A stretch of 35,042 bases of DNA from positions 1 to 35,042 of the forward strand of contig NZ_RDBR01000024.1 of assembly GCF_009663775.1 (NCBI RefSeq), written 5' to 3'. Source of the stretch: Lactobacillus sp. 0.1XD8-4. Its GTDB lineage: Bacteria; Bacillota; Bacilli; Lactobacillales; Lactobacillaceae. Position 1 is the first letter of the stretch. The number at the start of each line of letters is the position of its first letter. Below the pieces are notes generated by a model, which was not told where the DNA came from, made no database searches, and saw only the letters and a list, made by a program, of their open reading frames with translations. Positions 1 through 35,042 of the stretch are shown piece by piece. Position numbers and translations under genes: made by a program.

Positions 1-534
1 GAAAACTTGACAGATACTTATACAACAATGTACTTCAAAAAGCTGAACAACTTAGAGAAAATATATAAGCATGATAGTTTAACTTTAGATGCAATAAAAA
101 AATTAGATGTTTGGCTTGTTAATCTAAGCCATCAAGCTTCAAAATATATAAATCCTCTACAATTTGCTCAAGAAAATCATTTGAAATATGCTATAGCAGC
201 TCATGTTTTTGAATTGGCTTATCAAGAACGTATGTTCAAGGTATTCTATAGGGTTTATTCTAGTACTGGTGAAGTTTTGAGTGAAGTGTGGTCGAAGGAC
301 CAAATCCCAAGTGAGACATATTCTTTTGAAGAAAATAGGTACATACCTTCTGAAGAATTTCAGATTGCTATTTTCTTTCAACTTGTTGATGAGCCTATTA
401 GTGCTAATTTGCCATCTTACTTGACAAATCCAAAAAAAGTAAGGGCCCCATTATTTTCTAATAATACAGTGGAAGAATGTAAAGATTCTGCATTACAGAA
501 AATTTACTTAAATCTGAGAGGGGAAGATTTATAA
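1..534 (+). CDS. Hypothetical soluble protein, 5'-truncated by the window edge
   Basis: The frame is open from the first base, so the true start probably lies outside the window. An internal TTG at 7 or ATG at 28 could serve as a start, but neither has a visible SD. About 177 residues can be read. There is no membrane segment or signal peptide. The N-terminal half is helical and rich in Leu, Ile and Lys, and the rest is mixed with acidic stretches. I do not recognise the family. Its stop overlaps the start of the next gene (TAATG), so the two are co-translated and probably act together. A cargo or host-interaction role is possible, but only by context. The low-GC codon use differs somewhat from the structural genes downstream. 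Confidence 0.6.
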   Translation, partial: ENLTDTYTTMYFKKLNNLEKIYKHDSLTLDAIKKLDVWLVNLSHQASKYINPLQFAQENHLKYAIAAHVFELAYQERMFKVFYRVYSSTGEVLSEVWSKDQIPSETYSFEENRYIPSEEFQIAIFFQLVDEPISANLPSYLTNPKKVRAPLFSNNTVEECKDSALQKIYLNLRGEDL

Positions 535-1100
535 TGGGGACTAAAAAAACATCGACAAAGGGGTATTATATTGCGATTGGAGTATTGATTACAATATATA
601 TATTAACTGTTGTTTCTATTTTCTTTTTGTCTAAACTAGCCTTTGAAAAAAGAATAACTTTACTAGTTACAATGGTTTCAGGATCAATATCAATAATTAT
701 TTCAATTTTAGCTTCAGTAATTGCATCTATTAAACAAGTTTCGACATATGAGACACAGAAGGAAATTGATAAGACTAATAAATGGGAAAACATGAAAAAA
801 TTATTAGTTGTAGAGCTAAAGAGTAATCAAAATGTTATTCAGAATTTTTTGAAGAATAGTCAGGAAAACAGTAACAAAGATGATGCAGTTAAGGCCCTAC
901 AACAGCTAATAACGGTAAAACTATGGGAAAGCTCGATAGAATACATTGGCTATAATGAAAGAAACGCTGAACTTTTATTTAAGACTTATCGTAATTTAAA
1001 TGATCTAAAAACAGGAGATGTTAAAGGTATTGGGGAAACACTTGTGGAAAAAACCTTAGAAAAGGTTGATAAATCATTAGAAGCTATTAATAGTAAGTGA
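534..1100 (+). CDS. Two-TM membrane protein with cytoplasmic helical domain, unknown function
   Basis: 188 residues, starting at the ATG that overlaps the upstream stop (TAATG). An SD-like GAGGGGA lies about 8 bases before. Two hydrophobic segments lie at about residues 12-33 and 41-65, followed by a charged helical tail rich in Lys, Glu and Asn. The layout (short basic N-terminus, two TMs, helical cytoplasmic domain) resembles many small phage-exclusion or accessory membrane proteins, but no diagnostic motif is visible. With the upstream soluble gene it forms a tight two-gene unit that ends before a hairpin-rich non-coding region. I cannot assign a function; an anti-phage or lysogenic-conversion role is only an inference from architecture. 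Confidence 0.7.
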   Translation: MGTKKTSTKGYYIAIGVLITIYILTVVSIFFLSKLAFEKRITLLVTMVSGSISIIISILASVIASIKQVSTYETQKEIDKTNKWENMKKLLVVELKSNQNVIQNFLKNSQENSNKDDAVKALQQLITVKLWESSIEYIGYNERNAELLFKTYRNLNDLKTGDVKGIGETLVEKTLEKVDKSLEAINSK

Positions 1101-1121
1101 ATCAACTATAAATATATGAAA

Positions 1122-1146
1122 AGTTGAAAAAGCATGCTTTTTAAAT
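1122..1146 (+). repeat. 25-bp direct repeat with palindromic core, copy 1
   Basis: The core AAAAAGCATGCTTTTT is a perfect 16-bp palindrome. An identical 25-bp copy lies at 1223-1247, 101 bases away. TCAACT at 1102-1107 is complementary to the AGTTGA at the left end of this copy, so a larger hairpin is possible. It follows the membrane protein gene. Confidence 0.8.
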
Positions 1147-1162
1147 TAAAGAAAAGTCACTG

Positions 1163-1206
1163 AAAAAGAAGATTAAGAAGTAAAAAGTAATTCAGACCTT
1201 CTTTTT
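1163..1206 (+). terminator. Possible bidirectional terminator hairpin between the 25-bp repeats
   Basis: AAAAAGAAG (1163-1171) pairs with CTTCTTTTT (1198-1206) around a 26-base loop. The A-tract on one side and T-tract on the other fit a weak two-way terminator for the 1-1100 gene pair. The stem is AT-rich and the loop long, so confidence is low. Confidence 0.35.
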
Positions 1207-1222
1207 AATGAAATTTCTATGT

Positions 1223-1247
1223 AGTTGAAAAAGCATGCTTTTTAAAT
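1223..1247 (+). repeat. 25-bp direct repeat with palindromic core, copy 2
   Basis: Identical to 1122-1146. Here the outer complementary arm TCAACT lies downstream (1249-1254), the mirror image of the first copy. Binding-site, terminator or recombination roles are all possible. The rest of 1101-1560 holds no supported gene; a weak hairpin lies around 1328-1345 (CTGGATA/TATCCGG). Confidence 0.8.
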
Positions 1248-1463
1248 ATCAACTTTTCCACGTGTAAAAATAATTTTTTGCCTCAAAAAACGCCTTATTT
1301 ATTTTTTAATCTGGTTTTAATATTCTCCTGGATAAAATATCCGGCTGCCTTTAATTGGCTTTCATTATCTTTATAGCACGGTTAGCGCGTCACGTTCTTA
1401 ACAAATAGAACATGATTTCTATTTATATTATAGTAGAAAAATTTTTCTTTTTAATTTCATTAG

Positions 1464-1491
1464 TTGACAACTTATAAAATAATGATATTAT
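1464..1491 (+). promoter_or_regulatory. Sigma-A-type promoter for the small-gene cluster
   Basis: A perfect TTGACA (1464-1469), a 16-base spacer and TATTAT (1486-1491, 5/6 to consensus) lie about 75 bases upstream of the first tiny gene. This is the best promoter match in the window and probably drives the 1565-1711 gene. A short inverted repeat (AAGCT/AGCTT, about 1500-1517) follows in the leader. Confidence 0.7.
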
Positions 1492-1564
1492 ATAAGTGTA
1501 AGCTAATTACTAGCTTAAGCAGTCCCAACTTTCAAATTCTAGATATGAAAGGAGTTTCGGGGCT

Positions 1565-1711
1565 ATGCTTACAGTAGTAAGCGCCCTTTTAGGAATAGCC
1601 GGAGCCTACCGGTTAGCCTGTAAAGGCTATAAAGATTATTGGCAAGGGCAACGTCTAAAAGAAAAAGCCTTAAAAAAGCGGGCTAAACGCTTAAAAAAGG
1701 CTAACAAATAA
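1565..1711 (+). CDS. Tiny single-TM basic protein (48 aa), paralogue of 1801-1941
   Basis: ATG at 1565 follows a clear SD (AAAGGAG, 1548-1554). The 48-residue product has a hydrophobic N-terminal segment (about 2-20), an aromatic/Cys/Gly patch (YRLACKG), and a very basic C-terminal helix rich in Lys, Arg and Leu. The next small gene has the same layout and similar residues (VSYRLVKSG, then a Lys/Arg helix), so they look like diverged duplicates. Topology suggests a membrane anchor with a basic cytoplasmic tail. No known holin or toxin motif is recognised. It is preceded by a strong promoter and followed by a terminator, so it may be a single-gene transcript. Confidence 0.65.
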   Translation: MLTVVSALLGIAGAYRLACKGYKDYWQGQRLKEKALKKRAKRLKKANK

Positions 1712-1727
1712 ATAAAGCTTATAAATT

Positions 1728-1752
1728 GGGAATCGTGGCGTGGTTCCCTTTT
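1728..1752 (+). terminator. Intrinsic terminator after the first tiny gene
   Basis: A seven-pair stem (1728-1734 with 1742-1748, one G-T pair) closes a 7-base loop and is followed by TTTT. It sits 16 bases after the stop of the 48-aa gene. Confidence 0.65.
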
Positions 1753-1800
1753 ACGTATACAATTATACTATGGAACTAGAAAAATAGAAAGGTTTTAGAA

Positions 1801-1941
1801 ATGCTGAAAATTCTATTTAATATAGTAATTCTGTTAGTTGGGCTATATGTTAGCTATCGACTAGTTAAATCTGGATGTAATGACTTAAAAAAAGCCCAAA
1901 AATTAAGGCAACAAGCAAAAGAGTTAAAAAGAAGGCGATAA
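1801..1941 (+). CDS. Tiny single-TM basic protein (46 aa)
   Basis: ATG at 1801, with AGAAAGG (about 1786-1792) upstream as a moderate SD. The 46-residue product has a strong hydrophobic stretch (about 4-20) and a basic tail ending in three arginines. It shares with the 48-aa protein upstream the M-L start, TM length, a Y-R-L...K-x-G motif and a Lys/Leu/Arg tail, which supports a duplication. Its stop is separated by one base from the next ATG, so it is translationally linked to the 70-aa basic protein. Function unknown; the size and topology would fit a membrane regulator or small toxin-like peptide, but nothing proves either. Confidence 0.65.
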   Translation: MLKILFNIVILLVGLYVSYRLVKSGCNDLKKAQKLRQQAKELKRRR

Positions 1942-1942
1942 A

Positions 1943-2155
1943 ATGCCAAAAGTAAAGAAATATTCTAAAGAAGAAGCACACCAGCGACAAATAGACCGCG
2001 TAAATGAATACAACCGCACACATAAAAAAGAAGCCTACCGCAATCAAAAGAAGTCAAGGGCGCGTAACTTTATTAAAAAAGATGCTACACGGGAAGAATT
2101 GCAAGAATTACGCGGGCTTATTGATGAAAGACTGAAAGAAATATCTAAAAATTAG
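1943..2155 (+). CDS. Small basic helical protein, family member 1 of 3
   Basis: 70 residues; ATG one base after the previous stop. Highly basic N-terminus (K/R/Q/Y-rich) followed by R-x-F-I-K-K-D-A-T and then an amphipathic E/L-rich helix ending in D-E-R-L-K-E. Two further genes here (2217-2453 and 5323-5508) share the pattern: basic N-terminus with Tyr/Asn, an R-x-x-A-x-x-F core, a short linker and an ELxxLI helix. No DNA-binding domain is recognisable, although the charge pattern (basic front, acidic back) would fit nucleic-acid or protein binding. Function unknown. Confidence 0.7.
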   Translation: MPKVKKYSKEEAHQRQIDRVNEYNRTHKKEAYRNQKKSRARNFIKKDATREELQELRGLIDERLKEISKN

Positions 2156-2216
2156 AAACGTGATACGCTTTCCCTGTTATAATTGATAGAAAGTTTATTT
2201 TAGGGGAGTGAAACTA

Positions 2217-2453
2217 ATGGCGGTTAGTAAATCGCATATTAAAGCATCACGACAGTATGAAAAAAGAAATCCTGATAGAACAGGATATAATACTTTGAAG
2301 AGAAACGCGGTTAATTTTGTTAGTGCATATGCTAAAGAAGGTACAAAAGCCAATCAATATGTAACTAGTGACTATGGAAAAAAGCATTATAAAGAAGATT
2401 TAACCGAGCTAGAAAACTTGATAAAGCAGACTTTAGAAGAGTTAGAAAATTAA
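2217..2453 (+). CDS. Small basic helical protein, family member 2 of 3
   Basis: 78 residues from ATG 2217. The in-frame GTG at 2208 overlaps the SD itself (TAGGGGAG, 2201-2208), so ATG 2217, eight bases downstream, is the better start. The product has the family pattern: basic Tyr/Asn-rich N-terminus (R-Q-Y-E-K-R-N-P-D-R), an N-A-V-N-F core, an insertion of about 15 residues not found in the other two members, and a terminal L-x-E-L-E-N-L-I helix. TATAAT at 2178-2183 upstream could be a -10 box, but no good -35 accompanies it. Role unknown. Confidence 0.7.
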   Translation: MAVSKSHIKASRQYEKRNPDRTGYNTLKRNAVNFVSAYAKEGTKANQYVTSDYGKKHYKEDLTELENLIKQTLEELEN

Positions 2454-2477
2454 TTTCTAATTTTTCTATTTTTTATC

Positions 2478-2505
2478 TTGACTTTATAACGTAGCGTGTT
2501 ATTAT
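2478..2505 (+). promoter_or_regulatory. Promoter with an embedded operator-like repeat
   Basis: TTGACT (2478-2483), a 16-base spacer and TATTAT (2500-2505). The spacer contains TTATAACGTAGCGTG (2484-2498), which recurs with one change at 2562-2576. A repeat placed between -35 and -10 and again downstream is a typical operator layout. It probably drives the 2600-4889 gene run. Confidence 0.6.
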
Positions 2506-2561
2506 ATAGTTGTCGAAAGGATAAAGGAAATGAAAAGATAAGTTTTATTTTTTTACTCTTT

Positions 2562-2576
2562 TTATAACGTATCGTG
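2562..2576 (+). repeat. Second copy of the operator-like 15-mer
   Basis: TTATAACGTATCGTG differs by one base from 2484-2498 in the promoter spacer. The centre-to-centre distance is 78 bases. It lies 24 bases before the next gene's ATG. Confidence 0.55.
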
Positions 2577-2599
2577 ACAAAAAGAAAGGAAGAATAACA

Positions 2600-2833
2600 A
2601 TGACAAAAGAACAACAAACCATACTAAACAAAGCTAAAAAGATATTCGATCAAGTAGAGGGATATTCAAACGAATACGAGTTAAAGAGGGTTGGTGCAAC
2701 AGTCGCAAGAATGAAGCTAGATGACGAACAAACAACGCTATACGACAGTAAGCGAATTAAAAGCTTTCTTATTTGGTGGAATGATGACATGAGCGGATTT
2801 AGTGAAACACTAGAAGAAATTTACAACGGCTAG
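2600..2833 (+). CDS. Hypothetical acidic phage protein (77 aa)
   Basis: ATG 2600 follows AGAAAGGAAG (about 2582-2591). 77 residues, soluble, mostly helical, with charged residues throughout and an aromatic F-L-I-W-W patch near residue 53. No TM, signal or metal motif. First gene after the operator-bearing promoter, followed at short spacing by six more small genes, so it leads a small operon. I do not recognise it. Confidence 0.7.
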   Translation: MTKEQQTILNKAKKIFDQVEGYSNEYELKRVGATVARMKLDDEQTTLYDSKRIKSFLIWWNDDMSGFSETLEEIYNG

Positions 2834-2850
2834 AAAAGGAGATCTTAAAA

Positions 2851-3024
2851 ATGAAGTGTAAATATTGCAACGAAAAACTAAACAACGGTTTTAATGTAAC
2901 GGGGTATGAAATGACATCCCCAAAGCAGGCGGAGGGTCTAAAGTTCGATTCTCTTTATTGCATGAGTGAATATGCAAAAGAGCATAATTTCAGCGACTAC
3001 AATTATATTTCTTGTGATTTGTAA
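2851..3024 (+). CDS. Small Cys-rich protein, possible zinc ribbon (57 aa)
   Basis: ATG 2851 with SD AAAAGGAGA (2834-2842). 57 residues. The N-terminal C-K-Y-C (residues 3-6) looks like the first knuckle of a zinc ribbon. The only other cysteines are C37 (L-Y-C-M) and C55, so a complete four-Cys site C3/C6/C37/C55 is possible but unusual in spacing. No membrane segment. It lies between two small genes on the same transcript. Zinc binding is inferred from cysteine spacing alone. Confidence 0.65.
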   Translation: MKCKYCNEKLNNGFNVTGYEMTSPKQAEGLKFDSLYCMSEYAKEHNFSDYNYISCDL

Positions 3025-3039
3025 AAGGGGATGTAAACA

Positions 3040-3177
3040 ATGCGGAAAGTAGAAAAGTATATCAATATGTATCAAGAAAATAAAATCACTGTACACCAAG
3101 CCTATAAGCAACTAGGCGGGCGAAAGTATCGCGAGTTTTGGAACAAACTATATAAATTATCAGCAAAAGAAAACTAA
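3040..3177 (+). CDS. Small basic protein (45 aa) with possible helix-turn-helix feel
   Basis: ATG 3040 is preceded by AAAGGGG (3024-3030) and the spacer ATGTAAACA. The spacer holds an out-of-use ATG followed directly by TAA. The same SD-plus-spacer cassette precedes the genes at 4250 and 4662. The 45-residue product is basic, with two short helices (about 2-14 and 18-42) around an I-T-V-H-Q-A-Y-K-Q-L-G-G turn. That vaguely resembles a HTH recognition segment. DNA binding is only a guess. Confidence 0.6.
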   Translation: MRKVEKYINMYQENKITVHQAYKQLGGRKYREFWNKLYKLSAKEN

Positions 3178-3216
3178 TCAATTAATACATTACATAAAAG
3201 TAAAGGGGTAATCATC

Positions 3217-3627
3217 ATGAACAAGAATTCAGTTATTAAAGTATTAGGCGTTTTATTAATTATTGCAGTTGCTAACTGGTACGTTGACAGCCAAAAGCTT
3301 CACGACGCACAGAACCAAATTAGAACAGAACAAACGGCCAAGAGTAAGGCGACCGCACAAGTGGAAGACCTCAGCGCAACTAATGACGATTTAACAGACC
3401 AAAACGAAGAATTAAAGGACTCACAGACCCATATTAAGGACGGCCAACAAATTAAAAACGATAAATTTACAATCGACTATGAAGACGATGGCGACGGTGA
3501 TTATACTTTAACAGTTTACCCGAACAAGAAGAATGAAAAAGTGATCGCACAGCAAGGGGACGGCGCGCAAGGCTTAGAAATTGTAAACGTTCCAAAAACG
3601 GACAAGCGCACAACTACAGCCAACTAG
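3217..3627 (+). CDS. Membrane-anchored coiled-coil protein (136 aa)
   Basis: ATG 3217 with SD AAAGGGG (3202-3208). Residues 7-23 form an uncleaved hydrophobic anchor with no lipobox Cys and no clear signal peptidase site. Residues 25-75 form a Q/E/K/D-rich heptad coiled coil, and residues 80-136 a beta-rich, acidic domain (D-D-G-D-G-D-Y-T-L-T-V). The topology resembles phage spanin-like or surface anchor proteins, but the gene is far from the lysis cassette, so a host-surface or exclusion role is as likely. No family recognised. Confidence 0.7.
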   Translation: MNKNSVIKVLGVLLIIAVANWYVDSQKLHDAQNQIRTEQTAKSKATAQVEDLSATNDDLTDQNEELKDSQTHIKDGQQIKNDKFTIDYEDDGDGDYTLTVYPNKKNEKVIAQQGDGAQGLEIVNVPKTDKRTTTAN

Positions 3628-3643
3628 AAGGGGAGTTGTATAA

Positions 3644-3913
3644 ATGATTATTACACCAGAAGCGGAAACATACCGCGTTAATGCGCTATATATAACTGGT
3701 CAAAGCGTATCGGAGCCATACAAAACACTAAAAGAAGCAGAAAAGAAAATGAAAGAAGAAATCAAGAGCGGAGAAGTAGCGAGTGTTTCTATTATTTGGC
3801 ATCATTGGACAGAATGGCGAAAAGGTGGAACCTATGAACACAAAGAAAAGAGAATAAAAAATTGGAAAATGTCACCGGAAAAAGTGGAAGTAGCAAGACA
3901 GAAAGCACTATAA
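3644..3913 (+). CDS. Hypothetical small soluble protein (89 aa)
   Basis: ATG 3644 with SD AAGGGGAG (3629-3636). 89 residues with a beta-alpha feel: a short strand region with Y-R-V-N-A-L-Y-I-T, a long Lys/Glu helix (about 27-42), a strand V-A-S-V-S-I-I-W-H-H-W, and a basic terminal helix. The layout matches the small phage proteins that carry a sequence of the form 'T-L-K-E-A-E'. No catalytic motif. Part of the 2600-4889 small-gene run. Confidence 0.65.
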   Translation: MIITPEAETYRVNALYITGQSVSEPYKTLKEAEKKMKEEIKSGEVASVSIIWHHWTEWRKGGTYEHKEKRIKNWKMSPEKVEVARQKAL

Positions 3914-3942
3914 AATAACAAGAAACAAAGGAAGTAATTAAA

Positions 3943-4233
3943 ATGACAAACAACCTAATTAAATTTAAATTAACAAAAATAGACCCAGAAACATTGTACG
4001 GGCTTGGACATGGTGAGGGATCTATTCGCAACGGAAAAGGTGAAATTGTTCCAGGTCATGAACTAACTATTGTCGTAGAAAGTCTAACTAAAGCACATAT
4101 AACGTTACAAGGTCACAACACCATTATCAATGGGGAAGGGTTTTACATTAGCGGCAAGAATGAAATGACTTTGGACCTTTGTAAAAATAAACAAGTAGAT
4201 AATTTATTGAATTACTACCAAAAGAGCTTTTAA
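3943..4233 (+). CDS. Hypothetical beta-rich small protein (96 aa)
   Basis: ATG 3943 with SD AAAGGAAG (3927-3934). 96 residues, soluble, with alternating hydrophobic residues that suggest a beta-sheet core (I-K-F-K-L-T-K-I; E-L-T-I-V-V-E-S-L; H-I-T-L-Q-G-H), then a short terminal helix. Gly-rich loop at about 20-30 (G-L-G-H-G-E-G-S). No recognised family. Confidence 0.65.
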   Translation: MTNNLIKFKLTKIDPETLYGLGHGEGSIRNGKGEIVPGHELTIVVESLTKAHITLQGHNTIINGEGFYISGKNEMTLDLCKNKQVDNLLNYYQKSF

Positions 4234-4249
4234 AAAGGGGATGTATACA

Positions 4250-4648
4250 ATGGATATTACAAAATTAAGTTACTCAGATTTAACAATTAAAGCATTAACG
4301 CTATTAGATACAGATGATAAAGTAAGGCTTTACTTGATGGAAGCCACCCGAATTATGCGGGCTTTGTATGAAAGTGACGCAGTATATACACACGAGCGCC
4401 GAGCATTCAGGCGGAACTATTGGCGGTTTGTTCTTTGCTGTAATTTAACGCCGTCAATGAACCGAGTGACAGCAACAAGAATCTACGCCCGTTTTGTTGG
4501 TGGTTATTGTGAAGGGTTAGAACCTAAAACAGTTCAAATAATGGGGCTGTTATTTGAAGAATTAGCCCAAAGCATTCACGACGGCGAAAACAAACAAGCA
4601 CAACAAGCAATACTAAACAACGCAATTAATTACCTACTAAAGTACTAA
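4250..4648 (+). CDS. Helical phage protein (132 aa), unknown function
   Basis: The start is ATG 4250, not the in-frame ATG at 4241: AAGGGG (4235-4240) abuts the latter, leaving no spacing. The product is all-helical, with a basic aromatic centre (H-E-R-R-A-F-R-R-N-Y-W-R-F, about residues 46-58) and a Q/A-rich last helix. Its place, as the largest protein just before the terminator, structured RNA and HNH gene, is where related phages carry a late-transcription regulator (ArpU/RinA type). Size and basic helices are compatible, but I see no motif that proves it. Confidence 0.7.
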   Translation: MDITKLSYSDLTIKALTLLDTDDKVRLYLMEATRIMRALYESDAVYTHERRAFRRNYWRFVLCCNLTPSMNRVTATRIYARFVGGYCEGLEPKTVQIMGLLFEELAQSIHDGENKQAQQAILNNAINYLLKY

Positions 4649-4661
4649 GGGGATGCATACA

Positions 4662-4889
4662 ATGAACTATAAAACATATTATCGAACTGTTAAGAGCCAC
4701 GCTTTGAAGTTTGTTGATCCTGGGGACGACTACAAGCGCCGTTACTTTGCAAGCCGTGACGATTATAAAAGTGTACTGATGAAGTTGTTAGTTTTAACTG
4801 TTGACCGTTTGAATGGGCTGGGAGTTAATATAAAAATAGTTGTCGGGGATGACAACAACAAGGACACAGAAACGAAAGAAGCCGCCTAA
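4662..4889 (+). CDS. Hypothetical small protein (75 aa)
   Basis: ATG 4662 is chosen over ATG 4653, which touches the SD (AAGGGG, 4647-4652). 75 residues: basic, Tyr-rich N-terminus (N-Y-K-T-Y-Y-R-T), a middle with repeated D-D-Y-K/Y-K-R-R, a hydrophobic helix (V-L-M-K-L-L-V-L-T-V) too short for a sure TM, and an acidic D/N/T/E tail. Last gene of the run; its stop codon lies inside the terminator stem. Function unknown. Confidence 0.65.
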   Translation: MNYKTYYRTVKSHALKFVDPGDDYKRRYFASRDDYKSVLMKLLVLTVDRLNGLGVNIKIVVGDDNNKDTETKEAA

Positions 4890-4905
4890 TTGGGCGACTT
4901 TTTTA
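4881..4905 (+). terminator. Intrinsic terminator of the small-gene operon
   Basis: GCCGCCT (4881-4887) pairs with GGGCGAC (4892-4898), with one mismatch and one G-T pair, followed by TTTTTTA. The stop codon TAA (4887-4889) forms part of the stem and loop. Confidence 0.7.
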
Positions 4906-4952
4906 TTTGAACTAATTTATTGAAATGTATTTTATTGTACTTATATATAGTG

Positions 4953-4958
4953 TATAAT
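4953..4958 (+). promoter_or_regulatory. -10 box for the structured RNA region
   Basis: A perfect TATAAT with no convincing -35 at 16-18 bases. TTGTAC at 4935-4940 is too close (12 bases). It is the only promoter-like signal between the upstream terminator and the structured stretch that follows. Confidence 0.4.
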
Positions 4959-5067
4959 AAAAACATGGTAAGCAACGGGAGTAATTAACCCGGAACCTAC
5001 CAAGACGGAACAGCAGGCAACGGCCGAGCGTTACCGATTACAGGTAGACCAAAGGAGGCGCGGGCCT

Positions 5068-5109
5068 ATGCTTTGTTATCTACTAGACGGGAGACCGCGC
5101 GACGGTTGA
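5068..5109 (+). CDS. Possible 13-residue leader peptide
   Basis: ATG 5068 has one of the best SDs in the window (AAAGGAGG, 5051-5058, spacing 9), yet the frame closes after 13 codons (MLCYLLDGRPRDG, then TGA at 5107). The SD abuts and the ATG lies within the loop of the GCGCGG/CCGCGC stem. Read one base forward from the TGA, the +1 frame stays open to TAG 5192-5194 and encodes a hydrophobic segment. A GTG start at 5120 would give 24 residues, without an SD. A leader peptide, a +1-shifted mini-protein or chance are all possible. Confidence 0.3.
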   Translation: MLCYLLDGRPRDG

Positions 5110-5171
5110 AGCTGTTGCGGTGCTGATATTGTCACAGGCTTTTTATTGGGTCTGTCGTGGTATCGCACTAA

Positions 5172-5211
5172 TTATAAAAGCGCTCAAGCAATAGCCCAAG
5201 CGCTTTTATAA
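5172..5211 (+). terminator. Perfect 13-bp hairpin in the structured RNA region
   Basis: 5172-5184 pairs without mismatch to 5199-5211 (arm AGCGCTTTTATA). The loop is 14 bases. The T-tract is part of the 3' arm, so it may act as a terminator or a stable RNA 3' end. Confidence 0.5.
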
Positions 5212-5239
5212 AGTTCTCTTGTCTGTATGTAGACCGTCG

Positions 5240-5272
5240 GGCGTTAGGTGGTGGAGCACTTAACGCCTTTTT
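5240..5272 (+). terminator. Strong intrinsic terminator
   Basis: GGCGTTAGGTG (5240-5250) pairs with CACTTAACGCC (5257-5267), ten Watson-Crick pairs plus one G-T, a 6-base loop, then TTTTT. It separates the structured RNA from the next small gene. Confidence 0.8.
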
Positions 5273-5322
5273 ACATATTTAATTATATCAATGTAGAAAG
5301 ACACAATCAAGGAGGGAAGCAC

Positions 5323-5508
5323 ATGACGTTATCAGATGCAAGGAAGCGGGCTAATCTTAAATACTTAAAAAATAACCCAAATAAGCGCCGTACATATCAA
5401 TATAGATCAAATGCGAAAACCTTTATAAAGAAGCACGCAACAATAGACGACTTGAACGAACTGGAAAAGCTTATACATATCAGACGAGAAGAACTAAACA
5501 AGCAATAG
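5323..5508 (+). CDS. Small basic helical protein, family member 3 of 3
   Basis: ATG 5323 with a strong SD AAGGAGGG (5309-5316). An in-frame GTG 25 codons upstream lies inside the preceding terminator and is rejected. 61 residues: basic N-terminus (A-R-K-R-A-N-L-K-Y), N-N-P-N-K-R-R, then S-N-A-K-T-F-I-K-K-H-A-T and a D-L-N-E-L-E-K-L-I helix. F-I-K-K-x-A-T and the E-L-x-x-L-I helix match the 1943-2155 protein closely, and N-P-x-x-R plus the helix match 2217-2453. It sits between two terminators, so it is probably a single-gene unit. Function unknown. Confidence 0.7.
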   Translation: MTLSDARKRANLKYLKNNPNKRRTYQYRSNAKTFIKKHATIDDLNELEKLIHIRREELNKQ

Positions 5509-5527
5509 AATACTATTATTTATATAT

Positions 5528-5563
5528 GCCATCTATCTATTAATTAGGTAGGTGGCTTTTTTT
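5528..5563 (+). terminator. Intrinsic terminator after the 61-aa gene
   Basis: GCCATCTATCTA (5528-5539) pairs with TAGGTAGGTGGC (5545-5556) through several G-T pairs; a run of seven T follows. Confidence 0.75.
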
Positions 5564-5648
5564 GTTTTAAATCCTCGCGGAAAAAATGCGGAAAAATAAA
5601 GGGGCTTTTAGTGTTATATTGATATTGTCGAAATAAACGAATTAATAA

Positions 5649-5677
5649 GGTGTTACCTCAAACGGTAGCGCCTTTTT
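5649..5677 (+). terminator. Intrinsic terminator upstream of HNH
   Basis: GGTGTTACC (5649-5657) pairs with GGTAGCGCC (5664-5672), with G-T pairs, then TTTTT. A second hairpin follows (CTTGCT 5685-5690 with AGCAAG 5728-5733, enclosing TATTGC/GCAATA). No gene lies in 5509-5781. Confidence 0.65.
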
Positions 5678-5781
5678 ATTTTGGCTTGCTTTATATTGCG
5701 ATGTGATGACGTATAAGGCAATACAGTAGCAAGTTAACAGAAAAGGTTAATAACTCAATTAAAGCGTTAGAAGGTGAGTAG

Positions 5782-6114
5782 ATGGGCCGTAAGTATACAG
5801 ATAACTATAACGCATTTTACCATTCGAAAGAGTGGCAAGCAGTAAGGCAACAAGTGTTACAGCGTGATAATTATTTATGTCAGGTATGTAAGCGAGCGGG
5901 ACGAATAACACCAGCCACAACAGTACATCATATTAAAGCAGTAAGGGTTGACTATAGCAAACGGCTAGACCTTAACAACTTAGAGACTATCTGTAAAGCT
6001 TGTCACAATGCCGAGCACAACGAACGTACAAAGTCGCTACATGATAAGCGGACCAAACTAAAAGCCGAAAAGAACAGCGATATTTTTACGTTCAAGGCTA
6101 ATCCGGAGCTTTAA
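5782..6114 (+). CDS. HNH homing-type endonuclease (packaging-associated)
   Basis: 110 residues from ATG 5782 (SD GAAGGTGAG, 5770-5778). The HNH/zinc-finger core is complete: C33-x2-C36, the H49-H50 pair (V-H-H-I-K), N65-N66 in the L-D-L-N-N-L motif, C71-x2-C74-H75 and H79. In HK97-like cos phages a gene of this type sits next to terS and its product works with the terminase in cleavage of cos during packaging (known of the family). Its position 318 bases before terS fits that role. The basic C-terminal tail may contact DNA. Confidence 0.9.
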   Translation: MGRKYTDNYNAFYHSKEWQAVRQQVLQRDNYLCQVCKRAGRITPATTVHHIKAVRVDYSKRLDLNNLETICKACHNAEHNERTKSLHDKRTKLKAEKNSDIFTFKANPEL

Positions 6115-6189
6115 ACCCAAAACGCACATGCCTATAAACGCCGTCACAGCAACGATTAAAACAGTCTGAAAGTAAAAATAAATAATTTT

Positions 6190-6300
6190 CGTGTGCAAAA
6201 AGCGCAAATACAAGCCCCCCACCCCTAAAAAATAGAAAATTTTAAAATCATGGGAGCGGTGCCATGCCTTACTTTGCAAAAAACTCGTTTTTCAAAATTT
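6190..6300. other. Candidate cos (packaging) region
   Basis: 6115-6431 holds no gene. Within it, short GC-rich blocks (a CCCCCC run near 6214 and GGGAGCGGTGCC near 6251) stand out in very AT-rich sequence. In HNH-terS phages of this type the cos site lies in exactly this gap. No overhang sequence can be proven from the sequence alone. Confidence 0.35.
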
Positions 6301-6316
6301 TTTGCACACAAAAAAG

Positions 6317-6348
6317 CGGACACCCATTACTGGATGTCCGTTAATTTT
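6317..6348 (+). terminator. Terminator-like hairpin before terS
   Basis: CGGACACCC pairs with GGATGTCCG (within 6317-6340, one mismatch) and is followed by TTAATTTT. It could end the HNH transcript or form part of the cos/packaging structure. Confidence 0.5.
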
Positions 6349-6431
6349 GACCACTCATATTTCAACTAAATCATAACATAACTAAAAATAGCGTCAAGCG
6401 CTAAATTTCGGCGAAAGGAGGAATTTTTGAT

Positions 6432-6890
6432 ATGCCACAACCAGCTAAAAATGTTCTGCAATTAGTTGCCAATGGAAACTATAATCACAAGCCCAAAGAT
6501 GAACTCAAACGGCGTGCAAAAAATGAGCAAAAATTAAAAGTTTCTGCTGAACACATGAATCCACCATCTTATCTTGATGCTGGAGCTAAAAAACAATTTC
6601 GAGCAATTATTAAGCTGTTTAAGGATACCGATTTATTAAATGAGGCGGATATTGATGAAATTGCACGTTATTGTGACTTAACTAAAGAATACAAGTCGTG
6701 TAACGCACGTCTAAAAAGAAATGGGCGATTTGTAGAAGGCAAGCCTAATCCTGATTTGCGACTAAAACTTCAAATTTCGGCTGAACTAGATAAGTTAGCT
6801 AAGAACTTAGGGCTCAATCCAGCAGCACGTGCATCTTTAGCTATTAATATGACAGATGATCAAAAACAAGATGATGACGATGACTTCTAA
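6432..6890 (+). CDS. terS: Terminase small subunit (P27 family)
   Basis: 152 residues; ATG 6432 after a strong SD (AAAGGAGG, 6415-6422). The P27 family hallmarks are a basic N-terminal helical DNA-recognition part, a central helix region (about residues 45-100) and the C-terminal L-N-P-A-A-R-A-S-L motif (about 131-139), followed by an acidic tail of Asp residues. The protein recognises phage DNA at cos and recruits the large subunit. Its 3' end overlaps the large subunit gene by 35 bases, so the two are translationally coupled. Confidence 0.9.
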   Translation: MPQPAKNVLQLVANGNYNHKPKDELKRRAKNEQKLKVSAEHMNPPSYLDAGAKKQFRAIIKLFKDTDLLNEADIDEIARYCDLTKEYKSCNARLKRNGRFVEGKPNPDLRLKLQISAELDKLAKNLGLNPAARASLAINMTDDQKQDDDDDF

Positions 6891-8670
6891 TATTTTAAAA
6901 GAAAATCCGCTTAATCTTGATTACACAGGGCTTACCAACTGGGTTCAAGCTTATATGAACAACGAACGATCACTGGGACATGTGCTAGAAGCACCATCAC
7001 CAGCTTTATTGACCACGATTTATGCGCAAGCAGTGGTAAATAATGACATTATAGCCAGTAAATGGGTGAAATTAGCGTGTGAGCGACATTTAAGAGACCT
7101 TGAACGTTCTAAAAATGATCCCGATTATCCTTGGACTTTTGATGAAGAAAAAGGTTGGCGACCTATTCGTTTTATCGAAAAGAAATGTCATCCGACTAAA
7201 GGCAATTTTGATCACTTAGTAATGCAACCATGGCAGCACTTTGTTGTTGGCTCAATGTTCGGTTGGGTTAATAAGCATACAGGAGTAAGACGCTTTCGTG
7301 AGAGTCTTATTTTTGTTGGTCGTAAGAACGGAAAAACTGAGCTGGAGTCTGGTTTGGCCGACTATATGGCAGGATTTGATGGTGAAAATGGTCCAAATGT
7401 TTACTTTTTAGCTAATTCACAGCAACAATCACGCCTATTGTTTGAGGGCTCTCGAACCATGATTCAAAAATCTCCTTGGTTATCTGATCGTTTTGTTCCC
7501 AACCGAAGCGAAATTAGATACCCGAAAACTGGTGGAAAGATCATGGCGATGTCTGCTGAAAAGAGCAATAAAGATGGTGAGAACGTCCATTTTGCCGTGT
7601 TCGATGAAATTCACGAATATCAAGATTATTCTTTGATTAACGTCATGAAAAATTCTCGAGGAACACGGACACAGCCGTTAATTGTCTATATTACAACGGC
7701 TGGTTACGTTTTAGACGGTCCGTTGGTAGATATGGTTGATCAAGGACACGATACATTAAGCAATTATGAAAATGACATTGATGAACGTACATTTTACTAC
7801 TTAGCGTGCCTTGATAACAAAGAAGAAGTTAATGATTCAACCAAGTGGGTTAAAGCTAATCCCAACATTGGTTTAATGCAATTAGCTGATATGATTAGTG
7901 ACTTCAAAAATGATCGCCGTGTTCCTGCTAGATTTGCTGATTGGTTAACTAAACGATTTAATATCTTCTCGGAAGTTGATGAATTAAGCTTCATAACTCC
8001 TGAAATACTACAAAAAAATAAGCGTCACCTTGATTTGAAGGAACTTTTAGGTCGTGAATGCGTAGGTGGATATGATCTATCAGATACTGAGGACTTCACT
8101 TCCGCATGCTTAGAATTTCCTTTAGATGATGGTGGCGTTTTTATATTGGAACATTCGTGGATTCCACACGCTCGGTATGAACGCGACAAGAATCCAGAAC
8201 GAATTAGGAAGTGGGAACATGATGGGGATATCACAGTTATTCCTGGAGATTATGTCGATTATTCATACGTGCTTGATTGGTTCAAAGAACAAGCAGAAAA
8301 ATACAACATTGTAATGATCAGATATGATCCCGCAAAAGCAATTCGACTTAATAAAGAGCTAATCGAAGCGGGATTTGAAACAGATCTGGTTCGGCAAGGA
8401 TTTTTTACCCTTGGTGGTCCGTTGCAAAATTTCAAAGAACTTCTTTTAGACGGGAAGGTCGTATTTAATGAGCAATCAATGTTTAAGTGGTACCTAAATA
8501 ACGTCCATCTCCGCCAAGATCGTAATGATAATTGGTTGCCTACAAAGACATCACAATCACGAAAAATTGATGGATTTGCGGCAGCACTAGATGCACATGT
8601 TTCAGTGATTGATATGTTAGTAGAACCAACTTATGACGGTCCGGTCTCAACGTTTATTTCATTCAAGTAG
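6856..8670 (+). CDS. terL: Terminase large subunit
   Basis: 604 residues from ATG 6856; ATGs at 6871, 6874 and 6880 are alternative starts and none has a clear SD, in line with coupling to terS. The ATPase domain has a Walker A-like G-R-K-N-G-K-T at about residue 155 and Walker B F-A-V-F-D-E at about 246-251 followed by I-H-E-Y. The RNase H-like nuclease domain begins near residue 405 with G-Y-D-L-S-D-T-E-D. This fits the HK97-type (Terminase_1) large subunit. It drives ATP-dependent DNA packaging into the prohead and cuts the concatemer. Full length for the family. Confidence 0.95.
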   Translation: MIKNKMMTMTSNILKENPLNLDYTGLTNWVQAYMNNERSLGHVLEAPSPALLTTIYAQAVVNNDIIASKWVKLACERHLRDLERSKNDPDYPWTFDEEKGWRPIRFIEKKCHPTKGNFDHLVMQPWQHFVVGSMFGWVNKHTGVRRFRESLIFVGRKNGKTELESGLADYMAGFDGENGPNVYFLANSQQQSRLLFEGSRTMIQKSPWLSDRFVPNRSEIRYPKTGGKIMAMSAEKSNKDGENVHFAVFDEIHEYQDYSLINVMKNSRGTRTQPLIVYITTAGYVLDGPLVDMVDQGHDTLSNYENDIDERTFYYLACLDNKEEVNDSTKWVKANPNIGLMQLADMISDFKNDRRVPARFADWLTKRFNIFSEVDELSFITPEILQKNKRHLDLKELLGRECVGGYDLSDTEDFTSACLEFPLDDGGVFILEHSWIPHARYERDKNPERIRKWEHDGDITVIPGDYVDYSYVLDWFKEQAEKYNIVMIRYDPAKAIRLNKELIEAGFETDLVRQGFFTLGGPLQNFKELLLDGKVVFNEQSMFKWYLNNVHLRQDRNDNWLPTKTSQSRKIDGFAAALDAHVSVIDMLVEPTYDGPVSTFISFK

Positions 8671-8678
8671 GTGAAGAA

Positions 8679-8876
8679 ATGAAATTATTAGTATGGTTTG
8701 CCGTTGCTTTAACGGCTTTTTTATTTAGTGCAAAGTTAGCTGGGCTAGTCACTTGCTCATGGTTAGTGATTTTTACACCTTTGATTATTGTTCTTGGACT
8801 ATGGTTTTTATTTTTGCTAATGGTATTTGCAATTATTGGTATTTATGCCTTAGTTGCAATGATGAGGGAAAAGTAA
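8679..8876 (+). CDS. Small two-TM membrane protein between terL and portal
   Basis: 65 residues; ATG 8679 after GTAGGTGAAG. It consists almost entirely of two hydrophobic segments (about 3-30 and 32-58) ending in R-E-K. Small membrane proteins in this spot are common in Lactobacillus-type phages, but no function is established that I can name. The placement inside the packaging operon suggests late expression. It could influence membrane potential or lysis timing; that is speculation. Confidence 0.75.
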   Translation: MKLLVWFAVALTAFLFSAKLAGLVTCSWLVIFTPLIIVLGLWFLFLLMVFAIIGIYALVAMMREK

Positions 8877-8908
8877 GTTAACTGAATTAGCGGAAAGGAG
8901 GTGCAAAT

Positions 8909-10243
8909 ATGGGATTTTGGAATAACGTAAAACATTTATTTTCGACTGATCCACAGCAAAAGGCAAGTTCTGGTGATTGGGAAGGGCAAGGCTTTCATTT
9001 TAGTAACTGGGCTAACAGTAACTTTTTTGGAACTCATAACAATATATTGCGCAATAATGAAGAAGTCTTTGGAGTTATTAGTCGTTTAGCTAACACGTTA
9101 TCAAGTTTGCCGATCCATGAATACAAGGAATACGACCAAATCAACACTCCTGCATCTGATTTATTGCATGGTGAAGCTAATCCTTCGATGTCAGCATTCC
9201 AACTCATTAATCAATTAGAAGTATCGCGGAATACGGACGGGAATGCTTATGCATGGATTGAACGTGACGATAATGGTGCCCCAATTAATTTGTGGCCAAT
9301 TGATCCGGGTGCAATTACTGTTAAACGAAATGTTGATGACAATTCTATTTGGTATGACGTTAACAGCACAGAGTACCATTTCTTAGTCTTTAATACCGAT
9401 ATTATTCACGTCAAACACATTACCCCATTAACGGGGACACTTGGTATTTCGCCATTGGATGTGTTAAAAGGACCATTAAAGTTCAAAAAAGCAGTTGAAG
9501 ACTTCTCGTTAAACGAAATGGATAAAAAAGATGCATATATCATTCAATATGATCGTTCGGTTAGTCCTGATAATCGACAAGCGTTAATTAATGATTTTAG
9601 ACGAATGATTACAGAAAACGGTGGGGCAGTCGTCCAAGAAAAAGGGTTTGAGATCAATCGTTTTGATAGTAACTTCCAACCAAGTGATCTATCAACAACG
9701 AACTCAATCACTCGTTCAAGGGTAGCGACTGCCTTTAATGTACCCTTATCATTTTTGAATGAATCACTGGAGAGTGGCAACGGAAAGTCAAATGAACAAG
9801 TCATGCTGCAATTTGTTGAAATGACGTTAATTCCAATTGTGACGCAATACGAATCGGAGTTTAACCGTAAGTTGCTTAGTAATATGGAACGATCACAAGG
9901 AATCTATTTCAAGTTCAACATTAACGGTTTGCTTCGTGGTGATACCTCTTCACGGACAGCGTTCTACCAAACGCTGATTCGGAATGGGATTGCATCTGCT
10001 AACGATTTACGAAAATTGGAAGAATTACCTCCATCAGACGCTAAAAATGCGGATAAATTATGGATTACTGGTGATTTATACCCAATTGATACGGATATTG
10101 CAGATCGTAACAGCAAAAAAGGCACCTTGAAAGGAGGTGACAATGATGCCACAGACAACAGTGATTCCCAAATATCTGACAGTAAAGCAGGAAAGCAAGC
10201 AGAAAACAGCGTCAATGTATATCGACGGCGAAATCGTAACTGA
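8909..10243 (+). CDS. Portal protein (HK97 family)
   Basis: 444 residues; ATG 8909 with SD AAAGGAGGTG (8894-8903). The N-terminal N-N-E-E-V-F-G-V-I-S-R-L-A segment (about residues 49-62), L-I-N-Q-L-E-V-S-R-N-T-D-G-N-A-Y-A-W-I and the later N-G-K-S-N-E-Q-V region are typical of HK97-type portals. The protein forms the dodecameric DNA entry ring and anchors head and tail. The C-terminal tail (last ~35 residues) is low complexity and charged. It shares DNA with the start of the protease gene, read in another frame, for about 100 bases, which is long for a phage overlap. Confidence 0.93.
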   Translation: MGFWNNVKHLFSTDPQQKASSGDWEGQGFHFSNWANSNFFGTHNNILRNNEEVFGVISRLANTLSSLPIHEYKEYDQINTPASDLLHGEANPSMSAFQLINQLEVSRNTDGNAYAWIERDDNGAPINLWPIDPGAITVKRNVDDNSIWYDVNSTEYHFLVFNTDIIHVKHITPLTGTLGISPLDVLKGPLKFKKAVEDFSLNEMDKKDAYIIQYDRSVSPDNRQALINDFRRMITENGGAVVQEKGFEINRFDSNFQPSDLSTTNSITRSRVATAFNVPLSFLNESLESGNGKSNEQVMLQFVEMTLIPIVTQYESEFNRKLLSNMERSQGIYFKFNINGLLRGDTSSRTAFYQTLIRNGIASANDLRKLEELPPSDAKNADKLWITGDLYPIDTDIADRNSKKGTLKGGDNDATDNSDSQISDSKAGKQAENSVNVYRRRNRN

Positions 10244-10940
10244 CGAATATTACGACACTGATACCTCTGCGGCAGGTTTCCGGGATGCATTAAAAGATCT
10301 GGGTGATGTAAAGACAATTAATTTACATATTAATTCGCCAGGCGGTTCTGTTTTTGAGGGGATCGCTATTTATAACATGTTGAAACAGAATAAAGCGCAC
10401 ATAAACGTCTATGTAGATGGTTTAGCGGCGTCAATAGCAAGCGTTATCGCAATGAGCGGTGACGCTATTTTTATGCCCTCAAATTCAATGTTAATGATTC
10501 ATAACCCTTGGACGATGGCAGTCGGAAATGCTTCTGAATTACGCAAGCAAGCGGACGATCTCGACAAAATTACTGAATCAAGTATTCAAACGTATCTCGA
10601 TACAGCAGGTGACAAGCTCGATGAAACCACTTTACGTCAATTAATGGATGACGAGACGTGGTTAACAGCTAAAGAAGCCGTTGACTACGGGCTTGCAACA
10701 GAAGTTATTGAGCCTAATAAGGCTGCTGCTTCGATTAGCAAAAATTTTGCTCAACGTTATCGGCACGTCCCTGAACAGCTTATTCAAGCTTCTATTCAAA
10801 AACAACAAGCAAAGGTTCAAGAAGACGATGAAGTATTTCGTAAGCAACTTCTTGAACGGTACCAGAACAACTTAAAGGCAATTAATAACGAATTGCAAAC
10901 AATGAAGGAGGAACAAACACATGAATTTTTATCAAATTAA
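10143..10940 (+). CDS. Prohead protease (ClpP/S14 type)
   Basis: 265 residues from ATG 10143 (ATG 10146 has better spacing from AAGGAGG at 10131-10137 and is equally possible; the GTG at 10137 lies in the SD). The ClpP-like fold is clear: I-N-S-P-G-G-S-V oxyanion strand (63-70), catalytic Ser97 in G-L-A-A-S-I-A-S, and catalytic His120 in M-L-M-I-H-N-P-W. It cleaves the capsid scaffolding segment during maturation. It overlaps the portal gene 3' end by about 100 bases and the capsid gene start by 20. Confidence 0.93.
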   Translation: MMPQTTVIPKYLTVKQESKQKTASMYIDGEIVTDEYYDTDTSAAGFRDALKDLGDVKTINLHINSPGGSVFEGIAIYNMLKQNKAHINVYVDGLAASIASVIAMSGDAIFMPSNSMLMIHNPWTMAVGNASELRKQADDLDKITESSIQTYLDTAGDKLDETTLRQLMDDETWLTAKEAVDYGLATEVIEPNKAAASISKNFAQRYRHVPEQLIQASIQKQQAKVQEDDEVFRKQLLERYQNNLKAINNELQTMKEEQTHEFLSN

Positions 10941-12057
10941 GAAAAACGCAATGGACATGGGGGATGAAGTTCGCCAAGCCAATGAAAAATTAAACGAAAT
11001 GCTTGCTAACCCGCAAACCCCAACGGAAGATATTAAGGCTCAACAAAAGGTCGTTGATTCTGCTCAAGAACGTTATGAGGTTGCTCGTAAGCAAATGGAA
11101 AAGGCAGAAGCAGAGGCTAAGAAGAAGTTAAAACCTAATAGTGAACCAAGTCAATTATCTGAAAAGGAAAAGCGTGCGAAGGCATTTGCCCAATTAGTTC
11201 GTAATACTATGGCAAAGCAAGCTGTACCAGTATCTGTATACCAAGCCTTAGGTGATGATGATTCAACTGGTGGTAACAAGTTCTTACCTAAGACTGTCTC
11301 AACCGATATTATTACAGGACCACAAGAACATAATCCATTACGTGATATTTCAACCGTTACTCAAATTACTAATCTAGAAATTCCTCGACTTTCATTCACT
11401 TTAGATGATGATGGATTTATTGCAGATGGTGACACTGCTAAGGAAATTCAAGCTAAGGGTGACACTGTTCAATTTACCCGTAACAAGTTCAAAGTTAAGG
11501 TTGGACTTTCTGAAACTGTATTGCTTGGCTCAGACGCTAACTTAACAGCTTACGTGGAACAAGAACTTACTAACGGTGTTACTCGGAAGGAACGTAATGT
11601 AGCTTTTGCTGTTAACCCAACTAAAGCTAATGAAAAGCACATGTCATTCTATGATGATACTGTCGGTATCAAGAAGGTAACTGGTTCTGATCTTTATGAT
11701 GCTATTACTAATGCGGTTGCTGATCTTCACGAAGATTACCGTGAAAATGCAACTATTGTAATGGCGTACAAAGATTACTTGAAGATCATTAAGACTCTTG
11801 CCAACGGTTCTAACACTTTATATGGTGCACAACCATCAGCTGTTTTAGGTAAGCCAGTAGTATTTACTGATGCAGCAACTAAACCTGTTGTTGGTGACTT
11901 CTCATACAGTCAATACAATTATGATATCAATACCATTTATGACCAAGATAAGGATGTAGATACAGGTATTGAAAAGTTTGTTTTAACTGCTTGGATGGAT
12001 CATCAAATCAAGCTTTCAAGTGCATTCCGTATTGCTGACGTACAGGCGTCAAAATAA
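10921..12057 (+). CDS. Major capsid protein (HK97 fold)
   Basis: 378 residues; ATG 10921 with SD AAGGAGG (10905-10911) inside the end of the protease gene. Residues 1-85 form a charged coiled coil, the delta/scaffolding segment expected to be removed by the protease. Then comes the HK97 core with a P-x-x-V-S-T-D-I-I entry, F-T-R-N-K-F-K-V-K-V and D-V-D-T-G-I-E. The gene stops at TAA 12055, but an open -1 frame continues without any start codon to 12383. A slippery A-AAA and a stable hairpin lie at the stop. A longer isoform of about 487 residues is therefore likely (see next features). Confidence 0.95.
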   Translation: MNFYQIKKNAMDMGDEVRQANEKLNEMLANPQTPTEDIKAQQKVVDSAQERYEVARKQMEKAEAEAKKKLKPNSEPSQLSEKEKRAKAFAQLVRNTMAKQAVPVSVYQALGDDDSTGGNKFLPKTVSTDIITGPQEHNPLRDISTVTQITNLEIPRLSFTLDDDGFIADGDTAKEIQAKGDTVQFTRNKFKVKVGLSETVLLGSDANLTAYVEQELTNGVTRKERNVAFAVNPTKANEKHMSFYDDTVGIKKVTGSDLYDAITNAVADLHEDYRENATIVMAYKDYLKIIKTLANGSNTLYGAQPSAVLGKPVVFTDAATKPVVGDFSYSQYNYDINTIYDQDKDVDTGIEKFVLTAWMDHQIKLSSAFRIADVQASK

Positions 12058-12083
12058 CTTCCCCATCCGGTGATGATGGGAAG
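12051..12083 (+). promoter_or_regulatory. -1 frameshift signal at the capsid stop codon
   Basis: The tetramer A-AAA (12051-12054) lies directly before TAA. Lys-tRNA on AAA can re-pair one base back. CCCATC (12062-12067) then pairs with GATGGG (12075-12080), extended by CTT/AAG around a bulged C, to give a hairpin seven bases downstream. The heptamer is not a perfect X-XXY-YYZ (it is G-TCA-AAA), so efficiency may be modest. Confidence 0.7.
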
Positions 12084-12383
12084 AATGCAACTCCATCAAC
12101 GCCGAAAACAGGTGGGGACACAAATGAGAGTCAAAACAAACCTGCATCTAGTGCTGTAGCAAGTTCAGCTCCATCAAGCTCTGCTACAAGCACTAGTTCT
12201 TCAACTGATAAGCCAGCTACTTCCGCACAACCGGCAGTAGCTGATACTTTCAATCCTAATGGAGATGTAAAACCAACTGAAGATCAAACTATTCCAGAAA
12301 TTAAGGCCTACTTAGATGCACATAAGATTAGTTATGCGTCATCTGCAAGTAAACCTGACTTATTAGCATTGGTTAATAAGTAG
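12054..12383 (+). CDS. Frameshift extension of the capsid protein: Ser/Ala/Pro linker plus HeH-like domain
   Basis: Read in the -1 frame from ATA at 12054 the DNA gives 109 residues and stops at TAG 12381. There is no start codon with SD in this stretch, so it can only be expressed as a fusion. Residues 1-8 are I-T-S-P-S-G-D-D; about 20-65 are Ser/Ala/Thr/Pro-rich; about 78-109 read T-I-P-E-I-K-A-Y-L-D-A-H-K-I ... K-P-D-L-L-A-L-V, the pattern of the HeH/LEM-like domain (helix, short loop, helix with K-x-D/E-L-L-x-L-V). Extended capsid isoforms made by frameshifting are known in Lactobacillus phage A2. A surface-displayed domain on a few capsid copies is inferred. Confidence 0.8.
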   Translation: MTSPSGDDGKNATPSTPKTGGDTNESQNKPASSAVASSAPSSSATSTSSSTDKPATSAQPAVADTFNPNGDVKPTEDQTIPEIKAYLDAHKISYASSASKPDLLALVNK

Positions 12384-12404
12384 CAATAAAAGGTGGTGAT
12401 ATAT

Positions 12405-12860
12405 ATGTCAATCGAATTATTAAAGAATACAGTAAGCGATGATGATCTGGGCCAAGTTAAAACTTCTCTTCGACTAGAACATGATATGGAAAGCGATAAT
12501 GTGCTGTTAAAAATGCTTATTAAGGCAGCTCGACGGGATATTATCGGCCAAGTAGGTGAACGTATTGATGATTTTTTTGATGATAACGAGGTATTTAATG
12601 CCGCTGTTATTCTTGAAGTTTCTTATCTTTATAACCATCGAAGCGCTACTAGTGAACAGCAAACTTATGAAGTCCCGATGGCGCTGTATTCATTAATTAA
12701 TTCAATGAAAGATGATTATCGCTACCAAATTGCTAAGAAAGATGGTTGGTTAGATGATTATACTTCTGGTATTGCAGACGTCGAGAGTAGTAATGAAACA
12801 GCGGCAGGTTCCAACCAGAACGAAGATAATCTAACTGTAAAGGATGAACACAATGGTTAA
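12405..12860 (+). CDS. Head-tail connector (adaptor, gp6-like)
   Basis: 151 residues from ATG 12405; the GTG at 12393 lies inside the SD (AAAGGTGG, 12389-12396). The start L-L-K-N-T-V-S-D-D-D-L-G-Q-V-K-T-S-L-R-L followed by an L-L-K-M-L-I-K-A-A helix, Y-x-x-R and a short hydrophobic L-I-N-S-M-K helix is the pattern of the phage DNA-packaging/head-tail connector family placed right after the capsid. The C-terminus (about 128-151) is acidic and disordered. It sits under the portal ring in the neck. Confidence 0.85.
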   Translation: MSIELLKNTVSDDDLGQVKTSLRLEHDMESDNVLLKMLIKAARRDIIGQVGERIDDFFDDNEVFNAAVILEVSYLYNHRSATSEQQTYEVPMALYSLINSMKDDYRYQIAKKDGWLDDYTSGIADVESSNETAAGSNQNEDNLTVKDEHNG

Positions 12861-13209
12861 AAACGTGAATGTAGCAAGGATGCGTTACCGTTTGGAATTT
12901 GGTATTGACGAACCCACCGGAAAGAAAAATCCAAATACGGGGAAGTCAATTAAAGGCTTCAACCCACACTTTAGCAGATACGCCGGGTTATGGACATTAA
13001 GTGCCAATCAAGCGATTACGTTGGCAGGGGCGCATATCAAGGAGGCTGTTGTGTTCTTTGTTCGTCACGACTTAAAAATCACGAGTAATTACAAAATCCG
13101 TAAAGGAGACGAAATCTTTATTATTGATAACATTTCTTATGATGACGGTCTGAGCACTGATGGATTTGATTTAATTACTTGTCATAGAAAGGTTATTGAT
13201 CATGGCTGA
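12853..13209 (+). CDS. Head closure protein (head-tail joining)
   Basis: 118 residues from ATG 12853; the in-frame ATG at 12844 overlaps the SD (AAAGGA) and is less likely. Beta-rich, with R-M-R-Y-R-L-E-F-G near the start, a loop of G-K-K-N-P-N-T-G-K-S, W-T-L-S-A-N-Q-A, and K-G-D-E-I-F-I-I-D-N. This pattern, size and position match the SPP1 gp16-like stopper family that closes the head exit channel. It overlaps the adaptor gene by 8 bases. Confidence 0.8.
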   Translation: MVKNVNVARMRYRLEFGIDEPTGKKNPNTGKSIKGFNPHFSRYAGLWTLSANQAITLAGAHIKEAVVFFVRHDLKITSNYKIRKGDEIFIIDNISYDDGLSTDGFDLITCHRKVIDHG

Positions 13210-13654
13210 TGGTCTTATCAATGATAACTTTGATAGATTTCTGGAAAAAGTAGATCAAGGTTTTACGCTTAGTGAACGAAAGAAAGTAAATAAAGTTGGA
13301 GATAAAGTTTATGAGGAAGCAATGATTGCTTTCTTAAAACAACATAAACGGGATGCTATATATAAAAACGGTACACAGCATTTGGCGGATACACTAACAC
13401 ATGAAATTAAAGAAGACGGGCATTATGAGATTGGCTTCTCTAAAAAAGGGAAGAAAGCTTATATTGCTCGTTTTTTGAATGATGGTTGGAAGCCACGAAA
13501 CCAATACGGTGGTCCTTATGGTACGGCGCCAAAAGCTAAATATAGTGAGTGGCACGACTTTATTGCTCGTATTGGTAAAGAACGTGATCATGAAATGGGT
13601 AAACGGATGGCTGAACGGGCTAAAGAAATCATGGACGGAAAGGTAGGTAGATAA
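13202..13654 (+). CDS. Neck / tail-completion protein (HK97 gp10-like)
   Basis: 150 residues from ATG 13202 (TTG 13196 in frame is less likely); SD AAAGG at about 13187-13192. Basic, mixed alpha/beta, with a conserved-looking A-R-F-L-N-D-G-W-K-P-R patch and T-A-P-K-A-K-Y-S-E-W-H-D-F-I (about residues 97-125), typical of HK97 gp10-type neck proteins, which often carry G-T(or S)-x-x-x-x-A-x-P-F near this point. Overlaps the previous gene by 8 bases. Confidence 0.8.
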   Translation: MADGLINDNFDRFLEKVDQGFTLSERKKVNKVGDKVYEEAMIAFLKQHKRDAIYKNGTQHLADTLTHEIKEDGHYEIGFSKKGKKAYIARFLNDGWKPRNQYGGPYGTAPKAKYSEWHDFIARIGKERDHEMGKRMAERAKEIMDGKVGR

Positions 13655-13655
13655 G

Positions 13656-14054
13656 ATGACGCCTACTGCACGGATAGTGGGATTGTTAAGTGATAATGCG
13701 GATCACTTAGAAGATATTCTTATTGATAATATTTGTGCCTACATGATTGACGAAGAGAACGTCGACAATACACATCCAATCCTTGTTGTTTCCGAAGATA
13801 ACGACGGTCAACGTGACATAGGGAATAACACGATTCTTTCAACAATTAAACGAATATCAATCATGTTTTATTACCCTATTAACTTTGATGGAGATATGGA
13901 CTCAATTGAGAAATCAGTTGAGTCCTTTTTATACGCCCACGGAATCCGACGTTATCTCAATGCAGGACATGTAATGACTCCAGACACTAAAAATATAACG
14001 AACACATTGAAATTTAATTACAAACAAGATGAAATCACAGAGGAGGACAACTAA
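13656..14054 (+). CDS. Tail terminator-type protein (DUF806-like)
   Basis: 132 residues; ATG 13656 one base after the previous stop; SD AAAGGTAGG. Beta-rich with an acidic middle (E-D-N-D-G-Q-R-D-I-G-N-N-T) and a Y-Y-P-I-N-F-D strand. In related Lactobacillus phages the gene in this place belongs to the DUF806 family and serves as the tail terminator between neck and tail tube. Its stop overlaps the tail tube start (TAATG). Confidence 0.75.
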   Translation: MTPTARIVGLLSDNADHLEDILIDNICAYMIDEENVDNTHPILVVSEDNDGQRDIGNNTILSTIKRISIMFYYPINFDGDMDSIEKSVESFLYAHGIRRYLNAGHVMTPDTKNITNTLKFNYKQDEITEEDN

Positions 14055-14758
14055 TGGCTAATATTGGTCTGAAAACGCTCTATGTTGCATTGAAAAATGA
14101 AGATGGAACCACCATTGTAGATGCAACTAAAGGCCTTTCTGAAGCTGGTGTTTACGCAATTGATACCAATAAGTCACACCTTAACTTAGGTGCGCAAACT
14201 GCTAATATTTCAGCGCTTTCTGGAACACCAACAAAGATTAACGGTAACAATGAAGTGGTAGATATTTCTAATCCACCTTCTTCACCAACTGTTGCAATTA
14301 CAGCTAACTTAATTAATCCGGAAGTTAAGCAAAAACTGCTTGGTCGCCAACAACTTCCCAGTGGTATTTGGGTAGACTCTGATAAGCCTACTTATGCAGG
14401 ATTGATGATCGTTTCTCAATCTCCAGCAACGTTGGAAGATGTTTACTACAGTTTTGGTATGGGTGTCTTTACTGAAACTACTCAAATTGTTCAAACCAAC
14501 ACAGATACGGCCGAAACTCGTGAAAGCGATACTTTAACGTTCACTTCCATGGGCTTTTCTTACTTTAATGGTAAGAACTACGGCTTTGCACGTGCCGGGC
14601 AAACTGGTTTTGATAAGCAAAAGCTTTTCGATACTGTCTTCCCTGGACAAACTTTTGTTACTGCAAGTAAGGACGGTACTCTTGATCCTTCATTACATGG
14701 AGGTCAAGCAGTTGATGTCCGAACTGATGGCGAGAAGGAAGCTGGCGTGGGAAAATAA
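14054..14758 (+). CDS. Major tail (tube) protein
   Basis: 234 residues; ATG 14054 overlapping the previous stop; SD GAGGA (14040-14045). The start N-I-G-L-K-T-L-Y-V-A-L, then S-P-T-V-A-I-T-A-N-L-I-N and P-T-Y-A-G-L-M-I-V-S-Q-S are typical of phi13/TP901-type tube proteins of Lactobacillus phages. The C-terminal E-A-G-V-G-K is followed by TAA, but a perfect slippery heptamer at the stop and a downstream hairpin suggest a -1 shift into a 23-codon extension. The long form would have 257 residues. Confidence 0.92.
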   Translation: MANIGLKTLYVALKNEDGTTIVDATKGLSEAGVYAIDTNKSHLNLGAQTANISALSGTPTKINGNNEVVDISNPPSSPTVAITANLINPEVKQKLLGRQQLPSGIWVDSDKPTYAGLMIVSQSPATLEDVYYSFGMGVFTETTQIVQTNTDTAETRESDTLTFTSMGFSYFNGKNYGFARAGQTGFDKQKLFDTVFPGQTFVTASKDGTLDPSLHGGQAVDVRTDGEKEAGVGK

Positions 14759-14779
14759 CAACCCCACAACCAAGTGGGG
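14749..14779 (+). promoter_or_regulatory. Canonical -1 frameshift signal at the tail tube stop codon
   Basis: G-GGA-AAA (14749-14755) is a textbook X-XXY-YYZ heptamer, in frame and directly followed by TAA. A perfect stem CCCCAC (14762-14767) / GTGGGG (14774-14779) starts six bases after it, the usual spacing. Confidence 0.85.
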
Positions 14780-14826
14780 CGCCCACTGAAGTAATTAATC
14801 CAGACGGTAGCTCAACTACCGCTTAA
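14755..14826 (+). CDS. Frameshift extension of the tail tube protein (23 aa)
   Basis: In the -1 frame from ATA 14755 the DNA reads I-T-T-P-Q-P-S-G-A-P-T-E-V-I-N-P-D-G-S-S-T-T-A and stops at TAA 14824. No own start or SD. The first eight residues resemble the start of the capsid extension (I-T-S-P-S-G). A small fraction of tube subunits would carry this flexible Pro/Ser/Thr tail on the tube surface. In phage A2 the tail protein is also reported to use frameshifting. Confidence 0.75.
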   Translation: MTTPQPSGAPTEVINPDGSSTTA

Positions 14827-14904
14827 AAAGAAATAACAGAGACGAGTAATAGTGAGACGTAACTAATACATAGACTTAAATTAAATATAGAAGGAGTTTT
14901 AACA

Positions 14905-15306
14905 ATGGCGAAAACAGTAACATTAAAGGCAACTAACGTACTTAGTAAAGATTTTACAATTATGGACTCAATGGGAAACATCAAGAAGATCAATGAAGGA
15001 ATTAAGCAAATTTACAAGCGCATTGATGCTCTTGACCAAAAGAAAGAAACAGTTCTTTTTGCTGAATATAACGAAGTAATTACTGATGAAGTAGTTAAGC
15101 AGGTTGCTAAGTTATTAAATCTTAGCAAGGATGATGCTAAGAAGTTAGAAGATATGTCTTATAACGATTTATTTACTTTCTATTCAACAGCAGTTAGCGA
15201 ATTTACTGGAATGACTACTCCAAGTGTTCGTAAGATGCAAGAAAACCAAGCAAAAGCAATGCAAGCCTTAAATAATGAGGACCCAAAACAAAGTTCCGAA
15301 AATTAA
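14905..15306 (+). CDS. Tail assembly chaperone, short form (gpG-like)
   Basis: 133 residues; ATG 14905 with SD AGAAGGAG (14890-14897). Soluble, helical, rich in Lys and Asp, with a Q/K/N-rich end. It lies between the tail tube and tape measure genes, the fixed place of the lambda G/GT pair, and an open -1 frame follows. The slippery C-CCA-AAA (15282-15288) lies six codons before its stop. The protein binds the tape measure and guides tube polymerisation. Confidence 0.88.
   Translation: MAKTVTLKATNVLSKDFTIMDSMGNIKKINEGIKQIYKRIDALDQKKETVLFAEYNEVITDEVVKQVAKLLNLSKDDAKKLEDMSYNDLFTFYSTAVSEFTGMTTPSVRKMQENQAKAMQALNNEDPKQSSEN
15282..15289 (+). promoter_or_regulatory. -1 slippery site of the tail chaperone gene
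   Basis: C-CCA-AAA-C in the gpG-like reading frame (codons CCA 15283, AAA 15286). The same heptamer serves frameshifts in other Lactobacillus phages. No strong hairpin follows, as often in chaperone genes. Confidence 0.85.
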
Positions 15307-15497
15307 TTATTGATTTAGATGATCTTACAGAAGATATCGATTATATGGCCCAAGAAGCCATGAGTAACGGTATTCTTCCTAGTGATTTTTACAAATCGTC
15401 ATTTAGCGATGTGATGGCAGCACAAAATGCTAAATCAAGAAAGGATCGTCCACAAGATCCATTAACTTTGGTTGGCTCAGATGCCTTTACATTCTAA
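15288..15497 (+). CDS. Tail assembly chaperone T-part of the frameshifted fusion (gpGT-like)
   Basis: After the -1 shift at AAA 15286, translation continues from ACA 15288 for 69 codons to TAA 15495. The segment has T-K-F-R-K-L-I-I-D-L-D-D-L, then Y-M-A-Q-E-A-M-S-N-G-I-L-P-S-D-F-Y and V-M-A-A-Q-N, the usual look of the second chaperone domain. It has no start codon or SD of its own. The long form totals 197 residues and recruits tube subunits to the tape measure. Confidence 0.85.
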   Translation, partial: TKFRKLIIDLDDLTEDIDYMAQEAMSNGILPSDFYKSSFSDVMAAQNAKSRKDRPQDPLTLVGSDAFTF

Positions 15498-15524
15498 AAA
15501 TTTTGAGGAAAGGAGGAAAAATAG

Positions 15525-18500
15525 ATGGCTGTAATTGAAGGGTATACATTTGCCGTTGATATGCAAGATCGTGGTGTTGTAGCTAGCTTGCGCCAAATGC
15601 GAAGTGCTGCAAGTGCAATGAAAGCTGAAATGCGTGCTGGATTTGAAACGATTCGACAAGGTGAAGGTTCAATCTCTGCATATAATTTTAAGATTGAACA
15701 ATCTGAACGTCAGATTGAAAATTATAAAAATATACAGAAAGAGCTTCGTGGAGAACTAGAAAAACTTTCCAAAGCACGTGAAAAGCAAATCGAAGAGACG
15801 AAAAAGTATGCTGATGCTAACTCGGAAGAAGCGCAAAAAGTTCAGCGTGCTTTTGACGAAACCGAAAAGAAGTATGCCAGTACGGTTCGTCAGATTGAAA
15901 ATGCTCAACATCAAATTAATAAATTAACCCAAGGAATTGAAGAATCGCGAAATTCTATTCTTCAATTCAATACTGGTTTAGCTCGTACACGTACAGAAGC
16001 GCAAAGTGTTAAATCAGTAATGGATGGCTATGTTAGATCGGTTAATAGTCAAGGAAATGCTTTTCGCACAGCTAAAGCTCAAGTAGAATCCTACAAGTTA
16101 CAGCATAGAGCATTAATTAACCAATTTCGAGCAGAAGTTAGTGAAACAAATCGCCTACAGTCTAAAGTAAACGGACTGCGTAATAGCTACTATCAGCAAC
16201 AAGCAAAAGTTAATCAAGCTGTACGTGAGCATGGGAAGGCATCTGGTGAATACCGACAAGAGGCAGCTGCTCTTGCTGGATTGAGTGAGAAAATCACTAA
16301 AACAAATTCTGAGTACGCAAAGCAAATTACCCAAGCGTTGAAGGTACGGACCTCAATCAATGAAATTTCACGAGCAGAACGTAGCGTAACTGATGGCGGA
16401 ATTTCTCGGTTAAGTCGTGCAATGAATAACCTTGATACTAACGCACGGCGAGCTACTTCGCATACACGAGAATGGGCGCAATCAATGCGGGGCGGTTTTG
16501 CAGTCGCTTCAATGGCAATGATACCTTTTGGAGCTGCGGTAGGTAAATCCGTTCAAATGTCGTCAGAATTACAAGCGCAATGGGTTACTACAAAGAACTT
16601 ATTAGTAACTGGTGGTGAAAAGGTATCAGATGTTACTAAAACGGTTGGTCAAATGCAACGCGATGCAAGCAAGTATTCAAAAGAGTACGGATTCTCGCAA
16701 AAAGAAATTGCTGATCAATATACGGAACTGGTTAAGCGAGGATATACCTCAGAGGCGGCTTTAGGATCAATGAAATCGATGCTAGAAGCTGCACGAGCTT
16801 CTGGGGATGATTTTAATGATGTTGTTCAAAGTTCCTCACAAGTTTTAGATGCCTTTGGATTACAAGGTAAAACAGCAGCAGAACAAATGAGAAACACTGA
16901 TAGGGTTGTTAACTCAATGGCATATTCTGCTGATATGACCGCTACTTCTTTCAAAGACCTTGGGGTAGCAATGAGTTATGTTTCTGCTAGTGCCAGTCAG
17001 GCAGGTTTCAGCGTAGAAGAAACTTCTGCTGCAATTGGTATCCTTTCTAATTCTGGTGTTGAAGCGTCTAAGGCCGGTACTGGATTACGAAAGGTTATTA
17101 ATAGTATCCTGGCACCTACTGACAATGCACAAGCAGCTTTACAAAAAGTTGGATTAAGTATTGATGACTTCAAGAAAAAAGATGGTTCTTTGAAGTCGAT
17201 GGCTGATATCTTTAAGTTGATTAATGATCACACCAAAGACTTAGGAAAAGCAGATAAGGGTGCATTTTTTAAAGCCTTATTCGGTACAACTGGTCAGCAA
17301 GCTGGTACTATCCTTGCTCAATCAATGGATAGTATGGCAAAAGGTAATAAAAATCTTGAAGAATTAACTGCTAATGTTAAAAAAGCCGAAAAAGGTAATG
17401 GTTATGTTCATGAATTAGCTACCAAGAATATGCAATCAACCCAAATGGAAATGAAGAAGTTAAAAATGAATATTCAAGATATTGCAATTAATCTTGGAAA
17501 TAAACTTCTTCCAGCTGTTAATGATGTGGCGAAAGCTGTGAGTGACTGGGTTGGATCAAAAGATGGACAAAAAGCGATCGGTGATTTCAGCAATAGTGTT
17601 TCTAGTGCTGGACGAGCAGTTGGACGACACTCTAAATCCATTCTTCAATTTGTTGGCGGTTTTGTTGAAGGCTTATCTGGCATCGTTAAATTCGGTGGTG
17701 CAGCTACTAAAATTATATTGAACTTGTTTAGCGCAATTGGCAGATTTACTGGACTATCAAAAAGTAGTGGAAACCTTCCTAAATATTTAGGTGAATTATC
17801 TGGTGCGCTTATTGGTATGGTTGGCGCTTTTAAGCTACTTAAATCTGTTACTAACGGCATGAGTGCAGTTCGTCAAGACATTAAATCGGCTTTACATTTA
17901 GATGGTGTCACTGCTGAACAGTCCAAAATTGACCTTGAAAATAAAAAGCTTCAAGAAAATATCGAACTCTGGAAGCGCCATAATGAGGTTTCTGGTGGAA
18001 GTTCTGATATTGGTAGCAATACAACAGCCAGTACAGTTGAAAAGGCCAGTAAGAATTCTGAAAAAGTACCAACTTCTACTATCGAAGAAGAGTTACCCTC
18101 TCGGACAAAGTTACGACATGCTGGAGAAGTTCGCGGTAGTAGTGTTGCTAAAGGAGTTCGTGGGGGATTAGTTCGTGGACTCAAAGGAACCGCTAATCTC
18201 GTGATCATGACTATAACATCTGGCGTGCTTGATCTTGACATGGTAGTAGCGCTTGGTAAGAAGATAGGCCAATTATTATTAAAGGGTTTTAAAATAAGTT
18301 GGAAGATTGGAAAGTGGATTACTAAGCCTTTCACTAAACTCATTGATAGTAATGCCGTACGTCAAATATTTGGTTTTCCAACTAAAGAGGTAGCTCAGCA
18401 AGGAACAAAAGTTGGAACAAATTTCACTCAAGGAATAAAACAATCATTGAAGAATGCTAAAAGTAAATTTTCAATTAATGGTTTATTCAAGAGTACAGGA

Positions 18501-21080
18501 AAGCACGCTGCTCAGAGCGGAAAAGATGTTGGAAAATCGTTTGTAGAGAGTGCAAGTAAGTCAGTTGAAAAATCTCCAAAGAAAATTACCTTTACTAATT
18601 TATTTAAGGGTTCTGGTAAACATGCAGCAACTAGTGGAGCTAAAGCAGGAACATCTTTTGTAGAAAGTGCCGGTAAAACTGCAACAAAGAGTAGTAAGCT
18701 TTTAACTTATGGAAAAACTCTAGGAAGTAAAATGGGTGGTGCTGCTACCGTTGCGTTTGGGGCAATCGACTTATTGCAAGCATTAACTACAAGCAACCAC
18801 AAGAACCGTGCTAAAAAAGTTGGTGAATCACTTGGTTCAACTGCGGGTGCAGCTGGTGGTATGGCAATTGGGGCTACTTTAGGAAGTGCAGTTCCCGGAA
18901 TTGGAACAGTGATTGGAGGAACTTTAGGAAGCATAATTGGTGGAGTTGCAGGTGGGCACATTGGAAAATCACTTGGAAAAGCTTGGCCCCAAATTAAAAA
19001 GGGCGCTTCTAAGGCTGCTAAAGGTATTGGTAAGTTATTTCAAGCGCCCTTTAAATGGGCTTATGGTCAAGGGCAAAAGTTTGGCAAGTGGTTAAATAAA
19101 CAATTTAGCTCTAAAAATCGGAAGAACTCAAAACGTAGTAATTTCTCTACTAAAGACCTTAAACTCATCCAACAGATGACCAAGGCAGTAAACGGATACA
19201 CACGTTCGTTGAAGAATCTTCAAAAAATTAAGATGAAGAATTACTTTAACTCAATGGCTAAAGATATTCGAAAGTCAAAAATTAATAAAGAGCTTTCTTC
19301 AATGGATAAGAGTACTCGTCAAGCGGCTCGTAATTGGAAAAATCTGGCTAAGCCAATTCGGAATGTAGCTTCTTCTTTTAGAGTACTACAAAAATCAATT
19401 AGGACTTTAGCGGGTAAGCGTAATGGTTTAACTTCCGTCGATAGGGATATTCGTAATCTTTACCGCACCATTCGTAAGAATCCATTTGGCCGACTTATTG
19501 CTCAACAGGCTAATATCGCTAACAAGGCGATGAGCGGTAAGAAGTCTGGCTTTGTCAATGAATTTAATCGTCAAACACGTTCAATGGATCGTGCATTGCG
19601 TTCTTTCAGACGTGAATTTGATCGCGATTGGAGAAGTACCTGGTCTGGATTAGATCGTCCAGTGAGTCGGAATTTAGGATCTGCTAGTCGTTCTGTAGAT
19701 AGGTATCTTGATGATATTCAAAGTACTCGTTCTAAGTTTAGTAGTTCATTTCTTAAAGGTTGGGATAGTTGGATTGATGATGTTGTAAGTAATTTCCGTA
19801 AAGGATTTAATAAACTCCCTGGATATGCTCAATCATCAATGAAAGATATTATTAGTCGCTTGAATAAAGGGATTAGCGGTATCAACTCAACTATCAGCAA
19901 CTTTGGTGGTGACAAGAAATTATCTACTATTTCTTATGCTAACGGTACTAATGGCGGACATCCGGGTGGTCATATGCTTGTTAATGATTCAGTTCGCCCT
20001 CATTGGAAAGAACTTGTGCTATTTCCTAATGGGCAAGCGTTACTTCCCCAACATCGAAATACCCTCATTCCAAACGCTCCACGCGGTACACAAGTATTGA
20101 GCGGTGAAAGCACTTATAAGTTTATGAATTCAATTGGGGTTCATAAATATGCTAATGGGACATTATCCGAATCAGAAATGGATAAATTATCTGAGCAATT
20201 TGAAAAACATCCAGAGGAAGCTGCTAAAACATTGATCCTTAAAATGACTAACTGGAATTCAAGAGTTCCACTTGTAGCCGACCTAGGACCAGCTTCTGCT
20301 ATTGCATTTGCAAAAGCTATTTCTAATGTTTTGAAAGATCAAATGGCGTCTGAGGCTAATCCGGGTGGTGCTGGCGTAGCACGTTGGCGTCCTGTAATTA
20401 TTAAGGCTTTCCATGCTTTAGGTGTTGATCCAGCAGGTTGGAAAGTTAATAAATTACTAAAACAGATTGAAACAGAATCGGGTGGCGATCCACACGCTTG
20501 GCAAGGTATTCATGATGTTAACTCAGGTGGTAATGAAGCTCGAGGGCTACTTCAATTTGCCGGTTCAACATGGGCTGCTGATGCGTTGCCCGGACATACA
20601 GATTGGCGAAGTGGATACAATGAAATTCTTGCCGCTATTAATGTTCTTGAACATGGTGGCGAAGGAGGTTGGGGTAACGTTGGTATGGGTCATGGTTGGG
20701 CAACTGGTGGTTTTGCCACTAAGCATGGACTATATGAAGTTGCTGAACAAGGACTTCCAGAAGCTATTATCCCGCTAGATATTAATAAACGTCCGCGTGC
20801 TTTATCTTTGATTGATCATACTCTTGATAAGATGGAACAAGATGGGGGTGGAACTGGTGGTTTACGTAGTCGGAGAGCGCAAAGCCAGTCTAATGATGAA
20901 ACTACCGCTTATCTTAAACAAGCTGTTACTTTCTTAGCGCAGATTGTTGGCCTAAATAAACAACAAATCGATGCTATTTTGGCTAATGGTAGCAATAATA
21001 TAAGTGCACGGCGTAAACGAGCACAATTTTATAGTAGTTATGGTAAAGATCAGAAGTTAAATGATTATATGAGCTATTAG
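15525..21080 (+). CDS. Tape measure protein with internal transglycosylase-like domain
   Basis: 1851 residues; ATG 15525 with SD AAAGGAGG (15510-15517). N-terminal coiled coil (about 40-300), TP901-type tape measure core (about 340-620), then tandem ~38-residue repeats with L-F-K-x-x-G-K-H-A-A-x-S-G (about 985-1065), and a Gly-rich hydrophobic zipper (about 1105-1155). A lytic transglycosylase-like domain lies at about 1615-1725, with catalytic Glu in Q-I-E-T-E-S-G-G-D-P (about 1648) and A-R-G-L-L-Q-F-A. It sets tail length: at about 1.5 Angstrom per residue the tail would be near 280 nm, long for the group. The enzyme domain probably helps wall penetration. Confidence 0.95.
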   Translation: MAVIEGYTFAVDMQDRGVVASLRQMRSAASAMKAEMRAGFETIRQGEGSISAYNFKIEQSERQIENYKNIQKELRGELEKLSKAREKQIEETKKYADANSEEAQKVQRAFDETEKKYASTVRQIENAQHQINKLTQGIEESRNSILQFNTGLARTRTEAQSVKSVMDGYVRSVNSQGNAFRTAKAQVESYKLQHRALINQFRAEVSETNRLQSKVNGLRNSYYQQQAKVNQAVREHGKASGEYRQEAAALAGLSEKITKTNSEYAKQITQALKVRTSINEISRAERSVTDGGISRLSRAMNNLDTNARRATSHTREWAQSMRGGFAVASMAMIPFGAAVGKSVQMSSELQAQWVTTKNLLVTGGEKVSDVTKTVGQMQRDASKYSKEYGFSQKEIADQYTELVKRGYTSEAALGSMKSMLEAARASGDDFNDVVQSSSQVLDAFGLQGKTAAEQMRNTDRVVNSMAYSADMTATSFKDLGVAMSYVSASASQAGFSVEETSAAIGILSNSGVEASKAGTGLRKVINSILAPTDNAQAALQKVGLSIDDFKKKDGSLKSMADIFKLINDHTKDLGKADKGAFFKALFGTTGQQAGTILAQSMDSMAKGNKNLEELTANVKKAEKGNGYVHELATKNMQSTQMEMKKLKMNIQDIAINLGNKLLPAVNDVAKAVSDWVGSKDGQKAIGDFSNSVSSAGRAVGRHSKSILQFVGGFVEGLSGIVKFGGAATKIILNLFSAIGRFTGLSKSSGNLPKYLGELSGALIGMVGAFKLLKSVTNGMSAVRQDIKSALHLDGVTAEQSKIDLENKKLQENIELWKRHNEVSGGSSDIGSNTTASTVEKASKNSEKVPTSTIEEELPSRTKLRHAGEVRGSSVAKGVRGGLVRGLKGTANLVIMTITSGVLDLDMVVALGKKIGQLLLKGFKISWKIGKWITKPFTKLIDSNAVRQIFGFPTKEVAQQGTKVGTNFTQGIKQSLKNAKSKFSINGLFKSTGKHAAQSGKDVGKSFVESASKSVEKSPKKITFTNLFKGSGKHAATSGAKAGTSFVESAGKTATKSSKLLTYGKTLGSKMGGAATVAFGAIDLLQALTTSNHKNRAKKVGESLGSTAGAAGGMAIGATLGSAVPGIGTVIGGTLGSIIGGVAGGHIGKSLGKAWPQIKKGASKAAKGIGKLFQAPFKWAYGQGQKFGKWLNKQFSSKNRKNSKRSNFSTKDLKLIQQMTKAVNGYTRSLKNLQKIKMKNYFNSMAKDIRKSKINKELSSMDKSTRQAARNWKNLAKPIRNVASSFRVLQKSIRTLAGKRNGLTSVDRDIRNLYRTIRKNPFGRLIAQQANIANKAMSGKKSGFVNEFNRQTRSMDRALRSFRREFDRDWRSTWSGLDRPVSRNLGSASRSVDRYLDDIQSTRSKFSSSFLKGWDSWIDDVVSNFRKGFNKLPGYAQSSMKDIISRLNKGISGINSTISNFGGDKKLSTISYANGTNGGHPGGHMLVNDSVRPHWKELVLFPNGQALLPQHRNTLIPNAPRGTQVLSGESTYKFMNSIGVHKYANGTLSESEMDKLSEQFEKHPEEAAKTLILKMTNWNSRVPLVADLGPASAIAFAKAISNVLKDQMASEANPGGAGVARWRPVIIKAFHALGVDPAGWKVNKLLKQIETESGGDPHAWQGIHDVNSGGNEARGLLQFAGSTWAADALPGHTDWRSGYNEILAAINVLEHGGEGGWGNVGMGHGWATGGFATKHGLYEVAEQGLPEAIIPLDINKRPRALSLIDHTLDKMEQDGGGTGGLRSRRAQSQSNDETTAYLKQAVTFLAQIVGLNKQQIDAILANGSNNISARRKRAQFYSSYGKDQKLNDYMSY

Positions 21081-21095
21081 GAGGTGGATTATCTG

Positions 21096-21929
21096 GTGCA
21101 AAATCCTCAATTATATCTAAAAATTGGTGATGGAAATGAATTTAATATTGCTGATAAGGTTCAAGGCCTAAGATATCTAGGAGATAATTCAACTCCAGTA
21201 ATTAATAATTCATTTCTTGATATTGCTGGAGTAGATGGAAGTCAATTTCAATACTCAACCTTTTCTCGATATCAGATTGTTGCAAATTTCTTTTTGAGAT
21301 TTTCCGATTGGCAAGACTTTAAACTTGCTAAACATCAATTTTATCGAATCTTTGGTCAACGTAAATTAATAAGAATGCGAACGGACGTGGAATCTTCCAT
21401 TGTCCGCTTTGTTTATCCCAATTTGCCTGAAATAAAACCAAGCCAAGATTATGCTCATGATGCGTTAATTACAATGAACTTTGATAATCCGTCAGGTTAT
21501 CGCTATTCGTTATATCGTAGTAACTCTTTATATGACTTTCCTTCGGGCTCTGTTCAGTTTGGAGAATTGGGATTAGACCATGCTCCTGTTTATCACTTTA
21601 CTACCAGTAATTTTCAAGTTTTTAATCCAAGTGATATTGCAATTGATCCTTATGGACAAAAACATGACTTACAAATTGTTTGTCACTTTAATGGAAGTTC
21701 AATGAAAATTACAAATTCAACTAACGGGAGTGAGTGGGAATATCAAAAAGCCTCTAATGGATCCGAAACAATAATTCTTAACGGAATTAATACAACGCTT
21801 AATGGACAACCAGCAAGCGCTAATACTGATTACGGAAATCTTATTTTAGATACTGGCTGGAATAATATTGCTGTTACCGGTGCAAACAGCATAGACATTA
21901 CTTTCAGCTTTCCTTTTATTTATCTATGA
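21096..21929 (+). CDS. dit: Distal tail protein (Dit, Sipho_tail family)
   Basis: 277 residues from GTG 21096, ten bases after the SD AGGAGGT (21079-21085); the earlier GTG 21084 lies in the SD. Features: N-terminal I-A-G-V-D-G-S-Q-F-Q-Y-S-T-F motif (about residues 44-57), F-F-L-R-F-S-D-W-Q-D-F, and C-terminal D-T-G-W-N-N-I-A-V-T-G-A-N. These mark the Dit family hub that joins the tube to the tail tip. The length (277) suggests an N-terminal ring domain and a C-terminal galectin-like beta domain. It overlaps the next gene by ATGA. Confidence 0.9.
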   Translation: MQNPQLYLKIGDGNEFNIADKVQGLRYLGDNSTPVINNSFLDIAGVDGSQFQYSTFSRYQIVANFFLRFSDWQDFKLAKHQFYRIFGQRKLIRMRTDVESSIVRFVYPNLPEIKPSQDYAHDALITMNFDNPSGYRYSLYRSNSLYDFPSGSVQFGELGLDHAPVYHFTTSNFQVFNPSDIAIDPYGQKHDLQIVCHFNGSSMKITNSTNGSEWEYQKASNGSETIILNGINTTLNGQPASANTDYGNLILDTGWNNIAVTGANSIDITFSFPFIYL

Positions 21930-23776
21930 GACCTGGAATTGCTCAAAAAATAACAGTAAGAGGACAAGGACGCACCGAAGTTGAACCTCTTAATTGTGTT
22001 GATCCGGATAGCTTTTACATTACATGGGAAGTTAATTCAACTTGGAGTTTACAATTTACTGCTTATCAAGACGGCTCCTTGGCCTATTCAATGTTGGATA
22101 GTCAAGCGTCCGTCTTTTTTGATGGTCAAGAATATATCATCAAACAAGCAGAACCAGACTCTAACTCTGGGCAAAACTCGTTAGATGTGGTAGCTACTCA
22201 TGTTTATTTTGAAGTTGGACGCATTCGCAAGTATAAGACTTATGTGGACCCACAAGATAATGATAAGCAAACAGATGTAAGAGTTAATGGTGGAACACAA
22301 GTAGATAATGGCAATGACGATAGTGATTCTAATGCACAAAAAACTTCATCCCAGTCAAAAAATGGCGATACTACCACCACAACAACTGTTACCAAGACTG
22401 ATGAAACCAAAGATGACTCTGACGAAAATCAAATTTCTTACAAAATCGATGATGTTTTGAAATATTGGCTAGATGGCAACAATCTGGGGTTTTCATATCA
22501 AGTTATTGGTGATTTTCCATCGTCGCGTATAGAGCAACTTAGTGATGGCAGTGGTTCGGATATGCTAAGCAAAATTACTGATCACTGGCCTAATGCGATT
22601 ATTTACCCAGATAATAAAAACATTCGGGTTTACACCCAAGATCAGTTCAATAAAGATTACGGAAATCGACTTGATTATCTTTACAACACTACCGAATTTA
22701 AGTGGACGTTTGATTCTACTAGCCTAACGAATGAAGTCATGTGTATTGGTGGTAAGTATTCAATTGAAACCGAAGTTGATACTGATACAGATAGTGACAG
22801 TGATCAACCAGCGGCAAACGTTACCAAAAGTGCACAAGGTGTTATTGATGACGCGCGTTCTTACTTGGGTGTTCCGTACGTATATGGTGGTGCAGGTGGT
22901 GCACGAGGAGGTAATCCACGTAATGGAATGGATTGTTCTTCTTATATATCACAGGTTTATCAAGATTTTGGTATTCATGTGCCTGCTCAGACTGTCGCTA
23001 TGGAACCATATTTTCATGAAGTGAGTTCTCCGCAAACTGGAGATGTTGGTTTTTATGGCGCTCATGGAAGTTCTTACCATATTTGCTTGTTTTTAGATGC
23101 AAATACTATTATCTTCGAACCACAACCTGGTGAAGTTTGTAAGGAAGAACCTGCTAGTTGGTTTTATCCAAGCTGGGTTGCCCGCAATGATCAAATGGCG
23201 ACCATTGTTGGTAGCGGTGGCTCGGCAGGAGATAGTAGTAACCAAAGTAGCAGTACTTCATCATCCATTGAGTATTATTACTTTGCGCCATTTATGTATC
23301 GTGATGAAGAATCAATTAAAAAGTATGGAGAGTTTCCAGCAGAGCCGATTGAAGACGGTCGTTTTAGTGATAAAAATGCCATGATTGAATATGCAAAAAC
23401 AAAAATTCAACCTAATCCGGCATTATCTGTTGACGTAACTACTTATACAAATTTCAAACCAATAGCCGGCGACATGATTCACATCATAGTAAGAGACCAA
23501 CAAATTTCTACTAATGAAGCAGTTGTTGGTTTTAACTGGTATCCGTTTAGTGCAAGTAATCCAACCTCAGTTACATTGAACTCAAATACACAAAATATTT
23601 TAGATTATCAAAATGCCCGTAATAAGAGTTTAATGAAGGCTATTGATTCGATTAAACAAGCACCATCTTATCCGGATCAGTCAACAAATATTCTAACTAT
23701 TACAAGGGAGGAGGCAGATCGAATTGAGCAATACGTCGAGCAACAAAACAAGCAAAACCAACAAACAAACAGTTAA
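21926..23776 (+). CDS. Tail endopeptidase (Tal) with embedded NlpC/P60 domain
   Basis: 616 residues; ATG 21926 in ATGA overlap with dit. The N-terminal half is the phage tail-associated (gp44-like) fold, interrupted at about 115-170 by an acidic Thr/Ser/Asp-rich insert. At about 300-420 lies an NlpC/P60 peptidase: Y-L-G-V-P-Y-V-Y-G-G, catalytic Cys about 337 in G-M-D-C-S-S-Y, and His about 385 in S-Y-H-I-C. Acidic (D-T-D-S-D-S-D) and Gly/Ser linkers flank it, so it was probably inserted as a unit. It hydrolyses peptidoglycan peptides during DNA entry. Confidence 0.9.
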   Translation: MRPGIAQKITVRGQGRTEVEPLNCVDPDSFYITWEVNSTWSLQFTAYQDGSLAYSMLDSQASVFFDGQEYIIKQAEPDSNSGQNSLDVVATHVYFEVGRIRKYKTYVDPQDNDKQTDVRVNGGTQVDNGNDDSDSNAQKTSSQSKNGDTTTTTTVTKTDETKDDSDENQISYKIDDVLKYWLDGNNLGFSYQVIGDFPSSRIEQLSDGSGSDMLSKITDHWPNAIIYPDNKNIRVYTQDQFNKDYGNRLDYLYNTTEFKWTFDSTSLTNEVMCIGGKYSIETEVDTDTDSDSDQPAANVTKSAQGVIDDARSYLGVPYVYGGAGGARGGNPRNGMDCSSYISQVYQDFGIHVPAQTVAMEPYFHEVSSPQTGDVGFYGAHGSSYHICLFLDANTIIFEPQPGEVCKEEPASWFYPSWVARNDQMATIVGSGGSAGDSSNQSSSTSSSIEYYYFAPFMYRDEESIKKYGEFPAEPIEDGRFSDKNAMIEYAKTKIQPNPALSVDVTTYTNFKPIAGDMIHIIVRDQQISTNEAVVGFNWYPFSASNPTSVTLNSNTQNILDYQNARNKSLMKAIDSIKQAPSYPDQSTNILTITREEADRIEQYVEQQNKQNQQTNS

Positions 23777-26700
23777 AGTTATTGTTGGAGAAATTGGACG
23801 AGATACAAAAACTGGTATCTTAGGACGTGGATACTCATATGATAATGGAGCAACCTTTCATGTAACAGACACAATGTTTGGGCGATTATATGATAAAGAC
23901 GATGGTGAAAGAATGTGGCCTAATATGGCTCATAAAGTGGCAGACGAAATTAAATCTGCTACGGCTGACTTACCAAACGTCCGTAAGCAAGCTGATGAAG
24001 CGGTAAAATTTGCTGAGTCCGCTATTGCTGCAAGTAAGGTCAATAGTGATGCGATCGTTGCACAGAGTTCGGCGGTGGTTGAGGCAAAGTCAGCAATGGA
24101 TAGTGCTACGGCGGAAATTCAGCAATTAAAAGCTAACGCAGCTAGCGATGTTGCGCAAATAGAATCAACTATTGCTGAAGTACAGGCTGGTGTCAACCAA
24201 GCAAAATCTGCCAATGAATCAGCCGTCCAAGCAGTTCAAGCCGAACTTAAATTGACAAGTGACTCGATGGATAAAGTCGAAAAGCGATTAGATGAAGTTG
24301 ATACTAGCCTTGACACTTATGCTAAAAGTGCTGCGGAACAAGGACATGACATTACTTTAATTAAGCAGAAACAAGGCCAGTTTGAGGCTGATTTTGCTTC
24401 TGCACAGGGAAATGTTAATCAGATTCAGGTTGATATCAAAGGCTTAAGCCAGAACATTAAGGACAATCAAGGCAACATTGCTTCATTGTTAACCTCTGCT
24501 GATAAGTTACAAGCGTCAATGACAGATGCAGAGAAAAACATATCTAATCTGCTTTTAACTGCCAGCAAGTATGAGCAAACATTCAAGGATCAGGATGGAC
24601 GTTTAAGCAAGGTAGAGCAGACTGCTACTGAACATACTAGTGAATTGGCCGACGCAAAGGGTAATATTGATAAGGTCACACAAAAGGCGAATACTCTGCA
24701 ATTATTACTTAGCGATGCTCAAAAGAATATTCAAAATATTCAGCTTGACGCTAAAGGCCTTCATGACACGTTAACAGGCCAAGGTAATCAATTGGCTAGT
24801 CTTGATGTGACACTTAACAACTTAGATAGTAAGTATTCCGGTATTACTGGAGACCTGCAATCTAAGCAAACAGCGTTAAGCACGGAACAGAAACAAACTA
24901 AGGATATGCTGCTAAATAAAGCCGATAAGTCCGAAGTGGATAATGTAAAGGGAACTGTTACCCAAGTCAGTGCCGAACAAAAGGTAATGGCTGATCAGAT
25001 TAATCAGAAGGTATCATCTGTTGAGTACCAGACGTTGAAAGATAAAGTTAATGGAATGAAGGTCAGTGGACGGAATTTATTAATTGGAACCAGCGAAGAT
25101 GAGTTATCGGGAAAGGCTTATGCTTTTGCTGATTATCAAATCTCGGGTGGTTTACAACCAAATAAAACATATACGCTTTCCGGTTGGGCACGGGTTGATC
25201 AGAATTCCCTTAACCATAGTCAAAATGTGTTTGTTGATGCATATTCTGAGGACTGGTCATGGTCAGTCAGTTTAAATATCAGTAGTTCTCTAACGTCTCA
25301 ATACAATAAAATCACTTTCACTACTCCAAGTGGAAAGCAACTTCATCCATATGTAACTGTTTACCTTTCTCATCCAGATGGTGGAACAAACGAGAACAAT
25401 AATGATGCAATTTCTGGCATGGCATTTATTAAAAAGTTAAAGCTAGAAGAAGGGGATTTTGATACAGATTATACTCACGCTCCAGAAGATACCATCACTG
25501 CTATTCAAAAGAATGCAACTGCTATTGACGAAAATAGTAAGCTTATTAGTTTAATGGCAAAGCAAACCGAAGTCGACAATGTAAAAAATACGGCGCAACA
25601 GATTAGTTCTCGTCTTGACATCTTAGCTGGGGAAGTTAAATCAAAAGTTGATGAAACTAGGGTTAATAACATTGTTGACGGTAAAGGCTATGCGACAACT
25701 AGTACGGTACAATCATTAGTTGACCAGAAAGCAGGAACGATCAACGAAAGCATTGCTAACTTAACTAATAAATTAGTAAATAACAATGGTGGTGGAGTTA
25801 ATCTAATTTCGGGAACTATTGAAGATATAGTTGTAGATGATACAACTAATACCGGTACACAAGGTTGGTGCTTTAATACAATTCCAATTAATGCTGATTT
25901 GAAAGTCGGAGATAAAATTACTGTTTCTGTCGAAAACGTGACTATGACAGGAAAAGGTGATCTATCAAAATGGGGTGCAACTTTATATAGCAAGGATATT
26001 AGTGAAGCACGTGCTAATAATTATGAAGTCAATGCAGGTAAGAACGCTCAAGTAACAATCACCGTAACTTCAATGAATGATCCCAATAAGCAAACCGCAT
26101 TACTCATTTACTCTGGCCGTGTGGGTGATACTGAAGGAAAGAAAGCGGTATTCCACCACCTCAAAGTTGAACGAGGAGAAATAGCTACGCCTTATTCGCA
26201 GGCACCTAGCGACAACGCTACTATTATCCAATTCCAATCAGTTACCGCCTCAATTGATGGCTTGCAGTCAAGTGTTACTAATTACCAGAATGATACATCC
26301 TCAAAGTACACGCAACTTTCGAATTTAATGCAGTCTAAGGTTGGCACAGCCGATTTTGATAATTTGAAACGTGCTGTCGATATGCAAACTTTAGATTCAG
26401 CAGATATTAATAATATGCGGACTAATGGTCATTACTTTGTTCGTAACCTGGCTAATAATCCAATCGGTGGCTGGGTCTATGTTGACGTAACTGGTAATGG
26501 TAATGATCGAATTCGCCAGGACGTTTACCAAGATAGTGGACTCAAGCATAAGTATCGACGTTGGTTCGGTACTTACTGGACCGGCTGGGAAGAAGGAGCA
26601 ACCTATACCGAAATAACTCAGCTACAAGATGCAGTTAACTTGCGAGTTCAAAAGGGCGAACTGCTGTCACAGATTAATTTAACGGCTGGTAATACGTTGA

Positions 26701-27701
26701 TTCAGTCAAATAAGCTATACCTTGATGCTTCGTCAGTCGTATTTTCCGGTCGTGCTTTTATTCCGAGTGCGGCAATTGCTAGTTTGAGTGCCGATAAGAT
26801 TAATACTGGAACACTTAATACCGACAAGATATCGTTGAGTAACGGACATGTAAGACTATCATCTGATGATGACCATTTTTATGTTCAGACAGAAGAGAAT
26901 GCGGTTAATAACCCTACAACTCGGTTTAATTTTGATGGTATAGACTTCATGGATAGCTCATATGGTAAAGAAGTTCCTCAATATAGCATTGGGTATGATA
27001 CTTCTAGTGCTGATCGTCATTTATATATCAATACTTTTGACCACTTTAACTCGGGTGGGACAACAGCTAGCCAACTATGGTATTCAATGGTACCCGCTAT
27101 TAGTCTGAATAATCAGGAAATTAACTTTGCTGCTAAAGGTAATATGCATATGCAAGTAGTTGATGGCGGAGTAAATATTAAGCCGACACTATTCTTCCAA
27201 AACAATACTAATAACGGGACATATGCTGGTTTTACCCGTCTTGATAACTCTGATACCGTTGAATTCAATACTGGTAATAACAATGGGGAAAACTTCCATG
27301 TTAATTCTGGCGCTCGCTTCATGAAGTATGTTTACTTCAATGATTATTGCCGAGCACAAGGATGGCTCACTTATTCGACCCTATCAAAGAAGACGAATAT
27401 CAAAAAGCTTGATACTAGTCTAGCGCTAGATAAGATCCGTCAAGATGATCAATACCTTTATGAGTATAAGCGGAATGTAGCTAAGGGTGTATACGACCCA
27501 CAAGCTAGTTTCATTATTGATGATGTTAACGATGTATCGCATTACTCGGTCCCAAGAGAATTCATCGACCAAACCGGAAAATATCGTGAGCCGAGTGTTG
27601 AATTATCATACCTCATCGCCGCATTCCAAGAAATTGATAAGCAAGTGCAAAAGCAAAAAGAAGAAATTAAAGAATTAAAGGAGAAATTACAACATGAATA
27701 A
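23724..27701 (+). CDS. Large tail fibre protein with carbohydrate-binding-like domains and S74-like C-terminus
   Basis: 1325 residues from TTG 23724, which follows the strong SD AGGGAGGAGG (23704-23713) inside the end of the previous gene; no ATG fits as well. Domains: N-terminal attachment part (1-75), long coiled coil (about 80-440), a first beta-sandwich beginning R-N-L-L-I-G-T-S-E-D (about 448-590), a second beginning V-N-L-I-S-G-T-I-E-D (about 690-840), a pyocin-knob-like region with G-W-V-Y-V-D-V-T...W-T-G-W-E-E (about 890-975), and an end with Y-S-T-L-S-K-K-T-N-I-K-K-L (about 1213), like an S74 intramolecular chaperone. Likely a host-receptor fibre. Confidence 0.85.
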   Translation: MSNTSSNKTSKTNKQTVKVIVGEIGRDTKTGILGRGYSYDNGATFHVTDTMFGRLYDKDDGERMWPNMAHKVADEIKSATADLPNVRKQADEAVKFAESAIAASKVNSDAIVAQSSAVVEAKSAMDSATAEIQQLKANAASDVAQIESTIAEVQAGVNQAKSANESAVQAVQAELKLTSDSMDKVEKRLDEVDTSLDTYAKSAAEQGHDITLIKQKQGQFEADFASAQGNVNQIQVDIKGLSQNIKDNQGNIASLLTSADKLQASMTDAEKNISNLLLTASKYEQTFKDQDGRLSKVEQTATEHTSELADAKGNIDKVTQKANTLQLLLSDAQKNIQNIQLDAKGLHDTLTGQGNQLASLDVTLNNLDSKYSGITGDLQSKQTALSTEQKQTKDMLLNKADKSEVDNVKGTVTQVSAEQKVMADQINQKVSSVEYQTLKDKVNGMKVSGRNLLIGTSEDELSGKAYAFADYQISGGLQPNKTYTLSGWARVDQNSLNHSQNVFVDAYSEDWSWSVSLNISSSLTSQYNKITFTTPSGKQLHPYVTVYLSHPDGGTNENNNDAISGMAFIKKLKLEEGDFDTDYTHAPEDTITAIQKNATAIDENSKLISLMAKQTEVDNVKNTAQQISSRLDILAGEVKSKVDETRVNNIVDGKGYATTSTVQSLVDQKAGTINESIANLTNKLVNNNGGGVNLISGTIEDIVVDDTTNTGTQGWCFNTIPINADLKVGDKITVSVENVTMTGKGDLSKWGATLYSKDISEARANNYEVNAGKNAQVTITVTSMNDPNKQTALLIYSGRVGDTEGKKAVFHHLKVERGEIATPYSQAPSDNATIIQFQSVTASIDGLQSSVTNYQNDTSSKYTQLSNLMQSKVGTADFDNLKRAVDMQTLDSADINNMRTNGHYFVRNLANNPIGGWVYVDVTGNGNDRIRQDVYQDSGLKHKYRRWFGTYWTGWEEGATYTEITQLQDAVNLRVQKGELLSQINLTAGNTLIQSNKLYLDASSVVFSGRAFIPSAAIASLSADKINTGTLNTDKISLSNGHVRLSSDDDHFYVQTEENAVNNPTTRFNFDGIDFMDSSYGKEVPQYSIGYDTSSADRHLYINTFDHFNSGGTTASQLWYSMVPAISLNNQEINFAAKGNMHMQVVDGGVNIKPTLFFQNNTNNGTYAGFTRLDNSDTVEFNTGNNNGENFHVNSGARFMKYVYFNDYCRAQGWLTYSTLSKKTNIKKLDTSLALDKIRQDDQYLYEYKRNVAKGVYDPQASFIIDDVNDVSHYSVPREFIDQTGKYREPSVELSYLIAAFQEIDKQVQKQKEEIKELKEKLQHE

Positions 27702-27963
27702 CAATGATTTATTAGTACAAACCGCCCGAGAATTAGCTGCTCGTCTTTCAAATGCCGAGATCGATCGGGCTAGTTTCCGAGCTCAAGCAATTGAGTTGCA
27801 AAATGAAAACGATCAATTAAAGAAACAAATTAAGGATTTACAAGATGAGTTAGCAAAGCAAAAACAAGCAAAAGAGGATCAATCATCAGTAGCACCTAAA
27901 ACAGTTACCGAAAATCAAACCGCTAACACCACAGAAACAGAACAAGACCCACAAAATAAATAA
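27694..27963 (+). CDS. Small coiled-coil tail protein (89 aa)
   Basis: 89 residues; ATG 27694 overlaps the fibre stop by 8 bases; SD AAGGAG (27677-27682). Residues 20-65 form a strong heptad coiled coil (L-Q-N-E-N-D-Q-L-K-K-Q-I-K-D-L) and the rest is a Thr/Asn/Glu-rich flexible tail. Small proteins of this kind follow the fibre in many Lactobacillus phages and are probably virion or assembly factors. Its last codons form the left arm of a hairpin that resembles a terminator. Confidence 0.7.
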   Translation: MNNNDLLVQTARELAARLSNAEIDRASFRAQAIELQNENDQLKKQIKDLQDELAKQKQAKEDQSSVAPKTVTENQTANTTETEQDPQNK

Positions 27964-27979
27964 GCTGTGGGCCTTTTTA
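27948..27979 (+). terminator. Terminator-like hairpin inside the tail operon
   Basis: CCCACA (27948-27953) pairs with TGTGGG (27966-27971), then CCTTTTTAG. It encloses the stop codon of the coiled-coil gene. As the tail genes continue, it may only attenuate transcription. Confidence 0.45.
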
Positions 27980-28005
27980 GTACAAATATTTAGGAGGAAA
28001 ATACC

Positions 28006-28275
28006 ATGAATGAAACACAATTAAGCTCATTTAACTACCAATTTGATACTAATACTGGCAAGTGTCTTTATGCGCAAGTTGGTTTGCATAATGAAAGTGC
28101 TGATAGTACTGAATTTGTCAATGCTTCAATTCGGGTTAAACCAGATGATTTACCAGAAAGCAAGGACTTTATGCAATTATCAATGAAGGACTTAATTACC
28201 ATTGCTAAGCAGAAGCTCGCCGCTGATACAGCTATCAAAAAGGAAAACCAAAATACTGAACCGAACAATCAATAA
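28006..28275 (+). CDS. Hypothetical tail-associated protein (89 aa)
   Basis: 89 residues; ATG 28006 with SD AGGAGG (27992-27997). Mixed fold: start with S-S-F-N-Y-Q-F-D-T-N-T-G-K-C, strand N-A-S-I-R-V-K-P-D-D-L, and a short helix M-K-D-L-I-T-I-A-K-Q-K-L. Acidic/Asn end. Small proteins with this N-terminal look occur between fibre and esterase genes of Lactobacillus phages. Function unknown. Confidence 0.65.
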   Translation: MNETQLSSFNYQFDTNTGKCLYAQVGLHNESADSTEFVNASIRVKPDDLPESKDFMQLSMKDLITIAKQKLAADTAIKKENQNTEPNNQ

Positions 28276-28287
28276 CGAGGTGGTAAC

Positions 28288-29433
28288 ATGACCAAACTAG
28301 TTGCGTTTGGCGATTCAATTTTTGCTGGTTGGGACGGAAAAGAAAATGTTTCAGCCAATCAACGGATCCCTGAATTGATTGGTCAACACTTAGGCTGGCA
28401 GGTAGCCAATGTAGCGATTGGCGGAACTAAGTATGACAATAGTTCAAATGGCTTTACGGCGATGGTCAATAAGACTGACGTATCAGGGTTCGACTATGCG
28501 CTAGTAAGTTATGGAGTTAATAACTTCAGCTGGCCCGAAGCCTTAGCAACTGTTAAGCAGAATGCGGTTAATGGGTTTGAGGCGTTAAAGCGTAAGAACC
28601 CTAACATTAAAATCATGTTGGAATTGCCGACTGAGGACTTTCGACAAGGAAGCAAGACCCTTTATGATGTCAACAATGCTTTCTGGAACCAGAATCAGTT
28701 AGACGACATGTTAATTGACGTTGCCAAACAAGAAGGGCTTGAATATTACGACTGGCGCCCAGATCCATTAATTACCTACGAAAATGCTAATCAAACACTG
28801 GGTGACGGTAATACAGGAGTACACCCAACGAAAGCAACGATGCGAGCTATTGCTCAACGGCTAGCAGAGAAGTTTAAGCAAATGGCAGGTGGAACAGTTC
28901 AACCGAGTCCACCACCACATATTGACCCTCCTCACGATAATCCACCTAAAACTGATAAGCCAGAAAATAAGCCTCAACCACCAGTTGTTAAAACAGTTGA
29001 TGAGTTGAGGCTTGACCGTTTAGCAGATTTATTTGGGATTGGTACCAATGTGAGTAACGGGATTAACCGGACGCTCAACAAGATTAATGAACTTTATAGC
29101 CAAATGCACAACCTTATGGGAACGGATAGTAAGCAGGTTCAGGCAACGTTAATCGCTCCCGACAATGCGCTTACTCGTCCGCTTCGCAACTATGTATTAT
29201 TAAGTTTCTTCAACTTAGAGCGAGAAGTTAACGAGCTGATTAGCTTATGTAATAGCAACTGGTTATGTGACCCTGAAACGGGTGCTAAAACTAGCCTATT
29301 GCGATTGCTACGTGTTGACAGTTTGGCGACTGATGCTCATTACAAAGATACCGTTAATTACAACTGGTATCTGATTGAAAACAAATTAAACACGTTAATT
29401 GGTTATATTAATAAGATATTGAAAGGAGAATGA
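28288..29433 (+). CDS. SGNH/GDSL hydrolase fused to a helical domain
   Basis: 381 residues; ATG 28288 with SD CGAGGTGG (28276-28283). Residues 1-200 are an SGNH hydrolase: block I G-D-S-I-F-A-G-W with Ser10, block II around G45-G46, block III G-V-N-N with N78-N79, block V D173-x5-H179-P. The D/H spacing is wider than the usual D-x-x-H. A Pro-rich linker (about 205-235) leads to a helical domain (240-381) with W-L-C-D-P-E. Family members remove acetyl or acyl groups from surface glycans; a tail-bound enzyme that trims teichoic acid or polysaccharide during adsorption is the likely role. Confidence 0.88.
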   Translation: MTKLVAFGDSIFAGWDGKENVSANQRIPELIGQHLGWQVANVAIGGTKYDNSSNGFTAMVNKTDVSGFDYALVSYGVNNFSWPEALATVKQNAVNGFEALKRKNPNIKIMLELPTEDFRQGSKTLYDVNNAFWNQNQLDDMLIDVAKQEGLEYYDWRPDPLITYENANQTLGDGNTGVHPTKATMRAIAQRLAEKFKQMAGGTVQPSPPPHIDPPHDNPPKTDKPENKPQPPVVKTVDELRLDRLADLFGIGTNVSNGINRTLNKINELYSQMHNLMGTDSKQVQATLIAPDNALTRPLRNYVLLSFFNLEREVNELISLCNSNWLCDPETGAKTSLLRLLRVDSLATDAHYKDTVNYNWYLIENKLNTLIGYINKILKGE

Positions 29434-29435
29434 TA

Positions 29436-30545
29436 ATGGCTGATTTAATTGAAGCTAAAGACCGCAATAATCGGATTATCCTTGATACCACAGTTTCAGC
29501 CGATACTACGGTTAAAATGCCAGCAATGAATGGTCATCAAGGCGATAACGGGCGAGTTGTGCCATTTGTTATTGTACAAGGTCCTAATCACCTGCCAATG
29601 AATATGCAAGGCAAGTCGATTGACCTTGTGGGTGTTGACCATGATGGGCGGTTAAAAATTTCTGGTGCCACTTACAAAGTAATTGATCCATCTGTTGGTA
29701 CGCTTGACTTTACAATTCCGGGAGCGTTCTATCAAGCACTTGGTGATTATCAGCAAGCCTATTTCCGTATTAAGGACAGTAACAATCAAGTTATTTCAAC
29801 GATTAATGTTGCCTTTACTACGCTAGCTGGTGCTGACTATATGACCTATGGAGATTCTAAAATATTCAATGGATATGTAAGTCAAAGCATGGCTGGAGTT
29901 GAACAAGAAGTTGCTAACTGGGTTAATCAGCTTAAAGCAATGCTTTCAGGAACAGAGGGAGCAGCAGATGTTGCCCGTTCAGCAGTTCAAGCATTATTAG
30001 CTGCAATCTCGGCTAACCAAGTGGCAACTTTTGGTGGGAACAATAATTTTACTGGTGAGAACAAGTTCCACGGAGTTACTGAGATTGACAACTTGCAAGG
30101 ACCAGCTCGCCAAGCGCTATTCAACTATACTGATAACAAGTTCAATGGTTTAACTAGCCAGCTTAATTCGATTACTGGACGGTTAGCTAATGTATTGAGA
30201 ACCGATTCCGCTTGGACTCGTGATTATACCTTAGGTGGTTGTCTGTCACGTGCTAACAACGGAAATGACTTTGCTCTCTCTAAGTTCCATATTATGCAGA
30301 ATGTGAACCTAATTCTAGGACGTGGTGATGTTAAGGTCGACAATGACCAAGACTTTAATGAATCACAAATCTATCTTCCATGGACCGTTGATAACGCTGA
30401 TGTGGCAATTGCACAGATGTATCACTTTGAAGGGTATGCTTTACCACGTCTTGATATTGATAGTAAGAAGCTCAATATCAGTCTTAAAGGCAAGCGCCAC
30501 GAAATTGAACGACTTAGTCTTGTAATTATTGCATTTGACAGATAG
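29436..30545 (+). CDS. Baseplate upper protein (BppU-like)
   Basis: 369 residues from ATG 29436, seven bases after SD AAAGGAGA (29422-29429); ATG 29430 touches the SD and is rejected. Residues 1-140 fit the BppU N-terminal beta domain (N-R-I-I-L-D-T-T-V, D-L-V-G-V-D-H-D-G-R, G-D-Y-Q-Q-A-Y-F-R-I). Then a linker with A-A-D-V-A-R-S-A, a trimer-forming G-G-N-N-N-F-T-G-E-N-K-F motif and a C-terminal beta domain. It links receptor-binding parts to the baseplate. Confidence 0.8.
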   Translation: MADLIEAKDRNNRIILDTTVSADTTVKMPAMNGHQGDNGRVVPFVIVQGPNHLPMNMQGKSIDLVGVDHDGRLKISGATYKVIDPSVGTLDFTIPGAFYQALGDYQQAYFRIKDSNNQVISTINVAFTTLAGADYMTYGDSKIFNGYVSQSMAGVEQEVANWVNQLKAMLSGTEGAADVARSAVQALLAAISANQVATFGGNNNFTGENKFHGVTEIDNLQGPARQALFNYTDNKFNGLTSQLNSITGRLANVLRTDSAWTRDYTLGGCLSRANNGNDFALSKFHIMQNVNLILGRGDVKVDNDQDFNESQIYLPWTVDNADVAIAQMYHFEGYALPRLDIDSKKLNISLKGKRHEIERLSLVIIAFDR

Positions 30546-30556
30546 GGGTGAGCAAT

Positions 30557-30961
30557 ATGGCAACAATCTATGTATATAACAAGAATAACCTCTTTGTGGG
30601 ACGTAAAGACAACATTAACTTAGAAGCATATGAATTGGCGGATAATGAATCCATCAATAAGCCGCAAACAGTTTATGAATATGACGATAGCTATCACCTA
30701 ACTGGTTTAGCCAAGATTAAGCCCGGAACAGTGATTGCCAATGCAACGCATACTGTACCACCAGATGGATTGAATGATCCTACTTATGATCCAGCAAATA
30801 ATACCTGGCATGGCATTAGTAATGATGAATACCGAAAGCTATACAACGTTCCAGCAAGTGAACCAGACGGATCAGCTAAATTAATCAATGCTTTAACACA
30901 ACAAGTCTTTCAGTTAACGCAGAAAGTAAATCAACTAGAAAAGAGTGATCAGAATGGTTGA
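30557..30961 (+). CDS. Small tail/fibre-associated protein (134 aa)
   Basis: 134 residues from ATG 30557 (SD AGGGGTG, 30544-30550, spacing about 6); GTG 30548 is inside the SD. It starts with I-Y-V-Y-N-K-N-N-L-F-V-G, has P-P-D-G-L-N-D-P-T-Y-D-P-A-N-N-T-W-H-G-I in the middle and an amphipathic Q/L-rich terminal coiled coil. This is the usual companion of XkdX-like genes in Lactobacillus phages. It overlaps the XkdX gene by 8 bases. Confidence 0.75.
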   Translation: MATIYVYNKNNLFVGRKDNINLEAYELADNESINKPQTVYEYDDSYHLTGLAKIKPGTVIANATHTVPPDGLNDPTYDPANNTWHGISNDEYRKLYNVPASEPDGSAKLINALTQQVFQLTQKVNQLEKSDQNG

Positions 30962-31073
30962 GATAATTAGAATGTTGGCTCAGCAATATGCTGATATTCG
31001 CTGGGCGGTTGAAGATGGGGCAATTACGAAGGAACAATACAAGAAATTCACTGGGAAAGAATATTCAGAATAG
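30954..31073 (+). CDS. XkdX family protein (39 aa)
   Basis: 39 residues; ATG 30954 lies within the end of the previous gene. Shows the XkdX pattern: a short helix, W-A-V-E-D-G-A-I-T-K-E-Q-Y-K-K-F-T-G-K-E-Y. Members of this family are tiny proteins next to tail genes in many Gram-positive siphophages. Their role is unknown. Confidence 0.85.
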   Translation: MVEIIRMLAQQYADIRWAVEDGAITKEQYKKFTGKEYSE

Positions 31074-31076
31074 TTG

Positions 31077-31113
31077 TATAATTAATCCATCAATTAAAAG
31101 GTGGATTAATTAT
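31077..31113 (+). promoter_or_regulatory. -10 box and start-codon hairpin of the moron
   Basis: TATAAT (31077-31082) lies right after the XkdX stop, without a clear -35. A perfect 12-bp inverted repeat, ATAATTAATCCA (31078-31089) and TGGATTAATTAT (31102-31113), has the SD (AAAAGGTGG) partly in its loop and places the ATG's first bases in the 3' arm. It could control translation or bind a repressor. Confidence 0.5.
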
Positions 31114-31663
31114 GTGGAACGTAATTGGAACAGGTTTGGTAGCAGGTCTTATTGCGTCTATGACGAATATTCTAATTGCACATTTAAGCAATAGAACACA
31201 AAGGGAGACTACAAAAATGTTAAATCTCGAAAAGACAAATGAAGTTACATTAGAGTGGAACAATGAAACTCGTGATCTTATTAGCAAGTTTGTCAAAGCG
31301 TGTTTTCAGACTCATCAAGTCTACAATGCAACCGATGGTTTAGTAGGGCGTTTCAGTGAAGCAATAAAGTCAAACAGCAATGATCGAGTTTTTGACAACA
31401 TAACTGAGGATGCAAAAGCAGCGATTAAAAAATCAAATCAGACTTCGAGCGAGTTATATGCACTGCAAGCCCAAATACGAATGCACTTATATGATGATCA
31501 TGATTATCTAGTAACAGACATTAATAATCAGATTGAGAAAGTTATTGAAAACCTGGAATCGAATAGATCTCTGCCAGCAAAAGAGATTGATGATCTTGTT
31601 GATTTGTCACGAGAATATTTTTCCATTCAATGGGAAAGAATAAAGAAGGAGAACGTCCGATAG
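31112..31663 (+). CDS. Single-TM membrane protein, moron-like, unknown function
   Basis: 183 residues; ATG 31112 with SD AAAGGTGG. TM at about residues 4-24 (V-I-G-T-G-L-V-A-G-L-I-A-S), then a long soluble helical region with conserved-looking charged residues and no catalytic motif. Its own -10 box and hairpin lie before it and a terminator at 31652-31675 covers its end. This self-contained unit sits between XkdX and a baseplate gene, where it has no structural need to be. The pattern fits a moron expressed in the lysogen, for example a superinfection-exclusion factor. That role is inferred; the layout resembles the membrane protein at 534-1100. Confidence 0.75.
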   Translation: MWNVIGTGLVAGLIASMTNILIAHLSNRTQRETTKMLNLEKTNEVTLEWNNETRDLISKFVKACFQTHQVYNATDGLVGRFSEAIKSNSNDRVFDNITEDAKAAIKKSNQTSSELYALQAQIRMHLYDDHDYLVTDINNQIEKVIENLESNRSLPAKEIDDLVDLSREYFSIQWERIKKENVR

Positions 31664-31675
31664 GGCGTTTTTATT
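31652..31675 (+). terminator. Terminator of the moron gene
   Basis: AACGTCC (31652-31658), GATA loop and GGGCGTT (31663-31669) with one G-T pair, then TTTTATTTT. The TAG stop codon lies in the loop and stem. Confidence 0.75.
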
Positions 31676-31701
31676 TTGCACAAAATAGAAGGGAGAAACA
31701 A

Positions 31702-32853
31702 ATGCGAACACTAACAATTGCTGATAATTGGAAAGATTGGAAGTTCGGTGATACGGATGCAGTAATGACTTTTAATGCTCAAAATGATGGTCAAACACCA
31801 GACTTTACCAATAAAACACTAACTTTTAAAATCGCTGATTCCGCTGCTTCAACTCCAGATAATCCTAAAGATTATGTAGCCAGTGCAGCCGGTTATGTTG
31901 AAAATAATAAGGTTCTGTTAAAGACCGAAGATGTTAAAACTCTGACACCTGGCACGTATTCTGTTGAGTTGTGGGTAATGGATAATTCAACGGAAAAGAA
32001 TGCTATTTATCCATCTAAGGGCTTTGCGTTCTTTAGTATTGAAGAAAACACAATGAAGGTCTCAGATATTACAAATGTACCCTCTAAGACGCTAGAAGCT
32101 ATCTATGCGGACTTAAAGCAACAGGTAGGGGCCATCAAGAAAGGTTCTCAGGGGGAACCGGGTAAGACACCAAAGATTGTTATGGGGTCTGTTACTAAGT
32201 TGTCACCGGATGCTCAACCATCAGCAACCCTAGTTCCATTACAAAGTGACCCGAATACTTACACTTTGAACTTGCAACTACCTCAAGGTGTCCAAGGTGA
32301 GCAAGGACTCCAAGGTATTCCCGGTGTTGGTAGCAAGGGGCTTGATGGTAACAATGGATTAACGCCAACAATTGACCCTAAGACTAAACACTGGATGATT
32401 GGTGGCACCGATACAGGTGTGATTGCTGAGGGACAAGCGGGGAAAGACGCAGACCCTAGTAAGTATGTTACGATTGTGTCTTTTAATCAGTTGCGTCAGC
32501 AAGTGCAGGACAACGCAACTGCATTAGATGTGTTGCAAAAGTCGGCAGTAAATAAAGACTTGCAAACGCAGATTGCTAACTTAACATCACAAGTAACTGA
32601 TTTAACAGCACAAGTTAAAGCTTTACAAGAAGCTAAGTCGGATACGGCTAAATTAGACGAGCCAGCTAAGAGTGATAATAAGGATGACCAATCGGCTAAG
32701 TCAGATACGCCGGCTTCATCAGCTGATTCGCCATCTACTCCAGCAAGCTCATCAACTACGACACCAGATAGTACACCAGCATCATCGGCCCCAGCTACTA
32801 ATGCAAGTTCAGCAAGTACCTCTGAGACGTCGGCAAGTAGCGCTGCTCAATAG
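31702..32853 (+). CDS. Baseplate/fibre protein with collagen-like repeat and Ser/Ala/Thr/Pro tail
   Basis: 383 residues from ATG 31702 (SD AAGGGAG, 31689-31695); upstream in-frame ATG 31630 lies within the moron gene and its terminator and is rejected. Residues 1-125 match BppU-type N-terminal domains (W-K-F-G-D-T-D-A-V, T-P-G-T-Y-S-V-E-L-W). Then come short collagen-like G-x-x runs (about 155-170 and 197-220), a coiled coil (about 265-310), and about 65 residues of almost only Ser, Ala, Thr, Pro and Asp. The low-complexity tail is similar in composition to the capsid frameshift linker. Confidence 0.8.
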   Translation: MRTLTIADNWKDWKFGDTDAVMTFNAQNDGQTPDFTNKTLTFKIADSAASTPDNPKDYVASAAGYVENNKVLLKTEDVKTLTPGTYSVELWVMDNSTEKNAIYPSKGFAFFSIEENTMKVSDITNVPSKTLEAIYADLKQQVGAIKKGSQGEPGKTPKIVMGSVTKLSPDAQPSATLVPLQSDPNTYTLNLQLPQGVQGEQGLQGIPGVGSKGLDGNNGLTPTIDPKTKHWMIGGTDTGVIAEGQAGKDADPSKYVTIVSFNQLRQQVQDNATALDVLQKSAVNKDLQTQIANLTSQVTDLTAQVKALQEAKSDTAKLDEPAKSDNKDDQSAKSDTPASSADSPSTPASSSTTTPDSTPASSAPATNASSASTSETSASSAAQ

Positions 32854-32867
32854 TTGGAGGTGAGTAA

Positions 32868-33194
32868 ATGCACTGGGTAACAGTTCACTATTTTCTGGGG
32901 TATTCGTTAGAGGATTGGGTGGCAATTCTAACAATTATCGGCTTTATTATTGCTGGCTTTCGTTGGCTGGGTAAACGCTCAAAGACGGCAATTGATAATA
33001 TTGAGCATAATATTCTTGGCCCAATCTATGATGAGTTAAGTAAACTCAACAAGAATATGGAAGTCTCTAATCGTCAATATGAAAGAGCCAATGAACGCCT
33101 GCAAGCAGGAGACAAGAAGTTCATTCGTCACGACGAGCAATTGAAAGATCACGAGCGTCGAATTACGAACTTGGAAAGAGGTAGTCATAAATGA
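32868..33194 (+). CDS. Membrane-anchored coiled-coil protein of the lysis cassette
   Basis: 108 residues; ATG 32868 with SD TTGGAGGTGAG (32854-32864). N-terminal TM at about 18-34, then basic turn (R-W-L-G-K-R-S-K) and a charged coiled coil (about 45-105). It overlaps the holin start by ATGA. The position right before the holin and amidase suggests a lysis-related or holin-partner role, but the N-terminal TM differs from XhlA (C-terminal TM). Not a typical holin. Confidence 0.75.
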   Translation: MHWVTVHYFLGYSLEDWVAILTIIGFIIAGFRWLGKRSKTAIDNIEHNILGPIYDELSKLNKNMEVSNRQYERANERLQAGDKKFIRHDEQLKDHERRITNLERGSHK

Positions 33195-33562
33195 ATTTAA
33201 AACAAATGCTTAAAAAGAAGTTTCTTAATACTGACGGTACAATCAATAAAACGGTTGTAGCGTCTTTTATTACCCTGTTAATCGTATTAATTCAACAAGT
33301 CATGATGGCTTTTGGCTTTACGTATGGTCACTGGGATCAAGTAGCGGCGATTATCAACACGCTTTTAACCATTCTTGGTTTATGCGGTTTTGTGGAAGGT
33401 AACGGCGAAGTCACCACCAGCACTGTTGAAACTGGAGTTGATGGTGTAAAGACAACTATTTCTAGCGGTTCCATTAAGTTGAACACAGACAAGACTAGCT
33501 TTAATGGTAAGAGTCTTATTCCTAGACAATCTAATAAGGAGGATAATTCTAATGAAAAATAA
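33191..33562 (+). CDS. Holin (phiLC3 family)
   Basis: 123 residues; ATG 33191 overlapping the previous stop (ATGA); SD AAAGAGG. Two TM segments (about 21-42 and 53-67) with the W-D-Q-V-A-A-I-I-N-T-L-L-T-I-L-G-L-C-G pattern of the phiLC3-type holins. The C-terminal half (about 70-123) is soluble and Thr/Ser/Lys-rich, longer than usual. It opens the membrane at the end of infection. The 3' end overlaps the endolysin start by 11 bases. Confidence 0.85.
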   Translation: MNLKQMLKKKFLNTDGTINKTVVASFITLLIVLIQQVMMAFGFTYGHWDQVAAIINTLLTILGLCGFVEGNGEVTTSTVETGVDGVKTTISSGSIKLNTDKTSFNGKSLIPRQSNKEDNSNEK

Positions 33563-34751
33563 ATCATTCAAGAAAGTTAAGAGCTTGGCACTAGCAACAA
33601 TGGCTGGTGCTTTTTTAGTAGGTTCAGCAAGTGTTGCTTCTGCTAATACCGGTTGGCAAAAGCAAAATGGCACTTATACTTATTACGAAAATAATGGAAA
33701 AGTGCAAAAGGGTCGTTCCTATCGGCAACTTCCTAAGGCTAATCCTGGAACAAGCTGGTATTTAACCCAAGATGGTAAGATGCTAACTGGTGTTCAACAG
33801 TGGCAAGGATCTTACTGGTTCTTCAATCAAGATGGAACCCTCCATACTAAGCGTGACTATGTGCAATCACAGTGGGGCGATTGGTACATGGTTGGTGATA
33901 ATGGTCAGATTCTTTCTGGAGTTCAACAATGGATGGGGAGTTATTACTATTTTGAGCCAGGAACTTATTTGAAAGCTAATAAGCAGGAGTATGTAAAATC
34001 TCAATGGGGCGACTGGTACATGGTTGGTAAAGATGGTCGTTTAATGAGTGGACTTGTCAACTGGCAAGGGAGCAAGTACTACTTCGATCCATCAACCTAT
34101 CTTAAAGTAACAAATACCGACGTAACAGTTAATGGCGTTACCTACCACGCGGACCAAAATGGTATTCTTTCGGTAGTGCAGAATAATGGTTTTACTCCAT
34201 CACAAATCAACCACACCTATGACCTAGCTGATTGGCAAGGTAGTAGCCAAACTGCAATCAACGATTACATCATCATGCACGATGTAGGCGCTGAAAGTGG
34301 AGCTGCTGCTAATGCAAACTACTTACGTAACAACTGGCAATCAGCCTACACTCAATTTGTTGTCGGCGATGGTGGTCAAGTCTTTGAAGTCGGTGAACCG
34401 GGTTATGTTTCTTGGGGTGCTTTAAATGCTAATCCATACAGTCCGTGTCAAATTGAATTAGGGCGAACATACAACCGTAGCCAATTCATTAAGGATTACA
34501 CGGCTTATATTAACGTGGCTCGTTACTACGCTAAGCAATATGGTATTCCGCTAACTCTTGATGCCGGTGGAGCAGGTACCCCAGGTGTTAAAACACATAA
34601 CTGGGTAACTGAAAATATTGGTGGGTCACATGTTGATCCATATGGTTATCTTGCAAGTTGGGGTATTGGTTACAATCAATTTGCTTCTGATATTGCCAAT
34701 GGTGTTAACCAACAGCAACTCAATTCAGTTGTTTACTCACAACGTCAATAA
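33552..34751 (+). CDS. Endolysin: N-acetylmuramoyl-L-alanine amidase with signal peptide and wall-binding repeats
   Basis: 399 residues from ATG 33552 (SD AAGGAGGA, 33537-33544); the longer frame from 33504 lacks an SD and would hide the signal peptide. Residues 1-31 are a Sec signal peptide ending A-S-A. Residues 33-200 hold aromatic wall-binding repeats (W-Q-G-S-Y-W-F-F, G-D-W-Y-M-V-G, twice W-G-D-W-Y-M-V). Residues 225-390 are an Amidase_2/PGRP domain with His243 in I-I-M-H-D-V-G and His360/Asp362 in H-V-D-P-Y-G-Y-L as likely zinc ligands. Binding repeats come first and the enzyme last, the reverse of most endolysins. Secretion by Sec would make the holin the trigger rather than the exit pore. 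Confidence 0.92.
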   Translation: MKNKSFKKVKSLALATMAGAFLVGSASVASANTGWQKQNGTYTYYENNGKVQKGRSYRQLPKANPGTSWYLTQDGKMLTGVQQWQGSYWFFNQDGTLHTKRDYVQSQWGDWYMVGDNGQILSGVQQWMGSYYYFEPGTYLKANKQEYVKSQWGDWYMVGKDGRLMSGLVNWQGSKYYFDPSTYLKVTNTDVTVNGVTYHADQNGILSVVQNNGFTPSQINHTYDLADWQGSSQTAINDYIIMHDVGAESGAAANANYLRNNWQSAYTQFVVGDGGQVFEVGEPGYVSWGALNANPYSPCQIELGRTYNRSQFIKDYTAYINVARYYAKQYGIPLTLDAGGAGTPGVKTHNWVTENIGGSHVDPYGYLASWGIGYNQFASDIANGVNQQQLNSVVYSQRQ

Positions 34752-34763
34752 TTTAATACAAAT

Positions 34764-34812
34764 AAAGCCCTAGTGGTTGTTGCAATTTTTGTGATAATCC
34801 CTAGGGCTTTTT
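34764..34812 (+). terminator. Strong terminator of the late operon
   Basis: AAAGCCCTAG (34764-34773) pairs perfectly with CTAGGGCTTT (34801-34810), with a 27-base loop and a TTTTT end. It closes the lysis cassette. Confidence 0.85.
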
Positions 34813-34894
34813 GATGTATAATAAAAAGCAGCGATAGTAAATAAATGCCACCGCTGATAGATTGTCAAGAGGTAAGCTCTTTAAGCTAACTATA

Positions 34895-34915
34895 AAAAGG
34901 GGCACAAAAGGGGCA
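34895..34915. repeat. 11-bp tandem repeat, possible att-arm region
   Basis: AAAAGGGGCA occurs twice, one base apart (34895-34904, 34906-34915). The rest of 34813-35042 has no gene I can support, a TATAAT at 34817-34822, and a hairpin GCAGCG/CGCTG near 34828-34856. In this phage type the attachment site lies past the endolysin, so the repeats may be integrase arm sites. This is a weak inference. Confidence 0.35.
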
Positions 34916-35042
34916 AACATTTTAAAAACATTAAAAAATCGTCGATATTGATTAAGAAATCAAAAGCCCGAAGTACTAATAAGCTAACGGTTTTCTACCG
35001 TTTACCGCGTTAATTGGTATGTTAATTGCATTCCCGTTTTGA

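Follow-up and report, generated by a model that had tools for sequence, protein, structure and literature searches.

The window, by which we mean the whole stretch of 35,042 nucleotides analysed here, carries the head genes of a prophage, which are arranged as portal, ClpP-like protease, major capsid, connector and head completion. The ClpP-like protease gene (10137..10940, + strand) matched PF00574 (E 2.9e-35). The major capsid protein gene (10921..12057, + strand), which is of the HK97 type, encodes 378 amino acid residues in the 0 frame, including an N-terminal delta-like helical region, and ends with TAA at 12055-12057. Its product matched Phage_capsid (PF05065, E 5e-21) in Pfam, the major head protein family PHROG 10 (E 8.7e-60) among the PHROG profiles, and chain B of 7rwz (E 4.7e-98) in the PDB, and is about 47% identical to the capsid protein of Staphylococcus phage phi12. 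The predicted structure of the capsid protein had a mean pLDDT of 68.5, a quality too low to locate the C-terminus. The nearest named phages by DNA were the Lactobacillus fermentum phages JNU_P5 and JNU_P1, and the host is probably a lactobacillus. Scans of the window gave no Rfam match at gathering scores and no tRNA.

An earlier note on this DNA had described a -1 frame that stays open for 109 codons behind the capsid TAA, and the reading frames agree with this description. An open stretch of the -1 frame runs from 12039 to a TAG at 12381-12383, and the extension, counted from the codon at 12054 (12054..12383, + strand), consists of 109 codons and the TAG, encoding a Ser/Thr/Ala/Pro-rich linker (16 S, 10 T, 10 A and 8 P among the first 70 residues) and then a HeH domain. 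The frame had also been said to have no start codon; this is correct for any useful start but not literally, as the sole ATG, GTG or TTG of the window's -1 frame is a TTG at 12369, within the HeH domain. Among the 19 loci that we tabled, 17 have none of these codons ahead of the last 40 codons (the exceptions, L004 and L024, have one GTG each). By eye, there is no Shine-Dalgarno sequence before the extension, as also noted earlier, whereas the next gene on the 3' side has AAGGTGG near 12390. For 10 of the 19 loci, among them the window, the open -1 frame begins no more than three to five codons upstream of the capsid stop, and this confines the shift to the final capsid codons.

When the window was compared codon by codon with 12 relatives, pN/pS of the whole extension was 0.21-0.72 in the -1 frame, and the same letters read in the other two phases gave 0.87-2.54 (12 relatives). 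For the last 45 codons, the values were 0.09-0.69 in the -1 frame versus 0.94-6.87 in the other phases (13 relatives). The weakest signal of selection came from L026 (0.72 for the whole extension and 0.69 for the HeH part). Judging from these ratios, the -1 frame is conserved as protein under purifying selection. An overlapping -1 reading frame of this type, conserved as protein and without a start of its own, is what is found in capsid extensions of the A2, T3 and T7 kind.

The end of the extension (12288..12380, + strand; residues 79-109) is a HeH/LEM domain, matching PF12949 with an E value of 2.6e-8 and a score of 33.9 bits against a gathering cut-off of 28.9. The low-complexity linker and HeH-like end described earlier are both confirmed. 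In a structural model of the extension made with 35 aligned sequences, the linker was of low confidence, and the block mean pLDDT was 92-95 from residue 71; two helices predicted with high confidence at residues 80-89 and 100-107 are separated by an extended loop. No Ig-like (BIg2 or FN3) Pfam match was obtained for the extension, and the model, with its two helices and no strand, is not a beta-sandwich. A Foldseek search with the model gave only weak matches, the best being T4 endonuclease VII with an E value of 4.3, at 0.7 A over 31 columns, and a search of the PDB with the HeH sequence profile gave FluMu gp35 (2out, E 1e-4) and three other matches with E above 0.1. In other settings, the ligands of HeH, LEM and SAP folds are nucleic acid or protein. 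For Ig-like capsid extensions, a role in attachment to a surface or polymer has been proposed; such phage extensions were reportedly described by Fraser et al. in 2006 (cited in PMC5009743) as arising by frameshift or in-frame fusion. By analogy, our guess is that a HeH domain on the capsid exterior might serve attachment to a host or environmental surface or polymer.

The capsid gene ends with GCG-TCA-AAA-TAA, with A_AAA directly before the stop as the earlier note had stated, and the predicted shift site is G_TCA_AAA_TAA (12048..12057, + strand). After a backward slip of one base on A_AAA at the stop codon, a ribosome would read ATA at 12054 as its next codon. The usual heptamer X_XXY_YYZ, which is not required for frameshift capsid extensions, is not present, the window having G_UCA_AAA. 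In the available part of a 2016 review (PMC5009743), the minimal site for a -1 shift is Z_ZZN, and examples with A_AAG are listed; A_AAA before TAA is a tetramer of this form, and slippage there is therefore mechanistically reasonable. The lysine tRNA would slip alone or together with a poorly re-pairing serine tRNA. As G_UCA_AAA is not a full heptamer, the serine tRNA in the P site would find a poor match after the slip, so that shifting could be inefficient or depend on just one tRNA. Inspection by eye of the sequence upstream of the site showed no Shine-Dalgarno-like stimulator.

After removal of near-copies, all 13 loci in which the capsid gene ends with Lys-stop (window included) use AAA as the last codon, and AAG is more frequent than AAA in the remainder of each of these genes; the product of the own-gene AAA fractions over the 13 loci, which are not phylogenetically independent, is 7e-14. 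A_AAA occurs at the stop or one codon before it in all 19 loci tabled. At the same point, L024, L026, L048, L049 and phages JCL1032 and LFP01 have G_GGA_AAA, L045 and phage R10.1 have C_CCA_AAA, and L001 and L025 have A_AAA-AGC-TAG. Phage phiEG37K is an exception, with GGG-GAG-TAA and no A_AAA, and still has a HeH domain in the -1 frame.

A 59-nt two-tier RNA stem (12060..12118, + strand) starts 5 nt after AAAA, with an outer helix formed by 12060-12067 and 12111-12118 and inner helices within 12068-12080 and 12092-12104. The fold of 12058-12124 has a free energy of -27.9 kcal/mol (z -4.31), which was reached by none of 200 shuffles. The earlier note had placed a short CCCATC/GATGGG hairpin after the stop; a stable RNA structure is indeed predicted there, but it is the larger nested stem, at a spacing of 5 nt. 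We rejected the short hairpin, whose 26 nt folded alone give -10.0 kcal/mol, as the stimulator, since its bases are taken by the 59-nt element, in which each of the 14 pairs looked up had a pairing probability of 0.95 or more.

A similar two-tier stem was the minimum free energy structure in L018-L022, L004, L036, L007, L001, L024, L025 and L005, and a different fold (z -0.86 to -3.62) was obtained for L023, L026, L048, L049, L050 and L045. When 84 nt were shuffled, the z values were weak for L025 (-2.0), L023 (-1.5), L048 (-1.5), L024 (-1.4), L049 (-1.0), L050 (-1.0) and L045 (-0.9). In an alignment of 13 sequences, 94.7% of the cells can pair, versus 38.5-53.9% when the partners are slid, and 15 cells are doubly changed, versus 6.2 in shuffles (0 of 500 shuffles reached 15). 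Two of the five covariation measures, namely the pairs with a double change (5 versus 4.3) and the pair types (9 versus 11.7), did not beat the shuffles, and the changes are mostly between two sequence classes. With its short spacing (5 nt), low z value and partial covariation, the element is a candidate stimulator of the shift.

To see how widely this arrangement is distributed, we searched viral contigs with a HeH profile; 346 pattern matches yielded 214 relatives, and the best 80 of the 214 were kept for a census, in which a frame was called when an upstream reading frame of at least 150 codons ended inside the open HeH frame. Among these 80 loci, the HeH domain was in the -1 frame in 52, in the +1 frame in 10 and in frame in 5, and 13 had no such upstream reading frame. 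The 52 -1 loci, which were not dereplicated, have the slip sites TCA_AAA_stop (28 loci), C_CCA_AAA (15), G_GGA_AAA (5), G_GGA_AAT (2) and two others. The earlier impression of a shift at a non-heptamer A-AAA-stop thus stands as far as the incomplete heptamer is concerned, but the site is not a peculiarity of one phage, being the commonest in the -1 census. No start codon precedes the HeH match in 50 of the 52 -1 loci, whereas 8 of the 10 +1 loci have one, suggesting that separate initiation is possible for the +1 loci. Clustering of the capsids from the census loci and 11 loci of an earlier set at 90% identity gave 35 groups, of which 27 are -1, and the listed member has TCA_AAA_stop in 13 of these 27.

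The upstream proteins form eight groups without a BLAST link to one another (E 1e-5, half coverage). We scanned ten representative upstream reading frames covering the seven groups besides that of the window, and nine of the ten were major head proteins, belonging to five PHROG families (10, 544, 422, 247 and 29). The tenth, from L090, is a truncated portal reading frame that ends with a capsid-type shift site and is followed by a HeH domain in the -1 frame, probably as a result of a deletion joining the portal gene to the capsid gene end. Among named phages, the HeH domain is in the -1 frame in JNU_P5, JCL1032, LFP01, LF1, R10.1 and phiEG37K, in the +1 frame in five Javan phages examined, Pika and phiMH1, and fused in frame to the protein at the capsid position in P7.1, phiAQ113 and KC5a. 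None of the 13 annotated phage records examined with the domain in the -1 or +1 frame has a joined coding sequence for the fusion, and capsid forms of this kind are therefore liable to be overlooked by annotation and in proteomics.

Taken together, the conserved -1 coding, the lack of a useful start, A_AAA at or near the stop in all 19 loci, the stable, partly covarying RNA element at a distance of 5 nt and the canonical heptamers in relatives make a programmed -1 frameshift that adds the linker and HeH domain to some capsid subunits, as the earlier note had proposed, the best reading of the locus, and we hold it with high confidence. The frame, the site, the RNA element, the selection and the domain can all be read from the sequence itself. 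Because the frame, the shift site and the domain recur in relatives and the -1 frame is under purifying selection, the arrangement is not a matter of chance. Most ribosomes would terminate at the capsid TAA and produce the 378-residue capsid protein. A minority would be delayed by the stop codon and by the 59-nt stem that follows at 5 nt, move back by one base on A_AAA and continue for another 109 codons, producing a capsid protein of 487 residues with a flexible linker and a HeH end. Both forms share the capsid body, and both would be expected to be cleaved by the head protease and to assemble together. By analogy with phi12 (available part of PMC8569155), the ClpP-like protease would presumably cut the N-terminus off both forms; with the cut site taken from the alignment to phi12, the calculated mature masses are about 30 and 41 kDa. 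We infer that slippage occurs and that the extended form is a minority product incorporated into the shell. A fraction of the subunits would then carry a HeH domain on a tether, most probably on the outer side of the shell, and display on the head surface would be expected by analogy with known capsid extensions.

The extension might instead be a separate small protein with its own non-standard start (ATA at 12054, or ATT further in), coupled to termination of the capsid gene. The ATA shares bases with the stop codon, a layout known from coupled genes, and occurs in 16 of the 19 loci tabled, but it is an unavoidable product of AAA-TAR, and it is absent in L001, L025 and L045, which keep the frame. 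Moreover, the Shine-Dalgarno sequence seen for the next gene has no counterpart by eye before the ATA. A stand-alone HeH/LEM gene is indeed listed beside the capsid gene in a Streptococcus agalactiae phage (available part of PMC10221047). The 13 of the best 80 census loci without a long upstream reading frame ending there, some of them in reading frames with start codons, and the start codons of the +1 loci also favour a separate protein; the in-frame fusions in P7.1, phiAQ113 and KC5a, by contrast, suggest that the fusion is the working form. We therefore regard a separate protein as improbable. Transcriptional slippage, in which RNA polymerase would insert an extra base while copying the A run and the fusion would then arise by ordinary translation, appears still less probable. 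There are A runs at nearly all -1 sites, and longer ones in two capsid relatives without HeH (seven A in L006 and six in L031), but the window has only four A, which is too short for efficient polymerase slippage, and the presence of an RNA stem after 5 nt is consistent with slippage of the ribosome. A sequencing error or a decayed in-frame fusion, for which the in-frame fusions on other capsids (5 of the best 80 of 214) might be cited, can be practically dismissed, since independent copies of the same break occur in more than ten genomes, viral contigs and phage records whose flanks differ and the purifying selection in the -1 frame contradicts it.

The frameshift extension resembles several known systems. 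According to the available part of the 2016 review (PMC5009743), frameshifting in coat protein genes is established for phages A2 and T3 and for the Listeria phages PSA, A118 and A500, and Ig-like extensions are indifferent to the route (-1, +1 or in frame), so the earlier remark that extended capsid isoforms are known in A2 agrees with this source. One likeness is to gp5 of A2, also a Lactobacillus phage, in which a -1 shift at the capsid gene end produces a C-terminal extension and an essential second capsid component (PMC5009743, same part). In A2, however, the site is the canonical C_CCA_AAA one codon before the stop, compared with G_UCA_AAA_stop in the window, and the 86-residue extension appears to be a different domain without a HeH motif (Ig-like in that review's account). 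We had considered the A2 extension as a HeH relative, and this was ruled out on reading the A2 sequence. With the Ig-like extensions of T3 and A2 and the coat protein shifts of PSA, A118 and A500, the window shares the attachment of one kind of domain by -1, +1 or in-frame routes, and it differs in its payload, a HeH/LEM domain on a long Ser/Thr/Ala/Pro linker. In S. agalactiae phage vB_Sags-UPM1, a HeH/LEM domain is likewise encoded next to the major capsid gene, but it is annotated as a separate gene of 84 residues beside a GpE-type capsid gene; recoding is not mentioned in the available part of PMC10221047, which labels the stand-alone protein DNA/RNA-binding.

Phage phi12 has a capsid of the same family as the window and also an open recoded frame at the capsid gene end, but this is a +1 frame at CCC-AGC-TAA (L261, 1843-1855) with a 20-residue tail and no HeH domain. 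The available text of PMC8569155 reports two bands of the phi12 capsid protein (29.5 and 32.6 kDa), both without the N-terminal region, and a main mass of 30,374 Da; the word "frameshift" is absent from that main text. Our calculated masses are 30,375 Da for the main form and 32,310 Da for the +1 product, which fits the second band, with other causes possible.

In the literature searched, which covered few subscription papers, we found no report of a HeH capsid frameshift, in keeping with the earlier view that this payload is less described. What is new in comparison with the known capsid frameshifts is the HeH payload and the UCA_AAA_stop site. Since the unrelated HeH domain lies after the stop of the head protein gene, in the -1 or +1 frame, or forms part of the same reading frame, in five PHROG families, decoration of capsid subunits by recoding does not appear to be tied to Ig-like domains. 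This points to partial decoration itself as the selected trait, and UCA_AAA_stop would be an addition to the -1 sites of bacteria.

The identities of the extensions and of the capsids do not track each other. The capsid of L007 is 45% identical to that of the window and its extension 75%, with the shift site and stem nearly the same letter for letter; the capsids of L020 and L021 are 80% identical and their extensions 90 and 94%; and the capsid of phage LF1 is only 26% identical, yet the same GCGTCAAAATAAC is found at the stop. The module therefore appears to move between capsid genes, and we read these sequence comparisons as recombination moving site, stem and domain together; an alternative is convergence of the shift sites combined with transfer of the domain. 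We are evenly divided on a broader proposal, in which the site, stem, linker and HeH domain would be a mobile module exchanged as a unit between unrelated capsid genes of Lactobacillales phages, and N_UCA_AAA_UAR would be a widely used -1 site there, outside the classic heptamer rule, that also serves other payloads (FN3-like domains and a conserved 20-21-residue tail) on capsid-like or tail-like proteins.

The pattern CGTCAAAATAR followed by CCCC gave 50 matches in which the stop closes a reading frame of at least 60 codons, and 32 of the 50 have a -1 tail of 20-21 residues. These short tails (in L151, L165, L181, L191, L206, L207, L218 and others) are nearly all of one type (I.AP....TPT.DGA.I...), some of the contigs being near-copies. 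In L151 and L182, this motif also forms the end of a small in-frame protein, and the 20-residue +1 tail of phi12 resembles this type. Two pattern matches lie in one locus in L191, L207, L218, L221 and L254. In L209 and L241, the same shift site closes a reading frame of 343 codons and leads to a 112-residue -1 extension that by eye resembles FN3. Capsid relatives from Bacillales and an Enterococcus bin (L038, L029/L043, L002 and L040) have an open +1 frame at CCC-TAA, which by eye is FN3-like in L038 and BIg2-like in L029 and L043.

The major tail protein gene of the window (14054-14758; PHROG 88, E 2.5e-35) ends with GTG-GGA-AAA-TAA, which is a canonical G_GGA_AAA at the stop. A CCCCAC...GTGGGG hairpin lies on the 3' side of this stop, and the -1 frame there adds 23 residues (14741-14826). 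The arrangement is retained in L018-L021, TCA-AAA-TAA is found at that point in L001 and L025, and an open -1 frame after the tail gene is absent in L023 and L035. The tail protein gene is thus likely to be a second site of -1 frameshifting, as in phage A2.
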